NCBI RefSeq assembly: GCF_022690685.1 | Contig: NZ_JALCYY010000046.1 | Span: 1-40,367, forward strand | Length of the DNA stretch: 40,367 bases | Direction: 5' to 3' | From: Anaeromyxobacter terrae | Lineage (GTDB): Bacteria; Myxococcota; Myxococcia; Myxococcales; Anaeromyxobacteraceae | In this document: piece after piece, positions 1 through 40,367 of the stretch | How positions within the stretch are numbered: the first letter of the stretch is position 1 | Layout: each line of letters starts with the position of its first letter | Made by a program: the position numbers and the translations under genes | The notes under the pieces: generated by a model | What the model was told of the DNA's origin: nothing | Databases searched by the model: none | The model's input: only the letters and a program-made list of their open reading frames with translations

Positions 1-262
1 CGCAGGCGCACGAGACCGGAGCCGAGGCGGGCTACCGCAGCGAGGCGCGCCGAGGCGTACTGCCTCCGTACGCCGCAGGCGCAAGGAGCGAGGACGCCCG
101 CCGCAGGCCCGGGATCGTGCCCGGACGCGCCGAGAGACACCCCGCAGGCGCACGAGACCGGAGCCGAGGCGGGCTACCGCAGCGAGGCGCGCCGAGGCGT
201 ACTGCCTCCGTACGCCGCAGGCGCAAGGAGCGAGGACGCCCGCCGCAGGCCCGGTATCGTGC
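1..262. repeat. Tandem direct repeat, period 142 bp (two copies)
   Basis: Bases 1-120 recur at 143-262 with one visible mismatch (113 versus 255); the spacer 121-142 completes the 142-bp unit. The first copy is cut by the window edge, so more copies may lie upstream. Each copy holds a 7-bp inverted repeat, GGCGTAC/GTACGCC, around a 7-nt loop (54-60/68-74 and 196-202/210-216). Copy two ends 6 bp before the stop codon of the minus-strand kamA gene, so its hairpin could sit in that gene's 3' untranslated region. Open frames across the repeat look like composition artefacts. Confidence 0.9.
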
Positions 263-268
263 GCCGTA

Positions 269-1507
269 CTAGGGCTCGAGGTACTCGTACTCCTTGCCCG
301 CATAGTTCCTGAGCACCCAGCGCTTCCCCTCGTGCGAGACGACGTAGTCCGGGTTCACGGGGATCTTGCCGCCGCCCTGCGGCGCGTCGACGACGAAGTG
401 CGGGACGGCGAGGCCGGAGGTGTGGCCGCGCAGGTGCTCGATGATCCGGATGCCGGTCTCGACGGGCGTGCGGAAGTGGCTGATGCCCTTCGAGAGATCG
501 CACTGGTAGATGTAGTAGGGCCGGATCCGCATGAGCAGGAGCTTGTGGTTCAGCTCCTTCACGATCTTCGGATCGTCGTTCACGCCCTTCAGGAGCACCA
601 TCTGGTTCCCGATGACGCAGCCCGCGTCGGCGAGACGGCGCGCCGCCTCGAAGGCCTCGGCGGTGCACTCCTTCGGATGGTTGAAGTGCGTGTTCACGAA
701 CACCGGGTGGTGCCGGCGCAGCATGTGGACGAAGTCGTCGGTCACGCGCTGCGGGAGCGTGACGATGTTGCGGGTGCCGAGCCGGAAGATCTCGATGTGC
801 GGGATCGCCCGGAGCCGGCCGAGGATGTAGTCGAGGCGGTCGTCCGAGAGCGAGAGCGGGTCGCCGCCGGAGATGACGACGTCGCGGATCTCCGGATGCG
901 CCGCGATGTACGCGAGCGACTCCTCGATCTGACGCTTCGCCGCCGCGGTCGTCGGGTCGGACACCTTGCGCTTGCGCGTGCAGTGGCGGCAGTAAACCGG
1001 GCAGTTGTGCGTCGTGTAGAACAGGACGCGGTCCGGGTAGCGGTGCGTGATGCCCGGCACCGGCATGTCGCGCTCCTCGGCGAGCGGATCCTCGAGGTCG
1101 GCGGGCGCGATGGTCAGCTCGCCGAGCGTCGGGACCGACTGCAGCCGGATCGGACAGCTCGGGTCGTCGGGATCCATGAGCGCCGCGTAGTACGGCGTGA
1201 TCCCCATGTGGAACTCGGCGTCCGTCTCGACGACCGCGCGGCGCTCCTCGTCCGTGAGGTGGATCACCTTCTCGAGCTGGTCGAGCCGGGTGATCCGCTC
1301 GCGCTGCTGCCAGTGCCAGTCGTTCCAGAGCGCGTCCGGGACGTCCTTCCAGATCGAGCGCGGACCCGGCGCGAAGCGCGCGCGGACGCTCGGGACGGGG
1401 CGGATCCCGTCGTCCCTCGATGGGGACGCAGCGCCGTTCGCACGCTCCGGGGGACGTGAGCCGACGTCCCCGAGCTCACCCCCGCCCATCACAGGAAGAT
1501 TCGCCAT
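269..1507 (-). CDS. kamA: L-lysine 2,3-aminomutase (KamA family radical SAM/PLP enzyme)
   Basis: The 412-aa product fits lysine 2,3-aminomutase, which converts L-lysine to L-beta-lysine using S-adenosylmethionine, a [4Fe-4S] cluster and PLP. The radical-SAM motif CxxxCxxC is at residues 169-176, the PLP lysine is K381 (in QGGGK), and the two aspartates that bind the substrate epsilon-amino group in the clostridial enzyme are kept (D337 in QCDL, D374 in VVDAP). It ends after the core and lacks the CxCxxC tail of clostridial KamA; the position of clostridial Cys268 is Asp (GVNDD), so the interface zinc site is absent. The ATG at 1507 has a GGAG about 9 nt upstream; the first 50 residues are Pro/Arg-rich and look disordered. 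An EpmB-like role in EF-P modification is the alternative, but the length favours KamA. It is transcribed away from a paralogue at 1748. Confidence 0.92.
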   Translation of the reverse strand: MANLPVMGGGELGDVGSRPPERANGAASPSRDDGIRPVPSVRARFAPGPRSIWKDVPDALWNDWHWQQRERITRLDQLEKVIHLTDEERRAVVETDAEFHMGITPYYAALMDPDDPSCPIRLQSVPTLGELTIAPADLEDPLAEERDMPVPGITHRYPDRVLFYTTHNCPVYCRHCTRKRKVSDPTTAAAKRQIEESLAYIAAHPEIRDVVISGGDPLSLSDDRLDYILGRLRAIPHIEIFRLGTRNIVTLPQRVTDDFVHMLRRHHPVFVNTHFNHPKECTAEAFEAARRLADAGCVIGNQMVLLKGVNDDPKIVKELNHKLLLMRIRPYYIYQCDLSKGISHFRTPVETGIRIIEHLRGHTSGLAVPHFVVDAPQGGGKIPVNPDYVVSHEGKRWVLRNYAGKEYEYLEP

Positions 1508-1553
1508 GTCGTCTCGCTCCACGAGGGGGCCCCTCTCAGTGGGCCGCGCGTGT

Positions 1554-1582
1554 CCTTTAACACCGACGCGGCGACATGACAC
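1554..1582 (-). promoter_or_regulatory. Possible promoter of kamA
   Basis: On the minus strand GTGTCA (-35-like, 1577-1582) is followed after 17 bp by TAAAGG (-10-like, 1554-1559). The predicted start would leave a leader of about 40 nt before the kamA ATG at 1507. Both boxes are imperfect; this is pattern matching only. Confidence 0.3.
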
Positions 1583-1747
1583 GGCCCGTCGCCCCACCGA
1601 CCGGGGTGAGTCCCTCCGCGCAGGCACGAGCACAGCGGTCAGGCAGGGGGGCGCTCTGCGACGACCGCGTTTGACCGCCGCGGCGCGGGCGGGTAGCTTC
1701 CGCGGCCCCGCTGGCGTCGAGACTCGATGGCCCGGGCGGGTGATCTC

Positions 1748-2941
1748 ATGGACTGGCGAGCCCGATTCCCCGACGTCTCCGAGCGCGACTGGCGCGACTG
1801 GCGCTGGCAGCACCGGAACGCGCTGCGCACCGCCGAGGACCTCGGGCGCGTCGTCGCCCTGACCGACGGCGAGCGGGCCGGCCTCGCGCACGCGCTGGGC
1901 CGGACGCGCGTGGCGGTGACGCCGTACTACGCGTCGCTCATGGACCCCGTCCACGGGAGCTGTCCGATCCGGATGCAGTCGATCCCGCTCGCCGGCGAGG
2001 CGGCGGAGGCGCCCGGGGACCTGCGCGATCCGGTAGGGGAGGAGACGCACCGGCCCGCCCGCGCGATCGTCCACAAGTACCGCGATCGCGTCCTCTTCCT
2101 CGCCGTCGATCGCTGCTCGGTGTACTGCCGCCACTGCACGCGCCGGCGCATCACGTTCGGCGCCGACGCGGGGTTCGACCGCGACGCGATCGATGAGGGG
2201 CTCGCGTACGTGCGGGCGCACCGGGAGGTGCGGGACGTCATCGTCTCGGGAGGCGACCCGCTCGTCCTCTCGGACGAGCGGCTCGACGCGCTGCTCGGCG
2301 GACTCCGCGCGATCCCGCACGTCCAGCTCCTGCGGGTCGCCACGCGCGCGCCGGTCACCTGCCCGATGCGCCTCACGCCGGCGCTCGCCGCGCTCCTGCG
2401 GCGGCACGCGCCGCTGTTCGTGGTCACGCACTTCAACCACCCGGTCGAGGTCACGCCGGACGCGCGCGCCGCGTGCGAGGCCCTCGTCGACCACGGCGTG
2501 CCCGTCGAGAACCAGTCCGTGCTCCTGCGCGGCGTGAACTCCTCGGCCCGGCTCCTCATCGATCTCAACGAGCGGCTCCTCGCGTGCCGTGTCCGCCCGT
2601 ACTACCTGCACCAGGGCGATCTCGCGGAGGGGACGGCGCACCTGCGCACGCCGCTCGAGGCGGGCGTCGCGATCCTGGAGCAGATGCGGGGGCGGACGAG
2701 CGGGCTCGCGATCCCGCACCTGGCCGTCGATCTCCCGGGGGGCGGCGGAAAGGTCACGCTCTCGCCAGATTACGTGCTGGGGCCGGGCGAGGAGGGCGCG
2801 CCGGGGCACTGGCTCCGGAGCTGGCGCGGCGCGCGCCACTTCTATCCGGAGCCGCCCGAGGCGGATTGCACCTGCCCGCACGAGGCAGTCTACTATGCCC
2901 GCGAGCCAGCCGAGCCCCCGGCAGGCGAAGGGGACGCATGA
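1748..2941 (+). CDS. KamA-family radical SAM aminomutase, second paralogue
   Basis: This 397-aa protein is a divergent paralogue of the neighbouring kamA. It has CxxxCxxC at 123-130, the PLP lysine K335 in GGGGK, and both substrate aspartates (D291 in QGDL, D328 in AVDLP), so a lysine-type substrate is plausible. It differs in having Gly before D291, Ser at the clostridial Cys268 position (GVNSS), and a Cys-x-Cys-Pro-His tail at 374-378 reminiscent of, but shorter than, the clostridial CxCxxC zinc tail. The start is uncertain: ATG 1748 has GGGTGA upstream and places the conserved WRDWRWQ segment as in relatives, while ATG 1727 is possible. Its stop overlaps the start of dedA (ATGA at 2938-2941), indicating translational coupling. 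Possible roles are beta-lysine formation or EpmB-like modification of EF-P; the sequence does not decide. Confidence 0.88.
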   Translation: MDWRARFPDVSERDWRDWRWQHRNALRTAEDLGRVVALTDGERAGLAHALGRTRVAVTPYYASLMDPVHGSCPIRMQSIPLAGEAAEAPGDLRDPVGEETHRPARAIVHKYRDRVLFLAVDRCSVYCRHCTRRRITFGADAGFDRDAIDEGLAYVRAHREVRDVIVSGGDPLVLSDERLDALLGGLRAIPHVQLLRVATRAPVTCPMRLTPALAALLRRHAPLFVVTHFNHPVEVTPDARAACEALVDHGVPVENQSVLLRGVNSSARLLIDLNERLLACRVRPYYLHQGDLAEGTAHLRTPLEAGVAILEQMRGRTSGLAIPHLAVDLPGGGGKVTLSPDYVLGPGEEGAPGHWLRSWRGARHFYPEPPEADCTCPHEAVYYAREPAEPPAGEGDA

Positions 2942-3606
2942 TCCAGTCGGTCGTCGCCAAGCTTGCCGTGTTCACGATCGCCGTCGTCGGGTACCTCGGG
3001 TACGGCGGCGTCGTCCTGCTCATGGCGATCGAGAGCGCGTGCATCCCGCTCCCGTCCGAGATCATCATGCCGCTCGCCGGGTACCACGTGTACCTCGGCA
3101 ACTTCACGCTCCACGGGGCGGCGCTCGCGGGCGCGATCGGCTGCGTGGTGGGATCGGTCCCCGCCTACTACCTGGGCCAGTACGGCGGGCGCCCGCTCAT
3201 CGAGCGGTACGGCCGGTACGTGCTCGTCTCGCATCACGATCTCGACCTCGCGGATCGTCTCTTCCGCCGGTGGGGTCAGTGGGTCGTGTTCGCCGCCCGC
3301 CTCCTCCCCGTCGTCCGCACGTTCATCGCGTTCCCGGCGGGCGTGTCGCGGATGCCGATGGGGAAGTTCATCGCCTTCACGTTCGCGGGTTCGTACCCAT
3401 GGTGCCTCGCGCTCGCGTGGGCCGGCGCGAAGCTCGGCGACAAGTGGGACAGCGACCCGCGCCTCAAGGCCGTGTACCACCGGTTCGAGATCGTCATCGT
3501 GGTCGCCGGCGTCGCCGCGGTGGTCTTCTACGTCTGGCACAAGGTCCGCGCGGCGCGGCGCGACCGCACGGCGACCGTCGAGACGGGCGCGCCGGACGAG
3601 GTGTGA
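2938..3606 (+). CDS. DedA family membrane protein
   Basis: The 222-aa integral membrane protein belongs to the DedA/SNARE-associated family, whose members act as lipid transporters; several recycle undecaprenyl phosphate or phosphatidylethanolamine across the inner membrane. Seen here are the acidic re-entrant motif around ESACIPLPSEIIMPLAG (residues 32-48), the conserved Arg-rich segment AARLLPVVRTF followed by PAGVSRMP, and several hydrophobic spans including one near the C-terminus followed by a basic tail. The start overlaps the stop of kamA2 by four bases, and the stop overlaps the GTG start of the SpoIID-like gene, so the three genes are probably translated together. The substrate cannot be told from sequence. 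Confidence 0.9.
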   Translation: MIQSVVAKLAVFTIAVVGYLGYGGVVLLMAIESACIPLPSEIIMPLAGYHVYLGNFTLHGAALAGAIGCVVGSVPAYYLGQYGGRPLIERYGRYVLVSHHDLDLADRLFRRWGQWVVFAARLLPVVRTFIAFPAGVSRMPMGKFIAFTFAGSYPWCLALAWAGAKLGDKWDSDPRLKAVYHRFEIVIVVAGVAAVVFYVWHKVRAARRDRTATVETGAPDEV

Positions 3607-4457
3607 GGGCCACCGCGCTCGCGCTCCTCCTCTCCGCCGCTCCCGCCCTCGCGGAGGAGCTCATCCGGGTGCGCGTCTCCGAGCTCCCCGAGCGCGTCGA
3701 GGAGGTCCGGCTCGAGGACTACGTCGCGGGCGTCGTGTCGGGAGAGATGCCCGCGAGCTTCCCGGCGGAGGCGCTGAAGGCGCAGGCGGTCGCGGCCCGG
3801 AGCTACGCCCTCACGCGCAAGATCGAGGCCCAGGCCGCGAACCGGCGCTGGGACATCGCGACGGGCGTGCTCGCCCAGGTCTACCGGCACGGCGCGGCGA
3901 GCCCGGCGGCGCGGGCCGCGGCCGATGCGACCGCGGGCGAGGTGCTCGTCTCGGGGATGGAGCCGGTGGAGGCGTACTTCCACGCGTCGTGCGGCGGCAC
4001 GACCGAGGCCGGCCTGCCGGCGCTCGGGCGCGACCTGCCCTACCTCGCGTCGGTCGCGTGCGGGCGCTGCGAGCGGGCGCCGGGGGCGCGCTGGTCGGCG
4101 CGGATCGACGCGCGCGCTCTCGGCGCCGCCGCCGGTCTCCGCGGCGCGGCGACCGGGGCGCGCGTCTCGGCGCGGACGGCGAGCGGCCGCGCGGAGCGGG
4201 TCGAGATCTCCGCCGGGGGGCGGCGTGCGTCGGTGCTCGCCACCGATCTCCGCCAGCGACTCGGCTACGCGCGCCTCCCGTCCCTCGCGTTCGACGTGCG
4301 AGCGGAGCGCGGGGCCTTCGTCTTCGACGGGCGGGGGCAGGGGCACGGCGCCGGCCTCTGCCAGTGGGGGGCGGCCGGGCTCGCGCGCGAGGGGAAGGGC
4401 TACCGCGAGATCCTCCTCCACTACTATCCCGGCGCGGACGTGGCCCGGATGTACTGA
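3603..4457 (+). CDS. SpoIID/LytB domain exported protein (putative lytic transglycosylase)
   Basis: The 284-aa product starts at GTG 3603 (GTGA overlap with dedA) with a typical signal peptide, cleaved after about residue 17 (ALA before EE). The rest is a SpoIID/LytB domain: the GEMP segment with the candidate catalytic Glu (E48), KAQAVAARSYA, the YFHASCGG motif and the C-terminal GQGHGAGLCQWGA motif. SpoIID of sporulating Firmicutes cleaves peptidoglycan at denuded glycan strands; in Gram-negative bacteria the domain is thought to act in cell-wall remodelling or division. It is placed between a DedA transporter and queA, 22 bp before the latter. The family call is firm; the exact substrate is inferred. 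Confidence 0.9.
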   Translation: MRATALALLLSAAPALAEELIRVRVSELPERVEEVRLEDYVAGVVSGEMPASFPAEALKAQAVAARSYALTRKIEAQAANRRWDIATGVLAQVYRHGAASPAARAAADATAGEVLVSGMEPVEAYFHASCGGTTEAGLPALGRDLPYLASVACGRCERAPGARWSARIDARALGAAAGLRGAATGARVSARTASGRAERVEISAGGRRASVLATDLRQRLGYARLPSLAFDVRAERGAFVFDGRGQGHGAGLCQWGAAGLAREGKGYREILLHYYPGADVARMY

Positions 4458-4479
4458 AGGCGTCTCCCGTGGAAACGTC

Positions 4480-5553
4480 ATGAAGCTGTCCGACTTCGAC
4501 TTCGATCTCCCCGAGGCGCTCGTGGCGCAGGAGCCGGTCGAGCCGCGCGACGCCTCGCGCCTGCTCGTCGTCCCGCCCGCCGGCCCGCTCCAGCACCGTG
4601 GGTTCGCGGAGCTCCCGGCGCTGCTCGCGCCGGGCGACCTCCTCGTCTTCAACGACACGAAGGTCATCCCGGCGCGGCTCGTCGGGACGAAGCCGACCGG
4701 CGGCAAGGTGGAGCTGCTCCTGTGCGAGCCGCTCGCGGGCGGGCTCGGCCGGCGCTGGCGCGCGATGGGCCAGGCGTCGAAGCCGATCCGCGAGGGGACG
4801 ACGCTCGCGTTCGACGGGCTCGAGGCGCGCGTCGAGGCGAGCGAGGGGGAGGGCTTCTACCTCGTGACGCTCGACCGCGAGGGCGACGCGCTCGAGGCGG
4901 CGCTCGCGCGCGCGGGCCGGATTCCCTTGCCGCCGTACATCCGGCGGGCGCCCTCCGAGGCGGACCGCGAGCGCTACCAGACGATCTGGGCGCGCGCGCC
5001 CGGCAGCGCGGCCGCGCCGACGGCCGGGCTCCACTTCACCGAGGCGGTCCTCGCCGCGCTCGACGCGCGCGGCGTCGCGCGGACGGCCGTCACCCTCCAC
5101 GTCGGCCCCGGCACGTTCCTGCCGGTCCGCGGCGACTCCATCGAGGGTCACCGGATGCATGCGGAGCAGTACGAGGTCCTGCCCGAGGCGGCCGCCGCGA
5201 TCGCGGCGTGCCGCGCGCGCGGCGGGCGGGTCGTCGCGGTCGGGACCACGTCGGTCCGCACGCTCGAGAGCGCCTGGCGGGACGGCGCGGTCGCGCCGGG
5301 CTCCGGGCGCACCACGCTCTTCATCCGCCCCGGCCACACGTTCCGCGCGGTCGACGCGCTCGTCACGAACTTCCACCTCCCGCGCTCGACCCTGCTCATG
5401 CTCGTGTGTGCGTTCGGCGGCGCCGAGCGGGTCCTCGGGGCCTACCGCGAGGCGGTCGCGCACCGATATCGGTTCTTCAGCTACGGGGACGCCATGCTCC
5501 TCGCGCGGGCCGCCTTGACCGAGGGTCCGCCCTCGCGTCCGCCCGTGCTATAG
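4480..5553 (+). CDS. queA: S-adenosylmethionine:tRNA ribosyltransferase-isomerase QueA
   Basis: The 357-aa product matches QueA, which transfers and isomerises the ribosyl moiety of AdoMet onto 7-aminomethyl-7-deazaguanine in tRNA to give epoxyqueuosine. Family signatures visible are the N-terminal FDFDLPEALVAQEP, LVFNDTKVIPARL, the TAGLHFT segment, the LHVGPGTF motif, and the C-terminal TNFHLPRSTLLMLV and YRFFSYGDAML. The ATG at 4480 is preceded by a weak GGAAA. The length is normal, with a short extra Pro-rich tail. It lies upstream of tgt, the usual partner, from which it is separated by a PilZ-like gene. Confidence 0.97.
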   Translation: MKLSDFDFDLPEALVAQEPVEPRDASRLLVVPPAGPLQHRGFAELPALLAPGDLLVFNDTKVIPARLVGTKPTGGKVELLLCEPLAGGLGRRWRAMGQASKPIREGTTLAFDGLEARVEASEGEGFYLVTLDREGDALEAALARAGRIPLPPYIRRAPSEADRERYQTIWARAPGSAAAPTAGLHFTEAVLAALDARGVARTAVTLHVGPGTFLPVRGDSIEGHRMHAEQYEVLPEAAAAIAACRARGGRVVAVGTTSVRTLESAWRDGAVAPGSGRTTLFIRPGHTFRAVDALVTNFHLPRSTLLMLVCAFGGAERVLGAYREAVAHRYRFFSYGDAMLLARAALTEGPPSRPPVL

Positions 5554-5590
5554 GTTCTCCATCGCAGTCGAAAGGAGCGGGGGGCCGAGC

Positions 5591-7418
<1,828 letters not shown>

Positions 7419-7427
7419 CCGTCAAAG

Positions 7428-7455
7428 CCGGTCGGGCGGGCGAGCCCCCGGCCGG
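7428..7455 (+). terminator. Hairpin after tgt
   Basis: CCGGTCGGG (7428-7436) can pair with CCCGGCCGG (7447-7455), including one G-T wobble, around a 10-nt loop. It starts 10 nt after the tgt stop codon and lacks a T-tract. It may be a terminator or 3'-end stabiliser ahead of the yajC promoter. Confidence 0.35.
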
Positions 7456-7462
7456 AAAGAGG

Positions 7463-7491
7463 TTGCGGGAAGGCGCCAACTCAGGCTAAAA
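7463..7491 (+). promoter_or_regulatory. Possible yajC-secD-secF promoter
   Basis: TTGCGG (7463-7468) and CTAAAA (7486-7491) are separated by 17 bp. A short inverted repeat AAAAG/CTTTT overlaps the end of the -10 region. The yajC ATG is 38 nt downstream, with GGAG near 7520. Confidence 0.4.
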
Positions 7492-7528
7492 GACGGCGCT
7501 TTTCCCTTTCCGTACCCAGCGGAGACTT

Positions 7529-7879
7529 ATGCATCCCGTCCTCCACGCGTTCTTCTCTCAGACCGCGCCCGAGGGGCAGGCCCAGAACCCCATCATGGGG
7601 TTTCTGCCCTTCATCCTCATCGCGGTCGTCTTCTACTTCGTCTTCTTCCGCCCGCAGGCGAAGCAGGCGAAGCAGCACAAGCAGTTCCTCTCCGAGCTGA
7701 AGAAGGGGGACGAGGTGCTCACGCAGGGCGGCATCATCGGCACGATCATCTTCGTCGAGGACCGCACCGTGACGATCGACGCCGGGGGAGGGACGAAGCT
7801 CAGGGTCCTGAAGAGCCAGGTCGCCGGACAGTGGAAGCAGGTCGAGTCCGCTCCGGTGAAGGCGGAGGCGAAGAAGTAG
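7529..7879 (+). CDS. yajC: Preprotein translocase subunit YajC
   Basis: The 116-aa single-span membrane protein is YajC, an accessory of the SecDF complex. It has a short periplasmic N-terminus (HPVLHAFFSQTAP), a transmembrane helix at about residues 22-41, the family motif FFRPQAKQ, and a small cytoplasmic domain containing GDEVLTQGGIIGTI. A GGAG precedes the ATG by about 6 nt. The stop codon abuts the secD start with no gap. Confidence 0.97.
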   Translation: MHPVLHAFFSQTAPEGQAQNPIMGFLPFILIAVVFYFVFFRPQAKQAKQHKQFLSELKKGDEVLTQGGIIGTIIFVEDRTVTIDAGGGTKLRVLKSQVAGQWKQVESAPVKAEAKK

Positions 7880-9715
7880 ATGGAACGGTCCTGGTACTGG
7901 CGCGTCGCGCTCATCGTCGCGGTGGCGCTCTTCTCGCTGTGGCAGCTCGTCCCGAGCTGGTTCTACTTCAAGCTCCCGCCCGACCAGCGCAGCACCGAGG
8001 CGTACGAGCACGCGGTGCCCGGCTGGGCGCCGACGTCCCAGAAGCACCTCAACCTCGGCCTCGACCTCCAGGGCGGCATCCATCTCGCGATGGGCGTCGA
8101 CGTGGAGCGCGCGGTGAAGGCGAAGGTCGCGCGCCGCGGCGACGAGATCGCCGAGTACCTGAAGTCGAAGAACGTCCCCTTCGAGTCGGTGACCACCACG
8201 GCCGGCGGCACGCGGATCGCGGTGAAGGCCGCCGATCCGAAGAAGGTCGGGTCATCGGTCCTCGACTCCTACGACCAGGAGATGTATTCGCCGGGCGTCG
8301 TCGACGGCGCGGTCACCTTCGCGTTCAAGGACACGGTGCTCCGCGAGTTCCAGTCGAAGGCGGTCGAGCAGGCGGAGAAGACGATCCGCAACCGCGTCGA
8401 CAAGTGGGGCGTCTCCGAGCCCGACATCAAGCGCAAGGCGAACAACCAGATCCAGATCCAGCTGCCGGGCTTCAAGGATCCGGAGAAGGCGAAGGAGCTG
8501 CTCGGCCGCACCGCGCAGCTCGAGTTCAAGATCACGGACGACGAGAACCCCCTCCTCGATCAGCTGCGCGGGCAGCTCGCGCCCTGCGCGACCGCTGACG
8601 GCTTCCGCCTGCCGCTGCCCCAGGGCGGCTGCTGGTCGACCGAGTCGGTCGAGCTGCCGAACGGGACGGCGCGCGCGGTGACGATGCTCGCCGCGAACAC
8701 CCGCCCCGAGATCGAGAAGCTCATCCAGGAGAAGGCGGCGCCGCTCCTCGACCCGCAGAAGAACGTCATCGGCATCGGCGAGGCCACCGTCGGTGGCCAG
8801 GGCCCGGTCCGGTCCCAGTACTACCGGACGTACCTCCTCCGCGCGAAGACCGAGCTCACCGGCGACTACATCGCCGACGCGCGCGCCGCGATCGACCAGT
8901 CCCAGCAGTTCGGCCAGTCGGGCCGGCCCCTCGTCCAATTCACCATGAGCGTCGAGGGCGGACGCCTCATGCAGAAGCTGACGAGCGAGAACATGCGCCG
9001 CCGCATGGCGACGGTCCTCGACGACAAGGTCGAGACGGCGCCGTACATCCAGGGCGAGATCTCCACGAACGGGCAGATCACGCTCGGCTCCGGGCGCAAC
9101 CCGCAGGAGATGTTCGAGGAGGCCAACCAGATCGCCCTCGTCCTCAAGGCGGGCGCGCTCCCGGCGCCGGTGACGATCTCCGAGGAGCGCACGGTCGGCG
9201 CGACGCTCGGGCCCGAGCTCGTGAAGCGCGGCACGGTGGCCGCCCTCATCGGCCTCGGCCTCGTGCTCATCTTCATGGTCGTCTACTACCGCGCGAGCGG
9301 GCTCGTCGCGGACGTGGCGCTCGTCCTGAACGGCCTGCTCGTCCTCGCGATCATGGCGATGATCGGCTCGACGCTGACGCTGCCCGGCATCGCCGGCTTC
9401 GTCCTCACCCTCGGCATGGCGGTCGACGCGAACGTGCTCATCAACGAGCGCATCCGCGAGGAGCTGCGCGCGGGGCGGACCATCAAGCAGGCGGTCCAGC
9501 AGGGCTACGACAAGGTGTTCTGGACCATCGTGGACTCGCACGTCACGACCCTCGTCGCGGCGCTCGTCCTCATGAACTACGGGTCGGGCCCGGTGCGCGG
9601 GTTCGCCGTGACGCTCGCGATCGGCCTGATCGCGTCGATGTTCACGTCGATCGTCGTGACCCGCGCCTTCATGGAGTTCTTCACGCGCCACGAGACGGCG
9701 CGCCTGAGCGTGTGA
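7880..9715 (+). CDS. secD: Protein translocase subunit SecD
   Basis: The 611-aa SecD drives late steps of protein export with the proton motive force. A first transmembrane helix (residues 9-30) is followed by the large periplasmic P1 domain starting at the DLQGGIHL motif, then a C-terminal five-helix bundle with GMAVDANVLINERIREE, which is RND-like and carries the conserved Asp. Length and order fit the family. Its stop overlaps the secF start (TGATG), so the partners are translationally coupled. Confidence 0.97.
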   Translation: MERSWYWRVALIVAVALFSLWQLVPSWFYFKLPPDQRSTEAYEHAVPGWAPTSQKHLNLGLDLQGGIHLAMGVDVERAVKAKVARRGDEIAEYLKSKNVPFESVTTTAGGTRIAVKAADPKKVGSSVLDSYDQEMYSPGVVDGAVTFAFKDTVLREFQSKAVEQAEKTIRNRVDKWGVSEPDIKRKANNQIQIQLPGFKDPEKAKELLGRTAQLEFKITDDENPLLDQLRGQLAPCATADGFRLPLPQGGCWSTESVELPNGTARAVTMLAANTRPEIEKLIQEKAAPLLDPQKNVIGIGEATVGGQGPVRSQYYRTYLLRAKTELTGDYIADARAAIDQSQQFGQSGRPLVQFTMSVEGGRLMQKLTSENMRRRMATVLDDKVETAPYIQGEISTNGQITLGSGRNPQEMFEEANQIALVLKAGALPAPVTISEERTVGATLGPELVKRGTVAALIGLGLVLIFMVVYYRASGLVADVALVLNGLLVLAIMAMIGSTLTLPGIAGFVLTLGMAVDANVLINERIREELRAGRTIKQAVQQGYDKVFWTIVDSHVTTLVAALVLMNYGSGPVRGFAVTLAIGLIASMFTSIVVTRAFMEFFTRHETARLSV

Positions 9716-10923
9716 TGCGATTCAAGAGCTTCGATCTCATCCCCCACGGCACGAAGTTCGACTTCGTCGGGAAGCGCCACATCGCGGTGGTGCTCTCGCT
9801 CATCGTCAACGCCGCCGTCCTCCTCTGGGCCGTCCCCGCGATCCACGGCCTCAACTTCGGCGTGGACTTCGCGGGCGGCACCGAGATGGAGGTGAAGTTC
9901 GGCCAGCCGGTCGATCCCGGCGCCATCCGCAAGAGCATCGAGGACCTGGGCTTCAAGGGCGCCTCGGTGCAGACCTACGGCGCCGAGTCCGAGAACGCGT
10001 TCCTCATCCGCGTCGAGCGCATCGCGCTCATGAACGACGCGGACGTGAAGCGCGTCGTCGACGCGGTCCAGGCCAAGTTCCCGATCGAGAGCTGGAGCTT
10101 CAACCCGGAGATCGGCGACAAGATCGACTTCCAGTTCAAGCAGCCGCCGAGCACGCAGGAGCTCCAGGCCGCGGTCGAGAGCGCCGGCATCGGCGTCCGC
10201 GAGGTGCGCGCCGAGCAGGGCCTCGTGGCCGGCACGCGGTCGTTCGCGGTCATCACGCAGGGCATCCGCGAGAAGATCGAGCACGACCTCTCCACCCGCT
10301 TCGCCGAGGCGAAGCCCGACGTGCGCCGCGTCGAGTACGTCGGCCCGGCCGTCGGCCGCGAGCTCAGGAACCAGGGGTTCAAGGCCGTCCTCTACGCGAT
10401 CGGCCTCATCGTCGTGTACATCGGCCTGCGGTTCGACTTCCGGTTCAGCCCGGGCGTCGTCATCGCGATCGTCCACGACGCGATCGTGACGCTCGGCTAC
10501 TTCGCCTTCTCCGGGCGCGAGTTCAACCTCACGTCCATCGCCGTGATCCTCACGGTCGTCGGCTACTCGGTGAACGACACGGTCGTCGTCTACGACCGAA
10601 TCCGCGAGAACCACGCCAAGTTCAAGGGCAAGTCGCTCGCGGAGATCGTGAACCTCTCGATCAACGAGACCCTCGGCCGGACGTTCCTCACGTCCTTCGC
10701 GACGGCGCTCTCGCTCGTCGGCCTCCTCATCTACGGCGTGGGGACGATCTTCGACTTCTCGGCCGCCATGCTGGTCGGCATCGTGTCGGGCACCTACTCG
10801 ACCTGGTTCATCGCCGCCCCGATGACGATCTGGCTCGAGGAGCACGCCGCGAAGAAGAAGGGTCGCGCGGCACCGGCCGCCGCGGCGCCTGCCGCACCGG
10901 CGGGACGCGCCGCGCAGAAGTAG
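9715..10923 (+). CDS. secF: Protein translocase subunit SecF
   Basis: The 402-aa SecF pairs with SecD in the inner membrane. The N-terminal helix is followed by the VDFAGGTEME motif, the periplasmic loop, and the C-terminal bundle with GYSVNDTVVVYDRIREN and GIVSGTYSTWFIA. The Ala/Pro/Lys-rich tail after the last helix is cytoplasmic. The start is either ATG 9715, sharing one base with the secD stop, or GTG 9712; ATG is preferred. A strong hairpin follows the gene. Confidence 0.96.
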   Translation: MRFKSFDLIPHGTKFDFVGKRHIAVVLSLIVNAAVLLWAVPAIHGLNFGVDFAGGTEMEVKFGQPVDPGAIRKSIEDLGFKGASVQTYGAESENAFLIRVERIALMNDADVKRVVDAVQAKFPIESWSFNPEIGDKIDFQFKQPPSTQELQAAVESAGIGVREVRAEQGLVAGTRSFAVITQGIREKIEHDLSTRFAEAKPDVRRVEYVGPAVGRELRNQGFKAVLYAIGLIVVYIGLRFDFRFSPGVVIAIVHDAIVTLGYFAFSGREFNLTSIAVILTVVGYSVNDTVVVYDRIRENHAKFKGKSLAEIVNLSINETLGRTFLTSFATALSLVGLLIYGVGTIFDFSAAMLVGIVSGTYSTWFIAAPMTIWLEEHAAKKKGRAAPAAAAPAAPAGRAAQK

Positions 10924-10945
10924 CTCGCGCCCGCGAGCGGCACCT

Positions 10946-10976
10946 GGGCCCCGTCGCCGAAGAGGCGGCGGGGCCC
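10946..10976 (+). terminator. 13-bp GC-rich hairpin after secF
   Basis: GGGCCCCGTCGCC (10946-10958) pairs fully with GGCGGCGGGGCCC (10964-10976), allowing one G-T wobble, around the 5-nt loop GAAGA. It starts 22 nt after the secF stop. No T-tract follows, as is common in such GC-rich genomes. A role as terminator of the yajC-secDF unit is inferred. Confidence 0.6.
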
Positions 10977-11099
10977 TCGCCGTTCGGCGTGGCACCTCCG
11001 CTCGCGCCTGGCGCGCTCGGCGGGCCGGGGCGCGAGCGGTCGCCGCTGCCTCCGGCGGGCGGGCGGGCGCTGTCACCCTCGCGTGGTATCGACCACTCC

Positions 11100-12821
11100 G
11101 TGGAAGGCGAGGCGAGGCGGCGGTGGATCGAGACTGCGGTGGACCCGCAGGTGGCCGCGCGGCTCGCGGACGCGCTGAAGCTCCACCCGGTCGCGGCGCG
11201 GGTCCTCGCCGGGCGCGGCCTGGTCGCGCCCGACGCGGCCGAGGTGTTCCTCGCCGCCCGGCTCACCGATCTCCCCGATCCCTTCACCATGAAGGGCATG
11301 GACGCGGCGGTGGCCCGGCTCGTCCAGGCGATCGAGGCGGGCGAGCGGATCGCGTGCTACGGCGACTACGACGTCGACGGCGTCACCTCGACCGCGCTCC
11401 TGTGCGGCTTCCTGCGCGCCGCCGGCGCGGACGTCGTGACCTACACGCCCCACCGCCTCGTCGAGGGGTACGGCCTCAACGTCGACGCGGTGAAGAAGCT
11501 CGCGGCGCAAGGGGCGCGGCTCCTCGTCACGCTCGACTGCGGCATCACCAGCGTCGAGGAGGTCCGCGCGGCCGCGGCGCTCGGGCTCGACACGGTGGTC
11601 GTCGACCACCACACCGTCCCCGTCGAGCTCCCCGCGGCGCGCGCGATCCTGAACCCGCACCAGCCCGGCTGCGCCTACCCGTCGAAGGGGCTCGCCGCGG
11701 TGGGCGTCACGTTCGCGCTCGCGATGGCCCTGCGGCGCACGCTCCGCGACCGGGGCCGGTTCGGCGCGGCGCGGCCGGAGCCGAACCTCAAGGACGCGCT
11801 CGACCTCGTCGCGCTCGGCACGGTTGCGGACGTCGTGCCGCTCGTCGGCGCGAACAGGATCCTCGTCCGCTGGGGGCTCGAGGGGATCGCGAAGAGCAGG
11901 CGCCCCGGGCTGCGCGCGCTGAAGCAGGTGGCGGGCATCGCCGAGGGGGCCGAGGTCACCGCCGGCCAGGTGGGGTTCCGGCTCGCCCCGCGCATCAACG
12001 CGGCCGGCCGGCTCGACGACGCCGGGCGCGGCGTGAGGCTCCTGCTCGCGGACGACGACGCGACGGCGCGCGCGCTCGCGGAGGAGCTCGATCGCGAGAA
12101 CGGCGCGCGCCAGGAGATCGAGCGGCGGATCCTGGAGGAGGCGACGACGGACGCCGCGGCGCGGGTGGCCGCGGGCGTGCGCGGGCTCGTGCTCGCGCGC
12201 GACGGGTGGCACGCGGGGGTGGTGGGGATCGTCGCGTCGCGCATCGTCGAGCGGTTCCACCGTCCCGCGGTGCTCGTCGCGCTGGAGGACCGCGCGGGGA
12301 AGGGCAGCGGCCGCTCGATCGAGGCGTTCCACCTCTACGACGCGCTCGCGGCCTGCGCGGGCCACCTCGCCCGCTTCGGCGGCCACCGGCACGCGGCCGG
12401 CGTGACCATCGAGCGGGACAGGCTCGACGGCTTCCGCGCGGCGTTCGAGGCGCACGCGGCGGCGCACCTCGCCGACGACGATCTGGTCCCGCGCTGCCGC
12501 ATCGACGGCTGGCTCGAGGAGCGGGACGTGACGGAGCGCACGGTGGAGGAGCTCGCGCGGCTCGGACCGTTCGGCGCGGGGCACCCGGAGCCGGTGTTCG
12601 CCCTGCGTGGCGCGGCGGCGCGTGCCCGCACGGTCGGGGCGGGCAACGCCCACCTGAAGCTCGCGCTCGGGCGCGGGCTCGATGCGATCGGGTTCGGGAT
12701 GGGCGACCGGCTCGCCGCGTGCGCGGGCCCGGTCGAGGCGGCGTTCACGCTGGGCTTCGACGCCTGGGACGGCGTGCGCCGGCTGCAGCTCAAGCTCAGG
12801 GACGTCCGCCCATCTGTCTGA
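11100..12821 (+). CDS. recJ: Single-stranded-DNA-specific exonuclease RecJ
   Basis: The product of about 573 aa is a DHH-family 5'-3' single-strand exonuclease of recombinational and mismatch repair. Visible motifs include YGDYDVDG (residues 87-94), the DHH triad (169-171), the GRLDDAG region, and the DHHA1 segment GKGSGRSIEAF followed by FGGHRHAAG. The C-terminal OB-fold region ends in LKLRDVRP. GTG 11100 is chosen because it gives the expected N-terminus (RRWIETAVDP) and family length; no ribosome site is evident. A TATCGA sits 7 nt before it. The position after secDF is common in deltaproteobacterial genomes. Confidence 0.94.
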   Translation: MEGEARRRWIETAVDPQVAARLADALKLHPVAARVLAGRGLVAPDAAEVFLAARLTDLPDPFTMKGMDAAVARLVQAIEAGERIACYGDYDVDGVTSTALLCGFLRAAGADVVTYTPHRLVEGYGLNVDAVKKLAAQGARLLVTLDCGITSVEEVRAAAALGLDTVVVDHHTVPVELPAARAILNPHQPGCAYPSKGLAAVGVTFALAMALRRTLRDRGRFGAARPEPNLKDALDLVALGTVADVVPLVGANRILVRWGLEGIAKSRRPGLRALKQVAGIAEGAEVTAGQVGFRLAPRINAAGRLDDAGRGVRLLLADDDATARALAEELDRENGARQEIERRILEEATTDAAARVAAGVRGLVLARDGWHAGVVGIVASRIVERFHRPAVLVALEDRAGKGSGRSIEAFHLYDALAACAGHLARFGGHRHAAGVTIERDRLDGFRAAFEAHAAAHLADDDLVPRCRIDGWLEERDVTERTVEELARLGPFGAGHPEPVFALRGAAARARTVGAGNAHLKLALGRGLDAIGFGMGDRLAACAGPVEAAFTLGFDAWDGVRRLQLKLRDVRPSV

Positions 12822-13020
12822 CGGGGGCTGCGCCCCCGCCCCCCCCCCCCCCCGCCCCCCGGGGGGGGGGCGCCCCCCCCCCCCGACGGCTGACCGCCGT
12901 CGGCGGGGCCCCACCCCTGCTCGGCGGGGCCCGTGAACGGTCGCGCCCGCTTCGCGGGTCCGCGACCGTTCCCCGCCGGAGGGGCTTCGCCCCTCCCGCG
13001 CTTCGCGCGGGGCCCTCCCA
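12822..13020 (+). repeat. Mosaic hairpin repeat, copy A (interrupted by poly-C/G)
   Basis: It begins directly after the recJ stop with GGGGGCTGCGCCCCC, a 6-bp stem with a TGC loop. A second stem follows (GACGGC/GCCGTC), then a module shared with copies B and C that reads CCCCTGCTCGGCGGGGCCCG. The tail carries nested hairpins: AACGGTCGCG (12936-12945) with CGCGACCGTT (12961-12970) enclosing CCCGC-TTC-GCGGG, and GGAGGGGC-TTC-GCCCCTCC (12978-12996). An A/T-free tract (12830-12885) splits the head and is absent from copies B and C. Confidence 0.75.
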
Positions 13021-13078
13021 CCGAAGGCTCCGGCCCACTCCGCGACTGCGCCCTCGCCCCAGCGTCATCCTCGGCCCT

Positions 13079-13303
13079 TCAAGCCACGCCCCAGCTCGCC
13101 CGGCGATCCGTGAAGAGCGTCCCGAGCTTCGCGAGCTCGTTCACGTGGATCCGCTCGGCCTGCCTCTCGAAGCGCGCGCGGCAGCGGCCGGAGCAGAAGA
13201 AGTAGCGCCGCCGCTTGTACTCGAGCTCCTGCGCGTCGGACTCGAGGACCGGCTGCCCGCAGATGGGATCCACCGCCACGCCACAGTCCTCGTCAGCCCG
13301 CAT
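13079..13303 (-). CDS. YHS-domain metal-binding protein
   Basis: The small protein of 74 aa contains a YHS-type domain: DPICGQPV, then KRRRYFFCSGRCRARF, giving Cys residues that probably bind a metal. Such domains occur in copper and heavy-metal proteins and in transcriptional or anchoring proteins. The ATG at 13303 has an excellent GGAGG 7 nt upstream on the minus strand, which settles the start against a longer open frame. It lies between recJ and aspS on the opposite strand; no functional partner is adjacent. Confidence 0.82.
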   Translation of the reverse strand: MRADEDCGVAVDPICGQPVLESDAQELEYKRRRYFFCSGRCRARFERQAERIHVNELAKLGTLFTDRRASWGVA

Positions 13304-13515
13304 GGCCTGCCTCCTTCGCCGCCCGGGGGTTGTGCAATGAAAGGGCCACGGGGGTTCGCGGCGCCCGTGTGCGTACGCGGGGACGCGAGGAGCGTCCGGC
13401 TGTCGGAATTGCAGGCTCGCCCCTGAAAAATCGTAAGCGCCGCGTCGGGCCGGCGGGCGCGCGCCCGGCACCGCCGGAGGGGCTTCGCGACGCGCGAAAC
13501 GGGCTGTTCCGGCGC

Positions 13516-13544
13516 TTGACCTCCCAGGTTCCGCGGTGTTAGCT
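13516..13544 (+). promoter_or_regulatory. Probable aspS promoter
   Basis: TTGACC (13516-13521) and TTAGCT (13539-13544) are spaced 17 bp apart; the aspS TTG start is 28 nt further, with GGGAGG in between as the ribosome site. The rest of the gap between the YHS gene and aspS (13304-13515) shows no gene or clear structure. Confidence 0.5.
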
Positions 13545-13572
13545 GCCTGATCCCACGCCAGGGAGGCTGACA

Positions 13573-15387
13573 TTGTCGCGCTTCATCACCGAGCTCAAGC
13601 GAACCCACACCTGTGGTGATCTCACCAGGGACGACATCGGCAAGGACGTCGTCCTGTTCGGGTGGGTGAACAACCGGCGCGACCACGGCGGCGCGGTCTT
13701 CATCGACCTGCGCGACCGCGCGGGTGTCACGCAGGTGGTGTTCGAGGAGGACGTCCGCCCCGAGGTGCACGACCTCGCGGGGCAGCTCCGGCTCGAGTAC
13801 TGCGTCGGGGTCCGCGGCAAGGTCGTCTCGCGCGGCGGGAACGCGAACCCGAAGCTCAAGACCGGGGAGATCGAGGTCCACGCGACCGACCTCGAGATCT
13901 TCAACCGCTCCGAGCCGACGCCGTTCCCGATCGAGGACAAGATCGAGACGAGCGAGGAGAAGCGGCTCCAGTACCGCTACCTCGACCTGCGCCGCGCGCC
14001 GCTCCAGAAGACCCTCATGACGCGCGCGCGCGTGAACCACCTCACGCGCAACCACTTCACGGACAAGGGCTTCCTCGAGCTCGAGACGCCCTTCATGGTG
14101 AAGTACACGCCGGGCGGCGCGCGCAACTTCCTCGTCCCCTCGCGCCTCAACCCGGGCAAGTTCTACGCGCTCGCCGAGAGCCCCCAGCTCTTCAAGCAGC
14201 TCTACATGATGGCGGGCTTCGATCGGTACTTCCAGATCGTCCGCTGCTTCCGCGACGAGGACCTCCGGCTCGACCGGCAGCCCGAGTTCACGCAGATCGA
14301 CGTCGAGATGTCCTTCGTCGAGCAGAACGACATCTTCGACGTGATCGAGGGGCTCGTCGTCCGGCTGTGGAAGGAGATCCTGGGCGTCGAGCTGCCGCAG
14401 CCGTTCCTGCGCATGCCCTTCGACGAGTCGATGGCGAAGTACGGCAACGACAAGCCGGACCTGCGCTTCGACATGCCGCACGTCGTCCTCACCGACCTCG
14501 TCCGTCAGCACGACGGCGGCGGCCTGCCGCTCCTCGAGGAGGCGGTGAAGGCGAAGGGGATCGTGAAGGCGCTGCGCGTCCCCGCCTCGGCGAACTTCTC
14601 GCGCACCGAGATCGACAAGCTCGAGGAGTACGTGAAGGGCATGGGCGCGAAGGGGCTCGCCCGCGCCAAGGTGGGCGAGGGCGGCGAGTGGACGCAGTCG
14701 CCCTTCGCGAAGACCGTCACGCCCGCGCTCCGCCAGGCCATCAACGCCGCCTGCGGCGCCCAGCCGGGCGACCTCCTCCTCTTCCAGTTCGGGAAGGAGT
14801 CGGTCGTCCACACCGTGATGGCGAACCTGCGCGTGCACCTCGCGAAGCGCATGGGGCTCATCCCGGAGTACGGCTCCGGCGGCCAGTGGCGCTTCCTGTG
14901 GGTGGTGAACCCGCCGCTCTTCGAGTTCGACGAGCAGTCCGGCCAGTGGGCCGCGGCGCACCACGCGTTCACGCGCCCGCACGACACCGACGTGCAGTAC
15001 CTCGAGACCGATCCCGGCCGGGTGAACTGCTACCGCTACGACCTCGTGCTGAACGGGTTCGAGATCGGCGGCGGCTCGATCCGCCTCCACGATCCGGCCG
15101 TCCAGGCGCGGGTGTTCAAGGCGATGGGGATCTCCGACGAGGAGGCGAAGAACAAGTTCGGCTTCCTCCTCGACGCGCTCAAGATGGGCGCGCCGCCCCA
15201 CGGCGGCATCGCGCTCGGGATGGACCGGCTCGTCATGCTCCTCACCGGCGCCGAGTCGCTCCGCGACGTCGTCGCCTGGCCGAAGACTCAGAAGGGCACG
15301 GACCTCATGACCGGCGCGCCGGGCGACGTGGACGCGAAGCAGCTCCGCGAGGTCTACGTGAAGTCGACGTACGACCCAGGCAAGTAG
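13573..15387 (+). CDS. aspS: Aspartyl-tRNA synthetase (probably non-discriminating)
   Basis: The 604-aa product is a bacterial-type class II AspRS: an N-terminal anticodon-binding OB fold, catalytic motifs including FRDEDLRLDRQPEFTQID, the GAD insertion domain (TPALRQAINAA region) and motif 3 GIALGMDRLVMLL. TTG 13573 is supported by GGGAGG upstream. In the OB fold, RRDHGG has His38 where discriminating enzymes such as E. coli AspRS have Leu. His at this position marks enzymes that also aspartylate tRNA-Asn, which GatCAB then amidates. This inference predicts gatCAB elsewhere in the genome and perhaps no asnS. Confidence 0.97.
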   Translation: MSRFITELKRTHTCGDLTRDDIGKDVVLFGWVNNRRDHGGAVFIDLRDRAGVTQVVFEEDVRPEVHDLAGQLRLEYCVGVRGKVVSRGGNANPKLKTGEIEVHATDLEIFNRSEPTPFPIEDKIETSEEKRLQYRYLDLRRAPLQKTLMTRARVNHLTRNHFTDKGFLELETPFMVKYTPGGARNFLVPSRLNPGKFYALAESPQLFKQLYMMAGFDRYFQIVRCFRDEDLRLDRQPEFTQIDVEMSFVEQNDIFDVIEGLVVRLWKEILGVELPQPFLRMPFDESMAKYGNDKPDLRFDMPHVVLTDLVRQHDGGGLPLLEEAVKAKGIVKALRVPASANFSRTEIDKLEEYVKGMGAKGLARAKVGEGGEWTQSPFAKTVTPALRQAINAACGAQPGDLLLFQFGKESVVHTVMANLRVHLAKRMGLIPEYGSGGQWRFLWVVNPPLFEFDEQSGQWAAAHHAFTRPHDTDVQYLETDPGRVNCYRYDLVLNGFEIGGGSIRLHDPAVQARVFKAMGISDEEAKNKFGFLLDALKMGAPPHGGIALGMDRLVMLLTGAESLRDVVAWPKTQKGTDLMTGAPGDVDAKQLREVYVKSTYDPGK

Positions 15388-15424
15388 GGCCGCGCAGGGC
15401 TGGCGCGCGCCGTTGCGGTTCCGG

Positions 15425-15430
15425 TACCGT
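15425..15430 (+). promoter_or_regulatory. -10-like box immediately upstream of GNAT gene
   Basis: TACCGT stands 7 nt before the ATG at 15438, with no Shine-Dalgarno sequence between. A start site about 7 nt downstream would give a leaderless mRNA. No matching -35 is seen. Confidence 0.35.
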
Positions 15431-15437
15431 TCCAGCC

Positions 15438-15878
15438 ATGGACTTCCTCGTTCGCTTCGCCTCCACGTCCGAGGATCGCGACGCCGCCTTCGCGCTCCGG
15501 CGCGCGGTGTTCGAGCAGGAGCAGAACATCCCGCGCCCGCTCGATCGGGACGCGCACGACACGAGCGCCGATCACGTGGTCGCGTTCGCTCCGGACGGAC
15601 GCTGCGTCGGGACCGGGCGCATCGTCCGGCTGGACTCGCGCACCTGCCGGCTCGGACGGCAGGCGACCGCGGCGTCGCACCGGAGCCGCGGCGTCGGCGC
15701 GGCGGTGCTCGAGCAGCTCGAGCGGATGGCGCGGCTGCGCGGGGTCGCGGAGCTGACCGTTCACGCGCAGCTTCCGGCGGAGCGGTTCTACCGCAACCGC
15801 GGCTTCGTCCGGGAGGGTGAGGTCTTCCTGGAGGAGGGCGTCCCGCACGTCCTCATGCGCAAGCGGCTCGCGCCCTGA
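15438..15878 (+). CDS. GNAT family N-acetyltransferase
   Basis: The 146-aa protein has a full GNAT fold: the acetyl-CoA pyrophosphate loop HRSRGVGAAVLEQLE (about residues 82-96) and the C-terminal AERFYRNRGFVREGEVFLEEGVPH, as in ElaA/YjcF-like acetyltransferases. The N-terminal FALRRAVFEQEQNIP is also typical of that group. The substrate is unknown. It begins 50 bp after aspS, probably as its own unit (see the upstream -10 box). A hairpin repeat follows its stop. Confidence 0.88.
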   Translation: MDFLVRFASTSEDRDAAFALRRAVFEQEQNIPRPLDRDAHDTSADHVVAFAPDGRCVGTGRIVRLDSRTCRLGRQATAASHRSRGVGAAVLEQLERMARLRGVAELTVHAQLPAERFYRNRGFVREGEVFLEEGVPHVLMRKRLAP

Positions 15879-15900
15879 GCCTCGGGGGCGCGTAAACGAC

Positions 15901-16030
15901 GAGCGAAGCGAGTCCGCCGGGGCGCCACCGCGATAGCGGCGAAGCCGCCCGCGGGGGCGCACGGGACCCGGCGAGCTGGTGTGGGGCCCCGACGAGCTCT
16001 GCTCGGCGGGGCGGGGGCGCAGCCCCCGTT
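15901..16030 (+). repeat. Mosaic hairpin repeat, copy B
   Basis: The copy runs from GAGCGAAGCGAG to GGGGGCGCAGCCCCC and is clearly homologous to copy C. Stems include GCGGC-GAA-GCCGC, GCCCCGACGAGC with GCTCGGCGGGGC, and the terminal GGGGGC-GCA-GCCCCC. In the middle stem it has CGAGC/GCTCG where copy C has CGACGGC/GCCGTCG, so the arms change together. Confidence 0.85.
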
Positions 16031-16040
16031 AGAACATAGC

Positions 16041-16098
16041 TAAACGACAGCGGGATTCGCGTCACCGCAGGTGATCGCGAATCGCGAACTGTCGTTTA
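16041..16098. terminator. Long inverted repeat between convergent GNAT gene and msrA
   Basis: Perfect 10-bp outer arms TAAACGACAG (16041-16050) and CTGTCGTTTA (16089-16098) enclose inner arms GATTCGCGTCACC and GGTGATCGCGAATC, which pair with one bulge. The right arm contains the msrA stop codon (16096-16098). It is probably a bidirectional terminator. Confidence 0.7.
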
Positions 16099-16755
16099 AG
16101 CCGTCCCCGCAGCCGCGACGCCGGTTCCCACGGGGCAGCTCACCCCGGTGCCGCCGAGCCCGCAGTAGCCGCCGGGGTTCTTCGCCAGGTACTGCTGGTG
16201 GTACGCCTCGGCGTAGTAGAAGCGCGGGGCGTCGCTGATCTCCGTCGTGATCGGGCCGTAGCCGGCCCTGCGGAGCACGGCCGCGTACGCGTCGCGCGAG
16301 GCCTCGGCGGCGCGGCGCTGCGCCGGGGAGTGGACGTAGATCGCGGAGCGGTACTGGGTCCCGACGTCGTTCCCTTGCTGCATCCCCTGCGTCGGGTCGT
16401 GCGATTCCCAGAACGCGCGCAGGAGCTCCTCGTAGGAGATCCGCGTCGGGTCGTAGATCACGCGGACCACCTCGGCGTGCCCGGTGCGACCGGTGCAGAC
16501 CTCGCGGTAGGTCGGGTTCGGCGTGAGGCCGCCCTGGTATCCGACCGCGGTCGCGTACACGCCGGGGAGGCTCCAGAACGCCCGCTCCGCGCCCCAGAAG
16601 CAGCCGAGCCCGACGTCGGCGACGGCGTGGCCCTCCGGCCAGGGAGGTACGATCCGGTTCCCGTTCACGAAGTGGAGCTCCGGGACCTCGATCTCCTCGT
16701 CGCGGCCGGGCAGCGCCTCGGCGGGGGTGGGGAGCGTGAGCGGCTTTCCGAACAT
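16096..16755 (-). CDS. msrA: Peptide methionine (S)-S-oxide reductase MsrA
   Basis: The 219-aa enzyme repairs oxidised methionine. The catalytic motif GCFWGAE has Cys52, and two recycling cysteines are at 198 and 207 in [10 protein letters not shown], as in the larger E. coli-type MsrA. The N-terminal extension (residues 1-40) also matches that type. The ATG at 16755 has purine-rich GGAGG/GAGG upstream. No MsrB lies next to it. It is a cytoplasmic protein, as no signal peptide is seen. Confidence 0.97.
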
Positions 16756-16927
16756 GGTCCTCGTTCCTCCGCGTCCCGATCTAATCGGGCCGGGCTCGGG
16801 GGACGGGCGGGGCGACCGAACCGCCCCGGTAGGGGGAGCAGGCTGGCGGGCGTGCGCGGGCCCAGCAGATTACGGGTGTCGGCCCGCCGCGGCGCGTTAC
16901 GCTGGCCGCGGCGGCGCGGAACCCCGC

Positions 16928-18565
16928 ATGGACTACGACGTCATCATCCTGGGCGGCGGCGCGAACGGGACGGGCACGGCGCGCGACTGCGCCATGCGCG
17001 GGCTCCGCGTCCTGCTCCTCGAGAAGGCGGACTTCGGCGTCGGGGCGAGCGGCAACTCGTCGGGGATGATCCACGGCGGGATCCGCTACATGCTCTCGGA
17101 CAGGCACGTCACCGCGCTCGCGTGCAGGGACTCCGGGTACATCCAGCGGATCGCGCCGCACCTGCTCTTCCGCATCCCGTTCCTCATGCCGTTCACGACG
17201 CGGGCGGCGGGCGCGACGCTGCGCGATCGCGCGGCCTGGTACGCCACCGAGGTCTACGTCGGGACCTACGACCTCTTCCAGCCGCTGAAGCGCGGGAAGC
17301 CCTCGACGCGCCTCTCCGCCGACGAGCTGTACCGGCTCGAGCCGGGCCTGCGCCCCGGGCTCCGCGGCGCCGTGACGCTCGACGAGTGGGGCATCGACGC
17401 GTTCCGGCTGTGCGCCCTGAACGCGCTCTCCGCGCGCGCGCACGGCGCCGAGCTCCGCACCTGGACCGCGGCGCGCGAGATCCTCGCGGAGGGCGGGCGC
17501 GTGCGCGGCGTGCGCTTCCGCGACGCGCTCACGGGCGAGGAGGGAGAGGCGCGCGCGCCGGTGGTGTTCAATGCGACGGGCGCGTGGTCGCCGGCGCTCG
17601 CCCGCCGGAGCGGCGCGGCGGTGCCGATGCGCCCGGGCAAGGGCGTCCACCTCACGCTCGACCGGCGCTACTCCAACTACGGCGTCATCCTCTCGGCGGT
17701 CGACGGGCGCCAGATGTTCGTGATGCCGCACGAGAGCGAGTCCATCGTCGGCACCACCGACGACGACTACTACGGCGACCCCGACGACCTCGAGGCGACG
17801 AACGACGAGGTCGAGTACCTCGTCGAGGGAGCGGCCTCGCTCCTCCCCGGCGTGAGGAACGCGCGCATCACCCGCGCGTGGTGCGGCCTGCGCACGACCA
17901 TCTACGCGTACGGGCCGAACGAGGACGCGCTCTCGCGGGAGCACCAGCTCCACGACGGCGCCGCGTACGGCCGGGCCGGCCTCCTGTCCCTCGTCGGGGG
18001 CAAGCTCGCGAGCTACCGCGCCCAGGCGGAGGAGGCCACCGACCGGATCGTGGCGCTCCTCGGGCGCGCGCCCGTGCCGTGCCGGACGCACGAGGAGCCG
18101 CTCCCGGGCGGCGACGAGGTCCCGGATCCGGCCGCGCTCGCCCGCGCGCACCCGGTGGCCGCGCCCGTCGCAGCGCGCCTCGTCTATCGCCACGGCGGCC
18201 GCGCGCGAGAGATCCTCCGGCTCCTCGAGGAGGATCCGCGCCTCGGGCTCGTCCTCTGCCGCGACGAGGGGATCCTCGCCGCGGAGGTCGTCCACTGCGT
18301 GCGGCACGAGCAGGTGCGGCGGCTCCAGGACCTGCGCCGGCGCTGCCGCCTCGCCGTCGGCGCGTGCGCCGGGCTCGACTGCGCGCGCGTCGCCGCGCAG
18401 CTCGCCGCCCGCGAGCTCGGGTGGTCGCCGGAGCAGGTCCGCGCCGAGCTCGCCGATCTGCTCGACGCGGGCTGGCGCGAGCGCCGGCCGATCCTGGACG
18501 GCGCGCAGCTCGTGCAGGAGGAGCTCGTGCGCGGGGCGCATGCCGCCGCGGGTGCTCCGTGGTGA
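16928..18565 (+). CDS. glpA: Glycerol-3-phosphate dehydrogenase, FAD subunit (GlpA type)
   Basis: The 545-aa flavoprotein oxidises sn-glycerol 3-phosphate to dihydroxyacetone phosphate and passes electrons to quinone. The FAD motif GGGANGTG is at the N-terminus, followed by GNSSGMIHGGIRYM and WCGLRTTIYAYG. A BFD-like [2Fe-2S] region sits near residues 445-500, which marks GlpA rather than aerobic GlpD. There the usual CxC pair reads CRDE, so one Cys is missing, while the second pair (CAGLDC) is kept. The stop overlaps glpB by four bases. Electron transfer through the BFD cluster may be altered. Confidence 0.93.
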   Translation: MDYDVIILGGGANGTGTARDCAMRGLRVLLLEKADFGVGASGNSSGMIHGGIRYMLSDRHVTALACRDSGYIQRIAPHLLFRIPFLMPFTTRAAGATLRDRAAWYATEVYVGTYDLFQPLKRGKPSTRLSADELYRLEPGLRPGLRGAVTLDEWGIDAFRLCALNALSARAHGAELRTWTAAREILAEGGRVRGVRFRDALTGEEGEARAPVVFNATGAWSPALARRSGAAVPMRPGKGVHLTLDRRYSNYGVILSAVDGRQMFVMPHESESIVGTTDDDYYGDPDDLEATNDEVEYLVEGAASLLPGVRNARITRAWCGLRTTIYAYGPNEDALSREHQLHDGAAYGRAGLLSLVGGKLASYRAQAEEATDRIVALLGRAPVPCRTHEEPLPGGDEVPDPAALARAHPVAAPVAARLVYRHGGRAREILRLLEEDPRLGLVLCRDEGILAAEVVHCVRHEQVRRLQDLRRRCRLAVGACAGLDCARVAAQLAARELGWSPEQVRAELADLLDAGWRERRPILDGAQLVQEELVRGAHAAAGAPW

Positions 18566-19866
18566 GCCCCCGGGCCGTCGCGGCGGACGTGCTCGTCGTG
18601 GGCGGCGGCATGGCCGGGGCGATCGCCGCGCTCGCGGCGCGCGAGGCGGGCGCGCGCGTCGTGCTCGCCCGGCGCGCACCCGGGGCGACCGCGCTCTCCT
18701 CCGGCGCCATCGGCGTCGCGCCCGATCCCCTCGCGCTCCCGGGCGAGCCGCTCCGCGCCGCGCGCGAGCCGCTCGAGGCCGCCCGGCGCCTCGCGCGGCT
18801 CCGGCCCGATCATCCCTACGCCGTCCTCGGCGAGCGCCTCGGCGCGCTCCCCGAGGCGCTCGCCTTCGCGGCGCGCGTCCTCGCGCCGCTCCTCGCGCCG
18901 CCGCTCGAGCGTCCGCGGTTCCTCGCGACGCCCTTCGGCACGGCGGTCCCGGCCGCGCTCTGCCAGCGCTCGCAGGCCGCGGGGGACCTCCTCGCAGTGG
19001 ACGGCGCGCTCGTCGTCGCGGGCCTGCGCGGGCACCTCGGCCTCGACGCCGCGCTCGCGGCCGCCGGGCTCGAGCGCTACCGCGCCCGCGGCGGGCCGCG
19101 CGCCTTCGCGGTCGAGGTGGACCCTGGGCTCGGCGAGGTGGGGCTCTTCCGGCCGCACGAGCTGGCCCGCGCGCTCGAGCCGCCGGGCGCGGCCGAGGCG
19201 CTCGGGAGGGCGATCCGGGCGGCGCTCCCCGCCGGGGCGGGCGCGGCGCTCGTCCCGCCGGTGCTCGGGCTCCGCCCGGAGGCGCGCGTGCCGGAGCGCG
19301 TCGCGGCGGCGGCGGGGATCCCGGTCGCGGAGCTGCTCGCGGACGTCCCGAGCGTGCCGGGCGTGCGGCTCCAGGCGGCGCTCGAGGCGGCGCTCGCCGC
19401 GGCCGGCGTCGAGGTGGTGCAGGGCGCGCTGCAGGGCGCTGGCCCGGGCAAGCCCGCCATGGTCGGCGCCGACGAGATCACCGCTCCGCGCTGGGTGCTC
19501 GCGACGGGCCGGTTCGTCGGCGGCGGGGTGGTGCGGCGCGGCACGCTGCGCGAGCCGGTGCTCGGCCTCCCGGTGCAGGCGGCGGAGGGGCGCGAGGCGG
19601 GCGTCGACCTCGCCGCGCGACCCGCGGCGTCGCTCACCGGCGCCGCGCGGAGCGGGCCGCAGCCGCTCCTCTCCGCGGGCCTGCGGGTGGACGCGCTGCT
19701 CCGGCCGCTCGACGGCCGCGGACGGCCCGCCGCCGATGGGCTCTTCGCGGCGGGCGCGGTCCTGGGCGGCCACGAGCAGGCGAGCGACGGCACCGGCCTC
19801 GGCGTGGCGATCCTGACCGGCTATCTCGCGGGGCGCGCGGCGGCGCGGCCCGGGGGAGGGGAGTGA
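18562..19866 (+). CDS. glpB: Anaerobic glycerol-3-phosphate dehydrogenase subunit B
   Basis: The 434-aa FAD/NAD-fold protein is the GlpB partner of GlpA. The dinucleotide motif VVGGGMAGAIAALAARE is near the N-terminus. LSSGAIGVAPDP and GHEQASDGTGLGVAILTG near the C-terminus are typical of the family. The GTG start at 18562 lies in a GTGA overlap with glpA. The extreme Ala content reflects the base composition. GlpB is thought to link GlpA to the iron-sulphur subunit. Confidence 0.92.
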   Translation: MSPRAVAADVLVVGGGMAGAIAALAAREAGARVVLARRAPGATALSSGAIGVAPDPLALPGEPLRAAREPLEAARRLARLRPDHPYAVLGERLGALPEALAFAARVLAPLLAPPLERPRFLATPFGTAVPAALCQRSQAAGDLLAVDGALVVAGLRGHLGLDAALAAAGLERYRARGGPRAFAVEVDPGLGEVGLFRPHELARALEPPGAAEALGRAIRAALPAGAGAALVPPVLGLRPEARVPERVAAAAGIPVAELLADVPSVPGVRLQAALEAALAAAGVEVVQGALQGAGPGKPAMVGADEITAPRWVLATGRFVGGGVVRRGTLREPVLGLPVQAAEGREAGVDLAARPAASLTGAARSGPQPLLSAGLRVDALLRPLDGRGRPAADGLFAAGAVLGGHEQASDGTGLGVAILTGYLAGRAAARPGGGE

Positions 19867-19868
19867 CC

Positions 19869-20318
19869 GTGGCGACGCGGGCCGGCGCGCTCTCGTACCT
19901 CGCCTGGCGCGCGCTCGTCGCGCACCCGCTGCGGCGGCTCTTCCGGCGGCGCGGGACGGGGCTCGAGCGCTTCCGGGCGGCGTACGTCGCGGAGGGGCTC
20001 GGGCCGACCACGCCGGAGGACCGCGCCATCGGCGAGGCCGCGTCCGCGTGCGTCGCGTGCGGCCTGTGCGAGCTCGGGTGCGAGCTCGCGGTGGCGGCGC
20101 CGGCGGTGCGCGCGCTCGGGCTCCACGCGGCGTTCCGGCTCTACTCGCGGAGCGTCGCCGAGCTGCCGCTCGCGACCTCCGCGCTCGCGGCGTGCGCGGG
20201 CTGCGACGGGTGCGACGCGCTCTGCCCGACGGGCGTGCCGATCTCGCGGATCGTCCGTCACCTGCGCGCGAAGGTCCTCGGGGAGGGAGCCGCGCCGGCG
20301 CAGGGGGACCGTGGCTGA
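19869..20318 (+). CDS. Short GlpC-like di-[4Fe-4S] ferredoxin subunit
   Basis: This 149-aa protein holds two cluster motifs, CVACGLCELGC (about 57-67) and CAGCDGCDALCP (about 112-123), in the order seen in GlpC. It lacks the two CCG domains that make up the rest of the E. coli subunit of about 400 aa. No in-frame remnant of a CCG domain follows the stop, so it looks like a designed short form, not a recent truncation. GTG 19869 is preferred for its spacing (9 nt) from GGAGG; GTG 19863 overlaps the glpB stop. It presumably carries electrons from GlpAB to the quinone pool or another acceptor, but without the CCG module the acceptor may differ. Confidence 0.8.
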   Translation: MATRAGALSYLAWRALVAHPLRRLFRRRGTGLERFRAAYVAEGLGPTTPEDRAIGEAASACVACGLCELGCELAVAAPAVRALGLHAAFRLYSRSVAELPLATSALAACAGCDGCDALCPTGVPISRIVRHLRAKVLGEGAAPAQGDRG

Positions 20319-20407
20319 CGCCGGGAGGGCCGCGCTCCTGCCGCGGTGCGGCACGGGTCCGACGCGTCCCCCGCCGTCGCGGCGGCGCGCGCCGGCCGGT
20401 CGCCTGT

Positions 20408-20413
20408 TATCCT
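20408..20413 (+). promoter_or_regulatory. -10-like box upstream of lipid kinase gene
   Basis: TATCCT ends 7 nt before the GTG at 20421; no Shine-Dalgarno sequence is present. It fits a leaderless start. Confidence 0.4.
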
Positions 20414-20420
20414 CTCGCGC

Positions 20421-21347
<927 letters not shown>

Positions 21348-21374
21348 TCGCCTCACGGTGAACGGGCGCGTGCT

Positions 21375-21380
21375 TACCCT
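21375..21380 (+). promoter_or_regulatory. -10-like box upstream of AgmX-like gene
   Basis: TACCCT lies 6 nt before the ATG at 21387, with no Shine-Dalgarno sequence. Confidence 0.35.
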
Positions 21381-21386
21381 CGCGCC

Positions 21387-22331
21387 ATGGTCCCAGCGCT
21401 CGCCTCCCTGCTCCTCGCTCTCGCCGGGCCCGGCCCGGTCGGGGACGCCCCCGCCGCTCCGGCCCCCAGGGCGGATGGCCCGGCCGGCGCGCCCACGCGC
21501 CTCGCCGACCCCGACGACGTGAAGCGGCTCTGCGCGTCGCTCGCGCCGGTCGAGCGGCTCCGGGTGAAGGGCGACGCGGTCGCGCGGGGAGACGCGGAGC
21601 GAGCGCACGACGTCGCGCGCGACCGCGCCCTCGCCGGACGCTACGAGGCGTCCGTGCCCGCGGCGACCCTCGGCCTTGCCTACGACGCGGGGCAAGGCGT
21701 CCTCGCGCTGGTCGAGCCGGCCCAGCTCCCCATCGCGGAGGGGACGGCGCGGCTTTGGCCCGCGCTGGATTCCGGCCTGCCCGTCGAGGTGGACGCCGCG
21801 ACCGCGCGCCGGCTCGTCGAGGCGCAGCGCGCCGGCCTGCTCGTGCTCCGGCTCGAGTTCGCGCTGCCGGACGACGCCGCCTGCGGCACGGGGGCGCGCG
21901 GGACGAGGTTCACGCTCCCCGTCGAGCCCATCGCCTGGCGCTGGACGAACTCCGACACGGCCATCGCGGCCGGTGGCGCCGCCGCGGAGCGGCCCCTCGC
22001 GACCGCTGCGCTCGGCGCGAGGCCGCGCGTGACCGTCGGCGCTCCGGTCGCCGGCCCCGCCGAGGCGCGCCGCCGCGTCGCCGACCGCGCGAGCGCGCTC
22101 GAGGCCTGCTACGGCGAGGCGCTCCGGCGCGCCCCCGCCCTCGACGGCGTGATCGTCGCGCACGTGGGCGGCGGTCGCGCCGCGATCGCGGCGGACTCGG
22201 TGGGCGACGCCGAGCTCGCCGCGTGCGTGGTGCGCGCGATCGGGCCGGCGGGTGGGGCCGCCGGGGCGGTGCCGATCCGGTTCGAGCTCGTCTCGGCGAA
22301 GGGGGCGGGTTCGCCCGGGGCCGAGCGCTAG
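21387..22331 (+). CDS. Exported protein with AgmX/PglI-like C-terminal domain
   Basis: The 314-aa product starts with a hydrophobic signal-like segment (residues 1-20), then a Pro/Ala-rich stretch. The middle (about 40-200) is not recognised. The last third resembles the C-terminal domain of myxobacterial AgmX/PglI gliding proteins, which is TonB-C-like: LEACYGEALRRAP, a glycine-rich hairpin, and GDAELAACVVRAIG, with two cysteines likely to form a disulphide. The family link is by eye and modest. The gene converges on the SNF2 gene, with only 16 bp between the stop codons. Confidence 0.65.
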   Translation: MVPALASLLLALAGPGPVGDAPAAPAPRADGPAGAPTRLADPDDVKRLCASLAPVERLRVKGDAVARGDAERAHDVARDRALAGRYEASVPAATLGLAYDAGQGVLALVEPAQLPIAEGTARLWPALDSGLPVEVDAATARRLVEAQRAGLLVLRLEFALPDDAACGTGARGTRFTLPVEPIAWRWTNSDTAIAAGGAAAERPLATAALGARPRVTVGAPVAGPAEARRRVADRASALEACYGEALRRAPALDGVIVAHVGGGRAAIAADSVGDAELAACVVRAIGPAGGAAGAVPIRFELVSAKGAGSPGAER

Positions 22332-22347
22332 CGAGACCCGCGGCTAC

Positions 22348-25119
22348 CTACGGCGCGCGCCAGTACGCCGTCGCCACGAGGGTGCGCTTCTCGCGGATCT
22401 CCGCGCGCTTCCGGAGGTCCGCGATGGCGCGGTCCTTCTCGGCGTAGCGGTGGCCCTCGGTCGCGCGCAGGTCGTCGAGCTTGCGGCGGTACTCGCGCTC
22501 GGCGCGCTCGCAGAGCGCGCGGCGGTCGCGGAGCGGCGTCTCGGAGCGGTCGTGCAGCGCGCCCCGCGCCTTGGCCCAGGCGGCGCGCGCGTCGTCGACG
22601 GACTTGCGCGGGGACGCGAGCGCGTCCTCGACCGAGCGATCCCAGCGGTCGCGCGCCTCGTCGTACGACGTCGCGATCCGCTCCTGGAGGTCCTGCACGA
22701 GGCGGGCGTGGATCGCCTGCAGCGCCTCCTCCTGAGCGCTCCCGATGGACACGGTCGCGCCGCGCGGGCCCGCCTTCGCCTCCTCGGCGGGGAGCGCCGC
22801 GAACGCCTCGGCCTCCTCGGGCGTGAGCGCGTGGAACCGCTCGCCGTCGTGCCACAGGACGAGGTGGACGACCCGCTCCTCCGAGACGAGCGCGTCGAAG
22901 CTGAACTTGTAGGCGAACCACCAGCCCTCGCGGCCCGCCAGGCGGCCGAGCTTCGCGGGCAGGTTCACCGCCGGGAGCTCCAGGAACGAGACCGCGTCCT
23001 GCGGGCGCGCGCGGACCTTCTCGGCGGCCTCGCGCACCAGCTTCGCGCGCTTCGTGCGGCCCTTCGCGGGGGGCTCCGGCGCCTCCGGCTCCGCCTCCGC
23101 CGCGCGGGGCGGCTCGTCCTCGAGGACGGCAGACACGAGCGCGTCCTCGTCCGCCTCCCGCTTCGCCACCGCCTCCTTCGCCTTCTGCTCGGAGACGCGC
23201 AGCCGTCCGCGTACCTCGCCGTCGAAGCGCTCGAAGAGGAGCGCCCGGGCCGCGGCGTAGCGCGCGGAGATCCGGTCGTCGAGCTCGCCGCGGAGCTTCT
23301 GGAACGCAGCGTCGATCTGCTCCCCCGAGCGGCAGGACTGGTAGATGTCGAGGACCCGCTTCTCGAAGTCGATGCCCGTGCCGAGCGCGCCGAGGATCTC
23401 GTCGGAGGAGCCGAACACGCCGTCGAACAGCGCGAGCTTCTGCGACAGCAGGTCGTAGAGCCGGTTGTCGGCAGCGTTCTGGCGGTTGAGGAAGTTCAGC
23501 ACGAGCACGTCGCGCTGCTGGCCGTAGCGGTGGCACCGGCCGATGCGCTGCTCGACGCGCTGCGGGTTCCAGGGCAGGTCGTAGTTCACGACGAGGTTGC
23601 AGAACTGGAGGTTCAGCCCCTCCGCGCCCGCCTCGGTCATGATCAGGATCTGGCTCTGGTTCCGGAACTCCTCGACGAGCGCCTGGCGCTTGTCCGTCCC
23701 GCCCACGTCGCCGGAGAGGCAGGTGACGGAGTAGCCCTTCGCCTGGAGCAGGCGCGCGAGGTAGTCCTGCGTGCGGCGGAACTCCGTGAAGACGACCGCC
23801 TTGTCCGGCCAGTTGCACGCCTTCGCGACGGTGAAGCAGCGATCGAGCCCGCGCACGAGCGCGTCGCCCTTCGCGTTCACCTTGATCTCCCGGGCGAGGC
23901 GCGCGCAGGCGCGCAGCTCGGAGAGCTCGTCGTTCATCTTGCGGAGCGCGACCTGGCCCTTCGGCCGGGCGGCGGCGCCCCCGTCGTCGAAGAGCTCCTC
24001 CACCTCCTCCGCGAACCCGTCCATCTCGAGGAGCAGCTCCGCCTGGGCGGAGCACTCGACGCCCGCGATCTTCTGGTCGAGCGTGTCCGCGAGCCGGTCG
24101 AGCGTCGCGGCGAGCGCGAAGGACGAGGAGGCGAGGATCTTCCGGTAGACGAGGACGAAGAGCTGACGGCGCGCCGCCGGGATGGCGTAGGCGTCGTCGC
24201 GGCGCAGGTACTCGGAGACGCGATCGTAGAGCTCCTGCTCCTGGGCGGTCGGCGCGAAGTCCTCCACGATCGAGCGCCGCGCGGTGTACTTCACGTACTC
24301 CTTCACCTGGCGGCGAAGCGTGCGGATGAACACCGGCGCGAGGCGCGACTTGAGATCCGCGGCCTTGTCCTCGGTGAGCTCGCCCGAGGCGTACTGCGAC
24401 CGGAAGGCCTCCTCGTTGCCGAGGAGCGCGTCGTCGATGAACGCGGCGAGGCCGAGCAGCTCCATGAGGTCGTTCTGGAGCGGCGTGGCGGTGAGGAGCA
24501 GCTTCGGCGCCTTGCGCAGCGCCTTGCGGAGCGCCTGCCCGGTGCGGTGATCCTTGCGGTACGCGTTCCTGAGCCGGTGCGCCTCGTCGATGACCGCGAC
24601 GTCCCAGGGCACGCGCTCGATGTCCGCCTGGCGGAGCGCGGCGAAGGGATGCGAGCAGATGACGATCCCGCCGTTGTCGAACGGGTTCGTGCGGAGCCCC
24701 TGCCGCTCCTTCTCGCGCACGGAGTCGCCGTCGACCACCTCGGCGTCGAGGCCGAACTTGGAGCGCAGCTCCTCGCGCCACTGCGCGCGGAGCGAGGCGG
24801 GCACCAGGATGATCGCGCGCGCCTTGCCCTCGGCGGCGAGCTGGGCGAGCACGATGCCCGCCTCGACGGTCTTGCCGAGGCCGACCTCGTCGGCGAGCAC
24901 GGCGCCGCCGGTCGGGAGCGCCGCCAGCGCGAAGGCGGCGGCCTCGATCTGGTGCGGGTTGAGGTCGACGGCGGAGTGGGCGAGCGCCCCGACGAGCCGG
25001 CTGGTCCCACCGCCGCCGCGCGCGGTGAGCGTCTCGGCGGCGATTCGCTGGTGGAACTGCGTGAGCTGGGGCTTGTTCTCGGACCTCGAACGCGACACCA
25101 CCTGAGACACCCCGCCCAT
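22348..25119 (-). CDS. SNF2/RapA-like helicase-related ATPase
   Basis: The 923-aa protein is a superfamily 2 SNF2-type translocase of the HepA/RapA group. Visible motifs are I (DEVGLGKT, 77-84), II (DEAH, 178-181), III (LLTATPLQ), V (TEAGAEGLNLQ) and VI (QRIGRCHRYGQ). The C-terminal third is charged, with Glu/Ala/Arg-rich coiled-coil segments. ATG 25119 is chosen because GGAGG stands 5 nt upstream; GTG 25173 would add a Gly-rich extension. RapA recycles RNA polymerase, while relatives act in chromatin-like remodelling or phage defence. No defence partner gene flanks it. Confidence 0.88.
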   Translation of the reverse strand: MGGVSQVVSRSRSENKPQLTQFHQRIAAETLTARGGGGTSRLVGALAHSAVDLNPHQIEAAAFALAALPTGGAVLADEVGLGKTVEAGIVLAQLAAEGKARAIILVPASLRAQWREELRSKFGLDAEVVDGDSVREKERQGLRTNPFDNGGIVICSHPFAALRQADIERVPWDVAVIDEAHRLRNAYRKDHRTGQALRKALRKAPKLLLTATPLQNDLMELLGLAAFIDDALLGNEEAFRSQYASGELTEDKAADLKSRLAPVFIRTLRRQVKEYVKYTARRSIVEDFAPTAQEQELYDRVSEYLRRDDAYAIPAARRQLFVLVYRKILASSSFALAATLDRLADTLDQKIAGVECSAQAELLLEMDGFAEEVEELFDDGGAAARPKGQVALRKMNDELSELRACARLAREIKVNAKGDALVRGLDRCFTVAKACNWPDKAVVFTEFRRTQDYLARLLQAKGYSVTCLSGDVGGTDKRQALVEEFRNQSQILIMTEAGAEGLNLQFCNLVVNYDLPWNPQRVEQRIGRCHRYGQQRDVLVLNFLNRQNAADNRLYDLLSQKLALFDGVFGSSDEILGALGTGIDFEKRVLDIYQSCRSGEQIDAAFQKLRGELDDRISARYAAARALLFERFDGEVRGRLRVSEQKAKEAVAKREADEDALVSAVLEDEPPRAAEAEPEAPEPPAKGRTKRAKLVREAAEKVRARPQDAVSFLELPAVNLPAKLGRLAGREGWWFAYKFSFDALVSEERVVHLVLWHDGERFHALTPEEAEAFAALPAEEAKAGPRGATVSIGSAQEEALQAIHARLVQDLQERIATSYDEARDRWDRSVEDALASPRKSVDDARAAWAKARGALHDRSETPLRDRRALCERAEREYRRKLDDLRATEGHRYAEKDRAIADLRKRAEIREKRTLVATAYWRAP

Positions 25120-25248
25120 CCCGCCTCCACCGCCGTGCCCGGCGCCTGCGTCCGGCTGCGCGATCGCGAGCACGCGCGAGCGCCGTGCGCCGTGCGCCGT
25201 CCCACCCGGCCGCCGCCTCGCGCGCGAGGAGCGCGGCGGAGCGAACGG

Positions 25249-25266
25249 CGGTATCCCTTGATACCG
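25249..25266. promoter_or_regulatory. Perfect 7-4-7 palindrome in divergent intergenic region
   Basis: CGGTATC-CCTT-GATACCG lies between the divergent SNF2 and zinc-ribbon genes. It may be an operator or small hairpin. The rest of the 230-bp gap (25120-25349) shows no gene. Confidence 0.4.
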
Positions 25267-25349
25267 GCGGGCACTGTAGCAGCAACTCGATCCCCGGGGC
25301 AGTCCCGATGTACCGTCGCGGACGGGTCTCGACGATGGGAGCTTGAGGA

Positions 25350-26006
25350 TTGAAGTTCGTCTGTGATTCCTGTGGAAAGCGCTTCGCGAGCGTCGACGAG
25401 CCGGCGCCGGGGCGCGTGTACCGCGTCCGCTGCCGGTGTGGGCACGTGATCCTCGTGCGCGGGCCCGCGGCCGCCCCCGCGACGCGCGCCGCCGAGGCGC
25501 GGCTCCGGAGCGTCGAGCCGCCCCCGGCGCCTCCGCCGCTGCGGGCGCCGTCGCAAGAGCCCGAGCGCGCGGCCGCGCCGGTCGCGCCCCCGCCGCGTGC
25601 GGAGACGGTGCCCGGTCGAGGCGGGCCCGCGCCCGAGGCGACGGAGGCGGAGGCGGAGGCGGAGCTCGCGCCGGTCGAGGCGGCGCTCCCCGCGCCGCCG
25701 CGCAGGCCCGACGAGACCGAGCCCGTGCTCCCCGACGACCCCTTCCTGCGCGCAGTCAGCGAGGCGGCGCCGGCCGCCGGCGGGGCCGAGGCGATCCCGA
25801 GCGGCGAGGCCGTCGCGGCCGTCGCGCCCGAGCAGGAGGGGGGGACGCCGCCGCACGCGGACGCGCCGCGCCCGGAGCGGCGGCGACTATCCCTCGGGCT
25901 CGAAGACGAGGCGGCGAGCGGCGCGGGCCGCCGGGTCCTCCTCGCGGCGGTCGCCGTGCTGGCGCTGCTCGCCGCGATCGCGGCGTGGATGACGCTGCGG
26001 ACGTGA
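25350..26006 (+). CDS. Zinc-ribbon protein with C-terminal membrane anchor
   Basis: The 218-aa protein opens with an MJ0042-type zinc ribbon (C5, C8, C28, C30), as in many myxobacterial regulators. It continues with a long Pro/Ala/Glu linker (about 38-185) and ends with one hydrophobic helix (about 195-214) and a 4-residue tail. TTG 25350 is supported by GGGAG and GAGGA upstream. The topology suggests the ribbon is cytoplasmic with the protein tethered at the inner membrane. Function is unknown. Confidence 0.82.
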   Translation: MKFVCDSCGKRFASVDEPAPGRVYRVRCRCGHVILVRGPAAAPATRAAEARLRSVEPPPAPPPLRAPSQEPERAAAPVAPPPRAETVPGRGGPAPEATEAEAEAELAPVEAALPAPPRRPDETEPVLPDDPFLRAVSEAAPAAGGAEAIPSGEAVAAVAPEQEGGTPPHADAPRPERRRLSLGLEDEAASGAGRRVLLAAVAVLALLAAIAAWMTLRT

Positions 26007-26018
26007 AGCGCGGCCGCC

Positions 26019-26050
26019 CCCCTCGAGCGCGGCGCGGGCCGCCCGAGGGG
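26019..26050. terminator. Hairpin between convergent zinc-ribbon and M16 genes
   Basis: CCCCTCG (26019-26025) can pair with CGAGGGG (26044-26050), with further GC pairing possible inside the 18-nt loop. It sits between the two stop codons and could serve both. Confidence 0.4.
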
Positions 26051-26067
26051 AGCGAGGCGGGCGCCCG

Positions 26068-28923
26068 TCAGCGCGCGAACACCTCCGACGCCGGCGTCAC
26101 GCGCACGGCCTCGCGACGGATGCCGAGCCGCGTCGCACCGATCGCGCGATCCTCCTCGAGCAGCGCGGGGGACTTCTCCGCGTCGTACTTGACGGTCGAG
26201 ACGCCGTCGGCGACGAGGGCCTCGGCGAGCGCCTTCGCGTCCTTCGCCACGATCACGAACGAGAGGTCCTTCGCCGACAGGTGCCGCTTGATCGCGGCGT
26301 TCACGTCGTCGCGGTGGAGCTTCGCGAGCCCCTCGCGCATGTAGCGGGTGAACTCCGGGGTGCCGTACCAGCGCGAGTCGAGCGCGTACCCGACCTGCTG
26401 GTCCTGGCGCGCCGTCATGACGAAGACGTTCTTCATGAGGTACTCGCGCGTGGCCTCGAACTCCTCCTCCGTGAGCCCCTGGTCGACGAGGCGGCCGAGC
26501 TCGTGGAGTGCGATCCGGATCGCCATCTGCGCGTTGGCGGGCACGACCGGCCGGATCCACACCTCGAAGAGCTGCGCGCGCCGGGCGACGTTGGGGGCGG
26601 GGAAGAACTGGAACATGCCCCGCGGGAACGCCTCGACGTAGGCGTAGTCGCCGTAGTTCATCCCGCGCTCCTCGCGGATGCGCTGGTAGAGGTGCGAGCT
26701 CGACGAGCGGTGCTCGCCGAGCCAGGTCTTCGCGAGCCAGAGCGCGACGAAGTCGGGCTGGCCGCGCACGACGTCGAGGGGGTGCCCGAAGGAGATGGCC
26801 ACGCCGGGCGTGTCCTTCTCGACGATCTCGACCTCGATCCCCTTCGGACGCCGGGCGGCGATCGTCGTCGGCGCGAGCTTCTCCCCGGCGGGGAGCTTCG
26901 CGAGCTCGGCCTGCACCCGGGCGCGGAGCGGCGCGGGCGCGTCGCCGCCGAGCCCGGCGACGAGGTTCGCGCGCGTGTAGTGCGCGCGCACGAACGCCTT
27001 CACGTCGTCGAGCGTCACCGCGCGGAGCCCTTCGACCGTGCCGAGCGCGGGGTGCCCGTACGGCGTGCCCGCGAAGACGTTCGCCTGGAGCCGCTCCTTC
27101 CCGAGCTCCTCGTCGTTCGTCTCGCGCAGGTCCTGCACGAGCGCGTTCATCCGGTCGTCCTTCACGCGCCGGAAGTCCTCCTCGCGGAACCCGGGGTCGG
27201 TGAGCTGCGGCAGCGCGACGTCGGCGAAGCGCTCCCACCCGTCCTTCGGGAAGGTGCCGGTGAGGGTGACGAGCTCCTTGTCGACCTGCGCCTCGAAGCT
27301 CGCCGCGAGCGGGTGGAGCGCGTCGCGGATCTCGTCGATGCGCATCCGGCGCGAGCCGGCGTCGGCGAGCATCGCCGCGGCGAGCCCGGCGAGCCCCTCC
27401 TTGCCCCGGGGATCCCGCGCGCTGCCCGCCTCGAAGAGGAGCTTCACGGTGACGATCGGGAGCTTCGAGGGGACCGCGACGACCGGCACCTCGCCGGCCG
27501 CCGCCCCGGCGGCGCCGGCCTGGGCAGGAGCGCCGCCGACCGCCGCGAGCGCCGGCGTCCGCTCGATGCCCGCCGGGAGCGGATCCTTCGCGAGCGTCGT
27601 CACGACGAGGCGCTCGTCCGTGAAGTAACGGCGCGCGGTCGCGAGGAGGTCGTCCGGCGTGAGCGCCGCGTACGTGCGGAAGAGCCGGTTCAGGGTGCCG
27701 TACGACCGCGCGTACATCGCGTAGCGGGCGATCTTCCCGGCGATGGCCTCGGTGGAGTCGAGGCCGCGCAGGAACGCGCTCCGCTGGTGCGCCTTCTGCT
27801 CCGCGAGCCGGGCCGCCGCCGGCGCCTCGGACCGCGCGCGCGCGAAGGTGCGGAGGATGGCGTCCCGGACGTGGATCGCGTCGGCGGGAGACTTGAGCCG
27901 CGCGTAGACGGTCACGAGCCCCGGGTCCACGTTGGCGCCGGAGTCGGCGAAGAGCGCGTCCACCTTCTGCTCCTCCACGACGAGCTGCTTGTAGAGGTCG
28001 CTCGTCTCTCCGAAGTGGAGGTCGAAGAGGAGGTCCACCGCCGGCCAGTCCTTCTTCACGTCGGAGAAGGCCGGCCCGTGGAAGGCGACCGCCACCCACG
28101 GCAAGGTCGGCGTGGTCCAGGGGACGTTCGCGTAGACCGGGCCGTGCGCCGCGGGCTCGGCGGGGATCTCCACGCGGTGGGACCCGCGCTGCCACCTGCC
28201 GAAGTACTTCTCGACGAGCGGGAGCACCTTCTGCGGGTCGACGTCCCCGGCGATCACGACGGTCGCGTGCTCCGGCCGGTACCAGCGCGCGTAGAAGGTC
28301 TTCGAGTACGCGTACTGGTTGGGCATGTCCTCGATGTCCGCGAGGAACCCCATCGTCGTGTGCTTGTACGGGTGGACGCGGAACGCGCTGTCGCGCTGGA
28401 CCTCCTCGAGCTTCTGCAGCGGGTTCGAGGCGTTCTTGTTGTACTCGCCCAGGATCGCGCGCGACTCCGTCTTGAACGCCGCGACGGAGTAGTCGAGGTT
28501 CATGAAGCGGTCCGCCTCGATCTCGAGGACCTTCTCGAGGTCCTGCTTGGCGAACGTCATGTGGTAGTTCGTGACGTCGTCCGACGTGTACGCGTTCTGG
28601 CGCGCGCCGATCCGCGTCACGATCGCCTGGTAGGCGTCGGGCGGGTAGGCCTTCGTCCCGCGGAACATCATGTGCTCGAAGAAGTGGGCGAAGCCGGACT
28701 TGCCCGGCTCGACCTCGTTCCGCGATCCCGTCTGCATCGGGATCTGGACCGAGACGAGGTCCGGGAAGCCGGTCGGGACGACGAGCACCCGGAGGCCGTT
28801 CGGGAGCGTCCGCTCCACGGCCTTGAAGGTGAGGACGTCCCCCGGTTCCTTGGCCGGCGGCGCCGCGAGCGCGGGCGCGGCGTGGGCGAAGGCGAGGGAC
28901 AGGAGGAGGGCAGGGATGCGCAT
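26068..28923 (-). CDS. Exported M16 (pitrilysin) family zinc metallopeptidase
   Basis: The 951-aa protein has a signal peptide (about 1-20) and two fused M16 halves. The first half is the active one, with HFFEH at 80-84 and the third zinc ligand E160, exactly 76 residues after the second His. The second half (about 480-951) keeps the fold but lacks HxxEH, as usual for the inactive half of such fused proteins. ATG 28923 is preferred, since GAGGTGA lies 7 nt upstream. The gene begins 18 bp after the S46 peptidase gene, so the two form an exported proteolysis operon, probably for peptide feeding. Confidence 0.94.
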   Translation of the reverse strand: MRIPALLLSLAFAHAAPALAAPPAKEPGDVLTFKAVERTLPNGLRVLVVPTGFPDLVSVQIPMQTGSRNEVEPGKSGFAHFFEHMMFRGTKAYPPDAYQAIVTRIGARQNAYTSDDVTNYHMTFAKQDLEKVLEIEADRFMNLDYSVAAFKTESRAILGEYNKNASNPLQKLEEVQRDSAFRVHPYKHTTMGFLADIEDMPNQYAYSKTFYARWYRPEHATVVIAGDVDPQKVLPLVEKYFGRWQRGSHRVEIPAEPAAHGPVYANVPWTTPTLPWVAVAFHGPAFSDVKKDWPAVDLLFDLHFGETSDLYKQLVVEEQKVDALFADSGANVDPGLVTVYARLKSPADAIHVRDAILRTFARARSEAPAAARLAEQKAHQRSAFLRGLDSTEAIAGKIARYAMYARSYGTLNRLFRTYAALTPDDLLATARRYFTDERLVVTTLAKDPLPAGIERTPALAAVGGAPAQAGAAGAAAGEVPVVAVPSKLPIVTVKLLFEAGSARDPRGKEGLAGLAAAMLADAGSRRMRIDEIRDALHPLAASFEAQVDKELVTLTGTFPKDGWERFADVALPQLTDPGFREEDFRRVKDDRMNALVQDLRETNDEELGKERLQANVFAGTPYGHPALGTVEGLRAVTLDDVKAFVRAHYTRANLVAGLGGDAPAPLRARVQAELAKLPAGEKLAPTTIAARRPKGIEVEIVEKDTPGVAISFGHPLDVVRGQPDFVALWLAKTWLGEHRSSSSHLYQRIREERGMNYGDYAYVEAFPRGMFQFFPAPNVARRAQLFEVWIRPVVPANAQMAIRIALHELGRLVDQGLTEEEFEATREYLMKNVFVMTARQDQQVGYALDSRWYGTPEFTRYMREGLAKLHRDDVNAAIKRHLSAKDLSFVIVAKDAKALAEALVADGVSTVKYDAEKSPALLEEDRAIGATRLGIRREAVRVTPASEVFAR

Positions 28924-28941
28924 GGAGTTCACCTCGGGCGT

Positions 28942-31137
28942 CTAGCGGGCGCCCACCGCGATCGGCGCGTCGAGCTCCTCGAGCAGGTTCGTCGCCTTCG
29001 CGACGTCGGTGAGGAACCAGAGCAGGTAGCGCGAGTCGACCTGGATCGAGCGGGTCGACGGCGCGTCGAAGATGAAGTCGGAGGCGATGGTCTCCCACGT
29101 CCCGTCGAAGAGCAGCCCGACGAGCTCACCGCGGCCGTTCAGCACCGCCGACCCGGAGTTGCCGCCCGTCGTGTCCACGCTGGAGAGGAAGTCCACCGGC
29201 ACGTCGCCGAGCTTCGGGTCGACGTACGGGCCCGCGCCGCGCGCGTGCTGCGCACGGATCGCCTCGCGGACGGGAGCGGGGACGTCGAACTCCTCGTCGC
29301 CCGCCTTGTGCTTCGCGAGCACGCCCGCGAGGGTCGTCTGCGGGCGGTAGAAGAGGCCGTCTCGCGGCGAGACGCCCTTCACGACGCCGTAGGTGACGCG
29401 CAGCGTGCTGTTCGCGTCGGGGGCGAGCACTCCGCCCGCCTTCGCGAGGAGGGCGCGCGCGTAGACCGGGCCCACGCGCGAGCGCGCGCCGTCGCGCGCG
29501 TACTGCTCCTCGCGGAGCTGCCGCTCGAACGGGCGGAGCGCCGCGAAGAGCTCGAGGAAGGTGTCCTTGCGGGCGGCGAGCTCCTTCGTCGTCTTCCGCT
29601 CGGAGAGCTCGAGGCGCGTCTTGCGGTCGGCGAGCTCCGTCCCCGTGTAGAGCCGGTCGAGGAAGGCGTCGATCTTCCGGCCGGCCTCGTCGGTGGGCGC
29701 GCCGGGCGCGAGCCCGATGGCGGCGTCGAGAGGCGGGATGCGCTGGTCGCCGGGGAGGGCTGCCGCCTCGACGAGCGCGTAGCGCAGGAGCGCGCGGTCG
29801 GCGCGGAGGTCGAGGCTGCGCTCGAGGCGCTCGAGGTACTCCCGCAGTCGCGGCCACTCGCGCTGCTGGAACGCCGGATCGCGGTCGAGGTCCTTCTTCG
29901 GCCGGTCGTCGGCGAGCCGCCAGACGGTGCGGGCGGCGGAGAGGAGCGACGAGCTCGACGTGAGCGACTGGAACACGAGATCGCGCTCGCGCGTCCGCTC
30001 CTTCTCCGCCTGGATCCGGTCGAGCGCCGCGAGCGCGTCTCCGTACTCGGCCTTGCGCGCGGGGTCCGCGTCGATCCACGCGACGAGCGCCTTCTCCTCC
30101 TGCGCCTTCTTCTCGAGGAGCCCGCCCTTCGCCGCGCCCTCGAGGACGCCCTCGCGGTTCTTCATCGAGTTCGCGAGCCCCCGCACGCGCGGGTTCACGC
30201 GGATGGCGGTCTCCTTCGACTCCTTCGAGAGCCGCTCCAGGATCGCGAGGAGGTCCCGGTTGCGCCGCACCGTGCCCGGGTACGCCCACTCCATCTGCTC
30301 CTTCACCTCGCGGTAGGTCTTGAGCCGCTGGGTGCGCCCGGGGTAGCCCGCCACGAACACGAGGTCGTCCTCCGCGACGCCCTTCGGCGACACCTTCAGC
30401 CAGCGCTTCGGGTGGTACGGGACGTTGTCCTTCGCGTGCGGCCGCGGGCTGCCGTCCTTGCCGACGTACGCGCGGTAGAACGAGAAGTCGCCGGAGTGGC
30501 GCGGCCACATCCAGTTGTCGGTCTCGCCGCCGAAGTTCCCCACGTTCCCCGGCGGGGCGAAGACGAGCCGCACGTCCTGGATCTCGAGCTGGGCCACCTC
30601 GAACCAGCGCGCCCCCTCGAAGAAGGACGCGACCGTGCAGCGCATCCCCGGCTTCTCGCAGCGCGCGGTGCGCTGCTTCACGCGCCGCTCGATGAGCTTC
30701 CCGCGCTGGGCGTCGCCGAGCTGCGGCTCGATGCCGCCCGTGATCTCGTCCGTGACCTCCTTCACCGAGACGGTCACGTACACGCGCGCGCCCGGCCCGT
30801 TCCAGAGCTCCTCCCCGCGGGAGCGCGCCACGAAACCCTCCTCGAGCAGGTTCCGCTCCGGCGTCGAGTTGAACTGGAGCGCGCCGATGACGCAGTGGTG
30901 GTTCGTCGCGATGAGGCCGTCGGCAGAGACGAAGGAGGCGCTGCAGCCGCCGAGCGAGACGATGGCGCCCATGGGCTGGCCGGTGAGATCCGCGAACTGC
31001 CGCGCGTCGCCCGTGAAGCCGAGCTTCTCGAGGCGGTCGGCGAGGTCGGGGAGCTGCTGCGGCATCCACATGCCCTCGTCGGCGCGGGCGGAGGCGCCGA
31101 GCGCGAGCGCGAGCAGGGCTGCGAGGCGAGCTTTCAC
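28942..31137 (-). CDS. S46 family dipeptidyl-peptidase (DPP7-like specificity)
   Basis: The 731-aa enzyme has a signal peptide cut before DEGMW, the usual mature start of S46 peptidases. The catalytic His lies in NHHC (79-82), the catalytic Asp region is NFGGETDNWMWPRHSGD, and the nucleophile is S661 in GGNSGSA. Eighteen residues after the Ser, where DPP11 has Arg673 and DPP7 has Gly673, there is Gly (G679 in FDGTWE). This predicts removal of dipeptides with hydrophobic, not acidic, P1 residues. The GTG start at 31137 has GAGGAG 9 nt upstream. It is likely periplasmic, working with the adjacent M16 peptidase. Confidence 0.95.
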   Translation of the reverse strand: MKARLAALLALALGASARADEGMWMPQQLPDLADRLEKLGFTGDARQFADLTGQPMGAIVSLGGCSASFVSADGLIATNHHCVIGALQFNSTPERNLLEEGFVARSRGEELWNGPGARVYVTVSVKEVTDEITGGIEPQLGDAQRGKLIERRVKQRTARCEKPGMRCTVASFFEGARWFEVAQLEIQDVRLVFAPPGNVGNFGGETDNWMWPRHSGDFSFYRAYVGKDGSPRPHAKDNVPYHPKRWLKVSPKGVAEDDLVFVAGYPGRTQRLKTYREVKEQMEWAYPGTVRRNRDLLAILERLSKESKETAIRVNPRVRGLANSMKNREGVLEGAAKGGLLEKKAQEEKALVAWIDADPARKAEYGDALAALDRIQAEKERTRERDLVFQSLTSSSSLLSAARTVWRLADDRPKKDLDRDPAFQQREWPRLREYLERLERSLDLRADRALLRYALVEAAALPGDQRIPPLDAAIGLAPGAPTDEAGRKIDAFLDRLYTGTELADRKTRLELSERKTTKELAARKDTFLELFAALRPFERQLREEQYARDGARSRVGPVYARALLAKAGGVLAPDANSTLRVTYGVVKGVSPRDGLFYRPQTTLAGVLAKHKAGDEEFDVPAPVREAIRAQHARGAGPYVDPKLGDVPVDFLSSVDTTGGNSGSAVLNGRGELVGLLFDGTWETIASDFIFDAPSTRSIQVDSRYLLWFLTDVAKATNLLEELDAPIAVGAR

Positions 31138-31344
31138 GATCGTGATCTCCTCTTCGGGGGGGGCTTGGCGACGTAACCACGCACAAGGGCTGCGGGCAAG
31201 CGAGACGGCGCGCGTTCGGCGCCAGCCCGGCCAGAGACGGGTCGCCTGCGTTCGTGACGGCGCCGGCCCCGGCGGGGCGAGCAGGGCCGGCGCGAAATAG
31301 CGACGGGGAGTGAGCGTAGACCCCTGCGACGGAGGTCACGGATC

Positions 31345-31509
31345 ATGAAGGGTCTCGCGCTTCTCGCTCTCGCTCTCGCGTTCCAGGCGGCGTTCCTCTT
31401 CAGCGTCATGATGACGCCCACGCCGTCCGAGGCGGCAGCCCACCTCGCCCCGGTGGACGACGAGCCACAGCTCGTCTGCTACGCGGCGCCGATCGTCGTC
31501 CGCACCTAG
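31345..31509 (+). CDS. 54-aa exported or membrane peptide
   Basis: This short gene has a clear ribosome site (GGAGG, 9 nt before the ATG). The product begins with Met-Lys-Gly and a Leu/Ala-rich hydrophobic stretch to about residue 22, then an acidic segment, one Cys (C45) and a short hydrophobic end. It reads as a signal peptide or single-span peptide. It is divergent from the S46 gene; the 207 bp between them (31138-31344) should hold both promoters. It is not recognised from any family. Confidence 0.6.
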   Translation: MKGLALLALALAFQAAFLFSVMMTPTPSEAAAHLAPVDDEPQLVCYAAPIVVRT

Positions 31510-31654
31510 CGGCGGGGGGGGGGGGGGGGGGCGCCCCCCCCCCCCCCGGCCCCCCCCCCCCCCGGGGGGCCCCCCCCCCCCCGCCCCCGGGCGCCGCCCC
31601 GCCCCCCCCCCCCCGGGGGGGGGGGGGGGGGGCCCCCCCCCGGCCCCCGCGCCG
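31510..31654. repeat. A/T-free poly-G/poly-C tract (145 nt)
   Basis: No A or T occurs for 145 bases, with homopolymer runs of up to about 19 G and 15 C. It lies between the convergent 54-aa gene and the histidine kinase gene. It may mask a hairpin repeat like copies A to D whose sequence was poorly resolved. Confidence 0.7.
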
Positions 31655-31674
31655 TCGCCCGTCGCGACGGGGCA

Positions 31675-33534
31675 TCAAATCGGCAGCGCGAACGCGAACG
31701 TGCTCCCCGCGCCGACCCTGCTCTCCGCCCAGATGCGGCCGCCGTGGGCGAGGACGAGCTGCCGCGCGATGTAGAGCCCGAGGCCGATCCCCTCCGTCCG
31801 TCCGGCGGAGCGCGCCCGGTAGTAGCGCTCGAACAGCCGCGGGAGCTCCTCGGGCGGAACGCCCACGCCGCGGTCGGAGACCGAGACCACCGCCTCGCCG
31901 TCCGCCCTCGACACCCTCACCTCGACCGGCGCGTCCGGCGGGGAGTACTTGAGCGCGTTCGTGAGGAGGTTCACGATCACGCGCTCGAGGCGAGCGGGAT
32001 CGACCTGCACCGGCGGCACGTCCTCGGAGGCCACGACGCGCACCCGGCCGGACGGCCCGGCCGGGAGGCTTCGCAGGGCGGCCTCGACGAGCCGCCCGAG
32101 GTGCGTCGGGACGCGCCGCAGCTCGAGCCGGCCGGCGTCGTAGCGGGCCGAGTCGACGAGGTCGGAGATGAGCGACGCCATCCGACGGGCGCTCCGGGTG
32201 ATGCGCGCCACCTGCTCGCCCTCGCGGACGAGCGACCCGGCTTCCAGCTGGCGCGCGAGCGCGTTCGCGGAGCCGAGGACGACGGAGAGCGGCGTGCGCA
32301 GGTCGTGCGAGACGGTCCGGAGGAGGTCCTCGCGGGACTGCTCGAGGCGGCGCAGCTCCGTCACGTCGCGCGAGACGACGATCCCTGCCACGGTCTCGCC
32401 CGTCTCGTCCCGCACGACCCGCGCGCCCGTGACGACCCTGCGTGTCGTGCCGTCGCGGTGGGTGACCACGAGCTCCTCGTCCTCGAACTCCTCGCCGCGG
32501 CGGATCCGCTCGATCGGCCACTGGGCGGGGGGCACGGGCTCGCCGCCGGGTCGCGCGACGGACAGGTTCTCGGGCCCCGGCGCCTCGCCGTCGCGCAGCC
32601 CGACCGCCTCGCACGCGGCGCGGTTCCGCAGGATCACGGCGCCGCGGCGGTCGACCACGGTGACCCCCTCGCGCAGCGCCGCGAGGATCGCCCGCAGCTG
32701 TCCCTCGCGCTCCTCCGCCGCGCGGCGGGCGGTCGACTCCGCGGCGGCGACGCGCCGCAGCGCCTCGGCGGCGCGCACGCGCTCCGTCACGTTCCGCACC
32801 ACCGCGACGACCTCCCGCTCGGAGAGGGACACGATCCGCGCCTCGAAGTGCTGCTCGCCCTGCGGCAGCGGGAGCGGGTACTCGATCGTGCGCACCTCGC
32901 CGGTCCGGATGGCCTCGCCGATGGCGTCCTCGAACAGCCGGGCGGCCGGAGCGGGGAGGACGTCCCGCACGCGGCGACCGAGCAGGTGCTCGGGCGCCGC
33001 GAAGAGGTCGGCGGCGCGCCCGGGGATGCACGCGAGGTACGTCCCGTCCGCGCCGAGCTGGAAGTACAGGTCCGGCTGGGCCCGGAAGATGGCCTGGAGG
33101 TGCGCCGCGCTCTCCCTGAGCGCCGCCTCGGCTCGGTGCGCCTCGGTGACGTCGTGGAGCATGGCGTAGGCGCCGATGGGCCGGCCGACCGCGTCCCGGA
33201 TCGGCGCCGCGCACGTGCGCACGACCGCGTCGGTGCCGTCCGGGCGGCGCGCCCGGATGAGCGCGTCCACGATGCTGCGGCCGCGGAGCGCGAGCCCGAG
33301 CGGCGTCTCGGCGAAGGCGAGCGGACGCCCGTCGAGCGTGGAGAGCCCGAGCCGGTCCGCCTCCTCCTCCGCCGGCGGGCCGGGCGTAGCCTCGGCCTGG
33401 TAGGTCCGGCCCTTCGCGTGCGCGAAGACGACGCCGCCCGCGCTGTCGGCGACCACGACCCCCTCGGCGATGCGGGCGAGGGCGGTGCCCACCTGCCGGA
33501 GCTGATCCCGAGGGCTGGGCGCTGTCGCGGGCAC
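31675..33534 (-). CDS. Soluble PAS-domain sensor histidine kinase
   Basis: The 619-aa protein carries three PAS-like domains (about 10-135, 140-255 and 280-395), each ending in a DVTE-like or RDVTE connector. HisKA follows with the phospho-acceptor H410 (SHDLRTP), then HATPase_c with [17 protein letters not shown] and [11 protein letters not shown]. No membrane span or signal peptide is seen, so it is cytoplasmic. The GTG start at 33534 is the first available and has a weak GGA upstream. No response regulator adjoins it, so it is an orphan kinase. One Cys (C169) is in the second PAS; no known ligand signature is apparent. Confidence 0.92.
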
Positions 33535-33617
33535 TCCGGGAATACCTAAGCAAGCTCGAGGCGCGCGGCAGGCCGCGTCGCGCGCCGCGGGCGCCGGCGG
33601 CGAATGCCGGGGGCGCG

Positions 33618-33646
33618 TTGACGCGCGCGCGCCACCGTTCTAAGTG
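33618..33646 (+). promoter_or_regulatory. Probable thiS-thiG promoter
   Basis: TTGACG (33618-33623) and TAAGTG (33641-33646) are spaced 17 bp; the ATG follows 8 nt later. The transcript would have almost no leader. No TPP riboswitch is present. Confidence 0.45.
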
Positions 33647-33654
33647 TGCTCGGC

Positions 33655-33855
33655 ATGCAGGTGCGACTGAATGGGGAGCTCCGGGAGGTCCCGGAGGGCG
33701 TGACCGTCGCCGGGCTGCTCGGCCACCTCGGCGTGAAGGCGCAGCGCGTCGCCGTCGAGGTGAACGACGCGGTCGTGACGAAGGATCGCTACGAGTCCCA
33801 GCGGATCGGATCGGGCGACTCGATCGAGATCGTCGCTTTCGTCGGTGGAGGGTAG
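33655..33855 (+). CDS. thiS: Sulfur carrier protein ThiS
   Basis: The 66-aa ubiquitin-like protein ends in the Gly-Gly tail that is thiocarboxylated to donate sulphur for the thiazole of thiamine. It begins [12 protein letters not shown] and has the LLGHLGV helix region. ATG 33655 gives the typical family length. It lies 2 bp before thiG. ThiF, ThiH/ThiO and ThiC genes are not in this window. Confidence 0.93.
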
Positions 33856-33857
33856 CG

Positions 33858-34631
33858 ATGGCGGACACCTGGAGCATCGGCAGATACACCTTCACGAGCC
33901 GCCTCCTGGTCGGGACGGGCAAGTACCCCGACTTCCCCACCATGCAGCGCGCGCTCGTCGCGTCGGGCGCCGAGGTCGTGACCGTCGCGGTCCGCAGGCT
34001 CGATCTCTCCAAGACGGGCGAGGCGTCCCTCCTCGAGTGGATCCCGAAGGGCATGAAGCTCCTGCCCAACACGGCGGCGTGCTTCACGGCCGACGAGGCG
34101 ATTCGCACCGCGCGCCTCGGGCGCGAGCTCGAGATGGGCGACCTCGTGAAGCTCGAGGTGATCGGCGATCGCCGCACGCTCTTCCCGGACGTGGTCGGGC
34201 TCGTCGCGGCGGCCGAGGTGCTCGTGAAGGAGGGCTTCACGGTGCTGCCCTACACGAACGACGACCCGGTCACGGCGAAGCGCCTCGAGGACGTCGGCTG
34301 CGCGGCGGTGATGCCGCTCGGCGCGCCGATCGGCTCGGGCCTCGGCATCCGGAACCCCTACAACCTCCGGATCATCATGGAGACGGTGAAGATCCCGGTG
34401 CTCGTCGACGCGGGCGTCGGCACGGCCAGCGACGCCGCGCTCGCGATGGAGCTCGGCGCCGTCGCCGTCCTCATGAACACCGCCATCGCCGAGGCGAAGG
34501 ATCCGGTGCTCATGGCGGAGGCGATGCGGGGAGGCGTCGAGGCGGGACGCAAGGCCCACCTCGCCGGCAGGATCCCGATGAAGCTGCACGCCTCCGCGTC
34601 GAGCCCGATGACGGGGCTCATAGGGAGCTGA
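33858..34631 (+). CDS. thiG: Thiazole synthase ThiG
   Basis: The 257-aa (beta/alpha)8 enzyme condenses deoxyxylulose phosphate, dehydroglycine and the ThiS thiocarboxylate into the thiamine thiazole. The Schiff-base lysine K98 lies in LVKLEVIGD. Other signatures are [28 protein letters not shown] and [12 protein letters not shown]. It is coupled to thiS and ends just before a hairpin repeat. Confidence 0.97.
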
Positions 34632-34635
34632 TCTC

Positions 34636-34798
34636 ACGGGGGCTGCGCCCCCGCCCCCCCCCCGGGGGGGCGCCCGGCGGCCGGCGCCCCCCCCCCCCCC
34701 CCGGGGGCCGGGGCCCGGGCGCCCGCTTCGCGGGTGCGTGCAGGTTCCCCGCCTGGAGGGGCTTCGCCCCTCCCCGCGCGTTGCGCGGGGCCCCTCCC
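34636..34798 (+). repeat. Mosaic hairpin repeat, copy D (interrupted by poly-C/G)
   Basis: The head GGGGGCTGCGCCCCC starts 6 bp after the thiG stop, as in copy A after recJ. The tail is also shared with copy A: CCCGC-TTC-GCGGG, GGAGGGGC-TTC-GCCCCTCC and a following CCCCGCGC/GCGCGGGG hairpin. Bases 34645-34726 are free of A and T and replace the expected middle module. Confidence 0.75.
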
Positions 34799-34851
34799 TC
34801 GGCTCACTGTCGGAGCACTCGCCTCCTCGAGGAAGGCGCTCCCGCTTCGCC

Positions 34852-35661
34852 TCAACCCACCGGCGCGATCCGCGCGATCGACTGGATCTGCGAGCGGAAC
34901 ACGCGAGAGGGCTTGCCCCAGTTCCCCGAGCTGAAGCCCTGGCAGATCCGCTCGTAGGCCTCCGGGTGCTGGTGCGGAGCGAACTCCTCCACGACGCCCT
35001 GCAGCTCCCAGCCGCTGAAGTCGTCGAGGTCGAGCACGAGCCGCGTCTCGTGGCGGTTCGCCTTGAGGTTCATGTACGTCTTCAGGGCGAGGCCGTCGCC
35101 GTGATAGAGCGCGAGCCGCTCGCCGTCGACCTCGTGGTGGAAGATGAATCGCGGCGAGATGTTGGCCGTCTCGCCCACGCCGACGAGCGCGTACCGCACG
35201 CCCGCGAGCGTCTCCTGCAGCTCCTCGAACGGGACGTTCTCGAAGAACTTGAGCGTGTAGGGGCTGTGGTGGACGGTGAAGATCTGGGCGCCCTTCACGA
35301 GCACCGCTCCGCCCTCGAGGTCCTCGAGCAGATCGCGCTCGGTCGCGCCGGGCGAGAGCGGGCGCGTCTTCACCTGGTAGCCCTGGTACTGCTCGACCCG
35401 CGTCATGTGGACCGTGAGGCACTCGCCCTTCTGCGGCCGGCGCACGATCGGACCGGTCAGGCGGATCTCGAGGTCGCGTCCCGTCGGACCGGGCTCGAGC
35501 TCGCGGATCCGGTTCACCGAAACGGCGGCGAACGTCCCTGCGAGGGAGGTCGTGCCCATGAAGGACAGGACCTTCTCGTACTTGACCGTCGGGAAGCGGC
35601 TCGCCTGTTTCGCCTTCTGCTCCTCCAGGAACGCGAGGAAGCTGTGAAGGTCGCTCGACAC
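34852..35661 (-). CDS. Uncharacterised 269-aa protein
   Basis: The GTG start at 35661 is supported by GAGGTGA 5 nt upstream. The protein has no signal peptide or membrane span and is rich in beta-strand-like alternation. Segments such as SLAGTFAAVSVNRIRE and CLTVHMTRVEQYQGYQVKT recall flavin-binding split beta-barrels of the pyridoxamine-phosphate oxidase type, but no cofactor motif is certain. It ends within about 55 bp of repeat copy D and is divergent from thiE. It looks like an intact, well-expressed gene; function is not assigned. Confidence 0.75.
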   Translation of the reverse strand: MSSDLHSFLAFLEEQKAKQASRFPTVKYEKVLSFMGTTSLAGTFAAVSVNRIRELEPGPTGRDLEIRLTGPIVRRPQKGECLTVHMTRVEQYQGYQVKTRPLSPGATERDLLEDLEGGAVLVKGAQIFTVHHSPYTLKFFENVPFEELQETLAGVRYALVGVGETANISPRFIFHHEVDGERLALYHGDGLALKTYMNLKANRHETRLVLDLDDFSGWELQGVVEEFAPHQHPEAYERICQGFSSGNWGKPSRVFRSQIQSIARIAPVG

Positions 35662-35707
35662 GTGATCACCTCTGGGAGCAGGATGGCGTGCGCACGCGAG
35701 CTTACGG

Positions 35708-36325
35708 ATGGGCGTCCCCGTTGTCCACCTGATCACGGATCGCAGGCTCGCGCGGGATCTCCCCGCGCGCGTCTCCGCCGCGCTCGCCGGACTGCCGCCC
35801 GGCCGGGTGCTCGTCCAGCTGCGGGAGAAGGATCTCGGCGGGCGCGAGCTGCTCGCGCTCGCCCGCGCGCTCCAGACAGTCTGCCGCGGGGCGGGGCAGC
35901 GCCTCATCGTGAACGACCGGCTGGACGTGGCGCGGGCTGCCGGCGCCGACGGGGTACACCTGCCCTCCGCCGGCATCCCGGCCGCGGACGCGCGCCGGCT
36001 GCTCGGGCCGGACGCGCTCGTCGGCGTCTCCTGCCACTCGGTCTCCGAGGTGCGCCGCGCGCGCGACGCCGGCGCGAGCTTCGCGACGGTGAGCCCCGTG
36101 TACGACACGCCCTCGAAGCGCGCGTACGGGCCGCCCATCGGGCTCGCGGTGCTGCGCGAGGCCGCGGCGCAGGGGCTGCCGGTCATCGCGCTCGGCGGGG
36201 TGACGCCCGCGCGCGTGCCCGAGCTGCTCGCCGCCGGCGCGCACGGCGTCGCGGCGATCCGCGCCTGGCTCGTGGGCGACGATCCCGCCGGCGCGGTCAG
36301 TGCGCTGCTGCCCGGCGCGGGTTGA
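35708..36325 (+). CDS. thiE: Thiamine-phosphate synthase ThiE
   Basis: The 205-aa TIM-barrel protein joins the thiazole and pyrimidine moieties of thiamine. Signatures seen are LITDRRL, VQLREKDL, LIVNDRLDVA with ADGVHLP, VGVSCHS, SPVYDTPSK and ALGGV. TenI, the related aminotase-like isomerase, is an alternative, but the phosphate-binding and pyrimidine-binding residues read as ThiE. ATG 35708 lacks a clear ribosome site. It lies about 1.1 kb from thiSG but in a separate unit. Confidence 0.9.
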   Translation: MGVPVVHLITDRRLARDLPARVSAALAGLPPGRVLVQLREKDLGGRELLALARALQTVCRGAGQRLIVNDRLDVARAAGADGVHLPSAGIPAADARRLLGPDALVGVSCHSVSEVRRARDAGASFATVSPVYDTPSKRAYGPPIGLAVLREAAAQGLPVIALGGVTPARVPELLAAGAHGVAAIRAWLVGDDPAGAVSALLPGAG

Positions 36326-36354
36326 ACGGACCGAATCATGATTCACGAACAGGC

Positions 36355-36490
36355 GAGCGAAGCGAGCCCGCCGGGGCGCCGCCGCGACCGCGGCGAAGCC
36401 GCTCGCGGTGGCGCACGGGACCCGGCGAGCAGGGGTAGGGCCCCGACGACGGCGTCCAGCCGTCGGCGGGGCGGGGGCGCAGCCCCCGTT
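36355..36490 (+). repeat. Mosaic hairpin repeat, copy C
   Basis: Homologous to copy B in the same orientation. It carries GCGGC-GAA-GCCGC, GCCCCGACGACGGC with GCCGTCGGCGGGGC around GTCCA, and the terminal GGGGGC-GCA-GCCCCC. Its last base belongs to the stop codon of the converging methyltransferase gene; the thiE stop is 30 bp to the left. Confidence 0.85.
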
Positions 36491-37155
36491 CAACCGACCC
36501 GGAGCGCGAGGAAGTACTGGTAGGGCAGGAACGTCCGCTCCTCGGCGACGTCGAGCCCGGCCGCGCGCGCGGCGGCGAGGAAGTCCTCGCGCGAGACCTT
36601 GTGGTCCGGCGGCGGCCCGACCGGCAGCTCGCCGGCATGGAAGTCCACGTTCACGATCCGTCCGCCCGGGGCGAGCCGCTCCGAGAGCCGGCGCAGGTAC
36701 CGCGGCCCGTCGGGGAAGTGGTGGAACGTATTCACGATGAGGATCGCGTCGCACGGCTCGGGCGGCAGCCCCTCGCCCTCGGGCGCGAGCAGCGGGTGGA
36801 CGTTCGCGACGCCCGCCTCCCGCGCGCGCTCCTCGAGCAGCGCGATCATGCGCGGCTCGACGTCGATGGCGTACACGCGGCCGGTCGGGCCCACCGCGCG
36901 GGCGAGGCGGAGGGCGAAGTAGCCGGGCCCCGCGCCCGCGTCGCACGCGACGCCGCCCGGTCGGAGCCCCAGCGCGGCGACCACCTCGTCCGGCTTCTGC
37001 CACTCGACGCGGGCAGGATCCTCGAGCCGCGCGAGGTAGCCCTCGAGGTCCTCGGGGTTGCCGTGGCGGTCGCGGCCAGGCGCATGGGGGTGCCCGTGGT
37101 CGTGGCCGTGCTCCGCGGGGTGTGCGTGGCCCGGGTGCTTGCGGTGCGTGCTCAT
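36490..37155 (-). CDS. Class I SAM methyltransferase with His-rich N-terminus
   Basis: The 221-aa protein has a Rossmann methyltransferase core: motif I DAGAGPGYFALRLA, the acidic end of strand 2 (AIDVEPRM), the motif IV-like AILIVNTFHHFPD, and ERLAPGGRIVNVDF. The first 31 residues contain ten histidines interleaved with Gly, Pro and Ala, like metal-chelating tails. It is the third gene of a minus-strand unit after a rhodanese and a MauE/DoxX-like protein (33-bp gap). The substrate is unknown; a metal or metalloid link is only suggested by the His tail. Confidence 0.85.
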   Translation of the reverse strand: MSTHRKHPGHAHPAEHGHDHGHPHAPGRDRHGNPEDLEGYLARLEDPARVEWQKPDEVVAALGLRPGGVACDAGAGPGYFALRLARAVGPTGRVYAIDVEPRMIALLEERAREAGVANVHPLLAPEGEGLPPEPCDAILIVNTFHHFPDGPRYLRRLSERLAPGGRIVNVDFHAGELPVGPPPDHKVSREDFLAAARAAGLDVAEERTFLPYQYFLALRVG

Positions 37156-37188
37156 GCGCGAGGAGAGCCCTCGGCCGCTCGAGAAGGT

Positions 37189-37656
37189 TCAGCCCTCGGT
37201 GGCCGCGGAGGGGGCGCGGTCCGGCTCGCTCGCCGCGGCGGAGCGTCGTGGGAGGAGCCGCCCCGGGCCGCGCAGGAGCAGCGCGAGCGCGACGGCGAGC
37301 ATGCCGGCGTCGCGCAGCACCGTGAGCCAAGTTGCGCTCTCGTTCCCGCCGAAGCAGCCGCAGCGCAGGTCGATGCCGCGGAGCAGCGCCTGCGAGAGGC
37401 CGAGCGTGAACACCGCGAGGAGGCCGGTCGCCACGAGCGCGGCGCCGCGGGCGAGCCGCCCGGTGACGAGCAGGAGGCCGAGCGCGAGCTCGACGCCGAT
37501 CACGGCCGCCGCCGCGACGGGGACGAGGGACGGCGGCACGAGCCGGTAGTTCGCGAGCGTCTCGGCGAACGCCGCCATGTCCGGTAGCTTCGTCCCCGCG
37601 GCGTACAGGAACGTCCCGCCGAGGCCGATGCGGAAGAGGGCGAGGAGCAGGTTCAC
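37189..37656 (-). CDS. MauE/DoxX-like redox-associated membrane protein
   Basis: The 155-aa protein has four predicted transmembrane helices and the motif DLRCGCFGG between helices 3 and 4, typical of MauE-type proteins linked to thiol-disulphide chemistry. The GTG start at 37656 has GGAGG 7 nt upstream and overlaps the rhodanese stop by four bases. Pairing with a rhodanese suggests a membrane sulphur or disulphide exchange couple. The C-terminal tail is Arg/Ala-rich and cytoplasmic. Confidence 0.85.
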   Translation of the reverse strand: MNLLLALFRIGLGGTFLYAAGTKLPDMAAFAETLANYRLVPPSLVPVAAAAVIGVELALGLLLVTGRLARGAALVATGLLAVFTLGLSQALLRGIDLRCGCFGGNESATWLTVLRDAGMLAVALALLLRGPGRLLPRRSAAASEPDRAPSAATEG

Positions 37657-38186
37657 CGGTGGGCCTCCGCGGGATCGTGGCAGGCGGGGCAGAAGCCGGA
37701 CGCGCCGGCGCCGCCCGCAGCCACCCAGGCCGGCCAGGCGCCCTCGAGGACGCGCACGTCGGGGAGCCCCTCGCGCTTCAGCCGGTGCGCGACCTCGTCG
37801 GCGAGCGCGCAGGTGTAGTCGCCGTCGTAGACGATCACGAGCGGGAACGCGCGCAGCGCGGCGACGGCGACCGCCTCGTCCGGGTGGCCGGCGGGCGGGA
37901 GGTGCACGGCGTTCGTGACGTGGCCGGCCGCGAACTCGCTCGCGCCCCGCGCGTCGGCGAACCCGGCCTTGCACGCGTCGCAGAGCCCCTTCGCCTCCTC
38001 GACCGCGATGCGCGGGGCCCTCGCCGCGGGCGCGGCACCCGCCACCGCGCACATCCCGGTGCCGCTCTCGGCGGCCGAGTGGACGGGCCGTGCGAGCGCC
38101 GCCGGCCGCGGGCTCGCGACGTTCCCGGCGAGCCCGAGGAGCGCCCCGGCGGCGACGATGAGGGCGGCCTCTGCGAGCGTTCGCAC
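37653..38186 (-). CDS. Membrane-anchored rhodanese-like protein, catalytic Cys replaced
   Basis: The 177-aa product has an N-terminal hydrophobic anchor (about 6-22), so the domain faces the periplasm. The rhodanese fold is recognised by FADARGASEFAAGHVTNAVHLP and VRVLEGAWPAW. The active-site position, usually Cys after VVY, is Asp121 (VIVYDGDYTC); a Cys occurs five residues later (C126). Two extra CxxC pairs are present: 69-72 and 166-169 (CPAC, near the C-terminus). Sulphurtransferase activity in the classical sense is unlikely; thiol-disulphide exchange is possible. The GTG start at 38186 is the most plausible, but no strong ribosome site is seen. Confidence 0.82.
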   Translation of the reverse strand: MRTLAEAALIVAAGALLGLAGNVASPRPAALARPVHSAAESGTGMCAVAGAAPAARAPRIAVEEAKGLCDACKAGFADARGASEFAAGHVTNAVHLPPAGHPDEAVAVAALRAFPLVIVYDGDYTCALADEVAHRLKREGLPDVRVLEGAWPAWVAAGGAGASGFCPACHDPAEAHR

Positions 38187-38258
38187 GGGGGCGATGGTAA
38201 CGCGGGCGGGGTCCCGCGGCGACGCCGAAGCGCGGGTGCGCTCGCCGGCCAAGGCGGC

Positions 38259-38264
38259 TATATT
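38259..38264 (+). promoter_or_regulatory. -10-like box upstream of queD
   Basis: TATATT ends 9 nt before the ATG at 38274; no Shine-Dalgarno sequence lies between. A near-leaderless transcript is likely. Confidence 0.45.
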
Positions 38265-38273
38265 GCGCGGCGC

Positions 38274-38666
38274 ATGGGCGTCCCCGTCTTCGAGATCTCC
38301 AAGGAGTTCATGTTCAGCGCCGCGCACCAGATCCGCTTCCACGGCGGGAAGTGCGAGCGGCTGCACGGCCACAACTGGCGGATCCGGGTCCACGCCCGCG
38401 CCTCCGAGCTGAACCGGATCGGCATGGTGATCGACTTCGCGGATCTCCAGAAGCTCGTCGGCGACATCGGCGGCCGCTTCGACCACCGGAACGTGAACGA
38501 GGTGCCGCCCTTCGACGAGCTGAACACCACCGCGGAGCTCCTGGCGCGCCACTTCTACGAGGAGGCGAACCGCGCGCTGCAGCAGCGCGAGGGCGGCCGG
38601 GTCCGGGTGTCGAAGGTCGAGGTCTGGGAGAACGAGGGCTCGCTCGCCGTCTACCGCGAGGAGTGA
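38274..38666 (+). CDS. queD: 6-carboxy-5,6,7,8-tetrahydropterin synthase QueD (6-PTPS family)
   Basis: The 130-aa enzyme makes 6-carboxytetrahydropterin, an early step of preQ0/queuosine synthesis. The zinc ligands H18, H31 and H33 (FSAAHQ and LHGHN), the catalytic Cys27 and the FDHRNVNE motif are all present, as is the C-terminal VEVWENEGS. Together with queA and tgt in this window it supports a complete queuosine pathway. A pterin-specific homologue cannot be excluded. Its 3' end overlaps the converging hemerythrin gene by 16 bp. Confidence 0.9.
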   Translation: MGVPVFEISKEFMFSAAHQIRFHGGKCERLHGHNWRIRVHARASELNRIGMVIDFADLQKLVGDIGGRFDHRNVNEVPPFDELNTTAELLARHFYEEANRALQQREGGRVRVSKVEVWENEGSLAVYREE

Positions 38667-39181
38667 TCGCGGCGGGCGCGGAGCTCGCGGGCGAGGTCCG
38701 CTCGCGCCCCGTCTCCCAGGAACGTCCGCAGCGCCGGGAAGATGACCTCCTCCTCGAGGACGAGGTGGTACGAGAAGTGCTCCCTGAGCGTGGCGACCGC
38801 GGCGGCGAGCGCGGGCCCGAGCTCCGCCCGCCGCTCCGGCGAGGCCGCGAGCTCCGAGCACACCGCGATGACGTGGGACACCGCCAGCGCGTGGCCCGCA
38901 TGGTCCCGGTGCATCGTCACGAGCGCGGCGTCCACCTGCCGGTCGCGCCCGGCGAGGCGCGGCAGCACCGACTCCTCCTCGTCCCGGGCGTGCAGCGGGA
39001 GCGCCTCGGCGAAGTAGCGGCGCACGGAGGCCGCCGCGCGGGCGACCTCCTCCATCCCCGTCTCCTCGGACGTCGCCAGCCGGGCCGCCAGCTCGATGAA
39101 CGAGCGGATGCGGCCATGACACTCGAGGAGGACCGCGACGGCCTCCTCGGCGAGGCTTCTCGTGCCGGTGTGCGTCTGCAT
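38651..39181 (-). CDS. Hemerythrin-like HHE domain protein
   Basis: The 176-aa helical protein has the histidine/glutamate pattern of hemerythrin HHE cation-binding domains: ECHGRIRSF, HARDEEESVLP, HRDHAGHA and HFSYHLVLEEEVIFPAL. These suggest a di-iron centre for oxygen, NO or iron handling in the cytoplasm. The start is either ATG 39181 or TTG 39193; the ATG is preferred, though GGAG is very close to it. It converges on queD with overlapping stops and diverges from the AddB-like gene. Confidence 0.85.
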   Translation of the reverse strand: MQTHTGTRSLAEEAVAVLLECHGRIRSFIELAARLATSEETGMEEVARAAASVRRYFAEALPLHARDEEESVLPRLAGRDRQVDAALVTMHRDHAGHALAVSHVIAVCSELAASPERRAELGPALAAAVATLREHFSYHLVLEEEVIFPALRTFLGDGARADLARELRARRDHSSR

Positions 39182-39221
39182 CTCTCCGGTCAACGCGCAC
39201 GGGCCCGTCAGCCTTCCCTCG

Positions 39222-39227
39222 TATCCT
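39222..39227 (+). promoter_or_regulatory. -10-like box upstream of AddB-like gene
   Basis: TATCCT ends 7 nt before the GTG at 39235, identical in sequence and spacing to the box before the lipid kinase gene. Confidence 0.4.
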
Positions 39228-39234
39228 GCGGCTC

Positions 39235-40367
39235 GTGGCCGCCCTCATCCTCGCCAGGACGCCCCTCGCCGCGGCGAGGGCTGCGCGACGTCTGTGCGAT
39301 GCGCAGGACGGCGTCCTGTTCGGGCCGCAGGTCTCGACGCTCGATCGCCTCGTCGTCCCGCTCGTGGCCGCCGCGGGCGACGGGCGTGCGATCCTGGATC
39401 CGCTGGCCGAGCGGCTCGTCGCCGCCGGGGCGGCGTGCGACACGGGCGGCCCGTTCGCGGGGCTCGAGGCGGCCGACGGAACGGCGGCCGTGCTCGCGGC
39501 CGCGATCGCGGAGCTCCGGCGCGCGGAGGTGAGCGCGGCGGACGCACGGGCGGCGGCGCGGGCGCTCGACGGCGCCGCGGCCGCCCGCCTGGGGGCGCTC
39601 GCCGAGGTCCTCGCCGCCTTCGAGGCGCGGCTCGCGAGCGCGGGCGCGCTCGATCGCTCCGGCGCGACGCGCGCGGCGGCCGACGCGGCGGCGCGCGGGG
39701 TGACCTGCCCGGAGACCGCCGACCTCGACCTCCTCGTCGTCGCGGGGCTCGCCGACGCGAGCCTCGCCGAGTGGGACCTGCTCTCCGCGCTCGTCGCGCG
39801 CGCGCGCCGGTCGCGGCTTCACCTGCCGTTCTTCCCCGAGCGCCCCGACGTGTGCGCGCCCGTCGAGCCGCTGCTCAGGCGCCTCGAGGCCCTGCACGAG
39901 CTCGCCGCGCGGCGCGAGATCGAGGTCGTGCTCGGGCGGATCGACGGGGACGGTCGCGCGCCCGGGCCGGCCGCGCTGCTCGCGGCCCTCGGCGGCGGCC
40001 GCGCACCGGGACCGGCGGAGGGCGGCCGCGTGCTCGCGGTGGCGGCCCCGGGGGAGGAGGGCGAGGCGGACGCGGCGGCGCGGACCGTCGCCGCGCTCGT
40101 CCAGGACGGCGTCCCCCCCGAGGAGATCGCCGTGATCGCCGCCGCGCCGCGGCAGGTGGCGCCGTCGCTCGCGCGTGCGCTCGCCGCGCGCGGCGTCCCG
40201 TTCGCCGCGGGGCGGGGCCCGGCGCTCGCCGACCTGCCTCCGGTCCGCGCCGTGCTCGACGCGATCGCCGCCGCCGCGGCCCCCACCCGTGCCGTGGTCG
40301 AGCGGCTCGCGGCCTCGAGCTACCTCGCGCTGGCGGGCCTCGGCAGCCCGCTCGGCGCGCTGCTGGA
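39235..40367 (+). CDS. AddB-like/PD-(D/E)XK nuclease family protein (5' part, cut by window edge)
   Basis: An uninterrupted frame from GTG 39235 runs to the end of the window (377 codons, incomplete). The N-terminal FGPQVSTLDRLVVPLVA and the later LDLLVVAGLADASLAEWDLLSALV and VPPEEIAVIAAAPRQVAPSLARAL resemble the inactivated UvrD-like helicase part of AddB-type repair nucleases. No Walker A motif is seen at the N-terminus. The nuclease domain would lie beyond the window, with addA expected downstream. The call is by pattern and gene logic and needs the missing half. Confidence 0.65.
   Translation, partial: MAALILARTPLAAARAARRLCDAQDGVLFGPQVSTLDRLVVPLVAAAGDGRAILDPLAERLVAAGAACDTGGPFAGLEAADGTAAVLAAAIAELRRAEVSAADARAAARALDGAAAARLGALAEVLAAFEARLASAGALDRSGATRAAADAAARGVTCPETADLDLLVVAGLADASLAEWDLLSALVARARRSRLHLPFFPERPDVCAPVEPLLRRLEALHELAARREIEVVLGRIDGDGRAPGPAALLAALGGGRAPGPAEGGRVLAVAAPGEEGEADAAARTVAALVQDGVPPEEIAVIAAAPRQVAPSLARALAARGVPFAAGRGPALADLPPVRAVLDAIAAAAAPTRAVVERLAASSYLALAGLGSPLGALL

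Follow-up and report, generated by a model that had tools for sequence, protein, structure and literature searches.

A rhodanese-like protein and a MauE-type membrane protein as a candidate envelope thiol-disulfide redox pair in Anaeromyxobacter and other Myxococcota

In the window analysed here, i.e. the whole 40,367-nucleotide stretch of Anaeromyxobacter terrae contig NZ_JALCYY010000046.1, three genes lie close together on one strand, and as far as sequence and gene order can tell, the real conserved unit among them is the first two genes only, encoding a rhodanese-like protein and a MauE-type membrane protein. On balance, we read these two as a thiol-disulfide redox module of the cell envelope that probably serves to shuttle disulfides there, and the third gene, a methyltransferase, as a neighbour belonging to the thi cluster. 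What supports this at the level of sequence is that the two genes are inherited together and coupled in a fixed manner, that they are fused in one relative, and that MauE has a conserved CGC; a pattern of cysteine loss and gain adds to this. The features of the locus are as follows.

37653-38186, minus strand: rhodanese-like protein, anchored, 177 aa, GTG start (assigned by PF00581 and orthologs); cysteines C46, C69, C72, C126, C166 and C169, with Asp121 at the position of the catalytic Cys
37189-37656, minus strand: MauE/DoxX-type membrane protein, 155 aa, CGCFGG motif, GTG start (PF07291)
37653-37656, minus strand: GTGA shared by the rhodanese stop and the MauE start, with exactly this 4-nt length of overlap in 16/16 genomes
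36490-37155, minus strand: class I SAM methyltransferase with a variable His-rich N-tail; a neighbour, outside the conserved module
38274-38666, plus strand: QueD/PTPS-like gene, named from its sequence; divergent, upstream of the rhodanese gene, and a neighbour kept in the family
35708-36325, plus strand: ThiE-like gene, named from its sequence; in sister genera the methyltransferase is co-directional with thiE

The first gene product scores 51.7 bits against the rhodanese model PF00581 (cut-off 22.2), and the second 102.8 bits against the MauE model PF07291 (cut-off 27), with a second and lower match to DoxX (PF07681, 36.1 bits, cut-off 23.6). The latter gene is the sole above-cut-off MauE match in the 5.65 Mb genome, whose nearest named match is Anaeromyxobacter soli SG29, where the rhodanese is 96% identical. 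The genes, strand and motifs that the initial annotation had described at this locus are borne out: the rhodanese has a predicted N-terminal membrane anchor (read from its sequence), Asp121 and two CxxC pairs (C69xxC72 and C166xxC169); the MauE-like CGCFGG protein matches PF07291 and overlaps it by the 4-nt GTGA; the methyltransferase has ten histidines within residues 1-31 (H4, 7, 10, 12, 16, 18, 20, 22, 24 and 31); and all three genes are co-directional and tightly packed, the MauE stop lying 33 nt from the methyltransferase start. Further along, an opposite-strand gene (34852-35650, minus strand) lies between the thiG-like and thiE-like genes, and A. soli (L032) has it too.

Orthologs were searched for first among the 60 nearest genomes and subsequently throughout Myxococcota. 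Including the window's own genome, 16 Myxococcota genomes contain a close rhodanese ortholog, and in every one of them the MauE gene follows 3' with the exact 4-nt overlap and position 121 is Asp, so that the catalytic cysteine is missing throughout this group. Since overlap and Asp121 both hold in 16/16 genomes, the pairing is not due to chance. CGC is invariant in the MauE alignment, and is present in every MauE copy that was read except one masked sequence. Searching plasmids with the MauE profile gave no match, and a scan of genome contigs returned only A. soli, plus one weak rhodanese without an adjoining MauE. In one genome (G043) the rhodanese (L108 128-703, minus strand) and a MauE fragment (L125 2-322, plus strand) are both at contig ends, and this pair may have been split by the assembly.

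The association extends to a second phylum, searched with a Bryobacteraceae genome as its centre, where a MauE match is present in 132 of 297 genomes. Neighbourhoods were inspected for the best 30 of these MauE loci, and 29 have a rhodanese on the same strand, mostly just upstream and often overlapping; the thirtieth (L135), which has no rhodanese, starts near a contig end. Among the same best 30 loci there is a single fusion, in which a rhodanese domain and, after it, a MauE domain are encoded by one open frame of 457 aa (L147 1501-2874, minus strand). The rhodanese domain of this fusion has a YC-x4-C loop, and the catalytic Cys of that loop is kept in 28 of the 29 second-phylum rhodaneses, most of which have just two cysteines, both in the loop. 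Selenocysteine in related rhodaneses with a TGA was also considered, in three stretches, and dismissed: a rhodanese frame could be read in L170 only, where a Cys occupies the active site and the TGA has the look of an ordinary stop codon.

The retained loop cysteine, together with the DoxX match of the MauE protein, could be taken to indicate a sulfane-sulfur or sulfide function, in which persulfide would be bound or sensed by the rhodanese via C126 or the CxxC pairs, with MauE linking that protein to the respiratory chain as in DoxD/DoxA-type sulfur oxidation. We consider this unlikely, however, as the catalytic Cys is replaced in two Myxococcota groups, by Asp (16/16) and by Gly (16/16), C126 is not universal, and the genes that join the pair are DsbA-like rather than genes of sulfur metabolism.

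The Gly group is a second set of Myxococcota loci, picked up from MauE matches over the phylum and the genes around them, in which the rhodanese-like protein has Gly at the catalytic position and MauE carries CGCFA. Directly downstream of the pair, 12 of the 16 loci encode a DsbA-like protein with the motif CARCPFC, and the strongest DsbA relatives adjoin MauE. The remaining four Gly-clade loci have neither a C-terminal CxxC nor an adjoining DsbA-like gene. Pairs of this clade that have no adjoining DsbA-like gene include L115, L116 4964-5458 and L119 4051-4545, and their genomes each hold a second pair that does have one (L123, L116 and L119). Further Myxococcota pairs show other combinations: L105 and L106 have the loop Gly and a C-terminal CxxC, and L107 retains the catalytic Cys and has no CxxC.

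In a tree of MauE proteins, the 16 Asp-group members fall on one side of a single branch (support 97/86), and the three labels Asp, Gly and Cys need three changes in all; the root of this tree is arbitrary, and therefore a Cys-to-Asp direction is our inference. Within the Asp clade, C46, C69, C72, C166 and C169 are each found in 15-16 of the 16 proteins and C126 in 14, the losses being C126 in two members and C69 and C169 in one. C46 is the only cysteine shared by the Gly clade (14/14 readable copies), and its column is the sole invariant Cys column in a mixed Myxococcota alignment. The correspondence between a C-terminal CxxC and a missing adjoining DsbA-like gene is strong by count, with few lineages involved and the four Gly-clade loci having neither, and a Fisher value on this link deserves no weight because of those few lineages and because the four loci of the neither type were left out.

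Conservation of C46 and two CxxC pairs in the Asp clade would also fit a metal chaperone or sensor, whose CxxC pairs would bind Zn, Cu or similar at the membrane, with MauE in a structural or transport role. Yet the coupling to MauE persists in relatives that lack the CxxC pairs, and no metal-handling gene is found among the immediate conserved neighbours, so we regard this possibility as a little less probable still than the sulfur-based one.

Returning to the redox module that we favour, the N-terminal helix would hold the rhodanese at the membrane with its domain outside the cytoplasm, and the CGC cysteines of MauE would pass electrons between the membrane and the rhodanese domain. Since the catalytic Cys is Asp in the window's lineage, classical persulfide transfer is not expected there; exchange would instead proceed via C46, which is juxtamembrane, and two pairs, C69xxC72 and, at the C terminus, C166xxC169. 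For the second-phylum version, it is the YC-x4-C loop that would supply the thiols for exchange, and in the sister group with Gly at position 121 a separate DsbA-like CPFC protein may have taken the exchange role. AlphaFold models built from single-sequence input were too weak to judge the proximity of the cysteines.

The methyltransferase has a different distribution from the pair. It is present in all nine genomes of the genus, as opposed to three of nine for the rhodanese-MauE pair, and in the six congeners without the pair its immediate neighbours are thiE on one side and the QueD-like gene on the other. At L092 and L094 (both g6), L095 (g3), L100 (g2) and L103 (g4) its orientation converges with that of the pair and matches that of thiE, which it overlaps by 4 nt at L094; at L101 it is about 2.4 kb from the pair, and at L093 it was not found in the neighbourhood. 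On this synteny, namely its presence without the pair and its co-direction with thiE, we read it as a thi-cluster neighbour whose shared orientation within the genus is incidental. The initial annotation had grouped all three genes as one thiol-redox and metal or metalloid methylation module, and when this trio was looked for in other genomes the same arrangement was seen only in two further species of the genus. In these three species the 33-nt spacing between MauE and the methyltransferase is identical and no terminator-like site was found between them, so that read-through from MauE into the methyltransferase would be possible. Nevertheless, a joint role in methylation appears very improbable, given that the methyltransferase occurs without the pair in most congeners, is convergent with it in four sister genera, and was not found beside it at loci outside the family; the same synteny across congeners and sister genera speaks strongly against a trio operon.

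An ArsM-type enzyme can likewise be discarded. Arsenite methyltransferases of the ArsM type have three or four conserved arsenic-binding cysteines, and orthologs of this methyltransferase have at most two recurring ones, some lacking one of them; its score against the curated ArsM model is 38.6 bits (cut-off 263), and its Pfam matches are to generic class I methyltransferases. The histidine tail is a run of variable length, with 2-12 His across orthologs. Thus, the thiol-redox part of the earlier proposal stands for the rhodanese and MauE, in view of the conserved pair, its fixed overlap, the one fusion and the DsbA-like third gene in relatives, and the parts concerning methylation and the trio are not supported.

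Several known systems resemble the pair in part. MauE has been assigned a speculated role in disulfide formation for methylamine dehydrogenase, and its function is still called speculative (PMC7794033). The protein studied here shares with that MauE, which acts with MauD in methylamine dehydrogenase maturation, a PF07291 score far over the cut-off, but its partner is rhodanese-like and its immediate neighbours are ThiE-like, QueD-like and methyltransferase genes, not mau genes. In Mycobacterium tuberculosis, DoxX, SodA and the sulfurtransferase SseA make up a membrane thiol-oxidoreductase complex (PMC6930017, PMC7907618); the likeness, which is at the level of genes, lies in a membrane protein of the DoxX superfamily (PF07681) and a partner of the sulfurtransferase type, whereas the rhodanese of the present pair is anchored and without its catalytic Cys, and its gene shows translational coupling to that of a MauE-type protein. 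Catalytically inactive rhodanese domains in which Asp or Gly takes the place of the catalytic residue have been described (PMC6272796), and although the site is the same, the present protein is a single-domain anchored one with extra cysteine pairs and is coupled to MauE. We regard the predicted module as a variant of the known MauE/DoxX-type redox modules. We found no prior description of a rhodanese-MauE pair in titles and abstracts of the open-access literature searched, and a profile of this MauE family matched no solved structure in the PDB.

More broadly, and rather tentatively, there may be a widespread redox system of the envelope whose MauE/DoxX membrane oxidoreductase works with a rhodanese fold in place of the usual thioredoxin-fold partner; some lineages would have lost the Cys of the rhodanese active site, the redox chemistry having passed to new Cys pairs or to a DsbA-like protein. 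A conserved and once-fused rhodanese partner provides a concrete handle on the electron-exchange partners of MauE, and the natural series of Cys-x4-Cys, Asp with CxxC, and Gly with DsbA constitutes a set of variants for locating the thiol chemistry.
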